A stretch of 51,862 bases of DNA, taken from NCBI GenBank assembly GCA_026414805.1, contig JAOAIH010000014.1, positions 1-51,862 on the forward strand, written 5' to 3'. Below the pieces are notes generated by a model. That model was not told the origin of the DNA. It ran no database searches and worked only from the letters and a program-made list of their open reading frames with translations. This document shows positions 1 through 51,862 of this stretch, piece after piece (the stretch's first letter is position 1; every line of letters starts with the position of its first letter). Origin of the DNA: Spirochaetota bacterium. Its GTDB lineage: Bacteria > Spirochaetota > UBA4802 > UB4802. Position numbers and translations under genes: made by a program.

Positions 1-201
1 TTTTTCTTCCAGAGTCATCTTTCCTTTATCGACATTTTTGGCAAGCACCCTATCGATGTACGTTACACCTTTTTGTGCCAATTCTTCTGTAATATCGTAG
101 AGAATAACATTGAAACCACTAAGTGCTGCAACACAGGCAATACCTGAACCCATCTGCCCTGCTCCAACAATACCAATAGTCTTTATGTTATCTATCTTCA
201 C
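1..201 (-). CDS. hbd: 3-hydroxyacyl-CoA (3-hydroxybutyryl-CoA) dehydrogenase, N-terminal part only
   Basis: Only the first 67 codons lie in the window; the gene runs off its left edge. The protein starts KIDNIKTIGIVGAGQMGSG, which holds the GxGxMG dinucleotide-binding turn of the NAD-dependent 3-hydroxyacyl-CoA dehydrogenase family, followed by the usual helix and a second strand ending in an acidic residue (VILYD). The start is GTG at 199-201, behind a strong GGAGG; the nearest ATG (204-206) is followed at once by a stop codon. It lies 71 bases downstream of the thiolase on the same strand, so the two probably form an operon for beta-oxidation or butanoate-type metabolism. Substrate chain length cannot be judged from this fragment. 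Confidence 0.85.
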   Translation of the reverse strand, partial: MKIDNIKTIGIVGAGQMGSGIACVAALSGFNVILYDITEELAQKGVTYIDRVLAKNVDKGKMTLEEK

Positions 202-272
202 TCCATCCTCCTACTATGTGTATACTAAATATTTTATATGGCACATAGTGTTGTACCACATTAACATAATAA

Positions 273-1445
273 TTATCTTTTTACAATTAACGCAACTGCC
301 TCACCACCACCCAGGCAAAGTGACGCTAACCCTAAATGTTTATCCTGCCGCATCATTTCGTACAGCAGCGTCACCAGCACACGCGCACCACTTGCTCCTA
401 TGGGATGTCCCAATGCAACACTGCCACCATTTACATTAACTTTGCTAATATCAAGTCCCAACTCTTTTATTACACCTACCGTTGAGCCACTGAAGGCTTC
501 ATTAATTTCATAAAGGTCAATATCCTGTAATTGTACCCCTTCTTTTTTTAGGCATTTGGGAATTGCAAATATCGGTGCCATAAGGACATACTTCATATCG
601 ATTCCTGCTGAAGCCTGTGCTCCAATTGTTGCCAATATTGTGCTTCCAAGCTCGTGTGCCTTTTTCTCTGACATTACCACAACCGCCGCCGCACCATCAC
701 TAATTATAGATGCATTACCAGCAGTGGTAACGCCACCCTCTTTAAATGCAGGCTTCATTTTTGCTAAAACCTCATACGGTGTTGGCTTTGGGCATTCATC
801 AGTATCAAAGAGAATCTCTTTTTGTTTTTGTGAGATAGTTATCGGAACTATCTCCTCTTTAAATTTCTCAGCTTCTATTGCACTTAAGGCTCTTTGGTAT
901 GACAGCGCAGCGTAGCGGTCCTGTTCTTCCCTGCTCACATTATATTTTTCTGAACACAGTTCATTGGAAATACCCATATGAAAATCATTGACCACATCCC
1001 ATAATCCATCATGCACCATATGGTCTTTAAGCACTCCATCACCCATCCTGTATCCAAAGCGGGCTTTTTCTAAATAATATGGTGCCATGCTCATATTTTC
1101 CATGCCACCAGCTACCACTACATTAGCATCGCCACATGCAATTGCCTGTGCTGCAAGCATAATTGCCTTTAAGCCCGAGCCACATACTTTATTTATGGTA
1201 AGGCATTCTACTTCCCAGGGAAGATTAGCCTTGATAGCTGCCTGTCGTGCGGGATTTTGTCCACAACCACAGGGAAGCACCTGCCCCATTATAACTTCAT
1301 CAACAACTTCTTTTGCAATTCCTGCTCTACGTATAGCCTCTTCAATAACAATAGCACCCAACTGTGTTGCGGGTATTGCTGATAATGAACCATTGAAATT
1401 TCCCAAGGGGGTTCTTACCGCGCTTACAATAACAGCCCTATTCAT
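273..1445 (-). CDS. Acetyl-CoA C-acetyltransferase (thiolase)
   Basis: This 390-residue protein is full length for the thiolase family. It should condense two acetyl-CoA to acetoacetyl-CoA or run the reverse thiolytic step. The nucleophilic cysteine is C88 in NKVCGSGLKA, H347 lies in GHPIGASGAR, and the second catalytic cysteine is C377 in CLGGGEAVAL. GGMENMS is also present. The last motif is usually CxGGGxG, so GGGEA is a mild variant. The ATG follows a good GGAGGT. The 3-hydroxyacyl-CoA dehydrogenase start lies just downstream, and an EtfD-like oxidoreductase and an ADP-forming acyl-CoA synthetase lie at the other end of the window, which fits acid oxidation. Direction and chain length are inferred, not shown. 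Confidence 0.95.
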   Translation of the reverse strand: MNRAVIVSAVRTPLGNFNGSLSAIPATQLGAIVIEEAIRRAGIAKEVVDEVIMGQVLPCGCGQNPARQAAIKANLPWEVECLTINKVCGSGLKAIMLAAQAIACGDANVVVAGGMENMSMAPYYLEKARFGYRMGDGVLKDHMVHDGLWDVVNDFHMGISNELCSEKYNVSREEQDRYAALSYQRALSAIEAEKFKEEIVPITISQKQKEILFDTDECPKPTPYEVLAKMKPAFKEGGVTTAGNASIISDGAAAVVVMSEKKAHELGSTILATIGAQASAGIDMKYVLMAPIFAIPKCLKKEGVQLQDIDLYEINEAFSGSTVGVIKELGLDISKVNVNGGSVALGHPIGASGARVLVTLLYEMMRQDKHLGLASLCLGGGEAVALIVKR

Positions 1446-1679
1446 TGGCGACCTCCATTTTTGTATGTCAACAAAATACGGATGAAATTCTTCAAAATAT
1501 AATCAAAATGTCAAAAATATTTTATACTATTTAAAAAATTTTTGCCTAGCAAGCAATACGCAGTTATATAAAAATGTAATCCTACAATAACTGTTGATAA
1601 TTTGTATTTATAGAATTTTACTTGAAAAAATATTTTGGTCTAATTTTATAGATAGCACGTATACTTTGGGAGGATACAG

Positions 1680-2150
1680 ATGAATATAGAAACTACTACC
1701 TGTATTTCATATTCACATCTTGATCTTTTGACATTTTATGCTAAAAAACACAATATGCCTTTAAGGACATTTATTTCCAGTCTTATTAGCTTTGCAACAC
1801 AATATGATAAGCTTCAGTCACATTTTTTTAAACAGCTAAAATACCGCAAAAGGTACAGTGGTCAATGGAAAAGATTACACTTGGTGTTATATGATGATGA
1901 ATATGAGTTTTTTATGGATGTAAAAAAAGTATACAAGCTGTCTCTGGCAAGGATTATCGAATATTGTTTGGACAATATACTTTATGAATTTTTAGAATTT
2001 TTAGCAAAGGAAGAAGAAAATGAAGACTATTATACCGATAACTATCGCTATAGAGGATACGCTTTTGAGACAGGTACTAAAAAAGATATATTTTATTTAA
2101 CGGTCTATTGGGGACCACACCCTGAAATACTGCAAAAAGCAATAACCTGA
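1680..2150 (+). CDS. Hypothetical protein with two ribbon-helix-helix-like segments
   Basis: I do not recognise this 156-residue protein. It has no signal peptide or membrane helix. Two stretches share a pattern of a short strand, a helix, a turn and a second helix: about residues 6-42 (TTCISYSHLDLLTFYAKK onward) and about 64-102 (KRLHLVLYDDEYEFFMDV onward). The pattern recalls ribbon-helix-helix DNA-binding folds, here possibly duplicated in one chain. An acidic segment and an aromatic C-terminus follow. The start has a strong GGAGG five bases upstream of ATG. The gene stands alone between the divergent thiolase operon and a lipoprotein, and a pair of perfect palindromes follows it. DNA binding is inferred from pattern only. 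Confidence 0.75.
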   Translation: MNIETTTCISYSHLDLLTFYAKKHNMPLRTFISSLISFATQYDKLQSHFFKQLKYRKRYSGQWKRLHLVLYDDEYEFFMDVKKVYKLSLARIIEYCLDNILYEFLEFLAKEEENEDYYTDNYRYRGYAFETGTKKDIFYLTVYWGPHPEILQKAIT

Positions 2151-2195
2151 ACATACAGCAAAAAAATATTTTAAACACTCCTCTATCTCAGCACA

Positions 2196-2214
2196 TAACA
2201 CATTTTATGTGTTA
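2196..2214. repeat. Perfect palindrome, 7-base arms, 5-base spacer (first of two)
   Basis: TAACACATTTTATGTGTTA has exact arms around TTTTA. It lies 46 bases after the stop of the preceding gene and 190 before the next start. It is followed by AAAAAG, not a T run, so it is a poor terminator on the plus strand. It could be an operator or an RNA hairpin. Confidence 0.5.
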
Positions 2215-2219
2215 AAAAG

Positions 2220-2238
2220 ATGTTGTTATACACAACAT
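2220..2238. repeat. Perfect palindrome, 7-base arms, 5-base spacer (second of two)
   Basis: ATGTTGTTATACACAACAT has exact arms around TATAC. Its centre is 24 bases from that of the palindrome at 2196-2214, and both have the same arm and spacer lengths although the sequences differ. A T run starts about nine bases downstream, which makes a weak terminator possible. Confidence 0.5.
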
Positions 2239-2404
2239 AGATTCATTTTTTTAATTTTTTAAATTGACTAAATTGAAAATAGTACCACATACTAAAAGTG
2301 ATAATAATCTCATTAAATTGTTGTCACCATGGTACATGACATTGACACCCATCGAAAGAATGGTGCAGTTATATTAGCGAAAAATTAATAATTGAGGGAC
2401 TATC

Positions 2405-3136
2405 ATGGATATAAAAGCGTATAAACAATCTGTTATTTTTATTTTTTTATCCATAATATTATTCACATCATGCACATCAGTTGAGTTTGTAAAAACAGGC
2501 AACGAATATCCTGCTCTTGATGAAAGCACTGATGTTAAAGTATTGCTCATTGTTGACAAAAACCAGTATGAAGAGATAGGCATCGCTGACATTGCTGGTG
2601 TATCACTGCCGGTACGTATTGATAAAGCCAAACAGATAGCACGCAGTAAAGGTGGTGATGTCATTGTTCCTGCCACAATGTGCAATGAAGAAATGCAGAA
2701 ACGAATTCGCAGTGGGTATATAATTCAAAGCTTTTATATACTCAAAACAAAAACTTCTCGTGAAGTACAAAAGGCAACAGTTGAATCAACGCAGACTCCT
2801 CCATTAGAGGAAGAATTTGTACCTGAAAAACAATCTGCAACGTTTACACAACTATTACAGGATTATCCATTATTGCAAGGGCAGTCCTTCACAAATGACA
2901 TGGCTCCCTTGAGATTTTATAAGATACCCCCATCGCTTCTGGTGTATGGTTTGTCCGACTACAAGCTTTGTTTACTGCAGTTTGATGCTGACAATTCCGT
3001 TCTAATGTTTATACCTAAGGATAAAGTCAATGTTATAAAAAAATCAATTAACGAAAGGAAAACCATGACATTTGATTTTACTCCGTTAGGAGTATATAAA
3101 GGGAAATACCCCGTATTAAAAATGCTATCAGAATAA
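2405..3136 (+). CDS. Putative lipoprotein of unknown function
   Basis: The N-terminus has a charged start, a hydrophobic run and a lipobox ending FTSC, with C23 as the expected lipidated cysteine. The remaining 220 residues match no family I know. Residues about 45-110 alternate strands and helices (KVLLIVDKNQYEEIGIADI onward), and residues 125-150 are rich in Pro, Glu and Thr, probably a linker. ATG follows GAGGG with good spacing. The stop is 18 bases before the amylase-synthase fusion, so they may share a transcript, but nothing in the protein suggests a role in glycogen. Surface or periplasmic location is inferred from the lipobox. Confidence 0.8.
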   Translation: MDIKAYKQSVIFIFLSIILFTSCTSVEFVKTGNEYPALDESTDVKVLLIVDKNQYEEIGIADIAGVSLPVRIDKAKQIARSKGGDVIVPATMCNEEMQKRIRSGYIIQSFYILKTKTSREVQKATVESTQTPPLEEEFVPEKQSATFTQLLQDYPLLQGQSFTNDMAPLRFYKIPPSLLVYGLSDYKLCLLQFDADNSVLMFIPKDKVNVIKKSINERKTMTFDFTPLGVYKGKYPVLKMLSE

Positions 3137-3154
3137 AACAAAAGGCTTTCAACT

Positions 3155-6100
3155 ATGCTTACAAAAGTTTCCACCCAAAGCAGTTTGTGCCGATTTGCCA
3201 TTAGCGATGAGGAAAAGCTGTCCGATGAAAAGGTAAAAGAAGAAATAAGGAAAGCGTTTGAGGAACTTCGCGCATTCCCTTTCACCGTAAATTCAGCCAT
3301 TATTAATTCTTTAAAAAGCGGTGCAGATATCTCATCTTTTAAAGATTCCTTTATTGCTATACGGAATGACATTTTCACTTCAATTACCGATAGCCCACAG
3401 GCACAGGAAAAGATAATATCTGATGTTAGATTACAGAACAGAATTCTAGATGCAATCACCAAAATCCATAACATAATTGCTGCAGGTGATTTTACTTCTC
3501 TATCAACACGGCGTTTTGTGCTAATCAAAGAACGGCCTAACTGGCCCACGTTATTTTATATTTCACCTACAAGTGCTGTGTTATCCCATGTTGGACAAGG
3601 CCCGCAATGGACTGAAATACCCACTATTTATTTGGGATTAAATATTTTCAATGTTTTAGCTTTAGACAAAGATAAAAAATTTGATGAAGCATTTTACTGG
3701 CTTTTAAAGGTTGAAGAGCGGGCAATAGAAACTGGTTATTCTCATATTGAGGTGTATCCTCCTCATGTATCTCGTGCTCTGAATGCACTGCTTGATGAAG
3801 TAATCCGTATTGCAACAATTTCAGAAGTTGAATTTAAGGAAGTACCTGAAAGAAAAAAAATAAGACCCTTTACTGTCCGCAACCGTGAAAGCTTTTTAAG
3901 GATGCTCAATGCTCGAACACCGGATGATAATTTTGATTTTGAAAAAAATCTCAAAGCTATACGCTCCCTTGAACGCCTAGCTCGTCGATATAAAAAAGGA
4001 TATGATTTTAATTCGTTACGTGAAATTGTTCGCCTTTTGGTTGCAGCTTCAGGCCATGATATACACGAAATTCGTAATAATGCCAATATTCTCCTTGAGC
4101 GCATCTTTGCACCCAAGGAGTTTGATGCACCACTTGCCACTACATTTGTAAACTGTGCAGCTGGTAGTGAACATACATTTAAATTTTCCATACCCGATGA
4201 AGGTGATTATTTTGTGCGTATTTTCTCATATGCAGGCAACAACCCATTCCCTCTTGAGCAGGATATCACATTCATTGATATTGATCTATCCTATGATGAA
4301 ACAAAAAGCATCTATACAGCAACGTATACATTCAATGAATTAGGTCATTATGATTTCCTTGTGTACCGTAAAAGGAAAAAACGCCCACAGTGGGTTCAAT
4401 ATGAAGGCTGTAGCGGCAGAATAAACGTTATCCCTGATGTTCGTGGGCAAATTGTACTGGAGATATTTCCTGATATACACGGCCATACACGCATCTACTG
4501 GATGGATGAAGAGCATCCCGGTTTGGTTTACAATGAACACGGCGAAGTCATTCGCTTGGGACGTTTCAGCGACATTACGGCACACCTTGAGGATTTAAAA
4601 GAACGCTATCATATAACTGCCCTGTATCTTTTGGGTGTGCAGAAGCGTGGTACAAACCGCGAAGACTGGGCACCTGAGGCAACTTCGCCTTCACCGTTTT
4701 CACCAATGAGCTTAGTAGAGATAGAAGATTTTCTAGGTGGTGAAAAGGAGTTTATGGAGCTTGTTGCAAAAGCTCATGCAATGGATATTAAAATCATCAT
4801 CGACGTCGTACCTCACCTTAACCGCCGCAGTACAGAGCTTCCTGATGAGTATGCAGTTAAATGCTATGACGACAGCGGCAATTTAGTCATTCGTGCTTCA
4901 ACTGATGGAAGATACGGCAGTTGGAATGATGGCAAATTATTGAATTACCGCAAGTTTGAAGTATGGGAATGGCTCATTAACAGTGTGTGTACACTAATAG
5001 ACAAATATGACATTGATGGTATACGTTTTGATTCAGCACATGCTGTCCCCATCATGATGAAAAAGAACAATTATCCCTTTGTATGGGGTCAGTATCGCTC
5101 ATTAGAATCATTAGTTGAAGGTGAAATAATAGTAAATGACAGGGAAGATGGGCATTTTATAACAACCGGATATTATGATAGTGCCTGCAGGGATCAGATT
5201 GCTATCCCCTTTCATTATCTTTTAATGAGCCGCATTGCACAAAAGCTGAAAGAGAAAAACAAAACGTTTTTCGTGCACTTAGCCGAATGCTACTGGGGCC
5301 ATGAACGATATCTTACCCGCAGTGGTATAATTCCGTACAATTCTGCCCTTTTCAAGATATGCGAAGGGATCATTCATGGTACCACTGATGTCCGGGAGGT
5401 GTACCATTTTTATGATAACTATCTCCCATACGCGTTACCGCCAGGTACTGAGCTATTAGGCATTCTAGGAAATCATGATGAGCGGCGTGCACTTAATACA
5501 TTTGGCCATAGGGGACTGAGGGCTGCTATTGGTCTTACTATTTTTATGAATAACATCATTATGGATTATGAAGGCAGCGCCGAGGGTGAAAACTGGAAGG
5601 TATATCTTGACAACATCTATGTTAACTGGAATCAATTTGAATATGTAGCACACCGTAGTCTTGAATCATTTTACCGCCAATGGTATAGGTTTCATCGCAA
5701 CAATAAGGGCAAAGGATATTTGATATGGGCAAATAATCATCTTGTCGCAGCATCAATAAAATTCACAGAACATACAATATGGATTGGGGTTTTTAATTTT
5801 GCCGATAGCTCTCAGAATGTTGCATTGCAGTTTGATAACCCGCGTCTACCCATTGATGACAATGCCTATTATAAAGTGGTTGACCCTGTATATTCTCCCA
5901 TTACCAAACATTACAGCTACTATACCGGCAGAGAACTCAAGGCTTCAAAGATTTATACGGTTGTATCCTACACTGACAGAATCAAGCTATTAAAATTAGA
6001 ACCAGTCTCTGACATTGCTCCCTTGTACAATGATTTCCTTAAGGATTCACTATTCAGACTTTATTCAATCAGCAATCCTGAAAATTTTAAATCAAATTTT

Positions 6101-7996
6101 ATGTTCCTTGAATCAATAGCGCATCTTTCCTCTTTTGAGAGGTTTATTGCGTTTCTTAAAGAGCAAATAATTGCACAATTTTACCCTCAATATAAAAATT
6201 TCATTGAGATTGGATTTAAACGAATTCTTTTTTATATGTTTAAATTTGGGTTTAAATCAGGTAACAACATACTGAAACTAATTGATGACCTGGCATCTCA
6301 TGAAGATACTAATATATCTGATTTAGGTAAAAGTATACAATTCCATAATAGGCGAGGCCCAATCATTTTTGTATCAGCCGAAGCAGAACCATTTTCCAAA
6401 AGCGGTGGCCTTGCTAACGTTGTATATGAACTGCCGCGCGAGATGGTTAGCTTAGGTGAAGAAGTCATTGTCATAACACCTAAATACCGCCTGGGTGATG
6501 AAAAGGCAATGGAGAAAATGAACAATGCATTGAATAAATATAACGTCCAGTATACTGGCAAAAACGTACGTTTTATGATAGAAAATATATCCTACGAGGT
6601 TGGAGTCCATTATGCACAGGTTGATGGCATCCATTATTATCTTTTAGACCACCATGAATTTTTTGATGGCTTGTATTGGGGTTATACAGGGCAAGAGAAG
6701 TTACGGCGGCGTATTGCATTTGCCCGCGCTACAGCTGAACTTATCACGACGTTTGGTCTGTATCCTCTTTTCGTCATAACCAACGATGCATATACTGGTA
6801 TCTTCAATGGTATTGTCCGCAGTGATCATGTATACTATGATAATCCAAACTTTAAACGGACATCATTCTTCCATATAATCCATAATGGAGGCTGGCAGTA
6901 TTTTGATTCATACCATCGCTATGAAGACGGCAAAGATCTATTCTCGTTGTTTAATCTACCTCACTGGCGCTTTAATGATTTTTCTGATCCTAATGATTAT
7001 AATAAAATAAACTGTATGGCAACCGGTATTCGATTTGCTGACAGGGTTATAACTGTTAGCCCTTCGTATGCAAAGCAAATAGAAAAAGCCTGTGATGGTC
7101 TTGAAAAAATTCTACACAATGTAATTGGCATAAGCAATGCACTGGGAGTTGATTTTAAGAACAGGATACTTATGCGCTTTCACAATTCAGGATTTGTTGA
7201 CGAGCATTACCCAAAAATGATTGAAGCTGTAAAGACTAATACATCAATCTATGAAAAAATTCAAAAGCGGTACCCTGAAATACTAGAAGGCATCCGCAAT
7301 TGCGAAAAGATTAAAGACCCATTACGTCGTGAATACGTAACTCACATTAGGAATAAGCTCTGTTTTCAACATAAATTTGGTTTTGCAATTGACCCTGATA
7401 TTATTTTGTTTTCCATGATACACCGCATCGCAGAACAAAAAGGCTTTCAACTTCTATTAGAAGCATCGTACGGGATATTTACTACATTGGGCTTTCAGGG
7501 TTTCATTGGTGGTGCAGTTGCCTGGGGTGACCAGCGTGGAAGTGAGCTTGCAACAGGCCTACTCCACCTTCAGGGCTATTATCCAAAAAATGTACATGTC
7601 AATTTAGGATTTCAGGATATCAGTGTGCCACTGTTGTGCACTGATGTATTTTTAATGCCATCACTGCATGAACCCGGTGGCATATCCCAGCTAGAAGCAT
7701 TAGCATGTGGTTGCTTAGTTGTTGCACGTGCAACTGGTGGGTTGCGCGATACTGTTATTCCCATTCGCGTGAAAGAGTCATCCGTTGAAGGGAATGGATT
7801 TTTATTTTCCGACTTTACCCCTTCGTCTTTCTATGATGCAATGCAACGATGTGCTGAATTTTTTAATAAAAACGATGATACAACAAAAGCACTAGCACGC
7901 CAAAATGCTATGCAGTCAGTCTATTACTGGGACAAACCTGCAAAGGAATATATTAATGTATTGTATTCGCATAAGGAAATTGTACGGGTGGTATAA
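3155..7996 (+). CDS. Fused GH13 alpha-amylase-family enzyme and GT5 glycogen synthase
   Basis: This 1613-residue protein joins two complete enzymes. Residues 1-330 are mostly helical and unrecognised; 330-435 look like a beta-sandwich. The GH13 barrel spans about 435-900 with all four motifs: D550 and H554 in DVVPHLN, R624 and nucleophile D626 in GIRFDSAHA, acid/base E711 in HLAECYW, and N773-H774-D775. A helical linker follows. The GT5 synthase spans about 1068-1613: KSGGLANVV (K1082), HRIAEQKGF, and E1506/E1514 in EPGGISQLE, the pattern of ADP-glucose-dependent synthases. It should extend alpha-1,4-glucan from ADP-glucose while the GH13 part hydrolyses or transfers glucan; which reaction is unclear. 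There is no signal peptide, so it is cytoplasmic. GlgC, which makes the donor sugar, is at 40756-41976. The ribosome site before ATG is weak (AAAGG). Confidence 0.93.
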   Translation: MLTKVSTQSSLCRFAISDEEKLSDEKVKEEIRKAFEELRAFPFTVNSAIINSLKSGADISSFKDSFIAIRNDIFTSITDSPQAQEKIISDVRLQNRILDAITKIHNIIAAGDFTSLSTRRFVLIKERPNWPTLFYISPTSAVLSHVGQGPQWTEIPTIYLGLNIFNVLALDKDKKFDEAFYWLLKVEERAIETGYSHIEVYPPHVSRALNALLDEVIRIATISEVEFKEVPERKKIRPFTVRNRESFLRMLNARTPDDNFDFEKNLKAIRSLERLARRYKKGYDFNSLREIVRLLVAASGHDIHEIRNNANILLERIFAPKEFDAPLATTFVNCAAGSEHTFKFSIPDEGDYFVRIFSYAGNNPFPLEQDITFIDIDLSYDETKSIYTATYTFNELGHYDFLVYRKRKKRPQWVQYEGCSGRINVIPDVRGQIVLEIFPDIHGHTRIYWMDEEHPGLVYNEHGEVIRLGRFSDITAHLEDLKERYHITALYLLGVQKRGTNREDWAPEATSPSPFSPMSLVEIEDFLGGEKEFMELVAKAHAMDIKIIIDVVPHLNRRSTELPDEYAVKCYDDSGNLVIRASTDGRYGSWNDGKLLNYRKFEVWEWLINSVCTLIDKYDIDGIRFDSAHAVPIMMKKNNYPFVWGQYRSLESLVEGEIIVNDREDGHFITTGYYDSACRDQIAIPFHYLLMSRIAQKLKEKNKTFFVHLAECYWGHERYLTRSGIIPYNSALFKICEGIIHGTTDVREVYHFYDNYLPYALPPGTELLGILGNHDERRALNTFGHRGLRAAIGLTIFMNNIIMDYEGSAEGENWKVYLDNIYVNWNQFEYVAHRSLESFYRQWYRFHRNNKGKGYLIWANNHLVAASIKFTEHTIWIGVFNFADSSQNVALQFDNPRLPIDDNAYYKVVDPVYSPITKHYSYYTGRELKASKIYTVVSYTDRIKLLKLEPVSDIAPLYNDFLKDSLFRLYSISNPENFKSNFMFLESIAHLSSFERFIAFLKEQIIAQFYPQYKNFIEIGFKRILFYMFKFGFKSGNNILKLIDDLASHEDTNISDLGKSIQFHNRRGPIIFVSAEAEPFSKSGGLANVVYELPREMVSLGEEVIVITPKYRLGDEKAMEKMNNALNKYNVQYTGKNVRFMIENISYEVGVHYAQVDGIHYYLLDHHEFFDGLYWGYTGQEKLRRRIAFARATAELITTFGLYPLFVITNDAYTGIFNGIVRSDHVYYDNPNFKRTSFFHIIHNGGWQYFDSYHRYEDGKDLFSLFNLPHWRFNDFSDPNDYNKINCMATGIRFADRVITVSPSYAKQIEKACDGLEKILHNVIGISNALGVDFKNRILMRFHNSGFVDEHYPKMIEAVKTNTSIYEKIQKRYPEILEGIRNCEKIKDPLRREYVTHIRNKLCFQHKFGFAIDPDIILFSMIHRIAEQKGFQLLLEASYGIFTTLGFQGFIGGAVAWGDQRGSELATGLLHLQGYYPKNVHVNLGFQDISVPLLCTDVFLMPSLHEPGGISQLEALACGCLVVARATGGLRDTVIPIRVKESSVEGNGFLFSDFTPSSFYDAMQRCAEFFNKNDDTTKALARQNAMQSVYYWDKPAKEYINVLYSHKEIVRVV

Positions 7997-8006
7997 AAAT
8001 AAAAGA

Positions 8007-8041
8007 GCCTTCCACAGACACCATCAGTTACAGTGGGAGGC
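8007..8041. repeat. Imperfect inverted repeat after the synthase fusion gene
   Basis: GCCTTCCAC and GTGGGAGGC pair over nine positions with one G-T wobble around a 17-base loop. The plus-strand sequence after it is not T-rich. On the minus strand the hairpin would be followed by CTCTTTTATTTTT, but no minus-strand gene ends here. A terminator role is therefore doubtful. Confidence 0.35.
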
Positions 8042-8111
8042 CCTGGAGTGTAAAATGATCTGGTATTGATATCGGAACAATGTTGAAAAAACTTAAATTT
8101 TTAATAATGTC

Positions 8112-8687
8112 ATGAAAAAAATTTATTCAGTCATTCTATCATGCATTATGGTGCTTTTATCATGCGCCTCCGGTCAAAAAGCAGAGTTAGGGAATATTGT
8201 AAATTCAATTAATGGCCAACCTGTTATACCCTATACTGCCAATAAACTCTATATTTCACCGTTTATAAATCAGTCAGGAATTCCGGGGTATGAAGAAAAG
8301 TTAAAACAGCGGATTACAGAAAAAATTATTACTGGTGGAAGGTTGGCGATAGCTCCGTCAAAAGATAGCAGCGACGTAATGCTTACAGGTGTAATTCAAT
8401 CTTTTCAGGTACAGCCAATAATGATTGACAATGCAGGAATAGTTAAGAAAAAGCGATTATTAATCATTACAGTGATACATTTGATTAATGTAGGAACCGG
8501 GAATTATATATTTCGCTCTATTACAGTACAGGCATTTAAGGAGTTTTCTGACATCGAAGCGCCTGTTACTCCATTTAACATTGTTCAGGATGAAGTAGAA
8601 CAGATGTTAGCCTCTCGAATTGCCTTGCAGGTTGAAACAGGATGGTACACATCACTTAAAACCCAAGTGGAAAAAGGAAAAAAATAA
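8112..8687 (+). CDS. lptE: LptE-like LPS-assembly lipoprotein
   Basis: This is a 191-residue lipoprotein with signal peptide and lipobox VLLSC (C18). The body follows the LptE pattern: YISPFINQSGIPGYEEKLKQ, an internal AIAPSKDSSDVMLTGVI segment where the family has its conserved D-x-x-L-x-G, and alternating strands to the end. LptE forms the outer-membrane plug complex with LptD for lipopolysaccharide export. The next gene is holA, one base downstream; lptE-holA is a common bacterial arrangement and supports the call. I see no strong ribosome site before ATG. Family assignment rests on pattern and context, because LptE sequences diverge strongly. Confidence 0.75.
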   Translation: MKKIYSVILSCIMVLLSCASGQKAELGNIVNSINGQPVIPYTANKLYISPFINQSGIPGYEEKLKQRITEKIITGGRLAIAPSKDSSDVMLTGVIQSFQVQPIMIDNAGIVKKKRLLIITVIHLINVGTGNYIFRSITVQAFKEFSDIEAPVTPFNIVQDEVEQMLASRIALQVETGWYTSLKTQVEKGKK

Positions 8688-8688
8688 T

Positions 8689-9696
8689 ATGGCTGTAAAA
8701 GCGCTGACATTTAATGAGCTGAAGTTGTCTATACAAAAAGAGCTATCGCACATATACTGTTTTTGTGGAAATAATGAAAATCAAAAAGAAGAAGCAATTA
8801 TGCTCATTGCATCGCAGCTGTGGAAAACAAGAAAACCTGACGAATATGCAATCTCAACATATTTTGCCGAAGATTCATTTGAACAGGCGCTTGCTGCAAT
8901 AGCATCCGTTTCACTTTTTGATGACACTTCAATGTATATAATTAAACATTGTGAACAGGTAAATCCTTCAAAAAAAGTTCATACAATGGTCTATGATTGT
9001 GTTAACAACTTGCCACATTCATGCTATGTTATTTTTGATACTCAGGAAAATAAACTTCCTCCAATACTTCCACCGCAGCTACACGCAAAGATTCCAGCCA
9101 TTCAGTTTTACAAGCCTTTTGAAGAAAACTGTACAGCATATATACTCAAAAAATGTAAAGCTTTGTCACTTACTATCTCACATGAAGCAACTGAGCTTCT
9201 TATTGAATTAACCGCAAGCAATATCAGGGAAATTGATGATATACTTACCACTATATCTTACTCAGGTAATACTGATATTACCCCTGATTTCTTGGAGGGT
9301 TTTCTAGTAAATGAACGCGAAGCTATAGAATTTGAGTTGGTTGATTCCTTTTTTTTGAAAGATCCACGGGTATGGAGCTTTTTATCCGAAGCCATTAACA
9401 GAAATGTAAGTCAAATTCTCCTGATATCACTTTTATTCAACCATGCACAAAAAATAGAAGAATTCCATCTGCAGACAGCAAAAGGAGTTCCTTTTGAAGA
9501 ACTAATGAAAGAACTAAAGATATATGGTAAAAGACAAAAAGTGTTTGCAAAACAGGCTTCTATTTATACTCTTGAAAATATCAGAAAATTAATTGCAATG
9601 CTCTATAGATACGACATACAACTTAAAAGCTATAGTTCAGGGGTCTTTGCTCAGGAAAACCCATTAGCAGACCTTTTACTGCAATTTTCATCGTGA
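8689..9696 (+). CDS. holA: DNA polymerase III, delta subunit
   Basis: This 335-residue protein has the size and layout of HolA, the clamp-loader subunit that opens the beta clamp. The N-terminal part (HIYCFCGNNENQKEEAI) replaces a classical P-loop, as expected for delta. The middle has FELVDSFFLKDPRVWSFL, typical of the region before the C-terminal helical domain, and the end NPLADLLLQF resembles the usual finish. I chose ATG at 8689, one base after the lptE stop, because the upstream extension lies inside lptE in another frame. Tight coupling to lptE suggests co-translation. The cyaA start is 13 bases downstream. Confidence 0.85.
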   Translation: MAVKALTFNELKLSIQKELSHIYCFCGNNENQKEEAIMLIASQLWKTRKPDEYAISTYFAEDSFEQALAAIASVSLFDDTSMYIIKHCEQVNPSKKVHTMVYDCVNNLPHSCYVIFDTQENKLPPILPPQLHAKIPAIQFYKPFEENCTAYILKKCKALSLTISHEATELLIELTASNIREIDDILTTISYSGNTDITPDFLEGFLVNEREAIEFELVDSFFLKDPRVWSFLSEAINRNVSQILLISLLFNHAQKIEEFHLQTAKGVPFEELMKELKIYGKRQKVFAKQASIYTLENIRKLIAMLYRYDIQLKSYSSGVFAQENPLADLLLQFSS

Positions 9697-9709
9697 CGGC
9701 TCTGGGTAC

Positions 9710-12433
9710 ATGGATCTATTGCAAACAATAACTGAAAACAAAGATAAGTTCATTGCTTTTAACAATGAAAAGTTTAAACGGTTTCAACAGCTTATCCCCA
9801 ACCCTGCAATGCGCCGTATTGTCAATACCATTCCATTTTTATTATGCATAAATAACAAAAAATTGCCTGGCTATGTAGAAGGGGATGTCCCCCTGGGAAT
9901 TAAAAATTTCAAACTCGATGAAGATACAAAGCGCTATCTTCATGGCCGCTATCCGGGAATTACCTTTCATGATTTTGAGCGTGGTGATTTCATCAAAATG
10001 TTTGCAGTAATGGGCAGCGTGGGCACTGTAGCGTACAATAAAAAATCAGACCTGGATTACTGGGCTTGTGTTCATAAAAACACAGTATCGAAAGAAGCTT
10101 TTGAAAATTTTAAAAAGAAGGTTGCACTAGTTCAGGAATGGGCTTCAAAAGAACTAGAAGTACCTGTTCATATCTTTATCAATGATATCGAAAGTGTAAA
10201 AAATAATATATTTGCCGAAGATGAAGAAGAAGCATTTGGTACAACCGTTGGCGCTGTATTAAAGGATGAATTTTTCCGTAGTTCTATTATTATTGCTGGG
10301 AAAATCCCTTTCTGGTGGGTTGTCCCCAGTTTTGTAAAGGATGATGAGTATGAAGCACTGTATAATCAGCTCCCGGAAGAAATGAAGCGAGATGATTTTA
10401 TTGACCTAGGGAATCTCTATGAAATTTCAAAAGAAGATTTTCTTGGTGCTGCTCTTTTTCAGATAATAAAATCATTGGGTAACCCCTTTAAATCCATATT
10501 AAAAATAGGAGTTCTTGAAAAATATTTATTTGGTAAATCTGATTCACCTCTTTTAAGTCAAAAGGTTAAAATGCATGTATTGCTCAGCAGACTTACAAAT
10601 TCAATTCTTGATTCGTACCTACTCATGTTTGATGAAGTGTACGATTATTACAGTCAGACACTTGGCGACCCTACAATGTTACAGATACTCAAACAAAACC
10701 TTTATCTTAAAATAGATCCACAGTTGTCTAAATATGTGGGCATAAAAGACAAAAAGAATATTCCCTATAAAGTAGCTGTAATGTTTAAATATGTCCATGA
10801 CTGGAATTGGAATATTAAAATTATTCAGGATATGGACAATTTTGATAACTGGGACTTCCAGCGTGTAATGCATTTCTGGGATGCAGTAAAAAAATTCATG
10901 CTTATAAGTTATCAGAAAATATCCTCACAGTTTAATACACTCAATTTAAAAAGACAGATGTCAGAATCTGATTTTATATTACTATCACGAAAAATAAAAT
11001 CTCATTTTTCTGTAGAAGAAAATAAGATTGATAAACTCATCACATTCAAAGATACCCCTGCTGAACCCATTTTATATATTGAGCCAATAAATGAAGGTAT
11101 TCATGAAGTAAAGTGGCGTCTATATAAAAGAAACCGGAGTGAAAAAAACGTATTTACCACAACAACCTTACGTACAGAAAGCGATCTGGTGAAACTGTTA
11201 GTATGGTTAACTGTGAATAATGTATACGACCACACAGTGACCAGGATTAATATACAATCTGGCTACGTTCGCATAAACCAGAATCTTGTTGTGGAATTGT
11301 TAAATCAGCTATCACAATTTTTCTCTGAAAAAGGAAAAATTAAAACTCAATACTATCTAAAACCTGCTTTTAACATGCTCCAATGTATCATACTCAATTT
11401 CAATAATGAAGCTGCTGAACACCTTGATTCACTATATCACGTATATTCAACCAGTTGGGGAGAGCAGTACATAAAGCGCTATTCCAACATAATTGACATT
11501 GCTCACATTTTGCAAAATATCCTCAAAGATGGGTTGGAATTAAAATTGCCATTTGATGACTATTGCCTGATCAACAGCCCTGGCACTCATAAACGTTTCT
11601 GTAAAAATTTTATTCAGCTTTTCAAAGAATCATACAGAGCTATTGTACACAGCCCTTCAGCTCACAGTCGTTTTATTGGTGAACTTGAAGGCATATATTT
11701 TACTGCATTACGTAACAATAATATTGAGGTTCAGGCTTTTGATCATATTGTGAAAGTATTAACCACTCTCACATTAAAACCTGACATTGAAACCCATTAC
11801 ACATTCTACGGTGATTCATACCATCTCCAGGTGTTACAGACACTTTATAATAAACGCCTTCAGAAAGGCATAACACTTGGATATATTGAAGATGGTGACA
11901 GGTTACAGGTTACAGTAATAAATGAAAAAGGAAATATTTTTACTTTCTTTGCCCCAAAAAACATCAAAAATGTATTTTTATATCATATATATGGGTTTTG
12001 CGCAAGCGTACTTAAACGATTACCAAGCAGTGCACGTGAAAGTGAGTCCAGTATAATTTGTTACAATACCCAGGCAGATCGCAGGGGTGGTATAAGCCTG
12101 GTTGATGAAACGGGAAAAATCCATGGTGACTATCTACTCAACTTTACAAAATCCAAAGCTCTACGCGTTCAGGTATCACGTCATATGGGTAATGAAATAT
12201 TTTATAATTTTATATTCCCTGATAATGTCACAAGCGGATTTATGACAATTAAAGAATTATACAGTGTTAAACGGAAAATTGTGGAATTAAAGAATATTGG
12301 AATGCCAATCTATCCCTATATTGGTGAACTGGTGTTTAACGACCTGAATCAGAAAGAAATGTTATTAGGTTCAAGTATATATTTTGTGGAAAAATACAAA
12401 CTGGAACTTATGCTCCAGCGCACACAATCTTAA
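9710..12433 (+). CDS. cyaA: Class I adenylate cyclase
   Basis: This 907-residue cytoplasmic protein makes cAMP from ATP. The catalytic part resembles enterobacterial CyaA: PLGIKNFKLD near residue 61, MGSVGTVAYNKKSDLDYWAC at 101-120 (the nucleotidyltransferase GS...DLD signature), and GKIPFWWVVP near 200. It is slightly longer than the E. coli enzyme. The C-terminal half is less conserved and would hold the regulatory region. Class I cyclases are known from gammaproteobacteria and some spirochaetes. It follows holA by 13 bases and ends seven bases from a convergent gene. A second cyclase of unrelated class III (24396) and two cyclic-nucleotide-domain proteins (29408, 30554) are in the window. 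Confidence 0.92.
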   Translation: MDLLQTITENKDKFIAFNNEKFKRFQQLIPNPAMRRIVNTIPFLLCINNKKLPGYVEGDVPLGIKNFKLDEDTKRYLHGRYPGITFHDFERGDFIKMFAVMGSVGTVAYNKKSDLDYWACVHKNTVSKEAFENFKKKVALVQEWASKELEVPVHIFINDIESVKNNIFAEDEEEAFGTTVGAVLKDEFFRSSIIIAGKIPFWWVVPSFVKDDEYEALYNQLPEEMKRDDFIDLGNLYEISKEDFLGAALFQIIKSLGNPFKSILKIGVLEKYLFGKSDSPLLSQKVKMHVLLSRLTNSILDSYLLMFDEVYDYYSQTLGDPTMLQILKQNLYLKIDPQLSKYVGIKDKKNIPYKVAVMFKYVHDWNWNIKIIQDMDNFDNWDFQRVMHFWDAVKKFMLISYQKISSQFNTLNLKRQMSESDFILLSRKIKSHFSVEENKIDKLITFKDTPAEPILYIEPINEGIHEVKWRLYKRNRSEKNVFTTTTLRTESDLVKLLVWLTVNNVYDHTVTRINIQSGYVRINQNLVVELLNQLSQFFSEKGKIKTQYYLKPAFNMLQCIILNFNNEAAEHLDSLYHVYSTSWGEQYIKRYSNIIDIAHILQNILKDGLELKLPFDDYCLINSPGTHKRFCKNFIQLFKESYRAIVHSPSAHSRFIGELEGIYFTALRNNNIEVQAFDHIVKVLTTLTLKPDIETHYTFYGDSYHLQVLQTLYNKRLQKGITLGYIEDGDRLQVTVINEKGNIFTFFAPKNIKNVFLYHIYGFCASVLKRLPSSARESESSIICYNTQADRRGGISLVDETGKIHGDYLLNFTKSKALRVQVSRHMGNEIFYNFIFPDNVTSGFMTIKELYSVKRKIVELKNIGMPIYPYIGELVFNDLNQKEMLLGSSIYFVEKYKLELMLQRTQS

Positions 12434-12440
12434 AAAGAAA

Positions 12441-12974
12441 TTAATATTCCCCACCAGGGAAATTATCCTTAAAGAATCGGATTTTCTTTTTCTGAGTTTC
12501 AACTTCCTGCTTATTGATAGTGCCTTTTTCCAGTGCAATGTCCAGCAATTTCACCGCAGTGTCATCATCCTCTTTCTTAGCCCCAGCCTCATCCTCCTCC
12601 TTGAGCTTGGCAATCTTTTTATCAATATCATCTTGAGTTAACATTGAAAATTCCTGTTCTTCTAATTCCATGGGTGCTTCTTTAATCTTGTTTTCTTTTT
12701 GTTCTTTCTTCTTAGAAGTTTTCTTTTTAGGTTCAGCAATTAATGGTTCAGCAACTTCTTCCTCTTCTGGCTGCAAATTTGCCGGTGGATTTGCTATTTT
12801 TAATTCTAACAGTTTTATACGTTCTCCCAATAGAATATTTATCTGCTTTTCGATTGTTATAAATATAGGCTGAGTAAAGGATTTATTCCTTTGTAATGAT
12901 TTTTCCAGTTTTCTGAGTTCACGGATGTCCTGGTCTATCATTTCTATTCGCTTGAGCACGTGGATAACTTTCAT
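12441..12974 (-). CDS. Hypothetical coiled-coil protein with Lys/Glu-rich middle
   Basis: I do not recognise this 177-residue protein. Residues 1-60 form a likely coiled coil (IEMIDQDIRELRKLEKSLQR). Residues 65-110 are a low-complexity Pro, Glu and Lys segment. A second helical region ends with KKKIRFFKDNFPGGEY. It has no signal peptide or membrane segment. I start it at ATG 12974, which has GAGG seven bases upstream; a TTG six bases further upstream is less likely. Its stop faces the cyaA stop with seven bases between. It may be a scaffold or adaptor, but that is a guess. Confidence 0.7.
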   Translation of the reverse strand: MKVIHVLKRIEMIDQDIRELRKLEKSLQRNKSFTQPIFITIEKQINILLGERIKLLELKIANPPANLQPEEEEVAEPLIAEPKKKTSKKKEQKENKIKEAPMELEEQEFSMLTQDDIDKKIAKLKEEDEAGAKKEDDDTAVKLLDIALEKGTINKQEVETQKKKIRFFKDNFPGGEY

Positions 12975-13140
12975 AGTCAAACCTCAAAAATATTATAAAG
13001 TATCATTATACGCCATGTATATACTGCTTTCATTGCAGCTACTATATTACGCTTTATTGTAATTTCTACACTATGCAGTTTAAAGTAATGTATAGTAACT
13101 ACAATATTAATGTCAATAAACTTTTAAAGACAATGTTATT

Positions 13141-13707
13141 TCAGGAATTAAAATATACAGTCTGATCATCATCAACTGTAAACTGCAAATCACAATCAGG
13201 GCATTTAAATTTTCCAGGTGAGCTTACCCGTACCATTGTTTTGCAGTCAGGGCATTCTATAACTAATGGATGTGAAAACATTAAAGAAGGCTGTTCAGTA
13301 TGCAGTTTAGGCATTATGACATTTTCTGCTTGAGGAGTTTCTTTTGGAGATATCGTATGTACTGGAATTGTCAAATCCGCAGTACGCACTGCTTCCATTG
13401 CCTCATCCAATGAACCATACCTTTTGACAGGTAGTGCAATAATATTCATTAATGTCATAATCTCTTTATTGCAATGGCATAGAACCACCATCCCACCACC
13501 CGCCTCAACTATCCTATGAGCATACAGTAAAGCACCAATGCCTGTTGAACTGATATATGCCAGCTTACCACAATCAATAATAATAGCATTGTATAACTTT
13601 GATAGCGATGCAATATACTCCTCAAATTGCACAGCATTAGTATGATTTATGAATCCCTCAACAGTAACTATCGCCACCGAATCCTTTTCCGTATGCTGTA
13701 TAAACAT
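13141..13707 (-). CDS. STAS-domain protein with C-terminal zinc ribbon
   Basis: Residues 1-108 form a STAS domain like anti-sigma-factor antagonists: IIIDCGKLAYISSTGIGALL carries the loop where SpoIIAA-type proteins are phosphorylated (S53, S54, T55). Residues 109-145 are a linker. Residues about 150-180 hold two CPDC pairs (VIECPDCKTMV and FKCPDCDLQF), a four-cysteine zinc ribbon. ATG follows GGAG with good spacing. It lies six bases after a membrane sensor gene on the same strand, so a membrane signal may be passed to this antagonist. No partner kinase or phosphatase gene is adjacent. The zinc-ribbon fusion is unusual among STAS proteins I know. Confidence 0.85.
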   Translation of the reverse strand: MFIQHTEKDSVAIVTVEGFINHTNAVQFEEYIASLSKLYNAIIIDCGKLAYISSTGIGALLYAHRIVEAGGGMVVLCHCNKEIMTLMNIIALPVKRYGSLDEAMEAVRTADLTIPVHTISPKETPQAENVIMPKLHTEQPSLMFSHPLVIECPDCKTMVRVSSPGKFKCPDCDLQFTVDDDQTVYFNS

Positions 13708-13713
13708 TGCTAT

Positions 13714-14523
13714 CTACTCCTTCACCGGTATGGCTTCCTTTATTGTGGAACGTGCCCCAGCCTGGCGCATAGGCAATGGAACACCAAAACCAGCAATTTC
13801 CCCTAATAACTTTTTTTGTTTAAGGAATATAGCAATACCGGTACATAGAGAAAATACTAATGATGATGCTATGATTATCATTACCATAAATAGGATTTCC
13901 TTATAATAAATATTCATCATATCGTATATAGGTGTTTTAACAATTATACAATTAATTGTACCTATGGATTTTCCTTTAAAATATACTGCCTTTGTTACTA
14001 GCCAGCTATTGGTATTAATATCTTTATACACATATTGCTGTATATACTTCCTTACATTTTTGGTAAATGGTAGCGGCAAGTCTGGCACAAAATAATCAAA
14101 AATAAAAAGTTCCCTTGATTGCTTTGAATGTGGATATAAAATTAAATCAATATTATAATAAAATTCATCATTTGCAATGTTTCCTTTCAGCTCTAAAGAC
14201 CTACGTGAATCTGAATGGGCAACTATTGTGCCATTATCTAGAACAAAAAATACTTCTTTAATTCCTCTCAGATTACTTGATTCTTTTATAAGCGATAGTA
14301 ACTTTTGAGTAGATCTGGTTGCATACGCAATCTCAGCAGCATCAGCAAATGTTGTTATTAATGTTTTGGATACATTTTTAACCTGTGTAGTAAACTCATC
14401 AATATCAGATTTCAACTGCTTGTATTTATAAAAAATAGTACCCATCAGCAATACCATTGCTATTACAAGAAAAAGGATTAAAACAAATAGATAGGGGAAA
14501 TGTACGTTTTTGTCTTTCTGCAT
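13714..14523 (-). CDS. Membrane sensor protein with two transmembrane helices and an extracytoplasmic domain
   Basis: This 269-residue protein has a transmembrane helix at about 9-30 (PYLFVLILFLVIAMVLLMG), an external domain at about 35-205, and a second helix at about 210-235. A short cytoplasmic tail of roughly 35 residues follows, with no HAMP, kinase or cyclase domain. The external part has the look of a Cache-type sensor: a long helix, then EVFFVLDNGTIVAHSDSR and a late strand GKSIGTINCIIV. With no output domain, it probably acts through the STAS protein encoded six bases downstream. The ribosome site is weak. Ligand unknown. Confidence 0.75.
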   Translation of the reverse strand: MQKDKNVHFPYLFVLILFLVIAMVLLMGTIFYKYKQLKSDIDEFTTQVKNVSKTLITTFADAAEIAYATRSTQKLLSLIKESSNLRGIKEVFFVLDNGTIVAHSDSRRSLELKGNIANDEFYYNIDLILYPHSKQSRELFIFDYFVPDLPLPFTKNVRKYIQQYVYKDINTNSWLVTKAVYFKGKSIGTINCIIVKTPIYDMMNIYYKEILFMVMIIIASSLVFSLCTGIAIFLKQKKLLGEIAGFGVPLPMRQAGARSTIKEAIPVKE

Positions 14524-14696
14524 AATTTTTATTAAAATGATATAAAATCCCTTGCTATAAAATTTTCAATACTGCGTGCTACTATTGCACGTATGTTCTT
14601 GCTAAAAAAATATAAAAAAATATACTACTATATTCATACTAATTATCGGATATTTATACACTGTTATGTATAATTTTTCCATAGGGGGATAATCTC

Positions 14697-14726
14697 ATGA
14701 GCCAAGCTTTTATAGTAGTGAAATGA
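14697..14726 (+). other. Nine-codon open frame with strong ribosome site (possible leader peptide)
   Basis: AGGGGG lies eight bases before ATG, and the frame encodes MSQAFIVVK before TGA, 33 bases upstream of the Nudix gene start. No attenuator hairpin or run of one amino acid is visible, so function as a leader peptide is only a possibility. Confidence 0.2.
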
Positions 14727-14759
14727 CAATTCAAACTTTTTTTTGAGGAGACAGTTATC

Positions 14760-15416
14760 ATGTCAAAACAGGAAGAAATCTTAGAGCAATGGGATTGGGA
14801 ACTTGGTACCCCAACAGGAAAACCTGTGGCGCGAAGTATTGCGCATACACAAGGGATTGCGCATGAAGGTGTTCATTTATGGATAGTTCGCAATCTCCCT
14901 CAACAAGAGATACTATTTCAGATGCGCGCATCACATAAGGATATGTATCCCAATTATCTGGATATAACTGTGGGAGGCCATGTGCCGTTTGGTCTTACTA
15001 CTAACAAAATTCAGAAAGAAGCGTACGAAGAGATCGGGATTACTATTGATGAATCACTTCTTATTGATCTTGGCTATTTCAAATATGAAGAAATTAACGA
15101 TATAATTTTTCACCGTGAATTTCAGCGTGTATATCTGCTACTTTCAAATAATCCCCTTTCCTCATATTCATTCAATGACAGTGAAGTCAGTGGCATTTAT
15201 GCAGTGCCTCTTGATTACTGCAAAGACCTATTTTCCAGGGATTATCATGTTAAAGTGGAGGCATTTGATGGTAATAAAACATTTTTTACTACAGTATCAA
15301 AAAAGGATTTTCATCCTTTACTATTTGCCCCGTCAATGGCACGGTATATGGAAATTCTGTTTCACGCTATTGATGAACTTTTTACTTTTGGAAAAGTAAC
15401 AGCTGCAATGTCATAG
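14760..15416 (+). CDS. Nudix-family hydrolase
   Basis: This 218-residue protein has a Nudix core. GGHVPFGL begins the box and KEAYEEIGI ends it, keeping the E-x-x-E-E metal-binding core. The glutamate normally found seven residues into the box is replaced by glycine, so the box is atypical. The size and the layout with an N-terminal WDWELGTPTGKPVAR strand resemble IPP-isomerase-like and YfcD-like Nudix proteins. Substrate unknown. The start follows GAGGAGA with good spacing. It lies 15 bases upstream of the selenouridine synthase gene, so the two are probably co-transcribed. There is no signal peptide. Confidence 0.85.
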   Translation: MSKQEEILEQWDWELGTPTGKPVARSIAHTQGIAHEGVHLWIVRNLPQQEILFQMRASHKDMYPNYLDITVGGHVPFGLTTNKIQKEAYEEIGITIDESLLIDLGYFKYEEINDIIFHREFQRVYLLLSNNPLSSYSFNDSEVSGIYAVPLDYCKDLFSRDYHVKVEAFDGNKTFFTTVSKKDFHPLLFAPSMARYMEILFHAIDELFTFGKVTAAMS

Positions 15417-15431
15417 GGTACAACGACTGGT

Positions 15432-16451
15432 ATGGGTGTTCCTACTATTTCATACAGTGATAGCATGCTATGGAGCAATGCTATCTATGTTGATGTCCGT
15501 TCGCCAGTGGAATTTGCAAAAGACCATATACCACAGGCTCTTCACTATCCTCTTTTTGATGACCAACAGCGAGCATACATTGGTACTATCTACCACACAA
15601 AAGGACAGGAAAGGGCACTACTTGAAGGTGTAGGTCTTGTGTCTTTGAAACTTAAAGATATGATATCATTTTTTTCACATTTAAAAGATAAACAGGTCAT
15701 TATCTACTGTTATCGTGGAGGGATGCGTTCTGAATCGGTAGTATCATTTTGCAATTCACTGGGATTTTCGTTTTATAAACTAGATGGGGGTTATAAGGCA
15801 TACCGTCACTATATCAGGGGCTATCTTGAACGATATACATTTACAGTGCCCATTTTTACTTTATATGGCCTTGCTGGATCGGGCAAGACAAGAATTTTAA
15901 AAAAAATCCCATATTCTATTGATCTTGAAAACTGCGCTGGAAACAGAAGCTCTCTTTTTGGAAGCTTTGGAATGCCAAATCATACACAAAAATATTTTGA
16001 GAGTTTGATTGTTCAAAAGCTACAAAGCATCCATTCATGGCCCTACTGCATATTTGAAGGTGAATCCCGAAAGATAGGCAATTGCTATATTCCTTGCTGT
16101 ATTCTTTCTGCGCTACAAAAGGGTACAGCTATATGGATTGAAACCCCATTAGAAAAACGTACTCAGCATATCTATGAGGAATATATGCCATTTATCACTG
16201 AACAAACACTAATGTCTGTGCTTGATAAATTGCAATCATCAATGGGAAAATCAAAGATAGCATATTGTAAACAATTGTTCATACAGGGCAAAATATATGA
16301 ACTGATTGAATTTTTGCTTTTACATCATTATGATCCTGAATATATGCATAGCACAAAGCATATACCAATGGCTACACAAATACCTTATAAAGATCCATCA
16401 ACCACTGCTTCTCAAATTCAAAATTTTATCAATTCTATGCTTTCATCATAA
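15432..16451 (+). CDS. mnmH: tRNA 2-selenouridine synthase
   Basis: This 339-residue protein joins a rhodanese domain and a P-loop domain, the fixed plan of MnmH (SelU, YbbB). The rhodanese part has YVDVRSPVEFAKDHIPQA and active-site C93 in IYCYRGGMRS. The P-loop is GLAGSGKT at 146-153. NRSSLFGSFG at about 175 matches the family's usual HRGSxFG with changes. The enzyme replaces sulfur with selenium at the wobble uridine of some tRNAs, through a geranylated intermediate, and needs selenophosphate. That implies a selD gene elsewhere in the genome. The length is slightly under the E. coli protein. The ribosome site is weak, consistent with coupling to the Nudix gene. Confidence 0.93.
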   Translation: MGVPTISYSDSMLWSNAIYVDVRSPVEFAKDHIPQALHYPLFDDQQRAYIGTIYHTKGQERALLEGVGLVSLKLKDMISFFSHLKDKQVIIYCYRGGMRSESVVSFCNSLGFSFYKLDGGYKAYRHYIRGYLERYTFTVPIFTLYGLAGSGKTRILKKIPYSIDLENCAGNRSSLFGSFGMPNHTQKYFESLIVQKLQSIHSWPYCIFEGESRKIGNCYIPCCILSALQKGTAIWIETPLEKRTQHIYEEYMPFITEQTLMSVLDKLQSSMGKSKIAYCKQLFIQGKIYELIEFLLLHHYDPEYMHSTKHIPMATQIPYKDPSTTASQIQNFINSMLSS

Positions 16452-16464
16452 TTTCTTTTTTTTG

Positions 16465-16491
16465 TTGACTTCACCATTAACATTTTATACT
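16465..16491 (+). promoter_or_regulatory. Candidate sigma-70 promoter for the LpoB-like/COG3014 operon
   Basis: TTGACT (16465-16470) and TATACT (16486-16491) are near-consensus, but the spacer is only 15 bases. They lie 78 bases before the lipoprotein start in an otherwise gene-free gap. Confidence 0.4.
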
Positions 16492-16569
16492 GATTATTGT
16501 AGCAACATAATCGCTGTATTGTAAATATAAAACACAATACATATACCATTTCACAGGAGGTTTATCATC

Positions 16570-17142
16570 ATGAAGAGATTATCAATATTTGTTGTGGCAC
16601 TATTGTTAGGCTTTATTGCATGCGGTGGCGGTGTGCAGTATCAGGATGCAAGCAAAGCTGAAGGTTCTCGTGAGTGGGGTCCTAAAGAGATTAAAATGAC
16701 CGTAAACAAGATGGTTGAATCAATGTATACATTCCTTAAAGATGAATGGAAAAAACCCGCATATATTGAAGTCAAGCAGATTCGAAACAAGACATCTGAA
16801 CATATTGACACCAAAATGCTTGCTGATGAAATAACAACAAACCTTATTAAACGTAGAATAAAATTCATTGATCAGTCATTGACTGCCGATGCTATCGCCG
16901 AAATGGAAAAAGGAATGACCGGTATGGTTGACCCCGAAAGCGCAATTCCTGTGGGAGAATTAAAATCCCCTAATATGTATTTGACCGGTGAAGTGAGGGA
17001 AAATGTTCGTACGGTGGGAAGCAAATCAGTACAGTACCTTGTTGTAACACTCAAGCTTATTAACCTGAAAACACAAGTTGTAGAGTGGCAGGATCAACAG
17101 GAGTTTTTAAAATCGGCAAGTAAAAAGAAGATTACATTTTAA
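16570..17142 (+). CDS. LpoB-like lipoprotein (penicillin-binding-protein activator family)
   Basis: This is a 190-residue lipoprotein with lipobox LLGFIAC (C18) and AGGAGG before ATG. The body follows the LpoB/COG3417 pattern: an early helix MTVNKMVESMYTFLKDEW, YIEVKQIRNKTSEHIDTKML near residue 65, and a late strand pair (NMYLTGEVRENV and QYLVVTLKLINLKTQVVEW). In E. coli LpoB reaches through the periplasm to activate a peptidoglycan synthase; that exact role is not shown for this branch. The next gene, 15 bases downstream, is a COG3014-type lipoprotein, which is often found beside LpoB-like genes. Confidence 0.8.
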   Translation: MKRLSIFVVALLLGFIACGGGVQYQDASKAEGSREWGPKEIKMTVNKMVESMYTFLKDEWKKPAYIEVKQIRNKTSEHIDTKMLADEITTNLIKRRIKFIDQSLTADAIAEMEKGMTGMVDPESAIPVGELKSPNMYLTGEVRENVRTVGSKSVQYLVVTLKLINLKTQVVEWQDQQEFLKSASKKKITF

Positions 17143-17157
17143 TTCTGAGGAATCATT

Positions 17158-18966
17158 ATGATACACAAATTGAAATCGCTGTGCGTCATAATCCTTTTAA
17201 TAGGAGTTGCTGCATGTGCAAGCTATGATTATAATAAACAGATAGCTGAAGTTGAAAAAATGTTTTACGCGGGACAATATAAAGAAGCAGCCCGCAAATT
17301 GCTCCCTATGGTAAATAAAAAATCAAAGGATCAGCTTCTTTACATGATGGAATGTGGCCTGATGCTTCAGGTAGCAGGTGACTATGAAAACAGTATTAAA
17401 GTTCTTACAGAAGCAGCTAAAATCGGTGATCAAATAACTATTAGTTTGAGTAAAGAAGCAGCATCACTCCTATTAAACGAAACAACCACAAATTATAACG
17501 GTGAGGATTTTGAGCGCGTTTTGATACACATGTACCTTGGCATAAATTATCTCATGCTTCAAAAACCTGATGAAGCGCGAGTTGAATTCAAGAAAGTGAA
17601 CGATATGTTGCGCGATATAAATGTAACAACAGGCAAATCCTATAAACAAAATCTAATGGCAAAATATCTAACAGCTATTGCCTTTGAACAATCAGCCGAT
17701 GTTGACAATGACATGAATGACCGTGAATTTGCCTACATTGAGTATAAGCAGATTTATGAACTCAATCCAGGATTAACAATGGTGTACCGAGATTTGCAAA
17801 GACTAGCAAAACAATTGGGAGATACCGAAGACTATAATAACTGGGTAGCAAAATTTGGCAAGCAGGATGCAATCCCAAACAATGCAGGTGAATTAATACT
17901 TATAGTCCAGAATGGAAAGGGTGCCATTAAGCAATCCCGTGGACCATTGCTTTCGGATAAATCAATGAAAGCAACAATTCAGGTAACTCTTAACGGAATG
18001 TCTCTTGCAGAAGGAGTAACTGTTGCTGGAGTACTACTAGCACTCCATAATGCCGAAAACCCTATTCCAAAATTTGTTAAACGTGGTAATAATATTAATC
18101 ATGTCATTGTAAATGTAAACGGCAATGATGTAGCACGCTCAGTTATGTTAGAAGATGTAGCATCAACTGCAGTCAAAACTCTTGAAGATGATTATGGGCG
18201 TATTTATGCCAAAGTTGCAGCAGGTATTGCAGTAAAGGCTGCGGCAGCAGTTGCAGCGGGATATGCTGCAAAAAAACTAGCAGAAGAGTCAAAAAAGATG
18301 GGGGGATATGCAGGGCTTATTGGTGCGGTGGTTGGTACTGGTGTGGGTGCTGGACTTTTATCGCAAATTAAGCCTGATCTTCGTTGTTGGCATACATTAC
18401 CCGAAAACTTCCAGCTTTCCAGAATATTCCTGCCTCCCGGCAATTACACAGTAACATTAAAATATGTCGATCACAGCGGGAACATAGTTTCAACTCAAAA
18501 CGAAACAATTGAAATAAAACCAGGGAAGAAAACATTCCTTAACAAGCGAATATTCTCTCAAGGAAGCTCACGATTTGGGTTTATTAGTGAATCAAACCAG
18601 GGCAAAGGATACCTGGGAGCTAAAATAAAAGCTATACCACCACAGAAAGCCCAGGAACTTGGGCTTTCTGGTTCTCAAGGGGCATATGTTAATGATGTAA
18701 TGCCAGATAGTCCCGCTGCAAAATCAGGTATTTTACCCGATGATGTCATTATCGCATGTGATGGCACATCTATTCAAACTCCTCAAGATTTAATCCAAGT
18801 TGTTAGGAATTCTCAGGCCGGCCAACAGATGCAATTGACAATTATTCGTAAAAAATCTCAGATAACTATCCCAGTAATACTTGGCAATGCCCCGGAAAAG
18901 ATATATAATACCACTTACCCCCTTGACACTAACAACATCACAAACAACCCCGGATCTTCTGAATAA
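17158..18966 (+). CDS. COG3014-type TPR lipoprotein with added C-terminal PDZ domain
   Basis: This is a 602-residue lipoprotein with lipobox GVAAC (C20). Residues about 30-230 are helical repeats of the TPR kind (YAGQYKEAARKLLPMVNKKS, AGDYENSIKVLTEAAKIG). Residues 352-402 are rich in Ala and Gly and could touch the membrane. Residues about 482-572 form a PDZ domain: GYLGAKIKA, then PDSPAAKSGILPDDVIIACDG and VVRNSQAGQQMQLTIIRK. It shares a transcript with the LpoB-like gene 15 bases upstream. The job is unknown. PDZ domains usually bind C-terminal peptides, so it may recruit a partner at the envelope. I do not recall a PDZ domain in typical COG3014 proteins. Confidence 0.8.
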   Translation: MIHKLKSLCVIILLIGVAACASYDYNKQIAEVEKMFYAGQYKEAARKLLPMVNKKSKDQLLYMMECGLMLQVAGDYENSIKVLTEAAKIGDQITISLSKEAASLLLNETTTNYNGEDFERVLIHMYLGINYLMLQKPDEARVEFKKVNDMLRDINVTTGKSYKQNLMAKYLTAIAFEQSADVDNDMNDREFAYIEYKQIYELNPGLTMVYRDLQRLAKQLGDTEDYNNWVAKFGKQDAIPNNAGELILIVQNGKGAIKQSRGPLLSDKSMKATIQVTLNGMSLAEGVTVAGVLLALHNAENPIPKFVKRGNNINHVIVNVNGNDVARSVMLEDVASTAVKTLEDDYGRIYAKVAAGIAVKAAAAVAAGYAAKKLAEESKKMGGYAGLIGAVVGTGVGAGLLSQIKPDLRCWHTLPENFQLSRIFLPPGNYTVTLKYVDHSGNIVSTQNETIEIKPGKKTFLNKRIFSQGSSRFGFISESNQGKGYLGAKIKAIPPQKAQELGLSGSQGAYVNDVMPDSPAAKSGILPDDVIIACDGTSIQTPQDLIQVVRNSQAGQQMQLTIIRKKSQITIPVILGNAPEKIYNTTYPLDTNNITNNPGSSE

Positions 18967-19037
18967 ATTTATTTTTTATTTTTTATTGCAAAAAATTTTA
19001 CACTTCGTGTGATGGTTATTGAGTAATGGTGTAGTTT

Positions 19038-20894
19038 ATGCAAAATAACCATAACGGCATGATTCCCTTAAACGATATGACCATTAAATCTGCCACGCAA
19101 ATGGTCACTATGTTTCAGCTGCCAGCATGTATTATACGTGTTTCAGGTGAAGTAATCGCTTCAAATGATGCATATACTGAGCTGGTGAATACCAAAAACA
19201 TCACACTGGATGTCACTCACCCATTCTATCCTGAGTACCGAAAGCAACTTGCTGCATCATATTTGAAAGCCTTGAGGGGTATATCACGCCAATGTTTTGC
19301 AGTATTCCGTAATAAGGACAATCAACGTGTCTCAGCTGAATTGTATATATTCCCCATTTTTCAGGATACAATTATTGTTGCACTATTTGTCATTTTGCAG
19401 ATAGTTGATGAAAGAATACTTTCATTTGATAAATCCACTGATACTATAATCAACCAACAGGAAAAAAACTACGAAACATTGCTCTATGAATTTTCGCCCT
19501 TCCCAATACTACAAATTGACCAATCTGGTAATATAGTGAAAGCAAGCCCTTCTGTACAGGAACTTATTGGTTATGAAATAAATGATTTGAAGAAAAACCG
19601 AAATCTTTTATATCGTTCGTTAAATCACTATGATTTTAATAGGTTGAGAGTAACCTTAGCTCAAATATTTGAAGGTACCATTGGATACAAACGAATAGGA
19701 GAAGTGCGGTTTATAACAAAAGATAAAGATGAAAAGTGGGTTAACGTTACATGTTATCCAGTGCACTCATCAGGGGAGCAAACTGTGGTTGAGATCATTC
19801 TTGAAGACATAACCAGAATAAAACGCCTTGAATATCAACTGCAACAACTTAGCCGATTCCATATCATTGGAGATTTAACAAAAGGATTTCTCCATTCGTT
19901 CAATAACATGATTAATATCATGCTGAATAAAGCACAATGGCTTTTACAAATTACTGAAAAACCATCCTTCCAAGAAGGCCTTAAACTGATCATCAAATCC
20001 GCTGAAGAAAGCATACAACAAATCAGGCGTATTGAAGATTTTATTGGCAGAGATAAATTTGAAGATAAATCAGATATTAATATAGTTGAAGCAATTGAAG
20101 ATGCCATTGAATTTGCAAAAATACAATTTAAAGTAGAAGAAGCCCAAAAACGAAGATCCATTACCATTGAACGGCGATACTTTTCACTGGTGAGCATGTA
20201 TGGCGACCCTCATATATTCAGAGATTTACTGCTTGCAACAATATTTAAAGTTGCTTCAGTTATTTCTACCAAAGGAGTTGTTGAAGTAACACTAAAACGC
20301 AACAGTACATTAACGATTGCAATGAAAGCAAAAAAGGAGTTATCCGAAAATAAAGATGAATTTGCATTTATTTCAACAATAGATCTTTCAAAGTTAGCCG
20401 AGCAAAATCACGCTAAACTACTGGAAGAAGAATCATTACATGAGTATTCAATAACCATAATACTTCCTGAAGACACTGTTTCGCCACTGCCCTACAAGGA
20501 ACAGCAAATACCTCAGACAAAATTACGGGATATGGATATATGTATTGTTGAAGATGAACCTGCATTACAGGAAATTATGTACGAAGTATTTGACTCGCTT
20601 GGCAACAGAGTTTCAGTCTTTAACAATGCAGATCAAGCATACGATTCGTTTAAAATTAATAAATTTGATATTGTCATTGCAGATTATGGACTATCAGGCA
20701 CAACAGGTCTTGAACTACTAACAAAAATAAAGGAACAAAAGGAAGAAACTATAACTGTTTTGTTAACTGGATGGATTTTAAATAATATTAAGGCTTATAA
20801 AAATGTTATCGATATATACATGCATAAGCCCTTCAAACTTGATGTTCTTATTAATGAAATATCTAACGAAATATCAAAGCGGCATACTTTTTAA
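19038..20894 (+). CDS. PAS-histidine kinase-receiver hybrid with degenerate kinase domain
   Basis: This 618-residue protein has no membrane helices. Residues about 20-125 and 145-265 look like two PAS domains (the second with FPILQIDQSGNIVKASPSVQ). The dimerisation helix keeps the histidine: GFLHSFNNM, H286. The ATP-binding domain is poor: GDPHIFRDLLLATIFKVASV stands where the N-box asparagine should be, and no DxGxG or later glycine box is visible before the final strand. Residues about 498-612 form an intact receiver: EDE at 505-507, phospho-acceptor D549 in IADYGLSG, and the conserved lysine in HKPF. It may act as a phosphotransfer or binding scaffold. The ribosome site is weak. It ends three bases from a convergent K+ channel gene. 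Confidence 0.85.
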   Translation: MQNNHNGMIPLNDMTIKSATQMVTMFQLPACIIRVSGEVIASNDAYTELVNTKNITLDVTHPFYPEYRKQLAASYLKALRGISRQCFAVFRNKDNQRVSAELYIFPIFQDTIIVALFVILQIVDERILSFDKSTDTIINQQEKNYETLLYEFSPFPILQIDQSGNIVKASPSVQELIGYEINDLKKNRNLLYRSLNHYDFNRLRVTLAQIFEGTIGYKRIGEVRFITKDKDEKWVNVTCYPVHSSGEQTVVEIILEDITRIKRLEYQLQQLSRFHIIGDLTKGFLHSFNNMINIMLNKAQWLLQITEKPSFQEGLKLIIKSAEESIQQIRRIEDFIGRDKFEDKSDINIVEAIEDAIEFAKIQFKVEEAQKRRSITIERRYFSLVSMYGDPHIFRDLLLATIFKVASVISTKGVVEVTLKRNSTLTIAMKAKKELSENKDEFAFISTIDLSKLAEQNHAKLLEEESLHEYSITIILPEDTVSPLPYKEQQIPQTKLRDMDICIVEDEPALQEIMYEVFDSLGNRVSVFNNADQAYDSFKINKFDIVIADYGLSGTTGLELLTKIKEQKEETITVLLTGWILNNIKAYKNVIDIYMHKPFKLDVLINEISNEISKRHTF

Positions 20895-20897
20895 CTT

Positions 20898-21887
20898 TCA
20901 CAAAATTTTACTCATCTTTTCCATCATATCTTTTTTCCCCAATGCCACAATTATATCCCCTGCCTCTATCATTTCAGAAGACTGAGGATTAAAAATCATT
21001 GTCCCATTTGTTTTTTTTATAGCGACAATTATTACACCATAATCCTTTCTTAAATTGCTCTCTATCAAAGTTTTCCCAACCATTGGAGATGACTGCCCAA
21101 CCTTCAGTTCTTCCATTGCCAACCCTAATTCCGAATCCATCATAGCCGTATCCAGAAAATCAACAACAGTAGGACGAGTTAAAACTTCAGCCATCCTTTT
21201 GCCTCCTATCTGATATGGCAGTATAACTCTGTTTGCACCGGCTCTGAGCAATTTAAGCTCAGACTTTTCATCAGACCCTCTTGACAATATAAAGATGTCA
21301 TTTCGCAAACCACGAGCAGTTAACACAATATATACATTGTCAGCATCTGACATTACAGCAGTCACAATCCCTTTTGCCTTCATTATACCTGCCTTCATTA
21401 ATGCTTCCTCGCTTGTGGCATCCATGGCAACAAAAAGATATCCAAGTTTTTCAAGTTCTTCAATTGCGCAAGGGTTATTTTCAATAACCACAAATGGAAC
21501 TTTCCTTTCATAAAGCTCCTTGCATACTAGCTTCCCAATCCTGCCAAACCCACAGATAATATAATGATCATGTAATAATTGAATCTGCCGTTCCAATTTT
21601 TTCCTCCCAAATTCTTTTCGTAATTCACCTTCAATCAGCATCCTAAGAAGTGTTCCAATAGAATATGCACTAATTGAAACGCCACTTAAAATGATGAGAA
21701 TAGTTATAAAGCGACCATATACACTTAATGGCTTAACTTCCTGAAAACCAACAGTGCTTATAGTAATCATGGTCATATAAAAAGCATCAAAGGGCTTCAT
21801 GTCTTCAAAAGTATAATAACCAATTGTTCCAAATCCTATAGTACAAAGCAGAAGGAGGAAAGCTACCCGCAATTTTTTTAATTCCAT
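20898..21887 (-). CDS. Two-helix potassium channel with RCK (TrkA-N/TrkA-C) domains
   Basis: This 329-residue protein follows the MthK plan. Transmembrane helix 1 is at about 8-26, the pore and selectivity filter at 41-50 (TISTVGFQE), and helix 2 at about 60-82. An RCK N-terminal Rossmann domain starts at 108 with ICGFGRIGK (113-118), and an RCK C-terminal domain covers about 245-329 (SPMVGKTLIESNLRKDYG). The filter reads TVGFQE where TVGYGD or TVGFGE is usual; TVGF is intact. Such channels pass K+ and are gated by ions or nucleotides bound to the RCK ring. It is divergent from the lipase gene and convergent, three bases apart, with the hybrid kinase. Confidence 0.92.
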   Translation of the reverse strand: MELKKLRVAFLLLLCTIGFGTIGYYTFEDMKPFDAFYMTMITISTVGFQEVKPLSVYGRFITILIILSGVSISAYSIGTLLRMLIEGELRKEFGRKKLERQIQLLHDHYIICGFGRIGKLVCKELYERKVPFVVIENNPCAIEELEKLGYLFVAMDATSEEALMKAGIMKAKGIVTAVMSDADNVYIVLTARGLRNDIFILSRGSDEKSELKLLRAGANRVILPYQIGGKRMAEVLTRPTVVDFLDTAMMDSELGLAMEELKVGQSSPMVGKTLIESNLRKDYGVIIVAIKKTNGTMIFNPQSSEMIEAGDIIVALGKKDMMEKMSKIL

Positions 21888-22052
21888 AAAAACCTTTAAA
21901 AATTTTTTGACAAATTTAATTATCTTTAATGGTGTATATAGCTAACAGTTGTAAATAATTTTTTAAAAAAATAAAATTATATTTGATTTTTATATTACTC
22001 TGTCATATTTTTTATAAAAATAGCATAAGCAAAGTTTCTATTAATATAATAA

Positions 22053-22077
22053 TTATGTTATATCACACATAACGTAA
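22053..22077. repeat. Inverted repeat upstream of the lipase gene
   Basis: TTATGTTAT and ATAACGTAA pair over nine positions with one G-T wobble around a seven-base loop ATCACAC. It lies about 49 bases before the lipase start, in the gap between divergent genes. It may be an operator or a leader hairpin. Confidence 0.35.
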
Positions 22078-22125
22078 TAATGTATTCATAACTTAAAAAA
22101 ATATTTTAATAAGCGAGGTACCATT

Positions 22126-23094
22126 ATGGCAACATTTCAACACAGTACAGGAACTTTTATTGGCAAAGGCGGTATAGAAATATTTTTCCAACAATGGGAA
22201 GTTCCTAATCCTAAGGCAATTCTTGTCATTATTCATGGCCTTGGGGAACATTCAGGCAGGTATGGCAATCTTATTGATGCTTTGCAAAACAAAGGCATCT
22301 CCATCTATGGTCTTGATCATCGCGGTTTTGGGCGTAGTGGCGGCAAACGTGGACATGTTGATAGCTTTATGGATTATATTTATGATATCAAGATTTTTAT
22401 TAACATGATTAAAGATAAACATCCTGCAAAACCAGTTATAATGCTGGGACATTCGATGGGTGGCGTGCTTGCTATTAAATATGCGCTTACTCATGCAGAA
22501 GATCTGGATGCACTGATTCTCTCTTCACCTGGACTTGTACCAGCTATTGAAGTCCCTGCATGGAAAAAAAATTTGGCAATATTTCTCTCTTCCCGAATTC
22601 CTTCTCTAACCATGCCATCAGGCCTTGATGCAACAACTATCTCCCGTGATAAAGAAGTAGTAAAACAATATTTAGATGATCCACTTGTCCATGATAAAGT
22701 AACCCCACGTTTTTATGTAGAAATGATGAATACTATTCAGGAATGTATTAACCGGTGCGGCGAAATTAAACTCCCTTTATTGGTTTTCCATGGTACTGCT
22801 GATGCATTGGTGCTAGATGAAGCAAGTAAAATTGTATACCAAAAGGCAAGCTCGAAGGATAAAACGCTTAAGCTTTTTGAAGGATTGTATCACGAAACGA
22901 TGAATGAAATTGAGGATGATCGTAAAAAGGTATTGAAAGTTGTAACCGACTGGATAGTAGCACATGCAAAAAAAGCTCCTGCAGCAAAAACACAATCCAA
23001 GCCAAAAGTTACACAAAAATCTGCTCCAAAAAAATCTGCAGCAAAAGCACCATCTTCTGGAAAATCAAAATCAACAAAAAAAGGCAAAAAGTAA
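22126..23094 (+). CDS. Alpha/beta hydrolase of the monoacylglycerol lipase/lysophospholipase type with basic tail
   Basis: Residues 1-285 are an alpha/beta hydrolase. IIHGLGEHSGRYG forms the oxyanion region, S110 in GHSMGG is the nucleophile, D226 in HGTADALV the acid and H256 in LYHETMNE the base, a complete triad. The order and motifs match monoacylglycerol lipases, which release fatty acid from monoglycerides. Residues 286-322 are a low-complexity Lys, Ala, Pro and Ser tail like histone-H1-like bacterial tails. There is no signal peptide, so it is cytoplasmic. ATG follows GAGG. A shared terminator separates it from flaB. Fatty acids released could feed the beta-oxidation genes at the window ends, but that is inference. 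Confidence 0.9.
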   Translation: MATFQHSTGTFIGKGGIEIFFQQWEVPNPKAILVIIHGLGEHSGRYGNLIDALQNKGISIYGLDHRGFGRSGGKRGHVDSFMDYIYDIKIFINMIKDKHPAKPVIMLGHSMGGVLAIKYALTHAEDLDALILSSPGLVPAIEVPAWKKNLAIFLSSRIPSLTMPSGLDATTISRDKEVVKQYLDDPLVHDKVTPRFYVEMMNTIQECINRCGEIKLPLLVFHGTADALVLDEASKIVYQKASSKDKTLKLFEGLYHETMNEIEDDRKKVLKVVTDWIVAHAKKAPAAKTQSKPKVTQKSAPKKSAAKAPSSGKSKSTKKGKK

Positions 23095-23150
23095 AAATAG
23101 GTTGCAACCCATCAGTTTTGTATACGCTTACACTGCCATATCAGACAAAA

Positions 23151-23179
23151 AGCCGGGTGGGAGAGCCCGGCTTTTTTTA
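23151..23179 (+). terminator. Rho-independent terminator, likely bidirectional, between lipase and flaB
   Basis: AGCCGGG (23151-23157) pairs with CCCGGCT (23166-23172), followed by a run of seven T. Read on the minus strand the same stem is followed by TTTTTGTCT, so it can also end flaB transcripts from the other side. Confidence 0.85.
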
Positions 23180-23207
23180 TAGTGGTGTTGCGATGCTATC
23201 TCAAGCC

Positions 23208-24056
23208 TTATTTCAATAGTTGTAATACTGTCTGTGACTTTGTATTTGCCTGTGCAAGCATAGCAGTAGCAGCCTGAGTAAGAATTTGATTCTTTGTAAA
23301 TTCTGCCATCTGCTCTGCCATGTCTGTATCGCGTATACGGCTTTCCGATGCCTGTATATTTTCATAGGCATTCATCAAGCCTTTAGCTGCATGCTCTAAT
23401 CTGTTGTAGTATGCACCTAAGTCTGCTCTTTGTTTTGAAATCTGCCGCAGCGCCTCATCAGCCAGACCAATAACTGCATTAGCTTTCCCTGGTGTTGATA
23501 TTGAAATGAACGTCAACGTTACAGGATTTCGCAATCCCAATGCAGCAGTAGTCATTGTTTCAATGAATACTCGTTCGCGCTGGTGCATATTTGGCCCCAT
23601 ATGGAACCACATTGATGCTGACGGATGAAGCCGTGCAAATGCACCGGTTAAAAGCTTCATCTTGTTGAATTCAGCCTGGGATGCAATGCGGTCTATTTCA
23701 TCAACCAGCTCTGATACTTCAACCTGAATTTGTTGCCTATCTTCAGGAGTGTAAATACCGTTAGCAGACTGTACTGCCAGAACTCTGATTCGCTGCAGAA
23801 TATCATGGACTTCCTGCAAATATCCTTCTGCAGTCTGGATCATAGACATGCCATCTTCTGTGTTACGTTCTGCCTGCCGCAAGCCCTGAATCTGTGAACG
23901 CATTTTCTCGGACACAGCTAATCCAGATGCATCATCACCAGCCTTATTGATGCGCATCCCTGATGAAAGCTTTTCCATGTCCTTGGTAATTGCCCAATCG
24001 TGAAATTTCAACGTACGGTGGGCAAAAATTGCGCTGATGTTGTGGTTTATAATCAT
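23208..24056 (-). CDS. flaB: Flagellin FlaB (spirochaete periplasmic flagellar filament core)
   Basis: This 282-residue flagellin has only the conserved D0/D1 ends and a short middle, as in spirochaete FlaB proteins. It begins [14 protein letters not shown], has [20 protein letters not shown] near residue 30 and [20 protein letters not shown] near 92, and ends [12 protein letters not shown]. The middle segment [19 protein letters not shown] is also typical of FlaB. These proteins form the core of flagella that run inside the periplasm. There is no signal peptide, as expected for type III export. ATG follows AGGAGG. It is a single gene here, not in a flagellar operon, with its own leader hairpin and a terminator shared with the lipase. 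Confidence 0.95.
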
Positions 24057-24395
24057 AGTGTCCTCCTTGAACGATATACTATCATCCGTGATAGCTTTAA
24101 CTATATAAATAGTTCATTCAAAAGTTCGTCTTATTTTGGGAAACGACTGAGAGTAATTATCTTGAAATATTATTATTTATTGGCTTTTATTATAAAATAT
24201 GATACTAAATATTGTTATTTTTATTACTTTGATAATTTATAAAAAAACCATGATTGACAAATATTTTTTAAAATTTAGCGATTATTACAGTATCAAAATA
24301 AAAATTTAAAAAACTTTTTCTTGAATAAAAACAATCTCTGGTAAATAGTGTATTATATTATACAATAAATCTTTAACATTGTGAAACGAGGATAT
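24057..24395. other. Gene-free divergent region between flaB and the class III cyclase
   Basis: This 339-base AT-rich stretch must hold promoters for both genes. On the minus strand GCCAATAA (24177-24184) is one base from the flagellar sigma-28 -10 element, but no TAAA lies at the right distance upstream. I see no open frame with a ribosome site other than the flanking genes. Confidence 0.5.
24079..24094 (-). repeat. Short hairpin in the flaB leader
   Basis: CTATCA-TCCG-TGATAG is a perfect six-base stem with a four-base loop, ending about 22 bases before the flaB start codon and close to its ribosome site. It could affect mRNA stability or serve as an operator. Confidence 0.35.
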
Positions 24396-25862
24396 ATGAA
24401 TACAAAAACCACTGATAGAATATTCACACTGATTGAGTCTATACCCTTTCTGACCAAGCTGGTACGAAAAGGGGGTATTCGATTAAAGTGGGTTGTAACA
24501 GTTTCAATGTTAATGGTGATTGTAATTGCTATAATCAGCTTTTTACTGATAAGCATTTCCGAACGTGCCCTGATAAAAGCTAATGATAAATTATGCCAGA
24601 CAATAGCTTACAATATATCCTCTTCTGAAAGTTTTTTAACAGCAGAAAAAAAGCCACTGAAGCGATCTCTTATATTGCAGGATATTGTGAAAGGTTTATC
24701 AAAAACAAATATAGAAGGCTTTGTATATGCAGCTGTTTATGATACACAAGGAATCATAGCAGAAAAAAAATATACGTATGCAGCACATTCTCAGGCTAAA
24801 TTCCATGGTAAATATTACTCAAAGGACCTTATAACACAATTTGAAAAAATAAATACAACAGTAAAAGAAAACATTGAATTAGTTATCGACTCAAAACCAA
24901 CACAATGTTACCGTTACCGTATTCCATTTGAGTTTTTCAAAGCAAAAATTGGAATTATTGAGATAGTTTTTACAGAAGATGCAATCCTTGGCCCTGTACA
25001 CAGAGCACGGCTGGTGATGCTTATCATTGCAACTTTTTTGCTTTCCTTAAGCATCTATGCAGCAATGCGCATTGCACGACAGATGGTGGAACCCATTGTA
25101 CAACTGACATCAGGTGTTATTCAGGTTAAAAAAGGTGATCTTACTACCCGGCTTACTGTAACAACACATGATGAAATCGGCATCCTGACCGAAGAATTTA
25201 ACGAAATGATTAATCATCTTCGCGAGAAGCTTAAAATGCAAAAATTTGTTTCAGAATCAACTATCTCCATGATACGTGAAAAAAGAGATGATGAACTTGA
25301 CCTTGGTGGAACAAGGAAAAATATGGCTTTTCTTTTCTCTGATATACGAGGTTTTACTGCCATGTCAGAAAAACTGCCACCCGAAGAAGTTGTATCTATT
25401 CTCAATGAGTACCTTGATCTGCAGGCTTCAATTATTAAAAAGCATGGCGGCGATATTGATAAATTTGTGGGCGATGAGATAATGGCAGTGTTTGAAGATA
25501 AAAAGAAGGCTGATAGTGCTGTTGAAGCAGCGGTGGAAATAATCGAATCCATTGATAATCTTAATAAACAGCGTGCAAAAGAAGGAAAAATCACTGTTAC
25601 GGTGGGCATTGGCATTCATATGGGTGATGTTGTCCATGGAAGAATGGGATCAAAGGAACGTATGGATTTTACCTCAATTGGCGATGCTGTTAATCTTGCA
25701 GCACGACTTTGTTCGCATGCAGATTCGCAAACTATTCTGGTATCAAAGGAAATAATTGATAATCTGTCAAAAAGAAAATTTAAGGGTAAAAAACTTGATC
25801 CCATCAAGGTTAAAGGGAAGGAACAACCAATACCAATATTCCAGATTACGGGAAAAGCATAA
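24396..25862 (+). CDS. Membrane-bound class III adenylate cyclase with HAMP domain
   Basis: This 488-residue protein has transmembrane helix 1 at about 30-55, an external sensor domain at about 60-200, helix 2 at about 205-225, a HAMP segment (GVIQVKKGDLTTRLTVTTHD) and a class III cyclase domain at about 300-485. Metal-binding aspartates are D316 (FSDIRGFT) and D360 (FVGDEIM). K356 and T426 (DFTSIGDAVN) occupy the base-recognition positions; Lys/Thr is typical of bacterial adenylate rather than guanylate cyclases. N433 and R437 in NLAARL complete the site. I start at ATG 24396, which has GAGGA just upstream; a GTG 15 bases earlier is less likely. It ends directly against the next, convergent gene. 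Confidence 0.92.
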   Translation: MNTKTTDRIFTLIESIPFLTKLVRKGGIRLKWVVTVSMLMVIVIAIISFLLISISERALIKANDKLCQTIAYNISSSESFLTAEKKPLKRSLILQDIVKGLSKTNIEGFVYAAVYDTQGIIAEKKYTYAAHSQAKFHGKYYSKDLITQFEKINTTVKENIELVIDSKPTQCYRYRIPFEFFKAKIGIIEIVFTEDAILGPVHRARLVMLIIATFLLSLSIYAAMRIARQMVEPIVQLTSGVIQVKKGDLTTRLTVTTHDEIGILTEEFNEMINHLREKLKMQKFVSESTISMIREKRDDELDLGGTRKNMAFLFSDIRGFTAMSEKLPPEEVVSILNEYLDLQASIIKKHGGDIDKFVGDEIMAVFEDKKKADSAVEAAVEIIESIDNLNKQRAKEGKITVTVGIGIHMGDVVHGRMGSKERMDFTSIGDAVNLAARLCSHADSQTILVSKEIIDNLSKRKFKGKKLDPIKVKGKEQPIPIFQITGKA

Positions 25863-26252
25863 TTAATCCTGATGTATTATAGGGTGGAATTCTTTCCTTA
25901 TAAAATAGCTGATTTTACGTAATATTTCTTTGTACTGTTTTTTATTGTTTTTTATATTTTCAAATAATATTGCTGCCTGTACCAGACTATCCAGATCTGC
26001 TTCCGTGATCCCATGAGTATGCAATTCTGCATGTTCAGTTGTATTTAAAATAAGATTATATTTCTTTGCAATCTCATCAAGTATTATTATTTCAATTGAA
26101 ATATCTAAATTATCACCAATTGAATTTCCTATTCGCAGTGCATGGTAAGCAAAATTGTTAGTTAAAAATGAATTTGCATCTAACTTCTTAGCTACTATCT
26201 CCGGGACAGCATGTGTAGCCAAATAATTATTCAAAATTTCTAATCGTTTCAT
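25863..26252 (-). CDS. Hypothetical protein, 129 residues
   Basis: I do not recognise this protein. It appears mostly helical, with no signal peptide or membrane helix. Two histidines occur in HAELHTHGITEADL in the middle, and the C-terminus is basic and helical (NKKQYKEILRKISYFIRKEF). I start at ATG 26252, which follows GGGGGA with good spacing; an upstream in-frame ATG at 26285 has no ribosome site. Its stop codon directly adjoins the stop of the convergent cyclase gene, with no base between. Confidence 0.65.
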   Translation of the reverse strand: MKRLEILNNYLATHAVPEIVAKKLDANSFLTNNFAYHALRIGNSIGDNLDISIEIIILDEIAKKYNLILNTTEHAELHTHGITEADLDSLVQAAILFENIKNNKKQYKEILRKISYFIRKEFHPIIHQD

Positions 26253-26559
26253 TATACTATTCCCCCAAAATGTAAAAATAGACAACTGTTTATACTGTTA
26301 TTCTTTACAATTAAAAAACTAATCGTGCTATCCTTTAGCATAAGTATAGCAGAACAACAAACATATTATACTATACCTAATAATTTTTTACAACTGAGCC
26401 ATTTCGCAATTATCATTCAACAATCGCTTTAAAAAAGCAACTAAAATAATTTCATGCTGCGATGGAATACCGCTATAGTATCCATTTTATTTTTTATTTG
26501 CAATTTTAATTCGATTATTTATAATGCTATTAAAATTTCCTATTATTTGAGGGGTGTGT
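26253..26559. other. Gene-free region, 307 bases, between divergent small genes
   Basis: The stretch is AT-rich and should hold promoters for the genes at 25863-26252 (minus) and 26560 (plus). The only structure I see is a loose inverted repeat, TGCTAT at 26326 and ATAGCA at 26346. An open frame starting at 26454 overlaps the next gene in another frame and has no ribosome site. Confidence 0.4.
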
Positions 26560-26841
26560 ATGCCAAAGAAAGAGTACATTTCCGGGACATTTTGTATAGA
26601 TATCAAATGCACTCATCACAAAGCTCTAGAACAATATACTGGTGATGAGTATTTTAAACAGAAAGCACTTCTGTGTGCTGATTGTTATGCGTGGAAATTT
26701 TTCATTTGGCTTAGAGATCATAAGTATCGTATAATACAAACGCTGCCTGAGATCTCTGCCCGTGAGCTGGCTGCACGCATTAAAGGAATTGATCCGGTCA
26801 GGGTTGAAGATTTAACCGAAGATGAAATATTATGTTTATAG
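26560..26841 (+). CDS. Small cysteine-containing protein, possibly metal-binding
   Basis: This 93-residue protein is unrecognised. It carries C12 and C17 (FCIDIKCTHH), H19 and H20, then C39 and C42 (LLCADCYAW): two cysteine pairs with adjacent histidines that could bind zinc or an iron-sulfur cluster. The C-terminal half is helical and charged (EISARELAARIKGIDPVRVE). I start at ATG 26560, which has GAGGGG upstream; a GTG two codons earlier overlaps that site. The GDPD gene begins 62 bases downstream on the same strand. Metal binding is inferred from residue spacing only. Confidence 0.7.
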   Translation: MPKKEYISGTFCIDIKCTHHKALEQYTGDEYFKQKALLCADCYAWKFFIWLRDHKYRIIQTLPEISARELAARIKGIDPVRVEDLTEDEILCL

Positions 26842-26903
26842 TGTAAGAACTATATAATATAATTACTATTTAACAAAATTTGCATTTTAAATGGAGGAGT
26901 ATG

Positions 26904-27896
26904 ATGGTGCGCACTATTGGAATAGTCATCGTTACAATTATAATTATAGCAATTTTGCTTGATGCTGTTGTATCCATACTTTCACGACCACAATTAGGAA
27001 GAAAAGCATGTCAGGCTGCAAATATCCCTTACAAAACAGTTATTGCCCACCGAGGTGCTTCATACTGGGCGCCTGAAGAAACATATTTTTCGTATATGAT
27101 TGCAAAAAATGTAGGCGCTGAATATCTGGAAATGGATGTTCAACGCACCAAAGATGGTGTTATTATTGTTTTTCATGACGATACCCTCAGTCGTATAACA
27201 AATATAGCGCAGGTGTTCCCCGCAAGGGTTAATGACCCCATAAACAGTTTTACCATAGCCCAATTAAAACAATTAGAGGTTGGCAACTGGTTCAATTCAT
27301 CGTTTCCCGAAAGAGCTAAGAAATCATATGAGGGCACTAAAATATTGACCCTAGACGAAGTTATCGATATTGCACTATCAGATGGGCAATTACATCCATT
27401 ATATATCGAAACAAAAAGCCCAAAAAATTTTCCTGGTATTGAAGAACAACTGGTCCACATACTTAAAACGCGCGGCTATATACGTAACGCTGAAGATAAA
27501 AATAAATCTCCAAATGCACCTGTAATATTTCAATCATTTGAAATAGAAAGCTTACACCTTCTTAAAAAATATGCCCCCCAGGTTCCGCGAGTTTATTTGA
27601 TTGATGAGGATATGGTAAGCCAAAAAGGTTGGGATACGATTATACAGGAAGCAAAACAGGCACAATGTGCTGGTCTTGGACCATCGGGATATCTTGGCTG
27701 GCCGTGGATAATAGGCAAAGCTCACCGTAATGGAATGCTTGTTCATATATACACTGTTAATAAAATATGGCAATTCCGCCTTTTAAACTGGTTTGGTGCT
27801 GACGGTTTTTTTACCGATAGATGCGAATTACTAATGGAATATTATGTAAAACCGCATAAGAAACCATTTAATGAAATTTTATCAAGCATTGAATAA
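26904..27896 (+). CDS. Glycerophosphodiester phosphodiesterase, membrane-anchored
   Basis: This 330-residue protein belongs to the GDPD family, which splits glycerophosphodiesters into glycerol-3-phosphate and an alcohol. An N-terminal hydrophobic helix (about 3-27) anchors it or exports it. Catalytic signatures are intact: H49 and R50 in AHRGASYWAPEET, E76 and D78 in LEMDVQRTKDG, H91 in VFHDDTLSRIT, and a later IETKSP. The usual PENT reads PEET. Near the end GADGFFTDR matches the family's usual GVDGIITD. I choose the second of two adjacent ATG codons (26904) because it is better spaced from GGAGG; 26901 is also possible. It may recycle phospholipid head groups. Confidence 0.92.
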   Translation: MVRTIGIVIVTIIIIAILLDAVVSILSRPQLGRKACQAANIPYKTVIAHRGASYWAPEETYFSYMIAKNVGAEYLEMDVQRTKDGVIIVFHDDTLSRITNIAQVFPARVNDPINSFTIAQLKQLEVGNWFNSSFPERAKKSYEGTKILTLDEVIDIALSDGQLHPLYIETKSPKNFPGIEEQLVHILKTRGYIRNAEDKNKSPNAPVIFQSFEIESLHLLKKYAPQVPRVYLIDEDMVSQKGWDTIIQEAKQAQCAGLGPSGYLGWPWIIGKAHRNGMLVHIYTVNKIWQFRLLNWFGADGFFTDRCELLMEYYVKPHKKPFNEILSSIE

Positions 27897-28097
27897 ACGG
27901 TAAAGCTTTTCTTTACATGTGGGTTTTTGTTTTTTAAATTGTAATATTCATAACAAATAATCACCAGTATATATGCGCATTTTACATTTTTATTCTTATA
28001 CATCATGATCTATAAACAAGGATTATGCTTCTACAAAAAGCTATATGATACGCAGCAATTGACCGATATGTAAACTGGTATGGTATATACATTTTAC

Positions 28098-28126
28098 TTG
28101 ACTATCAATATATTATTATATAATTT
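28098..28126 (+). promoter_or_regulatory. Candidate sigma-70 promoter for the amidohydrolase gene
   Basis: TTGACT (28098-28103) is followed by TATAAT (28119-28124) with a 15-base spacer, or by TAATTT (28121-28126) with 17. It lies about 46 bases before the start codon in a 275-base gap where I see nothing else. Confidence 0.45.
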
Positions 28127-28171
28127 AAAAAATACTATTTTGTTTTTTATCCTTCAGACAGGAGATGTTTA

Positions 28172-29389
28172 ATGAGTGAATGGTCAATAGCTGGCAGAGG
28201 AATATTAACACCCGACAAGTTCATCAAAAAGACAAATATCGTTGTGAGCGACGGGATAATTGAAAAAATTGATGGAAAAACTAATTTTTCCATTGAAGTT
28301 GACGGCATAATTGTTCCCGGTTTAATAAACAGTCATGACCATTTACTTGGTACATATCATCCTAAAGTTGGTAATGGTCCTTATGAAAATTGGCTCCCGT
28401 GGGATAATGATCTTAAGAGCTCTCCTATATATGAAGAACGTCAGCAAATTGAAAACCGTGACCTTTATCTTTTAGGTGGTTATCGCAATCTGTTAAGCGG
28501 TGTAACAACCGTTTCTGATCATATACCCCATTTTGTAAATGATCCGTTCATTGATATACTTCCCGTTAAAGCTTTAAAAAACTATGCACTGGCTCATGCC
28601 GTTGTTTCCTTTGCACTTGCATGGGGGGATGGTATAACAACAGAATATCAAAAGGCTGTTAGGGAAAAAATCCCCTTTATCACTCACTGTGGCGAGGGTT
28701 TTGATGATGAAACCCGACATGACATCGACACCTTAGAACGGTTGGGTGCACTTGGCGAATATACGGTCCTTATTCACGGGATAGCGTTCACTGAAAATGA
28801 TATCAAACGTATAAAAAAAGCTGGAGCCTCAGTTGTATGGTGTGGTGACTCAAACATGTATATGTTCAACCGCACAGCAAATGTAAAGCTCATGTTGGAC
28901 CATGGTGTCAATGTATGTATAGGTACAGACTCCCCTATGTCAGGTGGCGAGAATTTACTTTACGAGATAAAATTTGATCGCAAATTATACAAAAAGCTAT
29001 ATGGCCAGGAATTGAGCGATGAAACAATAGTTAAAATGATTACTGTGAATCCGTCATATGCTTTTAAACTACCTGACCACGGTGCTATCAAGCCAGGTAA
29101 TGTTGCCGATTTTATCGTCATATCCCGCATAGAGGATAATCCTTACTCGTCTGTAGTGAACGCTCAACTTGAAGATATTGCACTGGTAGTAATTAATGGC
29201 AAGCCAATGTATGGCGACAGCTCATATAAAAAACTCTTTGACTATAATAGAGTTAAATACCAAGAAATAATCTTACGGAACAGGCATAAACTGGTTGTTG
29301 GGGATTTATTAGGATTGCTGCGGAGAATAAGCAAAGCAGTTGGCTATAAAAAGGAATTCCCGTTTATTCCAGTTGAATTTGATATATAA
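28172..29389 (+). CDS. Metal-dependent amidohydrolase (deaminase-like subtype)
   Basis: This 405-residue protein fits the amidohydrolase superfamily. H55 and H57 are in GLINSHDHLLG, H172 and E175 in ITHCGEG, H202 in LIHGIAF, and D253 in GTDSPMSGG. This set matches the cytosine/guanine-deaminase and chlorohydrolase branch. The C-terminal GAIKPGNVADFIVI closes the composite beta-sandwich, as is usual. The substrate cannot be told from sequence. ATG follows AGGAG. The cyclic-nucleotide/TPR gene starts 18 bases downstream on the same strand, so the two may be co-transcribed, though no functional link is evident. Confidence 0.88.
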   Translation: MSEWSIAGRGILTPDKFIKKTNIVVSDGIIEKIDGKTNFSIEVDGIIVPGLINSHDHLLGTYHPKVGNGPYENWLPWDNDLKSSPIYEERQQIENRDLYLLGGYRNLLSGVTTVSDHIPHFVNDPFIDILPVKALKNYALAHAVVSFALAWGDGITTEYQKAVREKIPFITHCGEGFDDETRHDIDTLERLGALGEYTVLIHGIAFTENDIKRIKKAGASVVWCGDSNMYMFNRTANVKLMLDHGVNVCIGTDSPMSGGENLLYEIKFDRKLYKKLYGQELSDETIVKMITVNPSYAFKLPDHGAIKPGNVADFIVISRIEDNPYSSVVNAQLEDIALVVINGKPMYGDSSYKKLFDYNRVKYQEIILRNRHKLVVGDLLGLLRRISKAVGYKKEFPFIPVEFDI

Positions 29390-29407
29390 CTGTGTGCGAG
29401 GATTTTT

Positions 29408-30544
29408 ATGTCAAATGGTTCACCAACTCAAGGTATTACCACACGAACCTACAAACCAGGATCAATTGTTTATTTTGAAAACGATAAAAGTGAAAATATT
29501 TATATTCTTAAATCTGGTCTAATAATCTTAACATCACAGAAGCTGGAAACTGGAGAAGAAGTAAAAGAAGAAGTACGGCCAGGTGAATTTTTTGGTGTTA
29601 AATCAGCACTAGGACGATATCCTCGTGAAGAAACCGCACAGGTTATCAAAGAATCTGTTGTTCTGGTGTTGACTCTTGCTGATTTTGAGCGACTTATTTT
29701 AAAGAATGTTAATGTAGTTATGAAAATGCTCAGAATTTTTAGCAACCAGCTCAGACGAATAGGCAGGGCAGTACGGGAAGTATTGGGGGAAACAAGTACC
29801 ATAAACCCCGAAGAAGAACTTTTTAAAATTGGAGAATATTATTATAGAGCTGGACGTTTTAATCAGGCCCGATATGCATATAATAAATATCTTGAATATT
29901 ACCCAAATGCAAAATATTCTGATTTAGCCACAAAAAGAATACGAGAGATAGACTCAGGTCAGGCTGAGTCAAATATTGCTCCTCAACCCACAAAACGTAA
30001 AGAGGTAGAAACAACAGAAGAACTAAAAGATTTTACTCTCGACGATGATATCCATCAAGCAAAAGATTCCGTAGTAGACGAAATGGATGATTTTTTAGGT
30101 ACTGAGAATGCACAAGAACCGGCTTTTGACATAGATGAAAGCCCCAAAGGGGATATTTCTTCAATGTTTTATGATGCAATGAGCCTCTATTCACAATCAG
30201 ATTATGAAGCAGCACTACAGCTTTATAAAAAAATCATAGCCCAAAAATCATTAAAAAATGATGCAGAAAATAAAATTTATCAGAAAGCCCACTTTGAAAT
30301 AGGGCGTACATATTTTAAAATGGGACAATATAACGAAGCAATTGAGGCATTTTCACTCTTAATGAAGAAATTTCCACAATCAGACCTCAATGTAAATGCA
30401 TTATACCATTTGGCAATGATTTACGAAGTTAAAAAACAATTTGATAAAGCAAAATCATACTATCAAAAAGTTATTTCACTAGCTGCCAAAGAGGAAATTG
30501 GCAAACAGGCTTCAAGGCGATTAAAAAATCTTGAATCACGGTAA
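29408..30544 (+). CDS. Cyclic-nucleotide-binding-like domain fused to TPR repeats
   Basis: Residues about 1-125 form a Crp-like beta-barrel and C-helix (SENIYILKSGLIILTSQ, then RPGEFFGVKSALGRYPREET). Position for position, the barrel's key phosphate-binding arginine is replaced (EETA instead of RSA) and the usual G-E-x-A before it reads GVKSA, so cAMP binding is doubtful. There is no DNA-binding domain. Residues about 135-180 hold one TPR-like unit, a charged linker follows, and residues about 255-378 hold three TPR units (MFYDAMSLYSQSDYEAALQL, FEIGRTYFKMGQYNEAIEAF). ATG follows GAGGA. It lies nine bases upstream of a canonical Crp-type gene. It may be a protein-interaction adaptor. Confidence 0.88.
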   Translation: MSNGSPTQGITTRTYKPGSIVYFENDKSENIYILKSGLIILTSQKLETGEEVKEEVRPGEFFGVKSALGRYPREETAQVIKESVVLVLTLADFERLILKNVNVVMKMLRIFSNQLRRIGRAVREVLGETSTINPEEELFKIGEYYYRAGRFNQARYAYNKYLEYYPNAKYSDLATKRIREIDSGQAESNIAPQPTKRKEVETTEELKDFTLDDDIHQAKDSVVDEMDDFLGTENAQEPAFDIDESPKGDISSMFYDAMSLYSQSDYEAALQLYKKIIAQKSLKNDAENKIYQKAHFEIGRTYFKMGQYNEAIEAFSLLMKKFPQSDLNVNALYHLAMIYEVKKQFDKAKSYYQKVISLAAKEEIGKQASRRLKNLESR

Positions 30545-30553
30545 AGGTATGCT

Positions 30554-31198
30554 ATGTTACTTGATGAAAAGCTGTTTGATAAATTTGGCGTAGAATACGA
30601 GCCCAACGATATAATTTTTTGCGAATTTGAGCCGGGAAATGACTTTTATTTTATCCAGTCTGGAAGAGTTGAGATTGTAAAAATCATCAATAATCGTGAA
30701 AAAACCCTTGATATACTAGGCCCCGGGGATGTTTTCGGTGAAATGGCAATTCTTGAAGAAGAACCCCGATCAGCCTCAGCAATAGCTATAGATCACGTCA
30801 AGCTATTGCGTTTCAGAAGGGAAAATTTTGATGCATTGATACAAGGTAATCCGCAACTTGCATATAAGCTGCTGGTTATTTTTTCAAAACGTATATATGA
30901 TGCTAAACGAAGGCTCATGATCCTGTTGCTTGATGACCCACAGTTGAAAGTAATGGATGTAATGAATATGTTAGCTGAGCAGGATCCTCATCTGGATGTT
31001 CAGGAACCTGTTACCTTGCGTGTCACAATGCAGGAAATTGCAAACTGGGCTGGCATGCAGATAAACGATGTGCAAAAAATATTGACACATCTTAATAAGT
31101 TAGGAAAAATTGAATTATTCAATGACAGAGTGGTGGTCAGAAATATAAGGGACTTTCAGCGGCTGGTAAATTCACGCCGTAAAAGCATGTATGCATAA
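30554..31198 (+). CDS. Crp/Fnr-family transcriptional regulator
   Basis: This 214-residue protein has the full Crp plan. The cyclic-nucleotide barrel at about 15-110 keeps the cAMP pocket residues: E63 in VFGEMAILEEEPRSA and R72-S73 in the same motif. The C-helix follows at about 110-135. The winged helix at about 150-205 includes VTMQEIANWAGMQINDVQKI. There are no cysteines arranged for an Fnr-type cluster. It is therefore the likely cAMP effector for the cyclases at 9710 and 24396. It lies nine bases after the TPR fusion gene. Its stop codon is directly followed by a tRNA gene. Target sites are unknown; I found no E. coli-type Crp box in the window's gaps. Confidence 0.92.
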   Translation: MLLDEKLFDKFGVEYEPNDIIFCEFEPGNDFYFIQSGRVEIVKIINNREKTLDILGPGDVFGEMAILEEEPRSASAIAIDHVKLLRFRRENFDALIQGNPQLAYKLLVIFSKRIYDAKRRLMILLLDDPQLKVMDVMNMLAEQDPHLDVQEPVTLRVTMQEIANWAGMQINDVQKILTHLNKLGKIELFNDRVVVRNIRDFQRLVNSRRKSMYA

Positions 31199-31272
31199 GC
31201 TCCCGTAGCTCAGGAGGATAGAGCAGTAGTTTCCTAAACTATGTGTCAGAGGTTCGAGTCCTCTCGGGAGCA
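31199..31272 (+). tRNA. tRNA-Arg, anticodon CCT
   Basis: It folds as a full cloverleaf. Acceptor GCTCCCG pairs with CGGGAGC, the D stem is GCTC/GAGC, the anticodon stem GTAGT/ACTAT holds loop TTCCTAA (anticodon CCT, reading AGG), and T stem AGAGG/CCTCT holds TTCGAGT. The variable loop is five bases. The discriminator base is A and CCA is not encoded. The 5' end is the base directly after the crp stop codon. Confidence 0.96.
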
Positions 31273-31293
31273 AAGCACATTCATACGCATAAT

Positions 31294-31319
31294 AGCGGGC
31301 ATATCCCGCTGTTTTTTTT
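31294..31319 (+). terminator. Rho-independent terminator between tRNA-Arg and prfA
   Basis: AGCGGG (31294-31299) and CCCGCT (31305-31310) form a stem with a five-base loop, followed by G and eight T. It stands only 14 bases before the prfA start codon and three bases before its likely ribosome site. Confidence 0.8.
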
Positions 31320-31333
31320 CAGGGGTATTTACT

Positions 31334-32404
31334 ATGGAAGAACGATTGCAACAAATTATAAACCGGTATAACGAAGTTGAGCATGCTATGGCTGATCCAA
31401 AAACGGTAAGTGATCAAAATTTATTTAAATCTCTCACTAAAGAACATGCCAAGCTAGCACCCATAGTTCAAAAATTTAATGAATATATTAAAATCAAAAA
31501 AGAAATTGAGGATATCACCATTGCTTTAAAAGGGGAAAAAGATCAAGAAATGATAGCTCTTCTGGAAGAGGAGATTTCCCAACTTAAAAGCAAACTTCAT
31601 GATATTGAGGAAAATATTACACGATTATTATTGCCTCAGGATCCTCATGAAGGCAAAGACATTATTGTTGAAATAAGGGCTGGAACAGGAGGTGATGAGG
31701 CTTCACTATTTGCTGCTGACCTCTACAGAATGTATATTCGCTATGCTGACCGCAAAGGCTGGAAAGTTGAATTTATTGATGCCAATCAGACTGAACTAGG
31801 GGGTTTTAAAGAAGTCATTTTTTCAATAAGTGGTACCGAGGCTTACAGCTGTTTAAAATTTGAATCCGGTGTACACCGTGTCCAGCGTATTCCAGTTACT
31901 GAATCCGGTGGCCGGATCCACACATCTGCCGTTACCGTTGCAGTGCTTCCCGAAGCTGAGGAAAGTGACGTTGAGATTAATCCAGATGATATACGCATTG
32001 ATGTATACCGCTCATCAGGTCATGGAGGGCAATCAGTCAATACTACCGATTCTGCTGTCCGTATTACCCATATACCAACAGGTATTGTAGTAACATGCCA
32101 AGATGAAAAATCACAGCATAAAAACCGTGCAAAAGCTCTCCGTGTTTTACGCGCACGTCTTTTTGAAAAAATGGAACGTGAACGTATGGAAAAGGAAACA
32201 GCACTTCGCCGTTCGCAGATAGGCACGGGCGATAGAAGTGAGCGCATCAGGACATATAACTTCCCTCAATCACGGGTGACAGACCATAGAATTAATCTTA
32301 CTATCTATGATCTGGAATCTGTTCTTGACGGGGAACTTGACAAAATTATTATCCCATTGCGGGAAAACGAAATGGAACAGTTACTTAAAGCTTCCAATGT
32401 CTGA
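31334..32404 (+). CDS. prfA: Peptide chain release factor 1
   Basis: This 356-residue protein recognises UAA and UAG stop codons and triggers peptide release. The stop-recognition tripeptide of RF1 is P187-V188-T189 in [11 protein letters not shown], and the catalytic GGQ is at 231-233 in [26 protein letters not shown] and [19 protein letters not shown] are classical RF1 segments. I start at ATG 31334 after AGGGG; longer in-frame starts would lie inside the tRNA gene. The 3' end overlaps prmC by eight bases, so the two are translationally coupled. A strong terminator stands directly upstream, which raises the question of how prfA is transcribed. Confidence 0.97.
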
Positions 32405-33266
32405 TACTATTATCAATAATACCATTATTCATGCTATTGGCAATGCCACAAAACTTCTTGAAGATATTTCAGCAACACCACGGCTTGATGCTGAAATTCT
32501 TATGGCGCATGCATTAGGTATTGAGCGCCATAAGCTTTTTCTATTCTACAAAACTATACCAAAAAAATCGGTAATTACAAAATTTCAGCGCTTGCTTTCT
32601 CGCCGATTAAAAAGTGAACCAATTGCATATATTGTAGGTTACAAAGAATTCTATTCACTACCTTTTAAAGTCAACCGCCATGTTCTAATACCACGTCCTG
32701 AAACAGAACTTGTAGTAGATTGTGCAATCTACTACGCACCACAACATGCACACATATTAGATATTGGGACAGGAAGTGGTGCCATAGCTATCGCCATAAA
32801 ATATAACAGGCCAGATTGCTTAGTATGGGCAACAGATATATCAGCGAATGCATTATCTATCGCCAAAAAAAATGCCACAACTATTTTAGGTAAAAATAAA
32901 ATAACCTTTTTGCAGAGTAATCTTTTTGATTCATTACCTCCAATGACATTTGAAATTATTGTAAGTAATCCACCCTATATAAATCACGAAACATATACAC
33001 TGCTGCAAAAAGATATACACTATGAACCACAGGAAGCTCTTGTGGCACCCGATAATGGATTTGGAATTATCAGATTAATATTAGAAAATGCAGGTAATTA
33101 TCTTTCTGATAACGGTTGCGTAATTTTAGAAATCGGTGAGAATTTAGTAACCCAAATACATGAATGTGCCCTACGTTTCAATTACTCTCTATCAATTCTT
33201 AACGATTATGCGGGATTACCCCGCATTGCAATTGTAAAAAAAATATCAACATCTGCGAAATTATGA
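32397..33266 (+). CDS. prmC: Release factor glutamine methyltransferase
   Basis: This 289-residue SAM-dependent methyltransferase modifies the glutamine of the GGQ motif in release factors. The N-terminal helical domain ends with [20 protein letters not shown], a PrmC hallmark. Then come [10 protein letters not shown], the SAM motif [15 protein letters not shown], and the active-site NPPY in [12 protein letters not shown]. The start is ATG 32397, inside the last codons of prfA in another frame. prfA-prmC coupling is common and matches enzyme to substrate. No terminator is visible after the stop. Confidence 0.96.
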
Positions 33267-33388
33267 TAAATTTACAATAATTTTAATCGATATTACTAAT
33301 AACTAAGCAATGCGATAGATACGCTGCCGTTGATGTTGAATTTACATGGTTTGTACGAGCATTCCAGCAAAAAGGGGAAGCACACTGC

Positions 33389-34297
33389 ATGATTAACACC
33401 AGAGAGGAATTGTTGCATGAGAGCAGTTTACCAGATTTTGTGGAATCATATAGGATTAGCGTTATAAGTAAACGTGATAAATTCTACGGCTTTTCAAATA
33501 TAACGTGGATTCCCCAAATACATGAAATTGGAATATACTCTTTTTTCAATTATTCAGACTTTGCTACAACCAGCAATCAGATAATTAAAGATAGTGCACC
33601 AAAGAAATCATTTGGAACTCAACGTTGCAAATATACTATCATCCAGCCATTAAAGGAAAGCAAGCTTTTGTATAAAGATTCTAACCTTATGGCACATATA
33701 TCTTTATTTGACTTCTTTCCTTATTATGAATCAATACATAGCAGAGAGCTTTCAAAAGAAAGTTTTGAACATATGACATCAAGCTATTTTACCCGCTGCA
33801 AGGCAAAGGTTTCACTTGAGTTTACTACAAAATCCAGGACTACAAAAAAAACTTTTGATTGTATTGGCTTTAAAGAACATACATGGGGTCTATACCCGTA
33901 CAACTTCATTACCTGTGACAGCAGAGTTGTTGTGCATTTCCGCGATCAAACCATTGCATTCAGATATATTGAATATAATGGTATGAGCTATTCATACGGC
34001 TGTATTTCCCGAAAAAACGGTAATCTGGCGTTAGTACTCATAGAACTGGAATTTTTATCCATTAAAAATTCATTGCTTGAATCATCAGAATTCACCTATA
34101 AAGATGCCCAGGACGACATTGATTTAATTGTATCAAAACCCATTAAAATACAAACCATTGATGTGCCAAAAAAAGTTAAAAAATCTCATATCCATGTAAT
34201 AAGTTTTTCAGACTTTACAGTAATAGGTACCAACAAAAAAGGATATGGAATTGAAGAACATTATATTTCATTTGATCGCTTAAAAAATACTATGTAA
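33389..34297 (+). CDS. Hypothetical protein resembling AttH/CrtC-type lipocalin-like proteins
   Basis: This 302-residue protein has no signal peptide or membrane helix. It is rich in predicted strands. GFKEHTWGLYPYNFI near residue 161 resembles the D-H-S-W-G-x-R motif of AttH and hydroxyneurosporene-synthase-like proteins, and is followed by alternating strands (VVVHFRDQTIAFRYIEY). The match is one motif plus fold pattern, so the family call is tentative. A GGGGA lies ten bases before ATG. The next gene, a membrane protein with a soluble helical C-terminus, starts nine bases downstream, so they probably form an operon. Role unknown. Confidence 0.7.
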   Translation: MINTREELLHESSLPDFVESYRISVISKRDKFYGFSNITWIPQIHEIGIYSFFNYSDFATTSNQIIKDSAPKKSFGTQRCKYTIIQPLKESKLLYKDSNLMAHISLFDFFPYYESIHSRELSKESFEHMTSSYFTRCKAKVSLEFTTKSRTTKKTFDCIGFKEHTWGLYPYNFITCDSRVVVHFRDQTIAFRYIEYNGMSYSYGCISRKNGNLALVLIELEFLSIKNSLLESSEFTYKDAQDDIDLIVSKPIKIQTIDVPKKVKKSHIHVISFSDFTVIGTNKKGYGIEEHYISFDRLKNTM

Positions 34298-34306
34298 TAT
34301 TCCATT

Positions 34307-35626
34307 ATGGTAATCACATCAGAACAACTCAAACGCCTGGGACTTTTTATAATTCTTTTAATAATTTTATTATTGTATAATGTATATTCTAAATTACATT
34401 TTAACTGGTATGGTATTGATATTATTGTCAGATCGTATTCTTTTCTCTTTTCATTTTTATGTATTTTTAATTACACACAATTAGATTTTAAAAGTTACAA
34501 GCTACTATATGCTAATCGTTTTCCTAAGTATGCACATATCATTATTTTTTTTGAATCCAGAATTATTCCTTTTTTAATAATATATATTATTGCAGCCCTT
34601 CATACATTAATAGACAATATAAATAACAGCAATTGGCCCTATACCGCCTACGTTGGGATACTAGATGGGAGATACACAAATATCATTTTTTATTCATTAA
34701 TCCTTTTTGCTGTACTTCGTTACAAAGTAAAACCTTTAATTGCAATACCATTGTTTATTGGCGGTTCTATAGCATTTTATATAGTAGACAAGCTTATCTA
34801 TACTAATCTTATAGCAGGGACAGGTATTGTCATTACAAAACTTATAAAACTTTCTATACTGTCAGGGGTATTAGTATTTGAATTCTTTCAATTAAATATT
34901 TTTCAAATAATTGTAATCAGCCTGCTTACCAGTAGCATTATCTTTTCAGGAACTATCGGAACATATTTATTTTTGTATTCTTTTACAAAGCAAGAATCTA
35001 TTAAAAAGGAAATTCTTTTTAAACTGCTTCGCTATGGAATTCCATTGAATATTAATTATCTAAAACAGTATGTGTTGGAAACACGTAATTACAAAGACTA
35101 TCAACTATTTATGGTATATTCCACTGAATTAAATATCCCAGTTCATTTTACTGACAAGCAGTGGGAGACGCTTCTCTTTTCTGAAAATATTGAAATGGCT
35201 GATGAGGTAGCATCAGTGTTATTAACAAAAAGTATCACTGTATCCTTTGATTCCATCATCGATTATGCATCAAATATGTCATCCAACCAAAATGAAAAAT
35301 TACAATCTGCTGCTTATTTAGCACGACTGGCTGCCCGTTTTGCTGATGGTAATGAAAAAAAAATAATTAATAGATTTGAACAGGGCAATCTATCATTGCA
35401 AATCTGGCTCATGAGTGTAATGGGCTATCACAAAAAAATTATATATCTACCTGTTTTGCTCCCCTACTGTGCCAACAGAAACACAACACTGGCAACTACA
35501 GCTTACAGCACTCTGGTACAAATAACCGGCAAAAATCCATCTGTTGAATTAAATTTGCCTACCAATGACCCTCGAGTACTTAACGCGTTTAAAGATTTTT
35601 ATTTTCATACCGGCAATATAAAATAA
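34307..35626 (+). CDS. Polytopic membrane protein with C-terminal HEAT-like helical domain
   Basis: I do not recognise this 439-residue protein. The first 230 residues hold about six to seven transmembrane helices (LGLFIILLIILLLYNVYS, IIPFLIIYIIAALHTLI and others). Residues about 240-439 are soluble and helical, with alpha-repeat character (SAAYLARLAARFADGNEKKI, LLPYCANRNTTLATTAYSTL) like HEAT repeats. No ribosome site is clear before ATG; translation may be coupled to the gene nine bases upstream. The last 38 bases overlap the end of nth on the opposite strand. Confidence 0.75.
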   Translation: MVITSEQLKRLGLFIILLIILLLYNVYSKLHFNWYGIDIIVRSYSFLFSFLCIFNYTQLDFKSYKLLYANRFPKYAHIIIFFESRIIPFLIIYIIAALHTLIDNINNSNWPYTAYVGILDGRYTNIIFYSLILFAVLRYKVKPLIAIPLFIGGSIAFYIVDKLIYTNLIAGTGIVITKLIKLSILSGVLVFEFFQLNIFQIIVISLLTSSIIFSGTIGTYLFLYSFTKQESIKKEILFKLLRYGIPLNINYLKQYVLETRNYKDYQLFMVYSTELNIPVHFTDKQWETLLFSENIEMADEVASVLLTKSITVSFDSIIDYASNMSSNQNEKLQSAAYLARLAARFADGNEKKIINRFEQGNLSLQIWLMSVMGYHKKIIYLPVLLPYCANRNTTLATTAYSTLVQITGKNPSVELNLPTNDPRVLNAFKDFYFHTGNIK

Positions 35627-36221
35627 CCGGGCAACTGCTGCATTTAGGATTGCGAGCAGAACACACTGTTCTCCCATGATATATAAACAGCAAATGCACT
35701 TCAATCCAATTTGATCGTGGAATGCTTTCCATTAATTTTTTTTCAATTTCTACAGGCTTTCTTGTTTCTGCATAGCCCATTCTGCTGGCAACACGTGCCA
35801 CATGGGTATCAACAGGAATTGCCGGAATACCAAAACCAAACGCCAATATAACATTGGCTGATTTCCTTCCTACCCCCGGCAATTTCATCAAATCTTCACG
35901 CGTACCAGGAACAACACCATTAAATGTATCAATGATGGTCCTTGCCAGTGTAATAATATGTCTTGCTTTGTTGTGATAAAATCCTGTAGGCTTAATAATT
36001 TTTTCAACATCATGTATATCTGCCTGTGCAAGCGAAGCAAAATCAGGATATATGGTAAAAAGTGAAGGTGTAACCATATTAACCTGATTATCTGTAGTCT
36101 GTGCAGACAACACTACTGCAACACACAACTGGTATAAATTATTATACCGCAATGGAGGTACAATCTGATAATGCTTCTTTAATATATTAATTATTTTTTT
36201 TGATGTTGCTCTGTCAATCAT
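35589..36221 (-). CDS. nth: Endonuclease III (DNA glycosylase/AP lyase)
   Basis: This 210-residue enzyme removes oxidised pyrimidines in base-excision repair. The helix-hairpin-helix is LPGVGRKSANV with catalytic lysine K120, and the catalytic aspartate is D138 in PVDTHVARV. Four cysteines for the [4Fe-4S] cluster are C187, C194, C197 and C203, with the standard C-x6-C-x2-C-x5-C spacing. The start overlaps the stop of the TPR lipoprotein gene by eight bases. Its 3' end overlaps the end of the convergent membrane-protein gene by 38 bases. All residues for both glycosylase and lyase steps are present. Confidence 0.97.
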   Translation of the reverse strand: MIDRATSKKIINILKKHYQIVPPLRYNNLYQLCVAVVLSAQTTDNQVNMVTPSLFTIYPDFASLAQADIHDVEKIIKPTGFYHNKARHIITLARTIIDTFNGVVPGTREDLMKLPGVGRKSANVILAFGFGIPAIPVDTHVARVASRMGYAETRKPVEIEKKLMESIPRSNWIEVHLLFIYHGRTVCSARNPKCSSCPVILYCRYENKNL

Positions 36222-36741
36222 TGGCTATCGATGCTAATAGTGCTTGTGCTTCTTTTTGTCGCGTTTTCAGGGCATTATTGTCTGCTATATCATTATCATT
36301 ATAATACCATCCACAGATCAATGGTTCAGTGTATTTCATGGTAATGATTGCTCCTAAATCATGTTTTGCATTTAATGTATCATTTTGGCGTAAAAAAAGT
36401 TTTGCTCTGAAATAATATGCCTCAAAATGTTTTGGATTTTTTTCGATAGCTAGCGTTAAATAATCTAATGCTTTTTTAGCATCATTCATAAAAAAATGCG
36501 CCAATCCTGCTCCAAAAAGAATATCATAATCAACGTAGTTTTTCTGTATCAGCCTTGTAAAATCTAATGCTGCCCATTCATATCTTCTCTTATTTATATT
36601 TTCCCATGCATTGACAATGGTTTGATTGATATATGGATCATCAAATCGCCACAAATTTTTATGGCTGATATGCTTTGCTGAAGTACACTGCAAAAACAAT
36701 AGAGTCATGATGCACAGTAAATACACTATATATTTTTTCAT
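36214..36741 (-). CDS. Small TPR lipoprotein
   Basis: This is a 175-residue protein with a signal peptide and lipobox LLFLQC (C19). The body holds about three TPR-like units (ERRYEWAALDFTRLI-like at about 50, then LFGAGLAHFFMNDAKKALDY and EAYYFRAKLFLRQNDTLNA). It lies five bases after rdgB and overlaps nth by eight bases, so rdgB, this gene and nth are one operon. It probably binds protein partners at the envelope. No specific role can be given. Confidence 0.8.
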   Translation of the reverse strand: MKKYIVYLLCIMTLLFLQCTSAKHISHKNLWRFDDPYINQTIVNAWENINKRRYEWAALDFTRLIQKNYVDYDILFGAGLAHFFMNDAKKALDYLTLAIEKNPKHFEAYYFRAKLFLRQNDTLNAKHDLGAIITMKYTEPLICGWYYNDNDIADNNALKTRQKEAQALLASIAND

Positions 36742-36746
36742 ACCTG

Positions 36747-37337
36747 TTATTCCCTCACAATTTTTTCTAATACATTCTTTATCTTTTTCAAGGCTTGAGC
36801 ACGATGGCTGATTGAATTTTTCACCTCCAGAGGTAGCTGTGCCATAGTTTTCCCAAACTCCGGTAAATAAAAAACAGGATCATATCCAAAACCCTGATCA
36901 CCTAAAGGTTCTTTTGTAATAAAACCTTCACACACCCCTTGTTCAATATATTCCCTGCCATCAGGAAAAACTAGTGCCATTACACACACAAAGCGCGCTG
37001 TACGCTTATGGTCTGGAACTGTATTCATTTTTTGTAACAGCAGCATATACCTTTCTTCATCTGTTTTCAGGTTGCCATAACGTGCAGAATACACTCCCGG
37101 TTCACCATTTAACGCATCCACGATCAGCCCCGAATCATCTGCAAGTGCAGGTAAACCGGTCACCTTACATACATATCTTGCTTTTATTAACGCATTCTCC
37201 TCAAACGTTGAGCCTGTTTCTTCTATATCTCCTATGGTAAAATAGTTTTCAAGCGAGGCGAACGTTATTGATGGCAGTCCATACGCCATTATTTCTTTCA
37301 TTTTTCCCTTATTGCGTGTAGCAACTACAATTTCCAT
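36747..37337 (-). CDS. rdgB: Non-canonical purine NTP pyrophosphatase (RdgB/HAM1)
   Basis: This 196-residue protein hydrolyses dITP, ITP and XTP to monophosphates and keeps deaminated purines out of DNA. It begins VVATRNKGKMKEI, the family signature for phosphate binding. GSTFEENALIKA and ALADDSGLIVDAL (D68) provide the metal site. GDQGFGYDPVF and the late SHRAQAL complete the active site. It shares an operon with a TPR lipoprotein and nth, a plausible DNA-quality grouping. I see no strong ribosome site before ATG (37337). The 222-base gap upstream is AT-rich and also serves the divergent gene at 37560. Confidence 0.96.
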   Translation of the reverse strand: MEIVVATRNKGKMKEIMAYGLPSITFASLENYFTIGDIEETGSTFEENALIKARYVCKVTGLPALADDSGLIVDALNGEPGVYSARYGNLKTDEERYMLLLQKMNTVPDHKRTARFVCVMALVFPDGREYIEQGVCEGFITKEPLGDQGFGYDPVFYLPEFGKTMAQLPLEVKNSISHRAQALKKIKNVLEKIVRE

Positions 37338-37521
37338 ATAAAGTTTCTGCTCCCGGATAATATATTTGCTTACTTATATTAACTATAATTAAATTAATAA
37401 TAGATACTGTGCTGCTATCATATCTTGTTAACGTCTGTCAAAAGAGGTTCAATATTCTTAAATGCATCAAAAAATAAGTCAATCCAAAATAATAGCATCC
37501 AGTATTTTTTATTTATTTTCA

Positions 37522-37551
37522 TTGAAAATTTTCTTATCGTACCATTATAAT
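37522..37551 (+). promoter_or_regulatory. Sigma-70-type promoter giving a nearly leaderless transcript
   Basis: TTGAAA (37522-37527), an 18-base spacer, and a consensus TATAAT (37546-37551). Only eight bases separate the -10 element from the ATG at 37560, so transcription would start within about three bases of the start codon. Confidence 0.55.
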
Positions 37552-37559
37552 ACCTTGCC

Positions 37560-38234
37560 ATGGAAGATCAGAAGCAGATAAATATTTTAAGAATAGGTGT
37601 TGCCAATCTATCTGAACTTGAAGAGATAGTGAAGGCATTCCGCTTGATGAATCAATATGCAAAGCGCAGGCGCTTTGTTGTTTCGCGTGAAGAATTACGA
37701 GATATGTATGGGAATATTATAGTTGAAAAAGCACATGATATCAATATATCGGTTGTAAAACTGCTTCAGCGAAACTTCAAGCCTGACAATGATTTTAAAA
37801 TATTCAGCTCAGATGAGGGGATAGCGATAGTTACTAATACTGAATCACCTAATGCAAAGGAATTTTCGTTACAACTTATAGCCACCATTGAAGGAATAGG
37901 CGGGGGAATCTATAAACCATTTATTGATATAGTACCAAGCTTTTATGAACTGTTCAAGTTATTTGAAAAGGGGCTATCGCCAAAAATGGTGGTAGTGGGA
38001 TATATCCCTATAAAACAGGTTGCTCAAGAGGTTTCCATGTATAATGAAATTAAAAAATATGACCCTTATATTAGAATTCTTGATATTACACATGATGAAT
38101 TAAAACCAAAATCCTTTTTAAAAGGCGCTGTAACATTCCATTTTGACAATACCCATAAAGTGTGGCAAAGATTTTTAACCAAACTAATTCAGGAATACAC
38201 TAAACCATATTTTATGGAACAAATTACAAGATAA
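37560..38234 (+). CDS. Hypothetical protein heading the kinase/glgC cluster
   Basis: I do not recognise this 224-residue protein. It has no signal peptide or membrane helix and reads as mixed alpha/beta: INILRIGVANLSELEEIV at the start, ISVVKLLQRNF, then a hydrophobic GIGGGIYKPFIDIVPSFYEL and KMVVVGYIPIKQVAQEVSMY. Some of this recalls ligand-binding folds, but no family motif is clear. No ribosome site precedes ATG, and the promoter elements lie so close that the mRNA is probably leaderless. The sensor kinase gene starts 13 bases downstream, so this may be an accessory or input protein for it. Confidence 0.7.
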   Translation: MEDQKQINILRIGVANLSELEEIVKAFRLMNQYAKRRRFVVSREELRDMYGNIIVEKAHDINISVVKLLQRNFKPDNDFKIFSSDEGIAIVTNTESPNAKEFSLQLIATIEGIGGGIYKPFIDIVPSFYELFKLFEKGLSPKMVVVGYIPIKQVAQEVSMYNEIKKYDPYIRILDITHDELKPKSFLKGAVTFHFDNTHKVWQRFLTKLIQEYTKPYFMEQITR

Positions 38235-38247
38235 TGTAATTCATAGT

Positions 38248-40290
38248 ATGAAACAAAAGGTACTACAGTATTTTGCCATAACACTTTTCATAACAGTTAT
38301 ATGTTGTAGCATACTTATTTCTATTTTATTGAACTTCATTGCACCATACTCATTTATATTTTATTTAACTATACTCTGTACTATTTTGTTAATTTTTCTT
38401 TTTGTTTTTACCATAAAAATACATAAAAACCTCTTTGAAGATCAGATTAAAACATTATACTCAATAATTGAAAACTTTAAAAAAGGGATATTCCAGCATA
38501 GTGATGAAAAGATAATTAAGGATGGCCCCTTTGGAGGGCTCTATACACAGTTACTAACAGCTTCAAGAAATATTGAAAACATCATTAAATCACAAAAAAG
38601 CGAAATTGAAAAGCTCAGAGAACTGTATACTAACATGATGTTTTCAATGAATGCTTACATAGTTGTGATTGATTTAAATAATACTATCATTTTTACCAAT
38701 GACTCATTTTTAAATAAATTTCAATACACTCCGCTTGAAGTAACAGGCAAAAATATCTCTGAAATTTTTTATTTTTTAACAGGTACTGTATTACAGGCCA
38801 TTGACGAGATAAAAAAAAGTCATGAATCAATAGTACTGGAAAAAGCTCACCTTATATCTAATAACCGTATCTCCGTTATTGTCAATATTAAATTGTCGTA
38901 TATGATTTCAAACAATGAGCCTCAAATAATTATGGTAATGGATGATGTGACAAGCAAAACAAAGCGCGACTACCAGATATCGCTCATTACACGGTTATCA
39001 GAACAAATACAAAAAGACGACGTGTTAGATCACGTATTGCGTACTATATTAACTGCTGTAACATCCGGTACAGGACTTGGATTCAATCGTGCTATGCTTT
39101 TTTTAAAGGATGAAAAAAATAATGTCCTCTATGGACGAATGGCTGTTGGGCCGGATACTCTTGAAGAGGCATTTTCCATCTGGAGCAGTTTGAGCCCTCA
39201 AAAAGATAAAGAAATTTTAAGCAGAGGATTAAATGGTGATGACATCCATGGCAAAAAGTTAAAGGAAAAAGTAGAACATGCTTCTTTTGATTTAAATGAA
39301 CACACTATTTTCACTGAAGCATTTACATCAGGTGAACCCATTCATGTCCAAGATGCGTACAGAGACCATCGTTTGAATGATGAAATACGATCATTCATGG
39401 ACGTGAATGAATTTGTTGTTGTTCCTCTTATTGCTTTGAATAAAACTATTGGCATTATCATAGCTGATAACAAATTCAATCAAATGCCAATTACCCAGGA
39501 TAATGTTGATCTTTTAACTGTATTTGCCTATCAGGCAGCATTATCTATAGAAAGCTATAACAACCTGGAGCTTCTTAAAAAAGAAATGGAAAAAATAAAA
39601 CAGCGCCAAGAAGCCATAGTTGAATCGGAAAAACTGGCTGCCATTGGCCGTATCGCATCACACATTGCTCACGAAATTAGAAATCCTCTTGTGACTGTTG
39701 GTGGATACTCACGCAGGATATTCCAGGATGCTAGTGAAAATCCACCTAATGTACAAAAAATAAAAAAAGCTGCACAGATAATAATGACCGAAACCGAGCG
39801 GCTTGAAAAAATTCTTGCAAATGTAATGGATTTCACCAGGCCATCTCCTTTTCTGCTGCGGTTTAATAATATCAATGAAATAATCAAAGATACTGCTTCA
39901 CTGCTTTCCAATCTTTTCCAGGAAAGGCGCGTGGAGCTATCGCTACAACTTCAGGAAGTACCATTAATCAAATCCGATTTTAACCAGATGAAGCAGGTAA
40001 TGCTCAATCTCTTGCAAAATGCTTTGGACGCAACTCCACCTTACGGTGTGGTGGAAGTTAAAACGTATGCAGATGACAAATATGTGTACATCGAAGTCAG
40101 CGATACAGGTACGGGAATAAATGAAGAAAATATTAATATAATATTTGAACCTTTTTATACAACAAAGACTACTGGAGTTGGTCTTGGCCTTGCAATTGTA
40201 AAAAAAATTGTAGTTGATCATAACGGGGAAATAAAAGTAGCTAATAAAGAAAGGGGAGCTGTATTTACAATTTCAATACCTCTGCCATAA
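38248..40290 (+). CDS. Membrane sensor histidine kinase (PAS-GAF-HisKA-HATPase)
   Basis: This 680-residue protein has two transmembrane helices at about 8-31 and 35-57 with almost no external loop. A PAS domain follows at about 125-230 (MNAYIVVIDLNNTIIFTNDS), a GAF domain at about 265-440 (HVQDAYRDHRLNDEIRSF), a dimerisation domain with phospho-acceptor H475 in IAHEIRNPL, and an ATPase domain. The ATPase domain is complete: LLQNALDATPP, SDTGTGINEE and TGVGLGLAIVKKI. Signals are probably cytoplasmic or membrane-borne. The single-domain response regulator 105 bases downstream is its likely partner, and glgC follows that gene directly. Confidence 0.93.
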   Translation: MKQKVLQYFAITLFITVICCSILISILLNFIAPYSFIFYLTILCTILLIFLFVFTIKIHKNLFEDQIKTLYSIIENFKKGIFQHSDEKIIKDGPFGGLYTQLLTASRNIENIIKSQKSEIEKLRELYTNMMFSMNAYIVVIDLNNTIIFTNDSFLNKFQYTPLEVTGKNISEIFYFLTGTVLQAIDEIKKSHESIVLEKAHLISNNRISVIVNIKLSYMISNNEPQIIMVMDDVTSKTKRDYQISLITRLSEQIQKDDVLDHVLRTILTAVTSGTGLGFNRAMLFLKDEKNNVLYGRMAVGPDTLEEAFSIWSSLSPQKDKEILSRGLNGDDIHGKKLKEKVEHASFDLNEHTIFTEAFTSGEPIHVQDAYRDHRLNDEIRSFMDVNEFVVVPLIALNKTIGIIIADNKFNQMPITQDNVDLLTVFAYQAALSIESYNNLELLKKEMEKIKQRQEAIVESEKLAAIGRIASHIAHEIRNPLVTVGGYSRRIFQDASENPPNVQKIKKAAQIIMTETERLEKILANVMDFTRPSPFLLRFNNINEIIKDTASLLSNLFQERRVELSLQLQEVPLIKSDFNQMKQVMLNLLQNALDATPPYGVVEVKTYADDKYVYIEVSDTGTGINEENINIIFEPFYTTKTTGVGLGLAIVKKIVVDHNGEIKVANKERGAVFTISIPLP

Positions 40291-40395
40291 AATAGTAAAA
40301 GTTTACATGATAGTGTATTAAGATAAAAAAATGTTTTTGCTTTTTTTAAACAATGATGTACCTTAGTTAATAGAAATATACATCAGGAGGTTGTT

Positions 40396-40755
40396 ATGAA
40401 AAAAATACTGATTGTTGAAGATGAACAGCATCAACGCGAACTGTATGCAATGGAACTCCAGGAAGAAGGATATGACGTTGACCAGGCAGCAAATGGGAAG
40501 GAAGCGGTGGATAAAGTCAAAGCTAATAAATATGATTGTGTAGTGCTAGATATTCGCATGCCCGAAATGGATGGCATTGAAGCACTGGGAAAAATCCTAT
40601 CACGTGATAAAAAGGTCCCCATTATTATCTATACTGCATATTCCAATTATAAAAGCAATTTTATGACCTGGACAGCAGATGCGTATATTACAAAGTCATC
40701 CAATTTAAAAGAACTAAAAGATAAAATCAAAGAACTGGTATCAGCACGAAGCTAA
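40396..40755 (+). CDS. Single-domain response regulator
   Basis: This 119-residue protein is a bare receiver domain. The acidic pocket is EDE at 8-10, the phospho-acceptor D52 in VVLDIRMPEMDG, the conserved threonine in IIYTAYS and lysine K100 in YITKSS. No output domain exists, so it must work by binding a partner, as CheY and Spo0F do. ATG follows AGGAGG. Its stop codon is followed at once by the glgC start codon (no base between), which implies tight co-translation and perhaps a link between signalling and glycogen synthesis. Confidence 0.93.
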   Translation: MKKILIVEDEQHQRELYAMELQEEGYDVDQAANGKEAVDKVKANKYDCVVLDIRMPEMDGIEALGKILSRDKKVPIIIYTAYSNYKSNFMTWTADAYITKSSNLKELKDKIKELVSARS

Positions 40756-41976
40756 ATGGAACTGCAGCAGGCACTGAAAAAAACCCTTGTTTTTATCCTT
40801 GCCGGTGGGCAGGGCGAGCGCCTTTACCCTTTAACTAAAGACAGGTCAAAGCCCTCTGTCCATTTTGCAGGCACCTACCGAATTATTGATTTTTCATTGA
40901 GTAATTGTATCAATTCTGATTTGAGCCGTATTATAGTGCTGACTCAATACAAATCTTTATCGCTTGACCGCCATATTAAAACAGCATGGAATCTTTATTT
41001 CAGGGAGTCGGGAAATTTTATTGATGTTGTCCCACCACAGCAGCGCTATGACGAAAACTGGTATCTGGGGACTGCAGATGCCATATTTCAGAATATATAT
41101 ATCATCGAACATCAAAAACCTCATTATACAGTGATACTATCCGGTGATCATATCTACAAAATGGACTATCGAAAAATGCTTAAATATCATATCCAGAAAA
41201 ATGCAGATATGACTATTGCCGCATGCGAGATGCCAATAGAAGAAGCCAAGCGCTTTGGAGTTCTTGTAACCGATAGCTCCTTACGGGTAGTTGGTTTTGA
41301 AGAAAAACCTGCAAACCCAAAACCAGTCCCCGGAAAACCTGACGTTGCATTTGTTTCCATGGGAATTTATATTTTCACAACTGAAAAACTTGTTCGCTAC
41401 GTATCTGACGATCATAAGCTGGATAGCACAAAAGACTTTGGTAAAGATATTATCCCGCGTATTTTTGCAACCGAGCGCGTGTTTGCTTACGACTACGTTG
41501 CCAACGAAGGAGAGCGCGCTTATTGGCGCGATATAGGTACTATCGCCTCATACTATGAAGCCCATAAGGATATCATATCAGTAACACCCATTCTTAACCT
41601 GTATGATAAGGAATGGCCTATTCGTACTTATATGGAACAGTGGCCTCCGGCAAAATTTGTCCACAATGAAGAAGGAAGAAGAGGCATTGCAATCAATTCA
41701 CTCATAGCCAATGGTGCTATCATAAGCGGTGGATATGTGGAAGAATCGGTTATATCACCCGGTGTAAAAGTTAACAGCTATTCAGAAGTTAGAGGAAGCA
41801 TTATTATGCATGGGACAACTGTTGGGAGGCATGCTAAAATAAAAAATGCTATCATTGATAAAGATAACCATATACCTGAAAATATGCACATTGGCTACAA
41901 CCTAGAAGAAGACAAAAGGCACTTTACAGTAACCCCTGAAGGTATTGTTGTAATACCCAAAGGCTATCTGCAATAA
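40756..41976 (+). CDS. glgC: Glucose-1-phosphate adenylyltransferase (ADP-glucose pyrophosphorylase)
   Basis: This 406-residue enzyme makes ADP-glucose from ATP and glucose-1-phosphate, the committed step of bacterial glycogen synthesis. FILAGGQGERLYPLT is the nucleotide-binding loop. RSKPSVHFAGTYRIIDF and LSNCINS follow, then catalytic SGDHIYKMDY, sugar-binding GFEEKPANP, and a C-terminal left-handed beta-helix (IANGAIISGGYVEESVISPG). It supplies the GT5 half of the fusion at 3155-7996. The start codon directly follows the response regulator stop, and a GH57 enzyme gene follows 64 bases downstream. Allosteric control is expected in the family but cannot be judged here. Confidence 0.96.
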   Translation: MELQQALKKTLVFILAGGQGERLYPLTKDRSKPSVHFAGTYRIIDFSLSNCINSDLSRIIVLTQYKSLSLDRHIKTAWNLYFRESGNFIDVVPPQQRYDENWYLGTADAIFQNIYIIEHQKPHYTVILSGDHIYKMDYRKMLKYHIQKNADMTIAACEMPIEEAKRFGVLVTDSSLRVVGFEEKPANPKPVPGKPDVAFVSMGIYIFTTEKLVRYVSDDHKLDSTKDFGKDIIPRIFATERVFAYDYVANEGERAYWRDIGTIASYYEAHKDIISVTPILNLYDKEWPIRTYMEQWPPAKFVHNEEGRRGIAINSLIANGAIISGGYVEESVISPGVKVNSYSEVRGSIIMHGTTVGRHAKIKNAIIDKDNHIPENMHIGYNLEEDKRHFTVTPEGIVVIPKGYLQ

Positions 41977-42040
41977 ATTTATCGTAAACCACATATTTGG
42001 TGATAGATTAATTAGATATTATTTTGGGAGGAATTGTTCC

Positions 42041-44098
42041 GTGGAGTGTAATTTTATATTCTGTCTACACAACCATCAACCTGTTGGGAATTTTGACCAT
42101 GTGTTTAAATGGGCATATGACGACTGCTACAAAAAAACCCTTGATCTTTTATATCAATATCCTGAGTTTAAATTTGCAATCCACAATTCTGGACCCCTCC
42201 TTGAATGGATAGAAGATCATGACCCCACATATTGTGATATGCTATCACAGATGGTACAGCGAGGTCAGGTTGAAATTATTGGCGGTGGATTTTATGAACC
42301 TATTTTTTCCATTATAAGCGAAGATGACATCCATGGACATATTGCCCTTATGCAGAATTTCTGCAAAAATCGCTTTGGTGTTGAGCCTGTTGGCTTCTGG
42401 ACAGCTGAACGTGTATGGGATCCTGATATCCCCCGGCTGGTTTATGACTTTAAATTACAATACACTTTGCTAGATGATATTCATTTCCGTTATGCAGGAA
42501 TACCTGAAAGTGGCCTGTATGGCTATTACATTACCGAGCGATTACTGAAGCCCCTTAGGGTATTCCCAATTGATAAATTCCTGCGCTATTCAATACCATT
42601 CAAATTGCCTCAAGAAACCATAGATTATTTCAAACGTCAATGCGATAGATACGGCAATTGCGCATTTGTATATGGAGATGATGGTGAAAAGTTTGGTGTA
42701 TGGCCACATACCTATCAATGGGTTTTTGAAGAAAAATGGCTACAAAATTTTATAGAAGCAATTCTAAAAGAAAAATTCATAAATCTTATTCATCCTAAAG
42801 ATTACATTAAGCAGTACCCACCCATAGACAGAGTATATCTCACTCAGGGCAGCTACTATGAAATGTCTGAATGGGCTCTGCCTGCTGAAAGTGCTGCAGA
42901 ACTTGTAAGGATTCATAATGAAATTAAATCTGCTGGCAGGGAAAAAGAATTTTATCCATTTTTAAAAGGTGGTGTGTGGAACAATTTTTTAAACAAATAT
43001 CCTGAATCAAATGCCATAAATAAACGCACCCTCTATCTTTCTCGTGAGATCATAAGTCATGAAATGAAAACAGGAAAAGACCTTTCTAAAGCAAAAATTG
43101 AAATATATAAAGCACAATGCAATTGTGCCTACTGGCATGGGCTTTTTGGCGGTATCTATCTCACACACCTCCGAGGTGCACTGTATGAACATATTTGTGC
43201 CAGCGAAGAAATTCTCTTCACCCATAAGAAGATAGACAAACCTGAGATAATTGCAAATGATTTCCGCAATGAAGGCTCAGATCAGATCTTCATGCGCAAC
43301 AGTTCATGTAGTATTCTTGTTAATCCATCATTTGGTGCTTCAATTTCTGAATTTAGCAACCGTACAAAAAGAGTGAATGCGTTTGATGTTATTGCACGCC
43401 GAAAGGAAGCATACCATCAAATATTAGAACAACTGAATGAAGACGATCTTAACAATGATTCAGTAAAATCCATCCATGATATGGTAATGGTAAAAGAAAA
43501 AGGACTGAAGCGCTACCTTGTGTACGATAGCTCTCGCCGATACTCATGCAAAGAACTTTTATTTACATCAATGCCCTCAGCAGAAGAACTTATGTTCAAT
43601 ACAATACGTTATACGGATTGCTCACAGTATCCTTATGCATATTCAATCACAAATAATAGTATTATATGCGATAGCACATGCTCTCCATTGCCAGCAATAA
43701 CAAAAACTATTACCATCCACGATATTGATCCAATTGTTACTGTACATTACACAATAAGCAAATATAGTGGTATTCTGGGAATAGAATGCAATGTCAATAT
43801 GCGTGCTCCACATGCAAAGGAATGCTACTATAGCATTGAAGGGCTGAGTGAAGAAGATTCATATCTGGACAGTATTGGCAAATCTGAAAATATTTCGCAG
43901 TGTGCAATTGTTGATAATAACCGTAACGTCACATTCAACTTACAGATTAGTAAGCCAGTAACTTTACTTCGCTATCCTTTATACACCGTTTCACAATCTG
44001 ACTCTGGTTTTGAGAAAAACTATCAGGGAAGTTGCATTGTGTTATGTATAAATGTGGATAGTACCCTGGAGATTGATCTTACAATGTCTCTGCTATGA
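42041..44098 (+). CDS. GH57 4-alpha-glucanotransferase-like enzyme
   Basis: This 685-residue protein belongs to glycoside hydrolase family 57. It begins with FCLHNHQPVGNFD (motif HQP), and has GGGFYEPIFSII, GFWTAERVWDP with nucleophile E123, and YGDDGEKFGVWP with acid/base D214. These positions match the numbering I recall for the Thermococcus litoralis 4-alpha-glucanotransferase, and the length is similar. The C-terminal half (about 300-685) is a beta-rich domain as in that enzyme. It should transfer alpha-1,4-glucan segments and so reshape glycogen or maltodextrin. The start is GTG at 42041 behind GGGAGG. It follows glgC, so both are probably in one operon. Confidence 0.92.
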   Translation: MECNFIFCLHNHQPVGNFDHVFKWAYDDCYKKTLDLLYQYPEFKFAIHNSGPLLEWIEDHDPTYCDMLSQMVQRGQVEIIGGGFYEPIFSIISEDDIHGHIALMQNFCKNRFGVEPVGFWTAERVWDPDIPRLVYDFKLQYTLLDDIHFRYAGIPESGLYGYYITERLLKPLRVFPIDKFLRYSIPFKLPQETIDYFKRQCDRYGNCAFVYGDDGEKFGVWPHTYQWVFEEKWLQNFIEAILKEKFINLIHPKDYIKQYPPIDRVYLTQGSYYEMSEWALPAESAAELVRIHNEIKSAGREKEFYPFLKGGVWNNFLNKYPESNAINKRTLYLSREIISHEMKTGKDLSKAKIEIYKAQCNCAYWHGLFGGIYLTHLRGALYEHICASEEILFTHKKIDKPEIIANDFRNEGSDQIFMRNSSCSILVNPSFGASISEFSNRTKRVNAFDVIARRKEAYHQILEQLNEDDLNNDSVKSIHDMVMVKEKGLKRYLVYDSSRRYSCKELLFTSMPSAEELMFNTIRYTDCSQYPYAYSITNNSIICDSTCSPLPAITKTITIHDIDPIVTVHYTISKYSGILGIECNVNMRAPHAKECYYSIEGLSEEDSYLDSIGKSENISQCAIVDNNRNVTFNLQISKPVTLLRYPLYTVSQSDSGFEKNYQGSCIVLCINVDSTLEIDLTMSLL

Positions 44099-44147
44099 TT
44101 ATATGCTTTATGATACTATTTATAAAAAAAGTAATTGCGTATAAACT

Positions 44148-44513
44148 TTATTTTTCCTTTTCTTCTTTGTTCATCTCCTGTAGAACTGCTTTTTGAACCT
44201 GCTGATAATGCCGGGGCGAGTGCATTACAAGCGTTGTAAAGATATATTCATCCTTATGCTGCATGAGCGCATTGACATGTGCAACCAGGTCTTTTATCTC
44301 AAAATCAGAGCGTACTATCTTTTGCTGTATATCATTAGTGACTATCTCCTGAATGAAATTATAATGAGCTTTAACAAATTCTATTGCATGCTCTTTTTCA
44401 GGAGTGTTTGGTTTATAATTAGCCAGAGCCTTTATTATATTATCACTGGTCAAGATTGATGTTATCTCATCCATAACTAATATACGTTCAGGCTGCTTTT
44501 CTTGCGTTCCCAT
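44148..44513 (-). CDS. Hypothetical helical protein, 121 residues
   Basis: I do not recognise this protein. It appears all-helical and soluble (ITSILTSDNIIKALANYKPN, HYNFIQEIVTNDIQQKIVRS), with no cysteines, and a charged C-terminus EMNKEEKEK. ATG follows AGGAG with good spacing, and the frame is clean, so it is probably real. A perfect 16-base palindrome lies 74 bases upstream of the start. It is convergent with the GH57 gene, 49 bases apart, with no terminator hairpin between them. Confidence 0.7.
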   Translation of the reverse strand: MGTQEKQPERILVMDEITSILTSDNIIKALANYKPNTPEKEHAIEFVKAHYNFIQEIVTNDIQQKIVRSDFEIKDLVAHVNALMQHKDEYIFTTLVMHSPRHYQQVQKAVLQEMNKEEKEK

Positions 44514-44586
44514 CGAAAGCTCCTACTAAAATAGAATTTCAAAAACGTCATTCTGTGCTTGATACGGAATAGTATGTATTAATTAA

Positions 44587-44602
44587 TTGATTCATGAATC
44601 AA
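44587..44602. repeat. Perfect 16-base palindrome, possible operator
   Basis: TTGATTCATGAATCAA is an exact palindrome. The half sites TTGAT and ATCAA are those of Fnr, but they are six bases apart, as in Crp sites, instead of four. It lies 74 bases before the minus-strand start codon at 44513. Confidence 0.5.
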
Positions 44603-44802
44603 CCCGTTTATATACATTTAGAATTCATGATGATTTACTATACATATTTCCATCATGTTTGAACCACTACTCACAGTGTTGTGTATAACTTCTTTGAATA
44701 TATTATCATATTTTTTTTCATATAGATTCTGTTAAGTCTAAAAAGTGCTCTCCATCGCTATGTGCATTTCTCTTTATACTAATCATACAAAAAAACAAAT
44801 TG

Positions 44803-44839
44803 TCAACAAAAATTAAGGGCAGTGCTAACCACTGCCCTT
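44803..44839 (-). terminator. Rho-independent terminator of the LPP20-like lipoprotein gene
   Basis: AAGGGCAGTG (44815-44824) and CACTGCCCTT (44830-44839) form a perfect ten-base stem with a five-base loop. On the minus strand it is followed by AATTTTTGTT. It starts 28 bases after the stop codon. Confidence 0.9.
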
Positions 44840-44866
44840 ATACCATCGTATCTAGTATATTATACT

Positions 44867-46087
44867 TTACATCTTCTGCACAAGCATCATTATTTTATTG
44901 GGATATGTTTCCTTAATTTCTATTTTAAACCCTATACTATTTGCTTTACCTACAAGTTCATCAGCTAAATCTGTTGTTTTACCTGCAAATTCAACATCAA
45001 TTTTGGACTGCTTACCAGCCTGCCCTCTCACATACACTTTTTGAATTCCTCGTATCCTGTTCTGCAAGATATCCCTGAACTTTGTTAGGCCATTGTAATC
45101 CAATCCAACAATGTTTAGCGTTATCATTCTGTGAGTTGCTGCAAGCAAAAACTTTTTGGTTATCTGATTCATAAAAGGCCCGGATTTAAACTTTCCCGTT
45201 TCCTCGTCAGTATTGCCTAAAATCTTCACCAGAGCACGCTGGATAGCAATCTTGGAAGCAGTTGCATCGTCAATATGAGCACCTGGCATATTAACACTTG
45301 TTGAAGCCAGAATGCTGCCAGTATACACATCAATTGCTTTTAAATTGAGGATTGCCTGTTTTGATTTCATATTAGCCGAATACTGTTTTAGTACTGCTGA
45401 CTGATCTGATGTCTTTACATCACCAACAATTATACATTCGGCTCCAACATCATCCAGCAATAATTCCTGTACATTCCCTCCAACCTGGCCCTGCATAGCC
45501 TGCATCATCTTTGCTCTGTCTTTTTTAATAAGTTGCTGCACAGTTGCTGCATCAACAAATTCAAAACCGGCATTCTGCATAATTTCCATCATCGTAAGTT
45601 CTGTTACGGTAAAACCAGGTTCATTTTGCTGCCCTTCAAATGTTTCACGCACCAAAATCATGAATTTGGGGCGGCCATAATTTTTTAATGTTGCTTCAAT
45701 AGTATCATTGACTGCCTGTGGGTATACTTCGCCATATATTCTTACAGTATAAGCACCTTCCTGTGACCCTTCTTTAATAACCCTCCAGTTGCGCACCATG
45801 CCGGTTGATTTTGCTTCAACAATTGATTCTACAAGTGCAAAATCCTCAACTAAAGCACGGCCTTCAATAGTTGTCCCCAATTTCATTTTAACAAGCTTAT
45901 TCATGGCATCATCAATTGCCCTGTCCCGTGCAAGGGCAATATCATTATCAAAAATCGCAGCAAATCCATCTGCTTCACCACACATTTCACATTCAGCTTT
46001 TGATGGCTTCTGCTGTGGTTTGGAACCACCACAAGCAACAAAAGAAATAATTACTACAAGCGTAATTAGGAAAACATATCGTTTCAT
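44867..46087 (-). CDS. LPP20/FlgT-like lipoprotein
   Basis: This is a 406-residue lipoprotein with lipobox ISFVAC (C19). Residues about 45-130 resemble LPP20/FlgT N-terminal domains: an ALARDRAIDDAMNKLVKMKL helix after a short strand, then GMVRNWRVIKE and AYTVRIYGEVYP. The rest alternates strands and helices, including a segment about nucleating a second domain (AECIIVGDVKTSDQ, LNLKAIDVYTGSILASTSVN). Two cysteines follow the anchor closely (ECEMCGE). I start at ATG 46087, which has GAGG upstream; the longer frame lacks a signal peptide at its start. A strong terminator follows. FlgT helps assemble the flagellar motor in Vibrio; a similar role here is unproven. Confidence 0.8.
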   Translation of the reverse strand: MKRYVFLITLVVIISFVACGGSKPQQKPSKAECEMCGEADGFAAIFDNDIALARDRAIDDAMNKLVKMKLGTTIEGRALVEDFALVESIVEAKSTGMVRNWRVIKEGSQEGAYTVRIYGEVYPQAVNDTIEATLKNYGRPKFMILVRETFEGQQNEPGFTVTELTMMEIMQNAGFEFVDAATVQQLIKKDRAKMMQAMQGQVGGNVQELLLDDVGAECIIVGDVKTSDQSAVLKQYSANMKSKQAILNLKAIDVYTGSILASTSVNMPGAHIDDATASKIAIQRALVKILGNTDEETGKFKSGPFMNQITKKFLLAATHRMITLNIVGLDYNGLTKFRDILQNRIRGIQKVYVRGQAGKQSKIDVEFAGKTTDLADELVGKANSIGFKIEIKETYPNKIMMLVQKM

Positions 46088-46242
46088 AGTTGAACCTCGT
46101 ATTTTGTAATAATATATTATATATAGATATTTGTATAGAAGATACAATACAATATTTCAATGAGCAAGTCAAACTATTTTTACTATATCATCACACATAT
46201 AATAATTGAAATCACAGATTGCTTATCAGTTGTGGTGTTGTT

Positions 46243-46262
46243 ACTATTTTATTTAAAATAGT
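46243..46262. promoter_or_regulatory. 20-base palindrome directly upstream of the oxidoreductase promoter, possible operator
   Basis: ACTATTTTATTTAAAATAGT has exact nine-base arms around TT. It ends one base before a consensus TTGACA (46264-46269), which is the likely -35 element for the gene at 46343. The matching -10 element is weak (TATTGT at 19 bases or AGTATT at 17). Confidence 0.5.
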
Positions 46263-46342
46263 GTTGACAAGGACTTCAACTGTTAAAGTATTGTTGTAAA
46301 ATGTATATGTGCAATTATTTTCAAGGGTAAGGAGGGTTATTC

Positions 46343-48460
46343 ATGAGCCTTTCAAGTTTATACGACCTGCCTGTCGACCAGATAACCAGGGAATCTTACT
46401 TTAACGTTGGTGGCATGCATGGTTTCATGAGATGGGGTGTTTATATCTTTTTAGTTATTGCAGGTGTATATATTCTGTATAGTTTAATTCAAAGAGTGAG
46501 AATCTGGAGAAAGGGTAAACCAGAACTGAGAACCGATTTTCACGAAAAAAGAATTATAGCGCTCATTAAATATGTATTTCTTCAGAAAAAAGTACTCAGG
46601 GAAAGCTATGCAGGTATAATGCATGCTTGCCTTTTCTATGGTTTTGTTGGATTATTCATTGTAACGCTCATCTTGCTAGTTCAAGAAGACGTGACCGAGC
46701 TTTTCTTCCATTTCAAATTCTTGGTGGGTGACACTTATCTACTTTGGTCACTTGCAGGAGATGTATTTGGCGTTGCAGTTATTGTTGGACTGGTAATGGC
46801 ATTCTGGCGCCGGTACAAGGTCAAGCCAAGTCGTCTTGATACCAAGCCAATTGACACCTTTGCGCTGGTACTCATTGCTTTTATTATCCTCACTGGGTTT
46901 ATGAATGAAGCTCTGAGAATTGCAATTACTGGTTTTCCCAAATTTGAAGTATGGTCACCAGTAGGGTATACTCTGGCTCATCTATTTGGCTGGCTCAGCA
47001 TACCCACTCTTGAAGTAACTCACTATATCAACTGGTGGCTTCACATGATAGGAGCTTTTACATTTATCGGGCTCATAGCAACTGATAAATTAGGCCATGT
47101 GCTTATTACCATGCTTAATGTATACTTCCAGAATCTTGACAATGAAAACCCAAAAACAAAGTTTGCAATGCCGGTTATTAGCCCACAGGAGTTTGAAACG
47201 GCTGAATCATTTGGAGTAGGGACAGTTGAACATTTTACCTGGAAACAACTCATGGATGGTGATGCATGCACTCGTTGCGGCCGATGTCAGGATAATTGCC
47301 CTGCATATCTTACTGAAAAGCCTCTATCGCCCAAGAAGATAATAAATGATGTTAAAGCTGCAATGGATGACCGCATTCCAAAACTTCTTGTAGCTCAAGA
47401 CCCTGCTCAAGTCCAGTCCAAAGCATTAATTGGGGAATATGTACAAGAAGATGAGATATGGTCATGTACAAACTGTGCTGCATGTATGGAAAACTGCCCT
47501 GTTCAGATAGAGCACGTGCCAAAAATAAATGACATGCGCCGTTATCAGGTACTCATGGAAGGCAAAATGGCACCTGAACTACAGACTTCATTTAGCAACA
47601 TGGAAAATAACTCCAATCCTTACGGCTTTGCATTTGCAGCCCGTGGTGACTGGGTCACTGAAGATTTAGGAGTTAAAACATTAGCTGAAGATCCCGATGT
47701 TGATTTCCTCTACTATGTGGGTTGCGCCGCATCATACGACAAGCGTAACCAAAAAGTGGCGATAGCTCTATGTAAAATACTTAAGGCTGCAGGATACAAA
47801 GTTGGCATCCTTGGTGCAGAAGAAGCCTGTTGTGGTGACTCTGCAATGCGTGCAGGGAATGAATACTTATTCCACTCACTGGCTACCCAGAATCTTGAAA
47901 CATTCAAAAACTACGGCGTGAAGAAGATAATTACGACATGTCCACACGGATACAACATGCTTAAGAAAGAATATCCAAAGTTTGCTAAAGTTGGTGTTGA
48001 TTCAAGTGGTAATCCATTAGAAGCAAATTACGAAGTGTATCATCACACTGAGGTAATCATGGATCTTATCAAATTAGGGAAGATACGTTTAACAAAGCCT
48101 CTTAATGAAACTATTACATACCATGATTCCTGCTTCCTTGGAAGATACAATGATATCTATGATCAACCGCGAAATATAATAAAAGCAATACCAGGTACCA
48201 ACTTTGTTGAAATGAGCAGAAACCATGAACGCAGCTTCTGCTGTGGTGCTGGTGGCGCACGCATGTGGATTGAGGAGCATTTAGGTACTCGTATAAATCA
48301 ATTCAGAACAAAAGATGCCCATGCAACCGGTGCAACCAAAATTGGTACCGCCTGCCCATTCTGTTTGACCATGCTTTCTGACGGTGCAAATGAACTTGAT
48401 ATTCAGAATCTTCAAACATTTGACCTGGCAGAATATGTCTGGGAATCAATGGAAAAATAA
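46343..48460 (+). CDS. EtfD-like membrane Fe-S oxidoreductase (ETF:quinone oxidoreductase, DUF224/CCG type)
   Basis: This 705-residue protein has a NarI-like membrane part at about 25-270 with about six helices and several histidines (MHACLFYGF, HYINWWLHMIGAF) for haem. Two [4Fe-4S] motifs follow: C309-x2-C312-x2-C315-x3-C319-P and C375-x2-C378-x2-C381-x3-C385-P. Two CCG domains end the chain (EEACCGDSA and RSFCCGAGGARMW), as in heterodisulfide reductases. This set matches the membrane oxidoreductases linked to acyl-CoA dehydrogenases and ETF, which pass electrons to menaquinone. It fits the thiolase, dehydrogenase and acyl-CoA synthetase genes in the window. No etfAB lies here. AGGAGG precedes ATG, a palindrome lies upstream and a terminator follows. 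Confidence 0.9.
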   Translation: MSLSSLYDLPVDQITRESYFNVGGMHGFMRWGVYIFLVIAGVYILYSLIQRVRIWRKGKPELRTDFHEKRIIALIKYVFLQKKVLRESYAGIMHACLFYGFVGLFIVTLILLVQEDVTELFFHFKFLVGDTYLLWSLAGDVFGVAVIVGLVMAFWRRYKVKPSRLDTKPIDTFALVLIAFIILTGFMNEALRIAITGFPKFEVWSPVGYTLAHLFGWLSIPTLEVTHYINWWLHMIGAFTFIGLIATDKLGHVLITMLNVYFQNLDNENPKTKFAMPVISPQEFETAESFGVGTVEHFTWKQLMDGDACTRCGRCQDNCPAYLTEKPLSPKKIINDVKAAMDDRIPKLLVAQDPAQVQSKALIGEYVQEDEIWSCTNCAACMENCPVQIEHVPKINDMRRYQVLMEGKMAPELQTSFSNMENNSNPYGFAFAARGDWVTEDLGVKTLAEDPDVDFLYYVGCAASYDKRNQKVAIALCKILKAAGYKVGILGAEEACCGDSAMRAGNEYLFHSLATQNLETFKNYGVKKIITTCPHGYNMLKKEYPKFAKVGVDSSGNPLEANYEVYHHTEVIMDLIKLGKIRLTKPLNETITYHDSCFLGRYNDIYDQPRNIIKAIPGTNFVEMSRNHERSFCCGAGGARMWIEEHLGTRINQFRTKDAHATGATKIGTACPFCLTMLSDGANELDIQNLQTFDLAEYVWESMEK

Positions 48461-48480
48461 ATTTGATAGTACGTTTTAAA

Positions 48481-48510
48481 AAGGCGTCGCTAAAAAGCGG
48501 CGCCTTTTTT
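48481..48510 (+). terminator. Bidirectional rho-independent terminator between the oxidoreductase and gamma-CA genes
   Basis: AAGGCGTCGC (48481-48490) pairs with GCGGCGCCTT (48497-48506) with one G-T wobble and a six-base loop, followed by TTTT. The minus strand also ends in a T run after the stem, so it can serve the convergent gene ending at 48513. Confidence 0.9.
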
Positions 48511-48512
48511 AT

Positions 48513-49037
48513 TTAATCTATCCTTTTAAACGACTGCGGATATTGGTAGGTTAAATCAATATATACCTGTTTGCCAGCATTCCAGATATCAATATGCTTT
48601 TGCATGACATCTCCTATCTCTTTGGCAGGAACTCCCCCATATATTTTATATCCAGGTATTTTCTGCTTGCTGACCACAAGAGCATGTTCGGCAATGATAG
48701 CCCACTCGCCTATCTCTGCATTATCACTTAAAGTTGAATGCATTCCTATGACTGCATTGTCCATTATTGTTGAACCATGGATCATGACCATATGACCAAC
48801 AGTAACGCGATTTCCAATCTGGACAAGCTGCATGGGTCTTGCGTGAATCATGCATATTTCTTCTATTGCTGTTTCATCACCTATTATTATTGTGCCATAG
48901 TCCCCACGAATAACAGCACCAAATCCAATGTAGCACCGTTTTCCTATCCGCACATCTCCAATAATTTCTGCCGACGGTGCAATCCATGAGCCTTCCCCAA
49001 TTGTTGGCTTCCTGCCATTAATCTCATACAATGGCAT
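48513..49037 (-). CDS. Gamma-carbonic-anhydrase-like hexapeptide protein
   Basis: This 174-residue protein is a left-handed beta-helix of hexapeptide repeats (IIGDVRIGKRCYIGFGAVIR, VIGMHSTLSDNAEIGEWAII). Three histidines at the metal-site positions, H65 (MIHARP), H82 and H87 (VGHMVMIHG), are kept, as in gamma-carbonic anhydrases, YrdA and PaaY. The acidic loop of the archetype Cam is absent, as in most YrdA/PaaY members. Some members are thioesterases or have no proven activity, so the reaction is uncertain. ATG follows GGAGG. It is probably the last gene of an operon with the acyl-CoA synthetase and M50 protease genes, and ends at a shared terminator. Confidence 0.92.
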   Translation of the reverse strand: MPLYEINGRKPTIGEGSWIAPSAEIIGDVRIGKRCYIGFGAVIRGDYGTIIIGDETAIEEICMIHARPMQLVQIGNRVTVGHMVMIHGSTIMDNAVIGMHSTLSDNAEIGEWAIIAEHALVVSKQKIPGYKIYGGVPAKEIGDVMQKHIDIWNAGKQVYIDLTYQYPQSFKRID

Positions 49038-49064
49038 GCATTCCTCCTTAAAACATTATATTGT

Positions 49065-50006
49065 TTACTGCCCAAGAATACTTACTGGTTTAGGAATAAA
49101 TGTAAGTATAAAAATTACCATACATATATAGCCTATAACACGCTCACAATTGTTCAAAGGTATACCATCAGGGATATAGGGATGCCCTACCATGAGTAAT
49201 GTTAGAGTAAGAATTATCCATACTACCCAACCAGGCCATAGAATCGCCAAAAAAAATAATAATATAAAAAAAATCCAGCCTGCATATCGTTGTTTTTCAC
49301 CAAACAATGCATAAATGATATGGCTTCCATCAAGCTGTCCAATGGGCATAAGATTTAAATTAGTAACAAGAAAACCAATCCATCCTGCCCATGCAAGTGG
49401 TGATAGATGTACATCATTGCCGGGTGGGATTGTCCCGTGAATTATTTTTGTAAGGATATAATAAAGCATGGAATCCCCAAATACTGGGATAATATCATTT
49501 GCAGCTGGTTGCGGTAACGGCAAAACTTTTGACTGATACAGACCAATTATTGTTACAATGCAGCTAATTATAAAACCTGAAAGTGGCCCCATTGCACCAA
49601 TATACAGTAATGCACGTTTGTCAGGTATCGGCGACTTAATACGTATCACCGCACCCATTGTACCAATTATAGAAGGAAATGGAATAAAATAGGGTGGTGT
49701 TGCAACCACATTAAAATGGCGTGCAGCAAAGTAATGTCCCATTTCGTGAGCAAGTAAAATACCTAATAACGAAACTGAGAAAGGCAAACCGTTAATAATT
49801 ATATCAATCAGTGAATCACCACCACTTGAGCCAGCAATAGATGTTGTTATAAACGTAGTAACAAAAAGAGTAATGATAACACCCCACTTTGGAGTGTAGT
49901 CGGGATCATAGCGTGGAACCACAATTCTGCGTTCCATATTCAGTGCTTCAAAATAGCGCACCAGTAACACTCTAATTTTTTTAGATAGTGGCAACTTTTC
50001 TTCCAT
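49065..50006 (-). CDS. Site-2-protease-type (M50) membrane metalloprotease
   Basis: This 313-residue protein has about six to seven transmembrane helices. H87-E88-x2-H91 in LLAHEMGHYFAA is the zinc site, and D226 in NLMPIGQLDGSHI is the third ligand, so the enzyme appears active. It lacks a PDZ domain, unlike RseP, and resembles the EGY1/plant-cyanobacterial-like M50 branch in layout. Such proteases cut membrane-spanning substrates. Its start is two bases after the stop of the acyl-CoA synthetase, and the gamma-CA-like gene starts 27 bases after its own stop, so it sits inside an operon. Substrate unknown. Confidence 0.92.
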   Translation of the reverse strand: MEEKLPLSKKIRVLLVRYFEALNMERRIVVPRYDPDYTPKWGVIITLFVTTFITTSIAGSSGGDSLIDIIINGLPFSVSLLGILLAHEMGHYFAARHFNVVATPPYFIPFPSIIGTMGAVIRIKSPIPDKRALLYIGAMGPLSGFIISCIVTIIGLYQSKVLPLPQPAANDIIPVFGDSMLYYILTKIIHGTIPPGNDVHLSPLAWAGWIGFLVTNLNLMPIGQLDGSHIIYALFGEKQRYAGWIFFILLFFLAILWPGWVVWIILTLTLLMVGHPYIPDGIPLNNCERVIGYICMVIFILTFIPKPVSILGQ

Positions 50007-50008
50007 AG

Positions 50009-51862
50009 TTATTTACTCAACACCACAAGTGCATCAATTACCACAGGTTTTGAATCACTGATAATAATTGGATTGCAATCTATCTCCGATATTTCTGGAT
50101 GCAATAAAGGAATAGTACTTAGAATCTGTAACAATCGTGCTAAAGCAGGTATATCTACTTCTTTTTCATTCCTGAATTTTCCAAGAAGCACTTTTGCTTT
50201 TATATCGCCAATCATCTCCATGGCATCACGTGTTGTAAGCGGTGCAACTCTGAAGGTAACATCTTTCAATGCTTCTGTGAAAATACCACCCAAACCAAAA
50301 AGTATAGCCTTCCCAAATCCTTCCTGACTTATAGCTCCTGCCATAAACTCACGTTTCCCCTCTACTAAAGGGTATACAATAACAGGTGTGGCAAATCCTG
50401 CCCGCTTTTGAATTTCTGCAAAGGCAATCTGTGCCTCCTTGCTATCTTTAACAGGAAGTATCACAAGCCCTTTTTCGGTCTTGTGCATAATATCAGGGTG
50501 ACATGCTTTCATTACTACTGGGAAACGTAAAGAAGTTATAACTGAATGTAATTCATCCTCATTTTTAATTAGTTTTTCATCAGGAATTGGAATGCCATAC
50601 AGTGATAACAACATTTTTGCTTCATGTTCATCAAGCGCTTTCTGCTTGTTCTTTAATGCTTTTGTGATGATTGTAACAGCTTCTTGATTCACTGCAGGCA
50701 ACAAAGCCTTTTCATAAGGAAGCCGCTCTGTTACTTCTTTATACCGTAAAAGCACTGCTAATGCTTTTGCAGCTTTTTCCGGTGAATCACATACCGCAAT
50801 TCCTTTTTCCTGCATTGCAACAGTAAAATCATCTTGATAATCAAAAAAAGATGACATAACAACCGGTATTCCATATTTATAGGGAATAGTGCCAGGTGTT
50901 TCAAGATCACTGGGAAGTAATCCTAAAATCTCATCAGGTTTATTGAGATTCAAAACTTCCTTTATGTGAGGGAATATGCATTCAACAAACCCTTTTCTGA
51001 AAGCTCCATGGATGCACAGTGCATCAACTTCTCCACTCTGAATAGCCAGTTCAGGTATTTTTATAGTTAATACATCAAGATCAAGATTAAACGTAATATC
51101 TACTGGATTCCCCGCTGGAGCATGGGGCGGTATCATTGGTTTAATTTTTTCCTGTAAGCTTGTACTGAATTGAGGAATGACAAATCCCTCTTTTTCACAT
51201 GTATTTGCCATTGAAGTGCCAGGTCCTCCCGAATTAGTGATTATACCCACACGTTTTCCTTTGAGCCTGGGTTGTGTTGCCAGTACATGACCATGTAGAT
51301 ACAATTCTTCCACTGAATGAACTCGTATAATGCCAGCTTGCTTAAACAGCCCTTCATACAGATAATCAGGGCCAGCCATGGCTCCGGTATGGCTTGAGCC
51401 AGCTCGTGCACCGGCACTTGAACCTCCAACATATTGAGCAATTACCGGTTTATGTGGTGTTATGCGTGAGGCAACCTCAAGAAATCGAGGTACATCCCGT
51501 ATGCCTTCAATATATAATGAAATTGCTTTAGTCTGCTCATCATTGCCTAAATATTCAAGGGCATCAATAATAGATATATCAGCCTCATTACCCACGCTTA
51601 ACGCCTTACTGAAACGAATGCCATGATTCTGCAGATACATGATTGACTGCGTAATATATGTGCCACTTTGCGACGCAAACCCCAAATGGCCAGGCTTTGC
51701 GGTATACGCCATAACTGTTGTATTGAGAGCTATCTCTGAATTAATAACCCCCATGCAGTTTGGCCCAAGAAAACGAATGCCATACTTTTGAGCTATCGCT
51801 TTTACTTTTTCTTCTAGTTGCTTGCCTTCCTGCCCCACCTCTTTAAAGCCAGCACTTATGAT
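50009..51862 (-). CDS. ADP-forming acyl-CoA synthetase (acetate-CoA ligase type), N-terminus outside window
   Basis: The frame is open to the window's right edge; 617 codons plus stop are present and the N-terminal CoA-binding domain is mostly missing. The visible part begins with IISAGFKEVGQEGK and FLGPNCMGVI, the end of the CoA-binding domain. The ligase domain has SSHTGAMAGPDYLYEG with the phosphorylated-histidine motif and ITNSGGPGTSMANTCE. A linker is followed by an ATP-grasp domain from about ALDEHEAKMLLSLYGIPIPD to EISEIDCNPIII. Such enzymes interconvert acyl-CoA and acid plus ATP, so they can harvest energy from acid oxidation or activate acids. It leads the operon with the M50 and gamma-CA-like genes. 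Substrate unknown. Confidence 0.93.
   Translation of the reverse strand: MISAGFKEVGQEGKQLEEKVKAIAQKYGIRFLGPNCMGVINSEIALNTTVMAYTAKPGHLGFASQSGTYITQSIMYLQNHGIRFSKALSVGNEADISIIDALEYLGNDEQTKAISLYIEGIRDVPRFLEVASRITPHKPVIAQYVGGSSAGARAGSSHTGAMAGPDYLYEGLFKQAGIIRVHSVEELYLHGHVLATQPRLKGKRVGIITNSGGPGTSMANTCEKEGFVIPQFSTSLQEKIKPMIPPHAPAGNPVDITFNLDLDVLTIKIPELAIQSGEVDALCIHGAFRKGFVECIFPHIKEVLNLNKPDEILGLLPSDLETPGTIPYKYGIPVVMSSFFDYQDDFTVAMQEKGIAVCDSPEKAAKALAVLLRYKEVTERLPYEKALLPAVNQEAVTIITKALKNKQKALDEHEAKMLLSLYGIPIPDEKLIKNEDELHSVITSLRFPVVMKACHPDIMHKTEKGLVILPVKDSKEAQIAFAEIQKRAGFATPVIVYPLVEGKREFMAGAISQEGFGKAILFGLGGIFTEALKDVTFRVAPLTTRDAMEMIGDIKAKVLLGKFRNEKEVDIPALARLLQILSTIPLLHPEISEIDCNPIIISDSKPVVIDALVVLSK

Follow-up and report, generated by a model that had tools for sequence, protein, structure and literature searches.

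The locus at positions 37560-44098 of the window raises the question of what a stand-alone receiver domain acts on when its gene runs directly into glgC. By the window we mean the whole stretch of DNA that was analyzed, 51,862 nucleotides in length, which is contig C14 of a 3.24 Mb Spirochaetota MAG. Glycogen synthesis in bacteria is committed and regulated at the step of GlgC, the ADP-glucose pyrophosphorylase, which has classically been seen as metabolite-controlled.

Organization of the locus

The locus is made up of five genes (Table 1): an open reading frame of unassigned family (ORF1), a histidine kinase (HK), the receiver (RR), glgC, and a GH57-type enzyme. A sequence-only reading of this DNA had described the five as co-directional, with the stop codon of the receiver abutting the start codon of glgC, and both points are borne out. 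The five open reading frames in 37560-44098 lie on the + strand, and the glgC ATG (40756) follows immediately, and in frame, upon the receiver TAA (40753-40755). The intergenic gaps are 13 bp between ORF1 and HK, 105 bp between HK and RR, 0 bp between RR and glgC, and 64 bp between glgC and the GH57 gene.

Table 1. Coordinates of the features of the receiver-glgC locus in the window.
Feature	Position	Strand	Remarks
ORF1	37560-38234	+	224 aa; family unassigned; peripheral to module
HK, membrane sensor histidine kinase, PAS-GAF-HisKA-HATPase_c	38248-40290	+	Pfam/NCBIfam matches
RR, single-domain receiver, 119 aa	40396-40755	+	PF00072, 1.1e-29
RR stop/glgC start junction	40753-40758	+	0 bp, same frame
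glgC, glucose-1-phosphate adenylyltransferase (ADP-glucose pyrophosphorylase)	40756-41976	+	TIGR02091, NF001947, Pfam
GH57 alpha-glucan enzyme, optional member	42041-44098	+	PF03065, PF09094, PF09095
Short protein, ~120 aa	44148-44513	-	convergent with GH57; no Pfam match

No clear Shine-Dalgarno sequence for glgC is seen at the junction in the window, and the abutting of the two genes without one is consistent with translational coupling. A promoter and terminator scan returned promoter-like sites at the number expected from shuffled sequence, with no excess; a 10-of-12 promoter-like site at 40264-40293, ahead of the receiver gene, is not taken as evidence. The short convergent protein at the end of the locus usually stays beside the GH57 gene in families f1, f2, f5, and f6 of the order.

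Domains and conserved residues

In the receiver, PF00072 spans residues 4-112 of 119, and no other family scores above its cut-off, so that the Pfam search leaves the protein without an output domain. A receiver of this kind must therefore act by contact with another protein. Reading of its sequence identifies E8 and D9 as the acid pocket, D52 as the phospho-acceptor, T80 and Y97 as switch residues, and K100 as the conserved Lys. We compared these positions over 113 distinct relatives, 56 of them linked to glgC. D9, D52, W92, A94, and K100 are invariant in 56/56 glgC-linked receivers, all of which also carry T or S at position 80, and in what should be the alpha4-beta5 region Y85, F89, W92, A94, and Y97 vary hardly at all. 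The expected output face is thus strongly conserved, and the phospho-site is intact in each glgC-linked receiver checked.

The GlgC protein scores above curated equivalog cut-offs, with 478 bits for TIGR02091 (cut-off 424.9) and 570.2 bits for NF001947 (cut-off 470). It combines a nucleotidyltransferase with a left-handed beta-helix domain (PF00483, PF24894, PF25247), and the motifs GDHIYK and EKP can be read from its sequence. The kinase matches PF00512 (HisKA), PF02518 (HATPase_c), PAS_9, and GAF, all above cut-off, and its N-terminus holds two hydrophobic stretches. The GH57 enzyme carries the catalytic domain PF03065 together with the alpha-amylase/4-alpha-glucanotransferase middle and C-terminal domains PF09094 and PF09095, and by these domains it may be either an amylase or a transferase. 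ORF1 gave no Pfam or NCBIfam match and no convincing PDB relative, and its AlphaFold2 model (pLDDT 44) was unusable. Homologues of ORF1, one copy each and with conserved DEGI and GGG motifs, are present in 51 of 393 sampled Spirochaetota genomes.

The receiver-glgC pair within the order

Conservation of the locus was assessed over a sample of 46 genomes of the window's order. In all 17 that carry the window-type glgC, the products of which are 66-92% identical to that of the window, the receiver gene lies directly upstream of it. In one genome (G002) the pair is split over two contig ends, with both fragments compatible with pairing. Among the glgC-bearing genomes the receiver is 82-99% identical, compared with 66-92% for GlgC and about 50-85% for the kinase, the latter mostly about 50% outside the window's genus.

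The other members of the locus are less constant. The complete five-gene order is kept within the genus, and the sister genus is without GH57, which is present in 16/46 genomes of the order. ORF1 occupies this position in the window's own family alone; within the order no homologue was found beyond that family, and more distant homologues do not adjoin this HK-RR-glgC arrangement. A kinase orthologue is found in 44/46 genomes. In family f5, however, the kinase is absent from the locus, where alaS- and recX-like genes lie upstream instead, and its orthologue, mostly 51-55% identical, is encoded on another contig. In this family the receiver has thus been parted from its kinase and has stayed with glgC.

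As a whole, these results rule out the five genes as one unit, since ORF1 and GH57 are not general members. The proposed five-gene order therefore holds in part: the receiver-glgC pair is conserved across families and phyla, whereas ORF1 is confined to one family and GH57 to part of the order. The sequence-only reading had also named the case in which gene order would not extend beyond this strain; this did not materialize, as the receiver-glgC adjacency recurs well outside it.

The receiver-glgC pair across phyla

A receiver-based scan of 84,980 species genomes repeatedly returned glgC as the gene following the receiver in Planctomycetota, Armatimonadota, Acidobacteriota, Thermodesulfobacteriota, Verrucomicrobiota, and Glassbacteria, several of these cases being single MAG contigs; in Acidobacteriota, Armatimonadota, Verrucomicrobiota, and Glassbacteria the pair was seen in a single genome each. 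Beyond the order, the sampling relied on a profile built largely from glgC-linked receivers, which favours such receivers. The observations throughout are of genome context, mostly in MAGs.

Two phyla were sampled more densely. In an even draw of 294 Planctomycetota genomes, 43 carry this receiver, and in 30 of these 43 glgC follows it directly on the same strand. The other 13 comprise one genome with glgC before the receiver, three cut by a contig end, four with a galT/glgA-HK-RR arrangement, three with the kinase only, and two with neither; the four galT/glgA-HK-RR genomes are of the Brocadia type and have glgC elsewhere. The window's type of GlgC is found in 39/43 receiver-bearing Planctomycetota as against 98/251 others (Fisher p 8e-11). 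For Desulfobacterota (395 genomes), we examined the best 30 profile hits and 40 further ones: the receiver adjoins glgC in 28/30 of the best and 20/40 of the further hits, and among the remainder of those 40, 10 carry a galT-like, glgA, or GH57 gene in the flank that was fetched.

The junction could be measured for 87 pairs: their median gap is 2 bp, 42 pairs abut or overlap, and 84 lie within 100 bp. Flags of internal stops on some receivers arose from matches that run past the receiver stop, as was seen at those spirochaete and Brocadia loci that were checked. A tree of 80 GlgC sequences places the receiver-linked proteins on one side, interspersed with five unlinked ones and separate from Treponema-type and second-copy GlgCs, a grouping that holds for this sample, in which the rows from outside Spirochaetota were mostly picked via the receiver. 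A second, distant GlgC (about 37-45% identity to the query) is encoded elsewhere in 9 of 15 genomes searched (L232-L240).

The recurrence of the receiver-glgC pair across phyla is far above chance. The pair forms a widely conserved core, around which ORF1 is peripheral, GH57 is optional, and the kinase is often unlinked.

The receiver follows glgC rather than its kinase

No related kinase lies beside the receiver-glgC pair in 47/48 Desulfobacterota pairs, and the ten upstream genes checked there are varied, with none encoding a kinase. Among the genes upstream of these pairs are MscS-type channels at two loci (L388, L394) and CdhD-domain proteins at three (L402, L409, L412). Furthermore, three Planctomycetota genomes (G652, G662, G575) carry two receivers each, one in a galT-glgA-HK-RR arrangement and one in a receiver-glgC pair without kinase. 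Such two-copy genomes and kinase-less pairs are what one would predict of a receiver best produced alongside GlgC; for a mere operon partner of the kinase they are hard to explain. An apparent 966-aa receiver fusion at L178 and L271 was treated as an ORF-calling artefact, since a kinase reads in another frame over the same DNA.

These observations bear on two other explanations of the locus. The receiver might be a Spo0F-like phosphorelay intermediate, passing its phosphoryl group on to a protein encoded elsewhere, of the HPt or DNA-binding kind, that controls transcription of the glycogen genes, so that the linkage to glgC would reflect co-expression only. Bare receivers can serve in phosphorelays (PMC12802240), and HK-RR pairs do persist without glgC. 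Without its kinase alongside, however, a relay intermediate would not be expected to pair with a single enzyme gene, and no HPt protein, second response regulator, or DNA-binding regulator was noticed as a recurring neighbour of the receiver among the annotated neighbours, some of which were run against Pfam. We regard this explanation as improbable.

Alternatively, the adjacency could be passive: a piece of an operon passed on as a block, by descent or by transfer, with a receiver whose role is general and unrelated to glycogen. This would account for the conservation of the receiver in genomes without glgC, as well as for the extra receiver paralogues that adjoin unrelated genes in Brocadiales-type genomes (P-type ATPase, radical SAM, sigma factor, and YHS domain genes; L300, L305, L310, L311, L315, L316, L319, L324). 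On the other hand, 121 of the 177 distinct receiver copies examined, a non-random sample, adjoin glgC, glgA, galT, or GH57 genes, the spacing to glgC is near zero, and in the three two-copy genomes it is a second receiver that accompanies glgC. Linkage to glgC without a kinase, together with the two-copy genomes, makes both the relay and the passive explanation less likely, and we consider passive adjacency the least plausible of the explanations weighed here.

Receivers without glgC and other candidate partners

The receiver is not confined to genomes with glgC. In 27 genomes of the order (families f3, f6, and f7) it is kept, 64-86% identical, without the window-type glgC, which rules out a strict tie between the two genes in the order. 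Nearly all of these genomes also have the kinase (G032 is cut by a contig end), and their receivers, where read, keep the alpha4 sequence NYKSNFMTW. In f7 the HK-RR pair usually sits at the corresponding locus, after HEAT, endonuclease III, and Ham1 genes, and is followed in one annotated case by PTPS and DegT genes. In two f6 genomes the GH57 gene comes directly after the receiver. Conservation of the receiver in these 27 genomes implies that it has a partner other than GlgC there, and hence that GlgC is not its only target. Conversely, a receiver of this family is lacking in about 98 of the 137 Planctomycetota that carry this GlgC type, so GlgC works without it.

The glgC-less genomes keep alive the explanation that the receiver acts on GlgA, the long GlgA-type GT5 protein, the GH57 enzyme, a galT-like enzyme, or several of these, with glgC as merely the commonest operon partner. 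The HK-RR pair adjoins glgA or a galT-like gene in some Desulfobacterota genomes and in those of the Brocadia type (galT-glgA in the latter), so another glycogen enzyme could be the target; the 10 of 40 lower-ranked Desulfobacterota copies with such genes in the flank and the two f6 genomes with GH57 fit the same pattern, as does the presence of a long GlgA-type-domain protein in most genomes of the order, including most of those without glgC. However, where the glycogen genes are split between loci, the receiver stays with glgC, without the kinase. GH57 and a canonical GlgA are absent from most of the f7 genomes that keep the receiver, and in G039, a largely complete genome with the receiver, there is no match to GT5 whatever. 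We judge this explanation unlikely, though less so than the two above.

Two side observations concern these enzymes. In both Planctomycetota and Desulfobacterota the galT-like gene repeatedly accompanies HK-RR or glgA-HK-RR (L179, L194, L276, L279, L291, L303, L415, L418, L419), and its product is possibly an ADP- or UDP-glucose phosphorylase. The window itself encodes, at 3155-7996 (+), a protein of 1613 aa that contains a GH13-like stretch at residues ~458-634 and, at its C-terminus, a GT5 glycogen/starch synthase domain of the GlgA type. Long GT5 proteins of comparable length are present in nearly every genome of the order, most of the glgC-less ones included. The amylase-plus-GT5 layout recalls fungal alpha-glucan synthases.

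Proposed mechanism

Adjacency to glgC across phyla, near-zero spacing, and the frequent lack of a linked kinase make GlgC the strongest candidate partner. Of the two partners proposed initially, GlgC and the GH57 enzyme, the first is thus favoured by conserved adjacency, although it is not the sole target, and the second is optional. Our preferred reading, to which we assign a probability of about 0.55, is that the receiver is a dedicated phospho-switch of the glycogen pathway and that, where it is paired with glgC, its main target is GlgC itself. We hold at even odds the broader proposition that in many phyla ADP-glucose pyrophosphorylase has this stand-alone receiver as its phospho-controlled regulatory partner, with two-component control acting on the enzyme.

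More specifically, the membrane-bound PAS-GAF kinase would sense an internal or membrane signal and phosphorylate the receiver, presumably at Asp52. The receiver would be made together with GlgC from the coupled genes, and its phosphorylated form would bind GlgC through a putative contact on the alpha4-beta5-alpha5 face. Binding would then change the activity of GlgC, with activation and inhibition both possible, so that two-component signalling, in addition to metabolite allostery, would set the committed step of glycogen synthesis. A naturally adjacent pair in which receiver and GlgC can be read through in frame (L187, TAG read as Q) was modeled with AlphaFold2, using an alignment of L187, six other read-through rows, and GlgC rows. 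The model reached a mean pLDDT of 84.7 and a pTM of 0.72, with receiver blocks at 59-86, scores that carry no inter-domain measure and so speak neither for nor against an interface.

Relation to known systems

Bacterial GlgC is known to be controlled by small metabolites, and glg operons at the level of transcription. The control proposed here concerns the same enzyme and the same regulatory point, and differs in the receiver partner. In E. coli, HPr binds glycogen phosphorylase, where, as proposed for the receiver, a phosphorylatable signalling protein directly tunes a glycogen enzyme. HPr, however, is a PTS protein on a degradation enzyme, whereas the receiver is a two-component protein encoded beside a synthesis enzyme. 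With CheY and Spo0F the receiver shares the lone PF00072 domain and the Asp, Thr, Tyr, and Lys switch residues. It differs from them in that its operon partner is a metabolic enzyme gene, and no flagellar or relay partner genes were noticed beside it.

We know of no receiver partner of GlgC, and the open-access full-text literature searched held no report of a receiver paired with or acting on this enzyme. Receivers, GlgC, and single-domain regulators that control enzymes are each known; their combination in a receiver-GlgC pairing appears to be new, as judged from the open-access literature. The closest case is EpsW, a single-domain response regulator of Myxococcus xanthus, which reportedly interacts with the phosphoglycosyl transferase EpsZ and thereby activates it (PMC12802240). 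EpsW-EpsZ offers a precedent for the receiver-on-enzyme control proposed for the receiver and GlgC, as in both a bare receiver is proposed to act, after phosphorylation, on a polysaccharide-synthesis enzyme by direct contact. EpsZ, in contrast to GlgC, is a phosphoglycosyl transferase of the membrane, and a chemosensory system acts upstream of EpsW, whereas the receiver described here is paired with ADP-glucose pyrophosphorylase and its kinase is a PAS-GAF histidine kinase that is often unlinked.

The receiver-glgC pair is found in at least six named phyla, is common in Desulfobacterota, and also occurs in anammox-type Planctomycetota. Natural pairs are numerous enough to support co-evolution analysis, modelling of the co-complex, and simple biochemistry. 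Their distribution suggests a direct signalling input into carbon storage in these bacteria.
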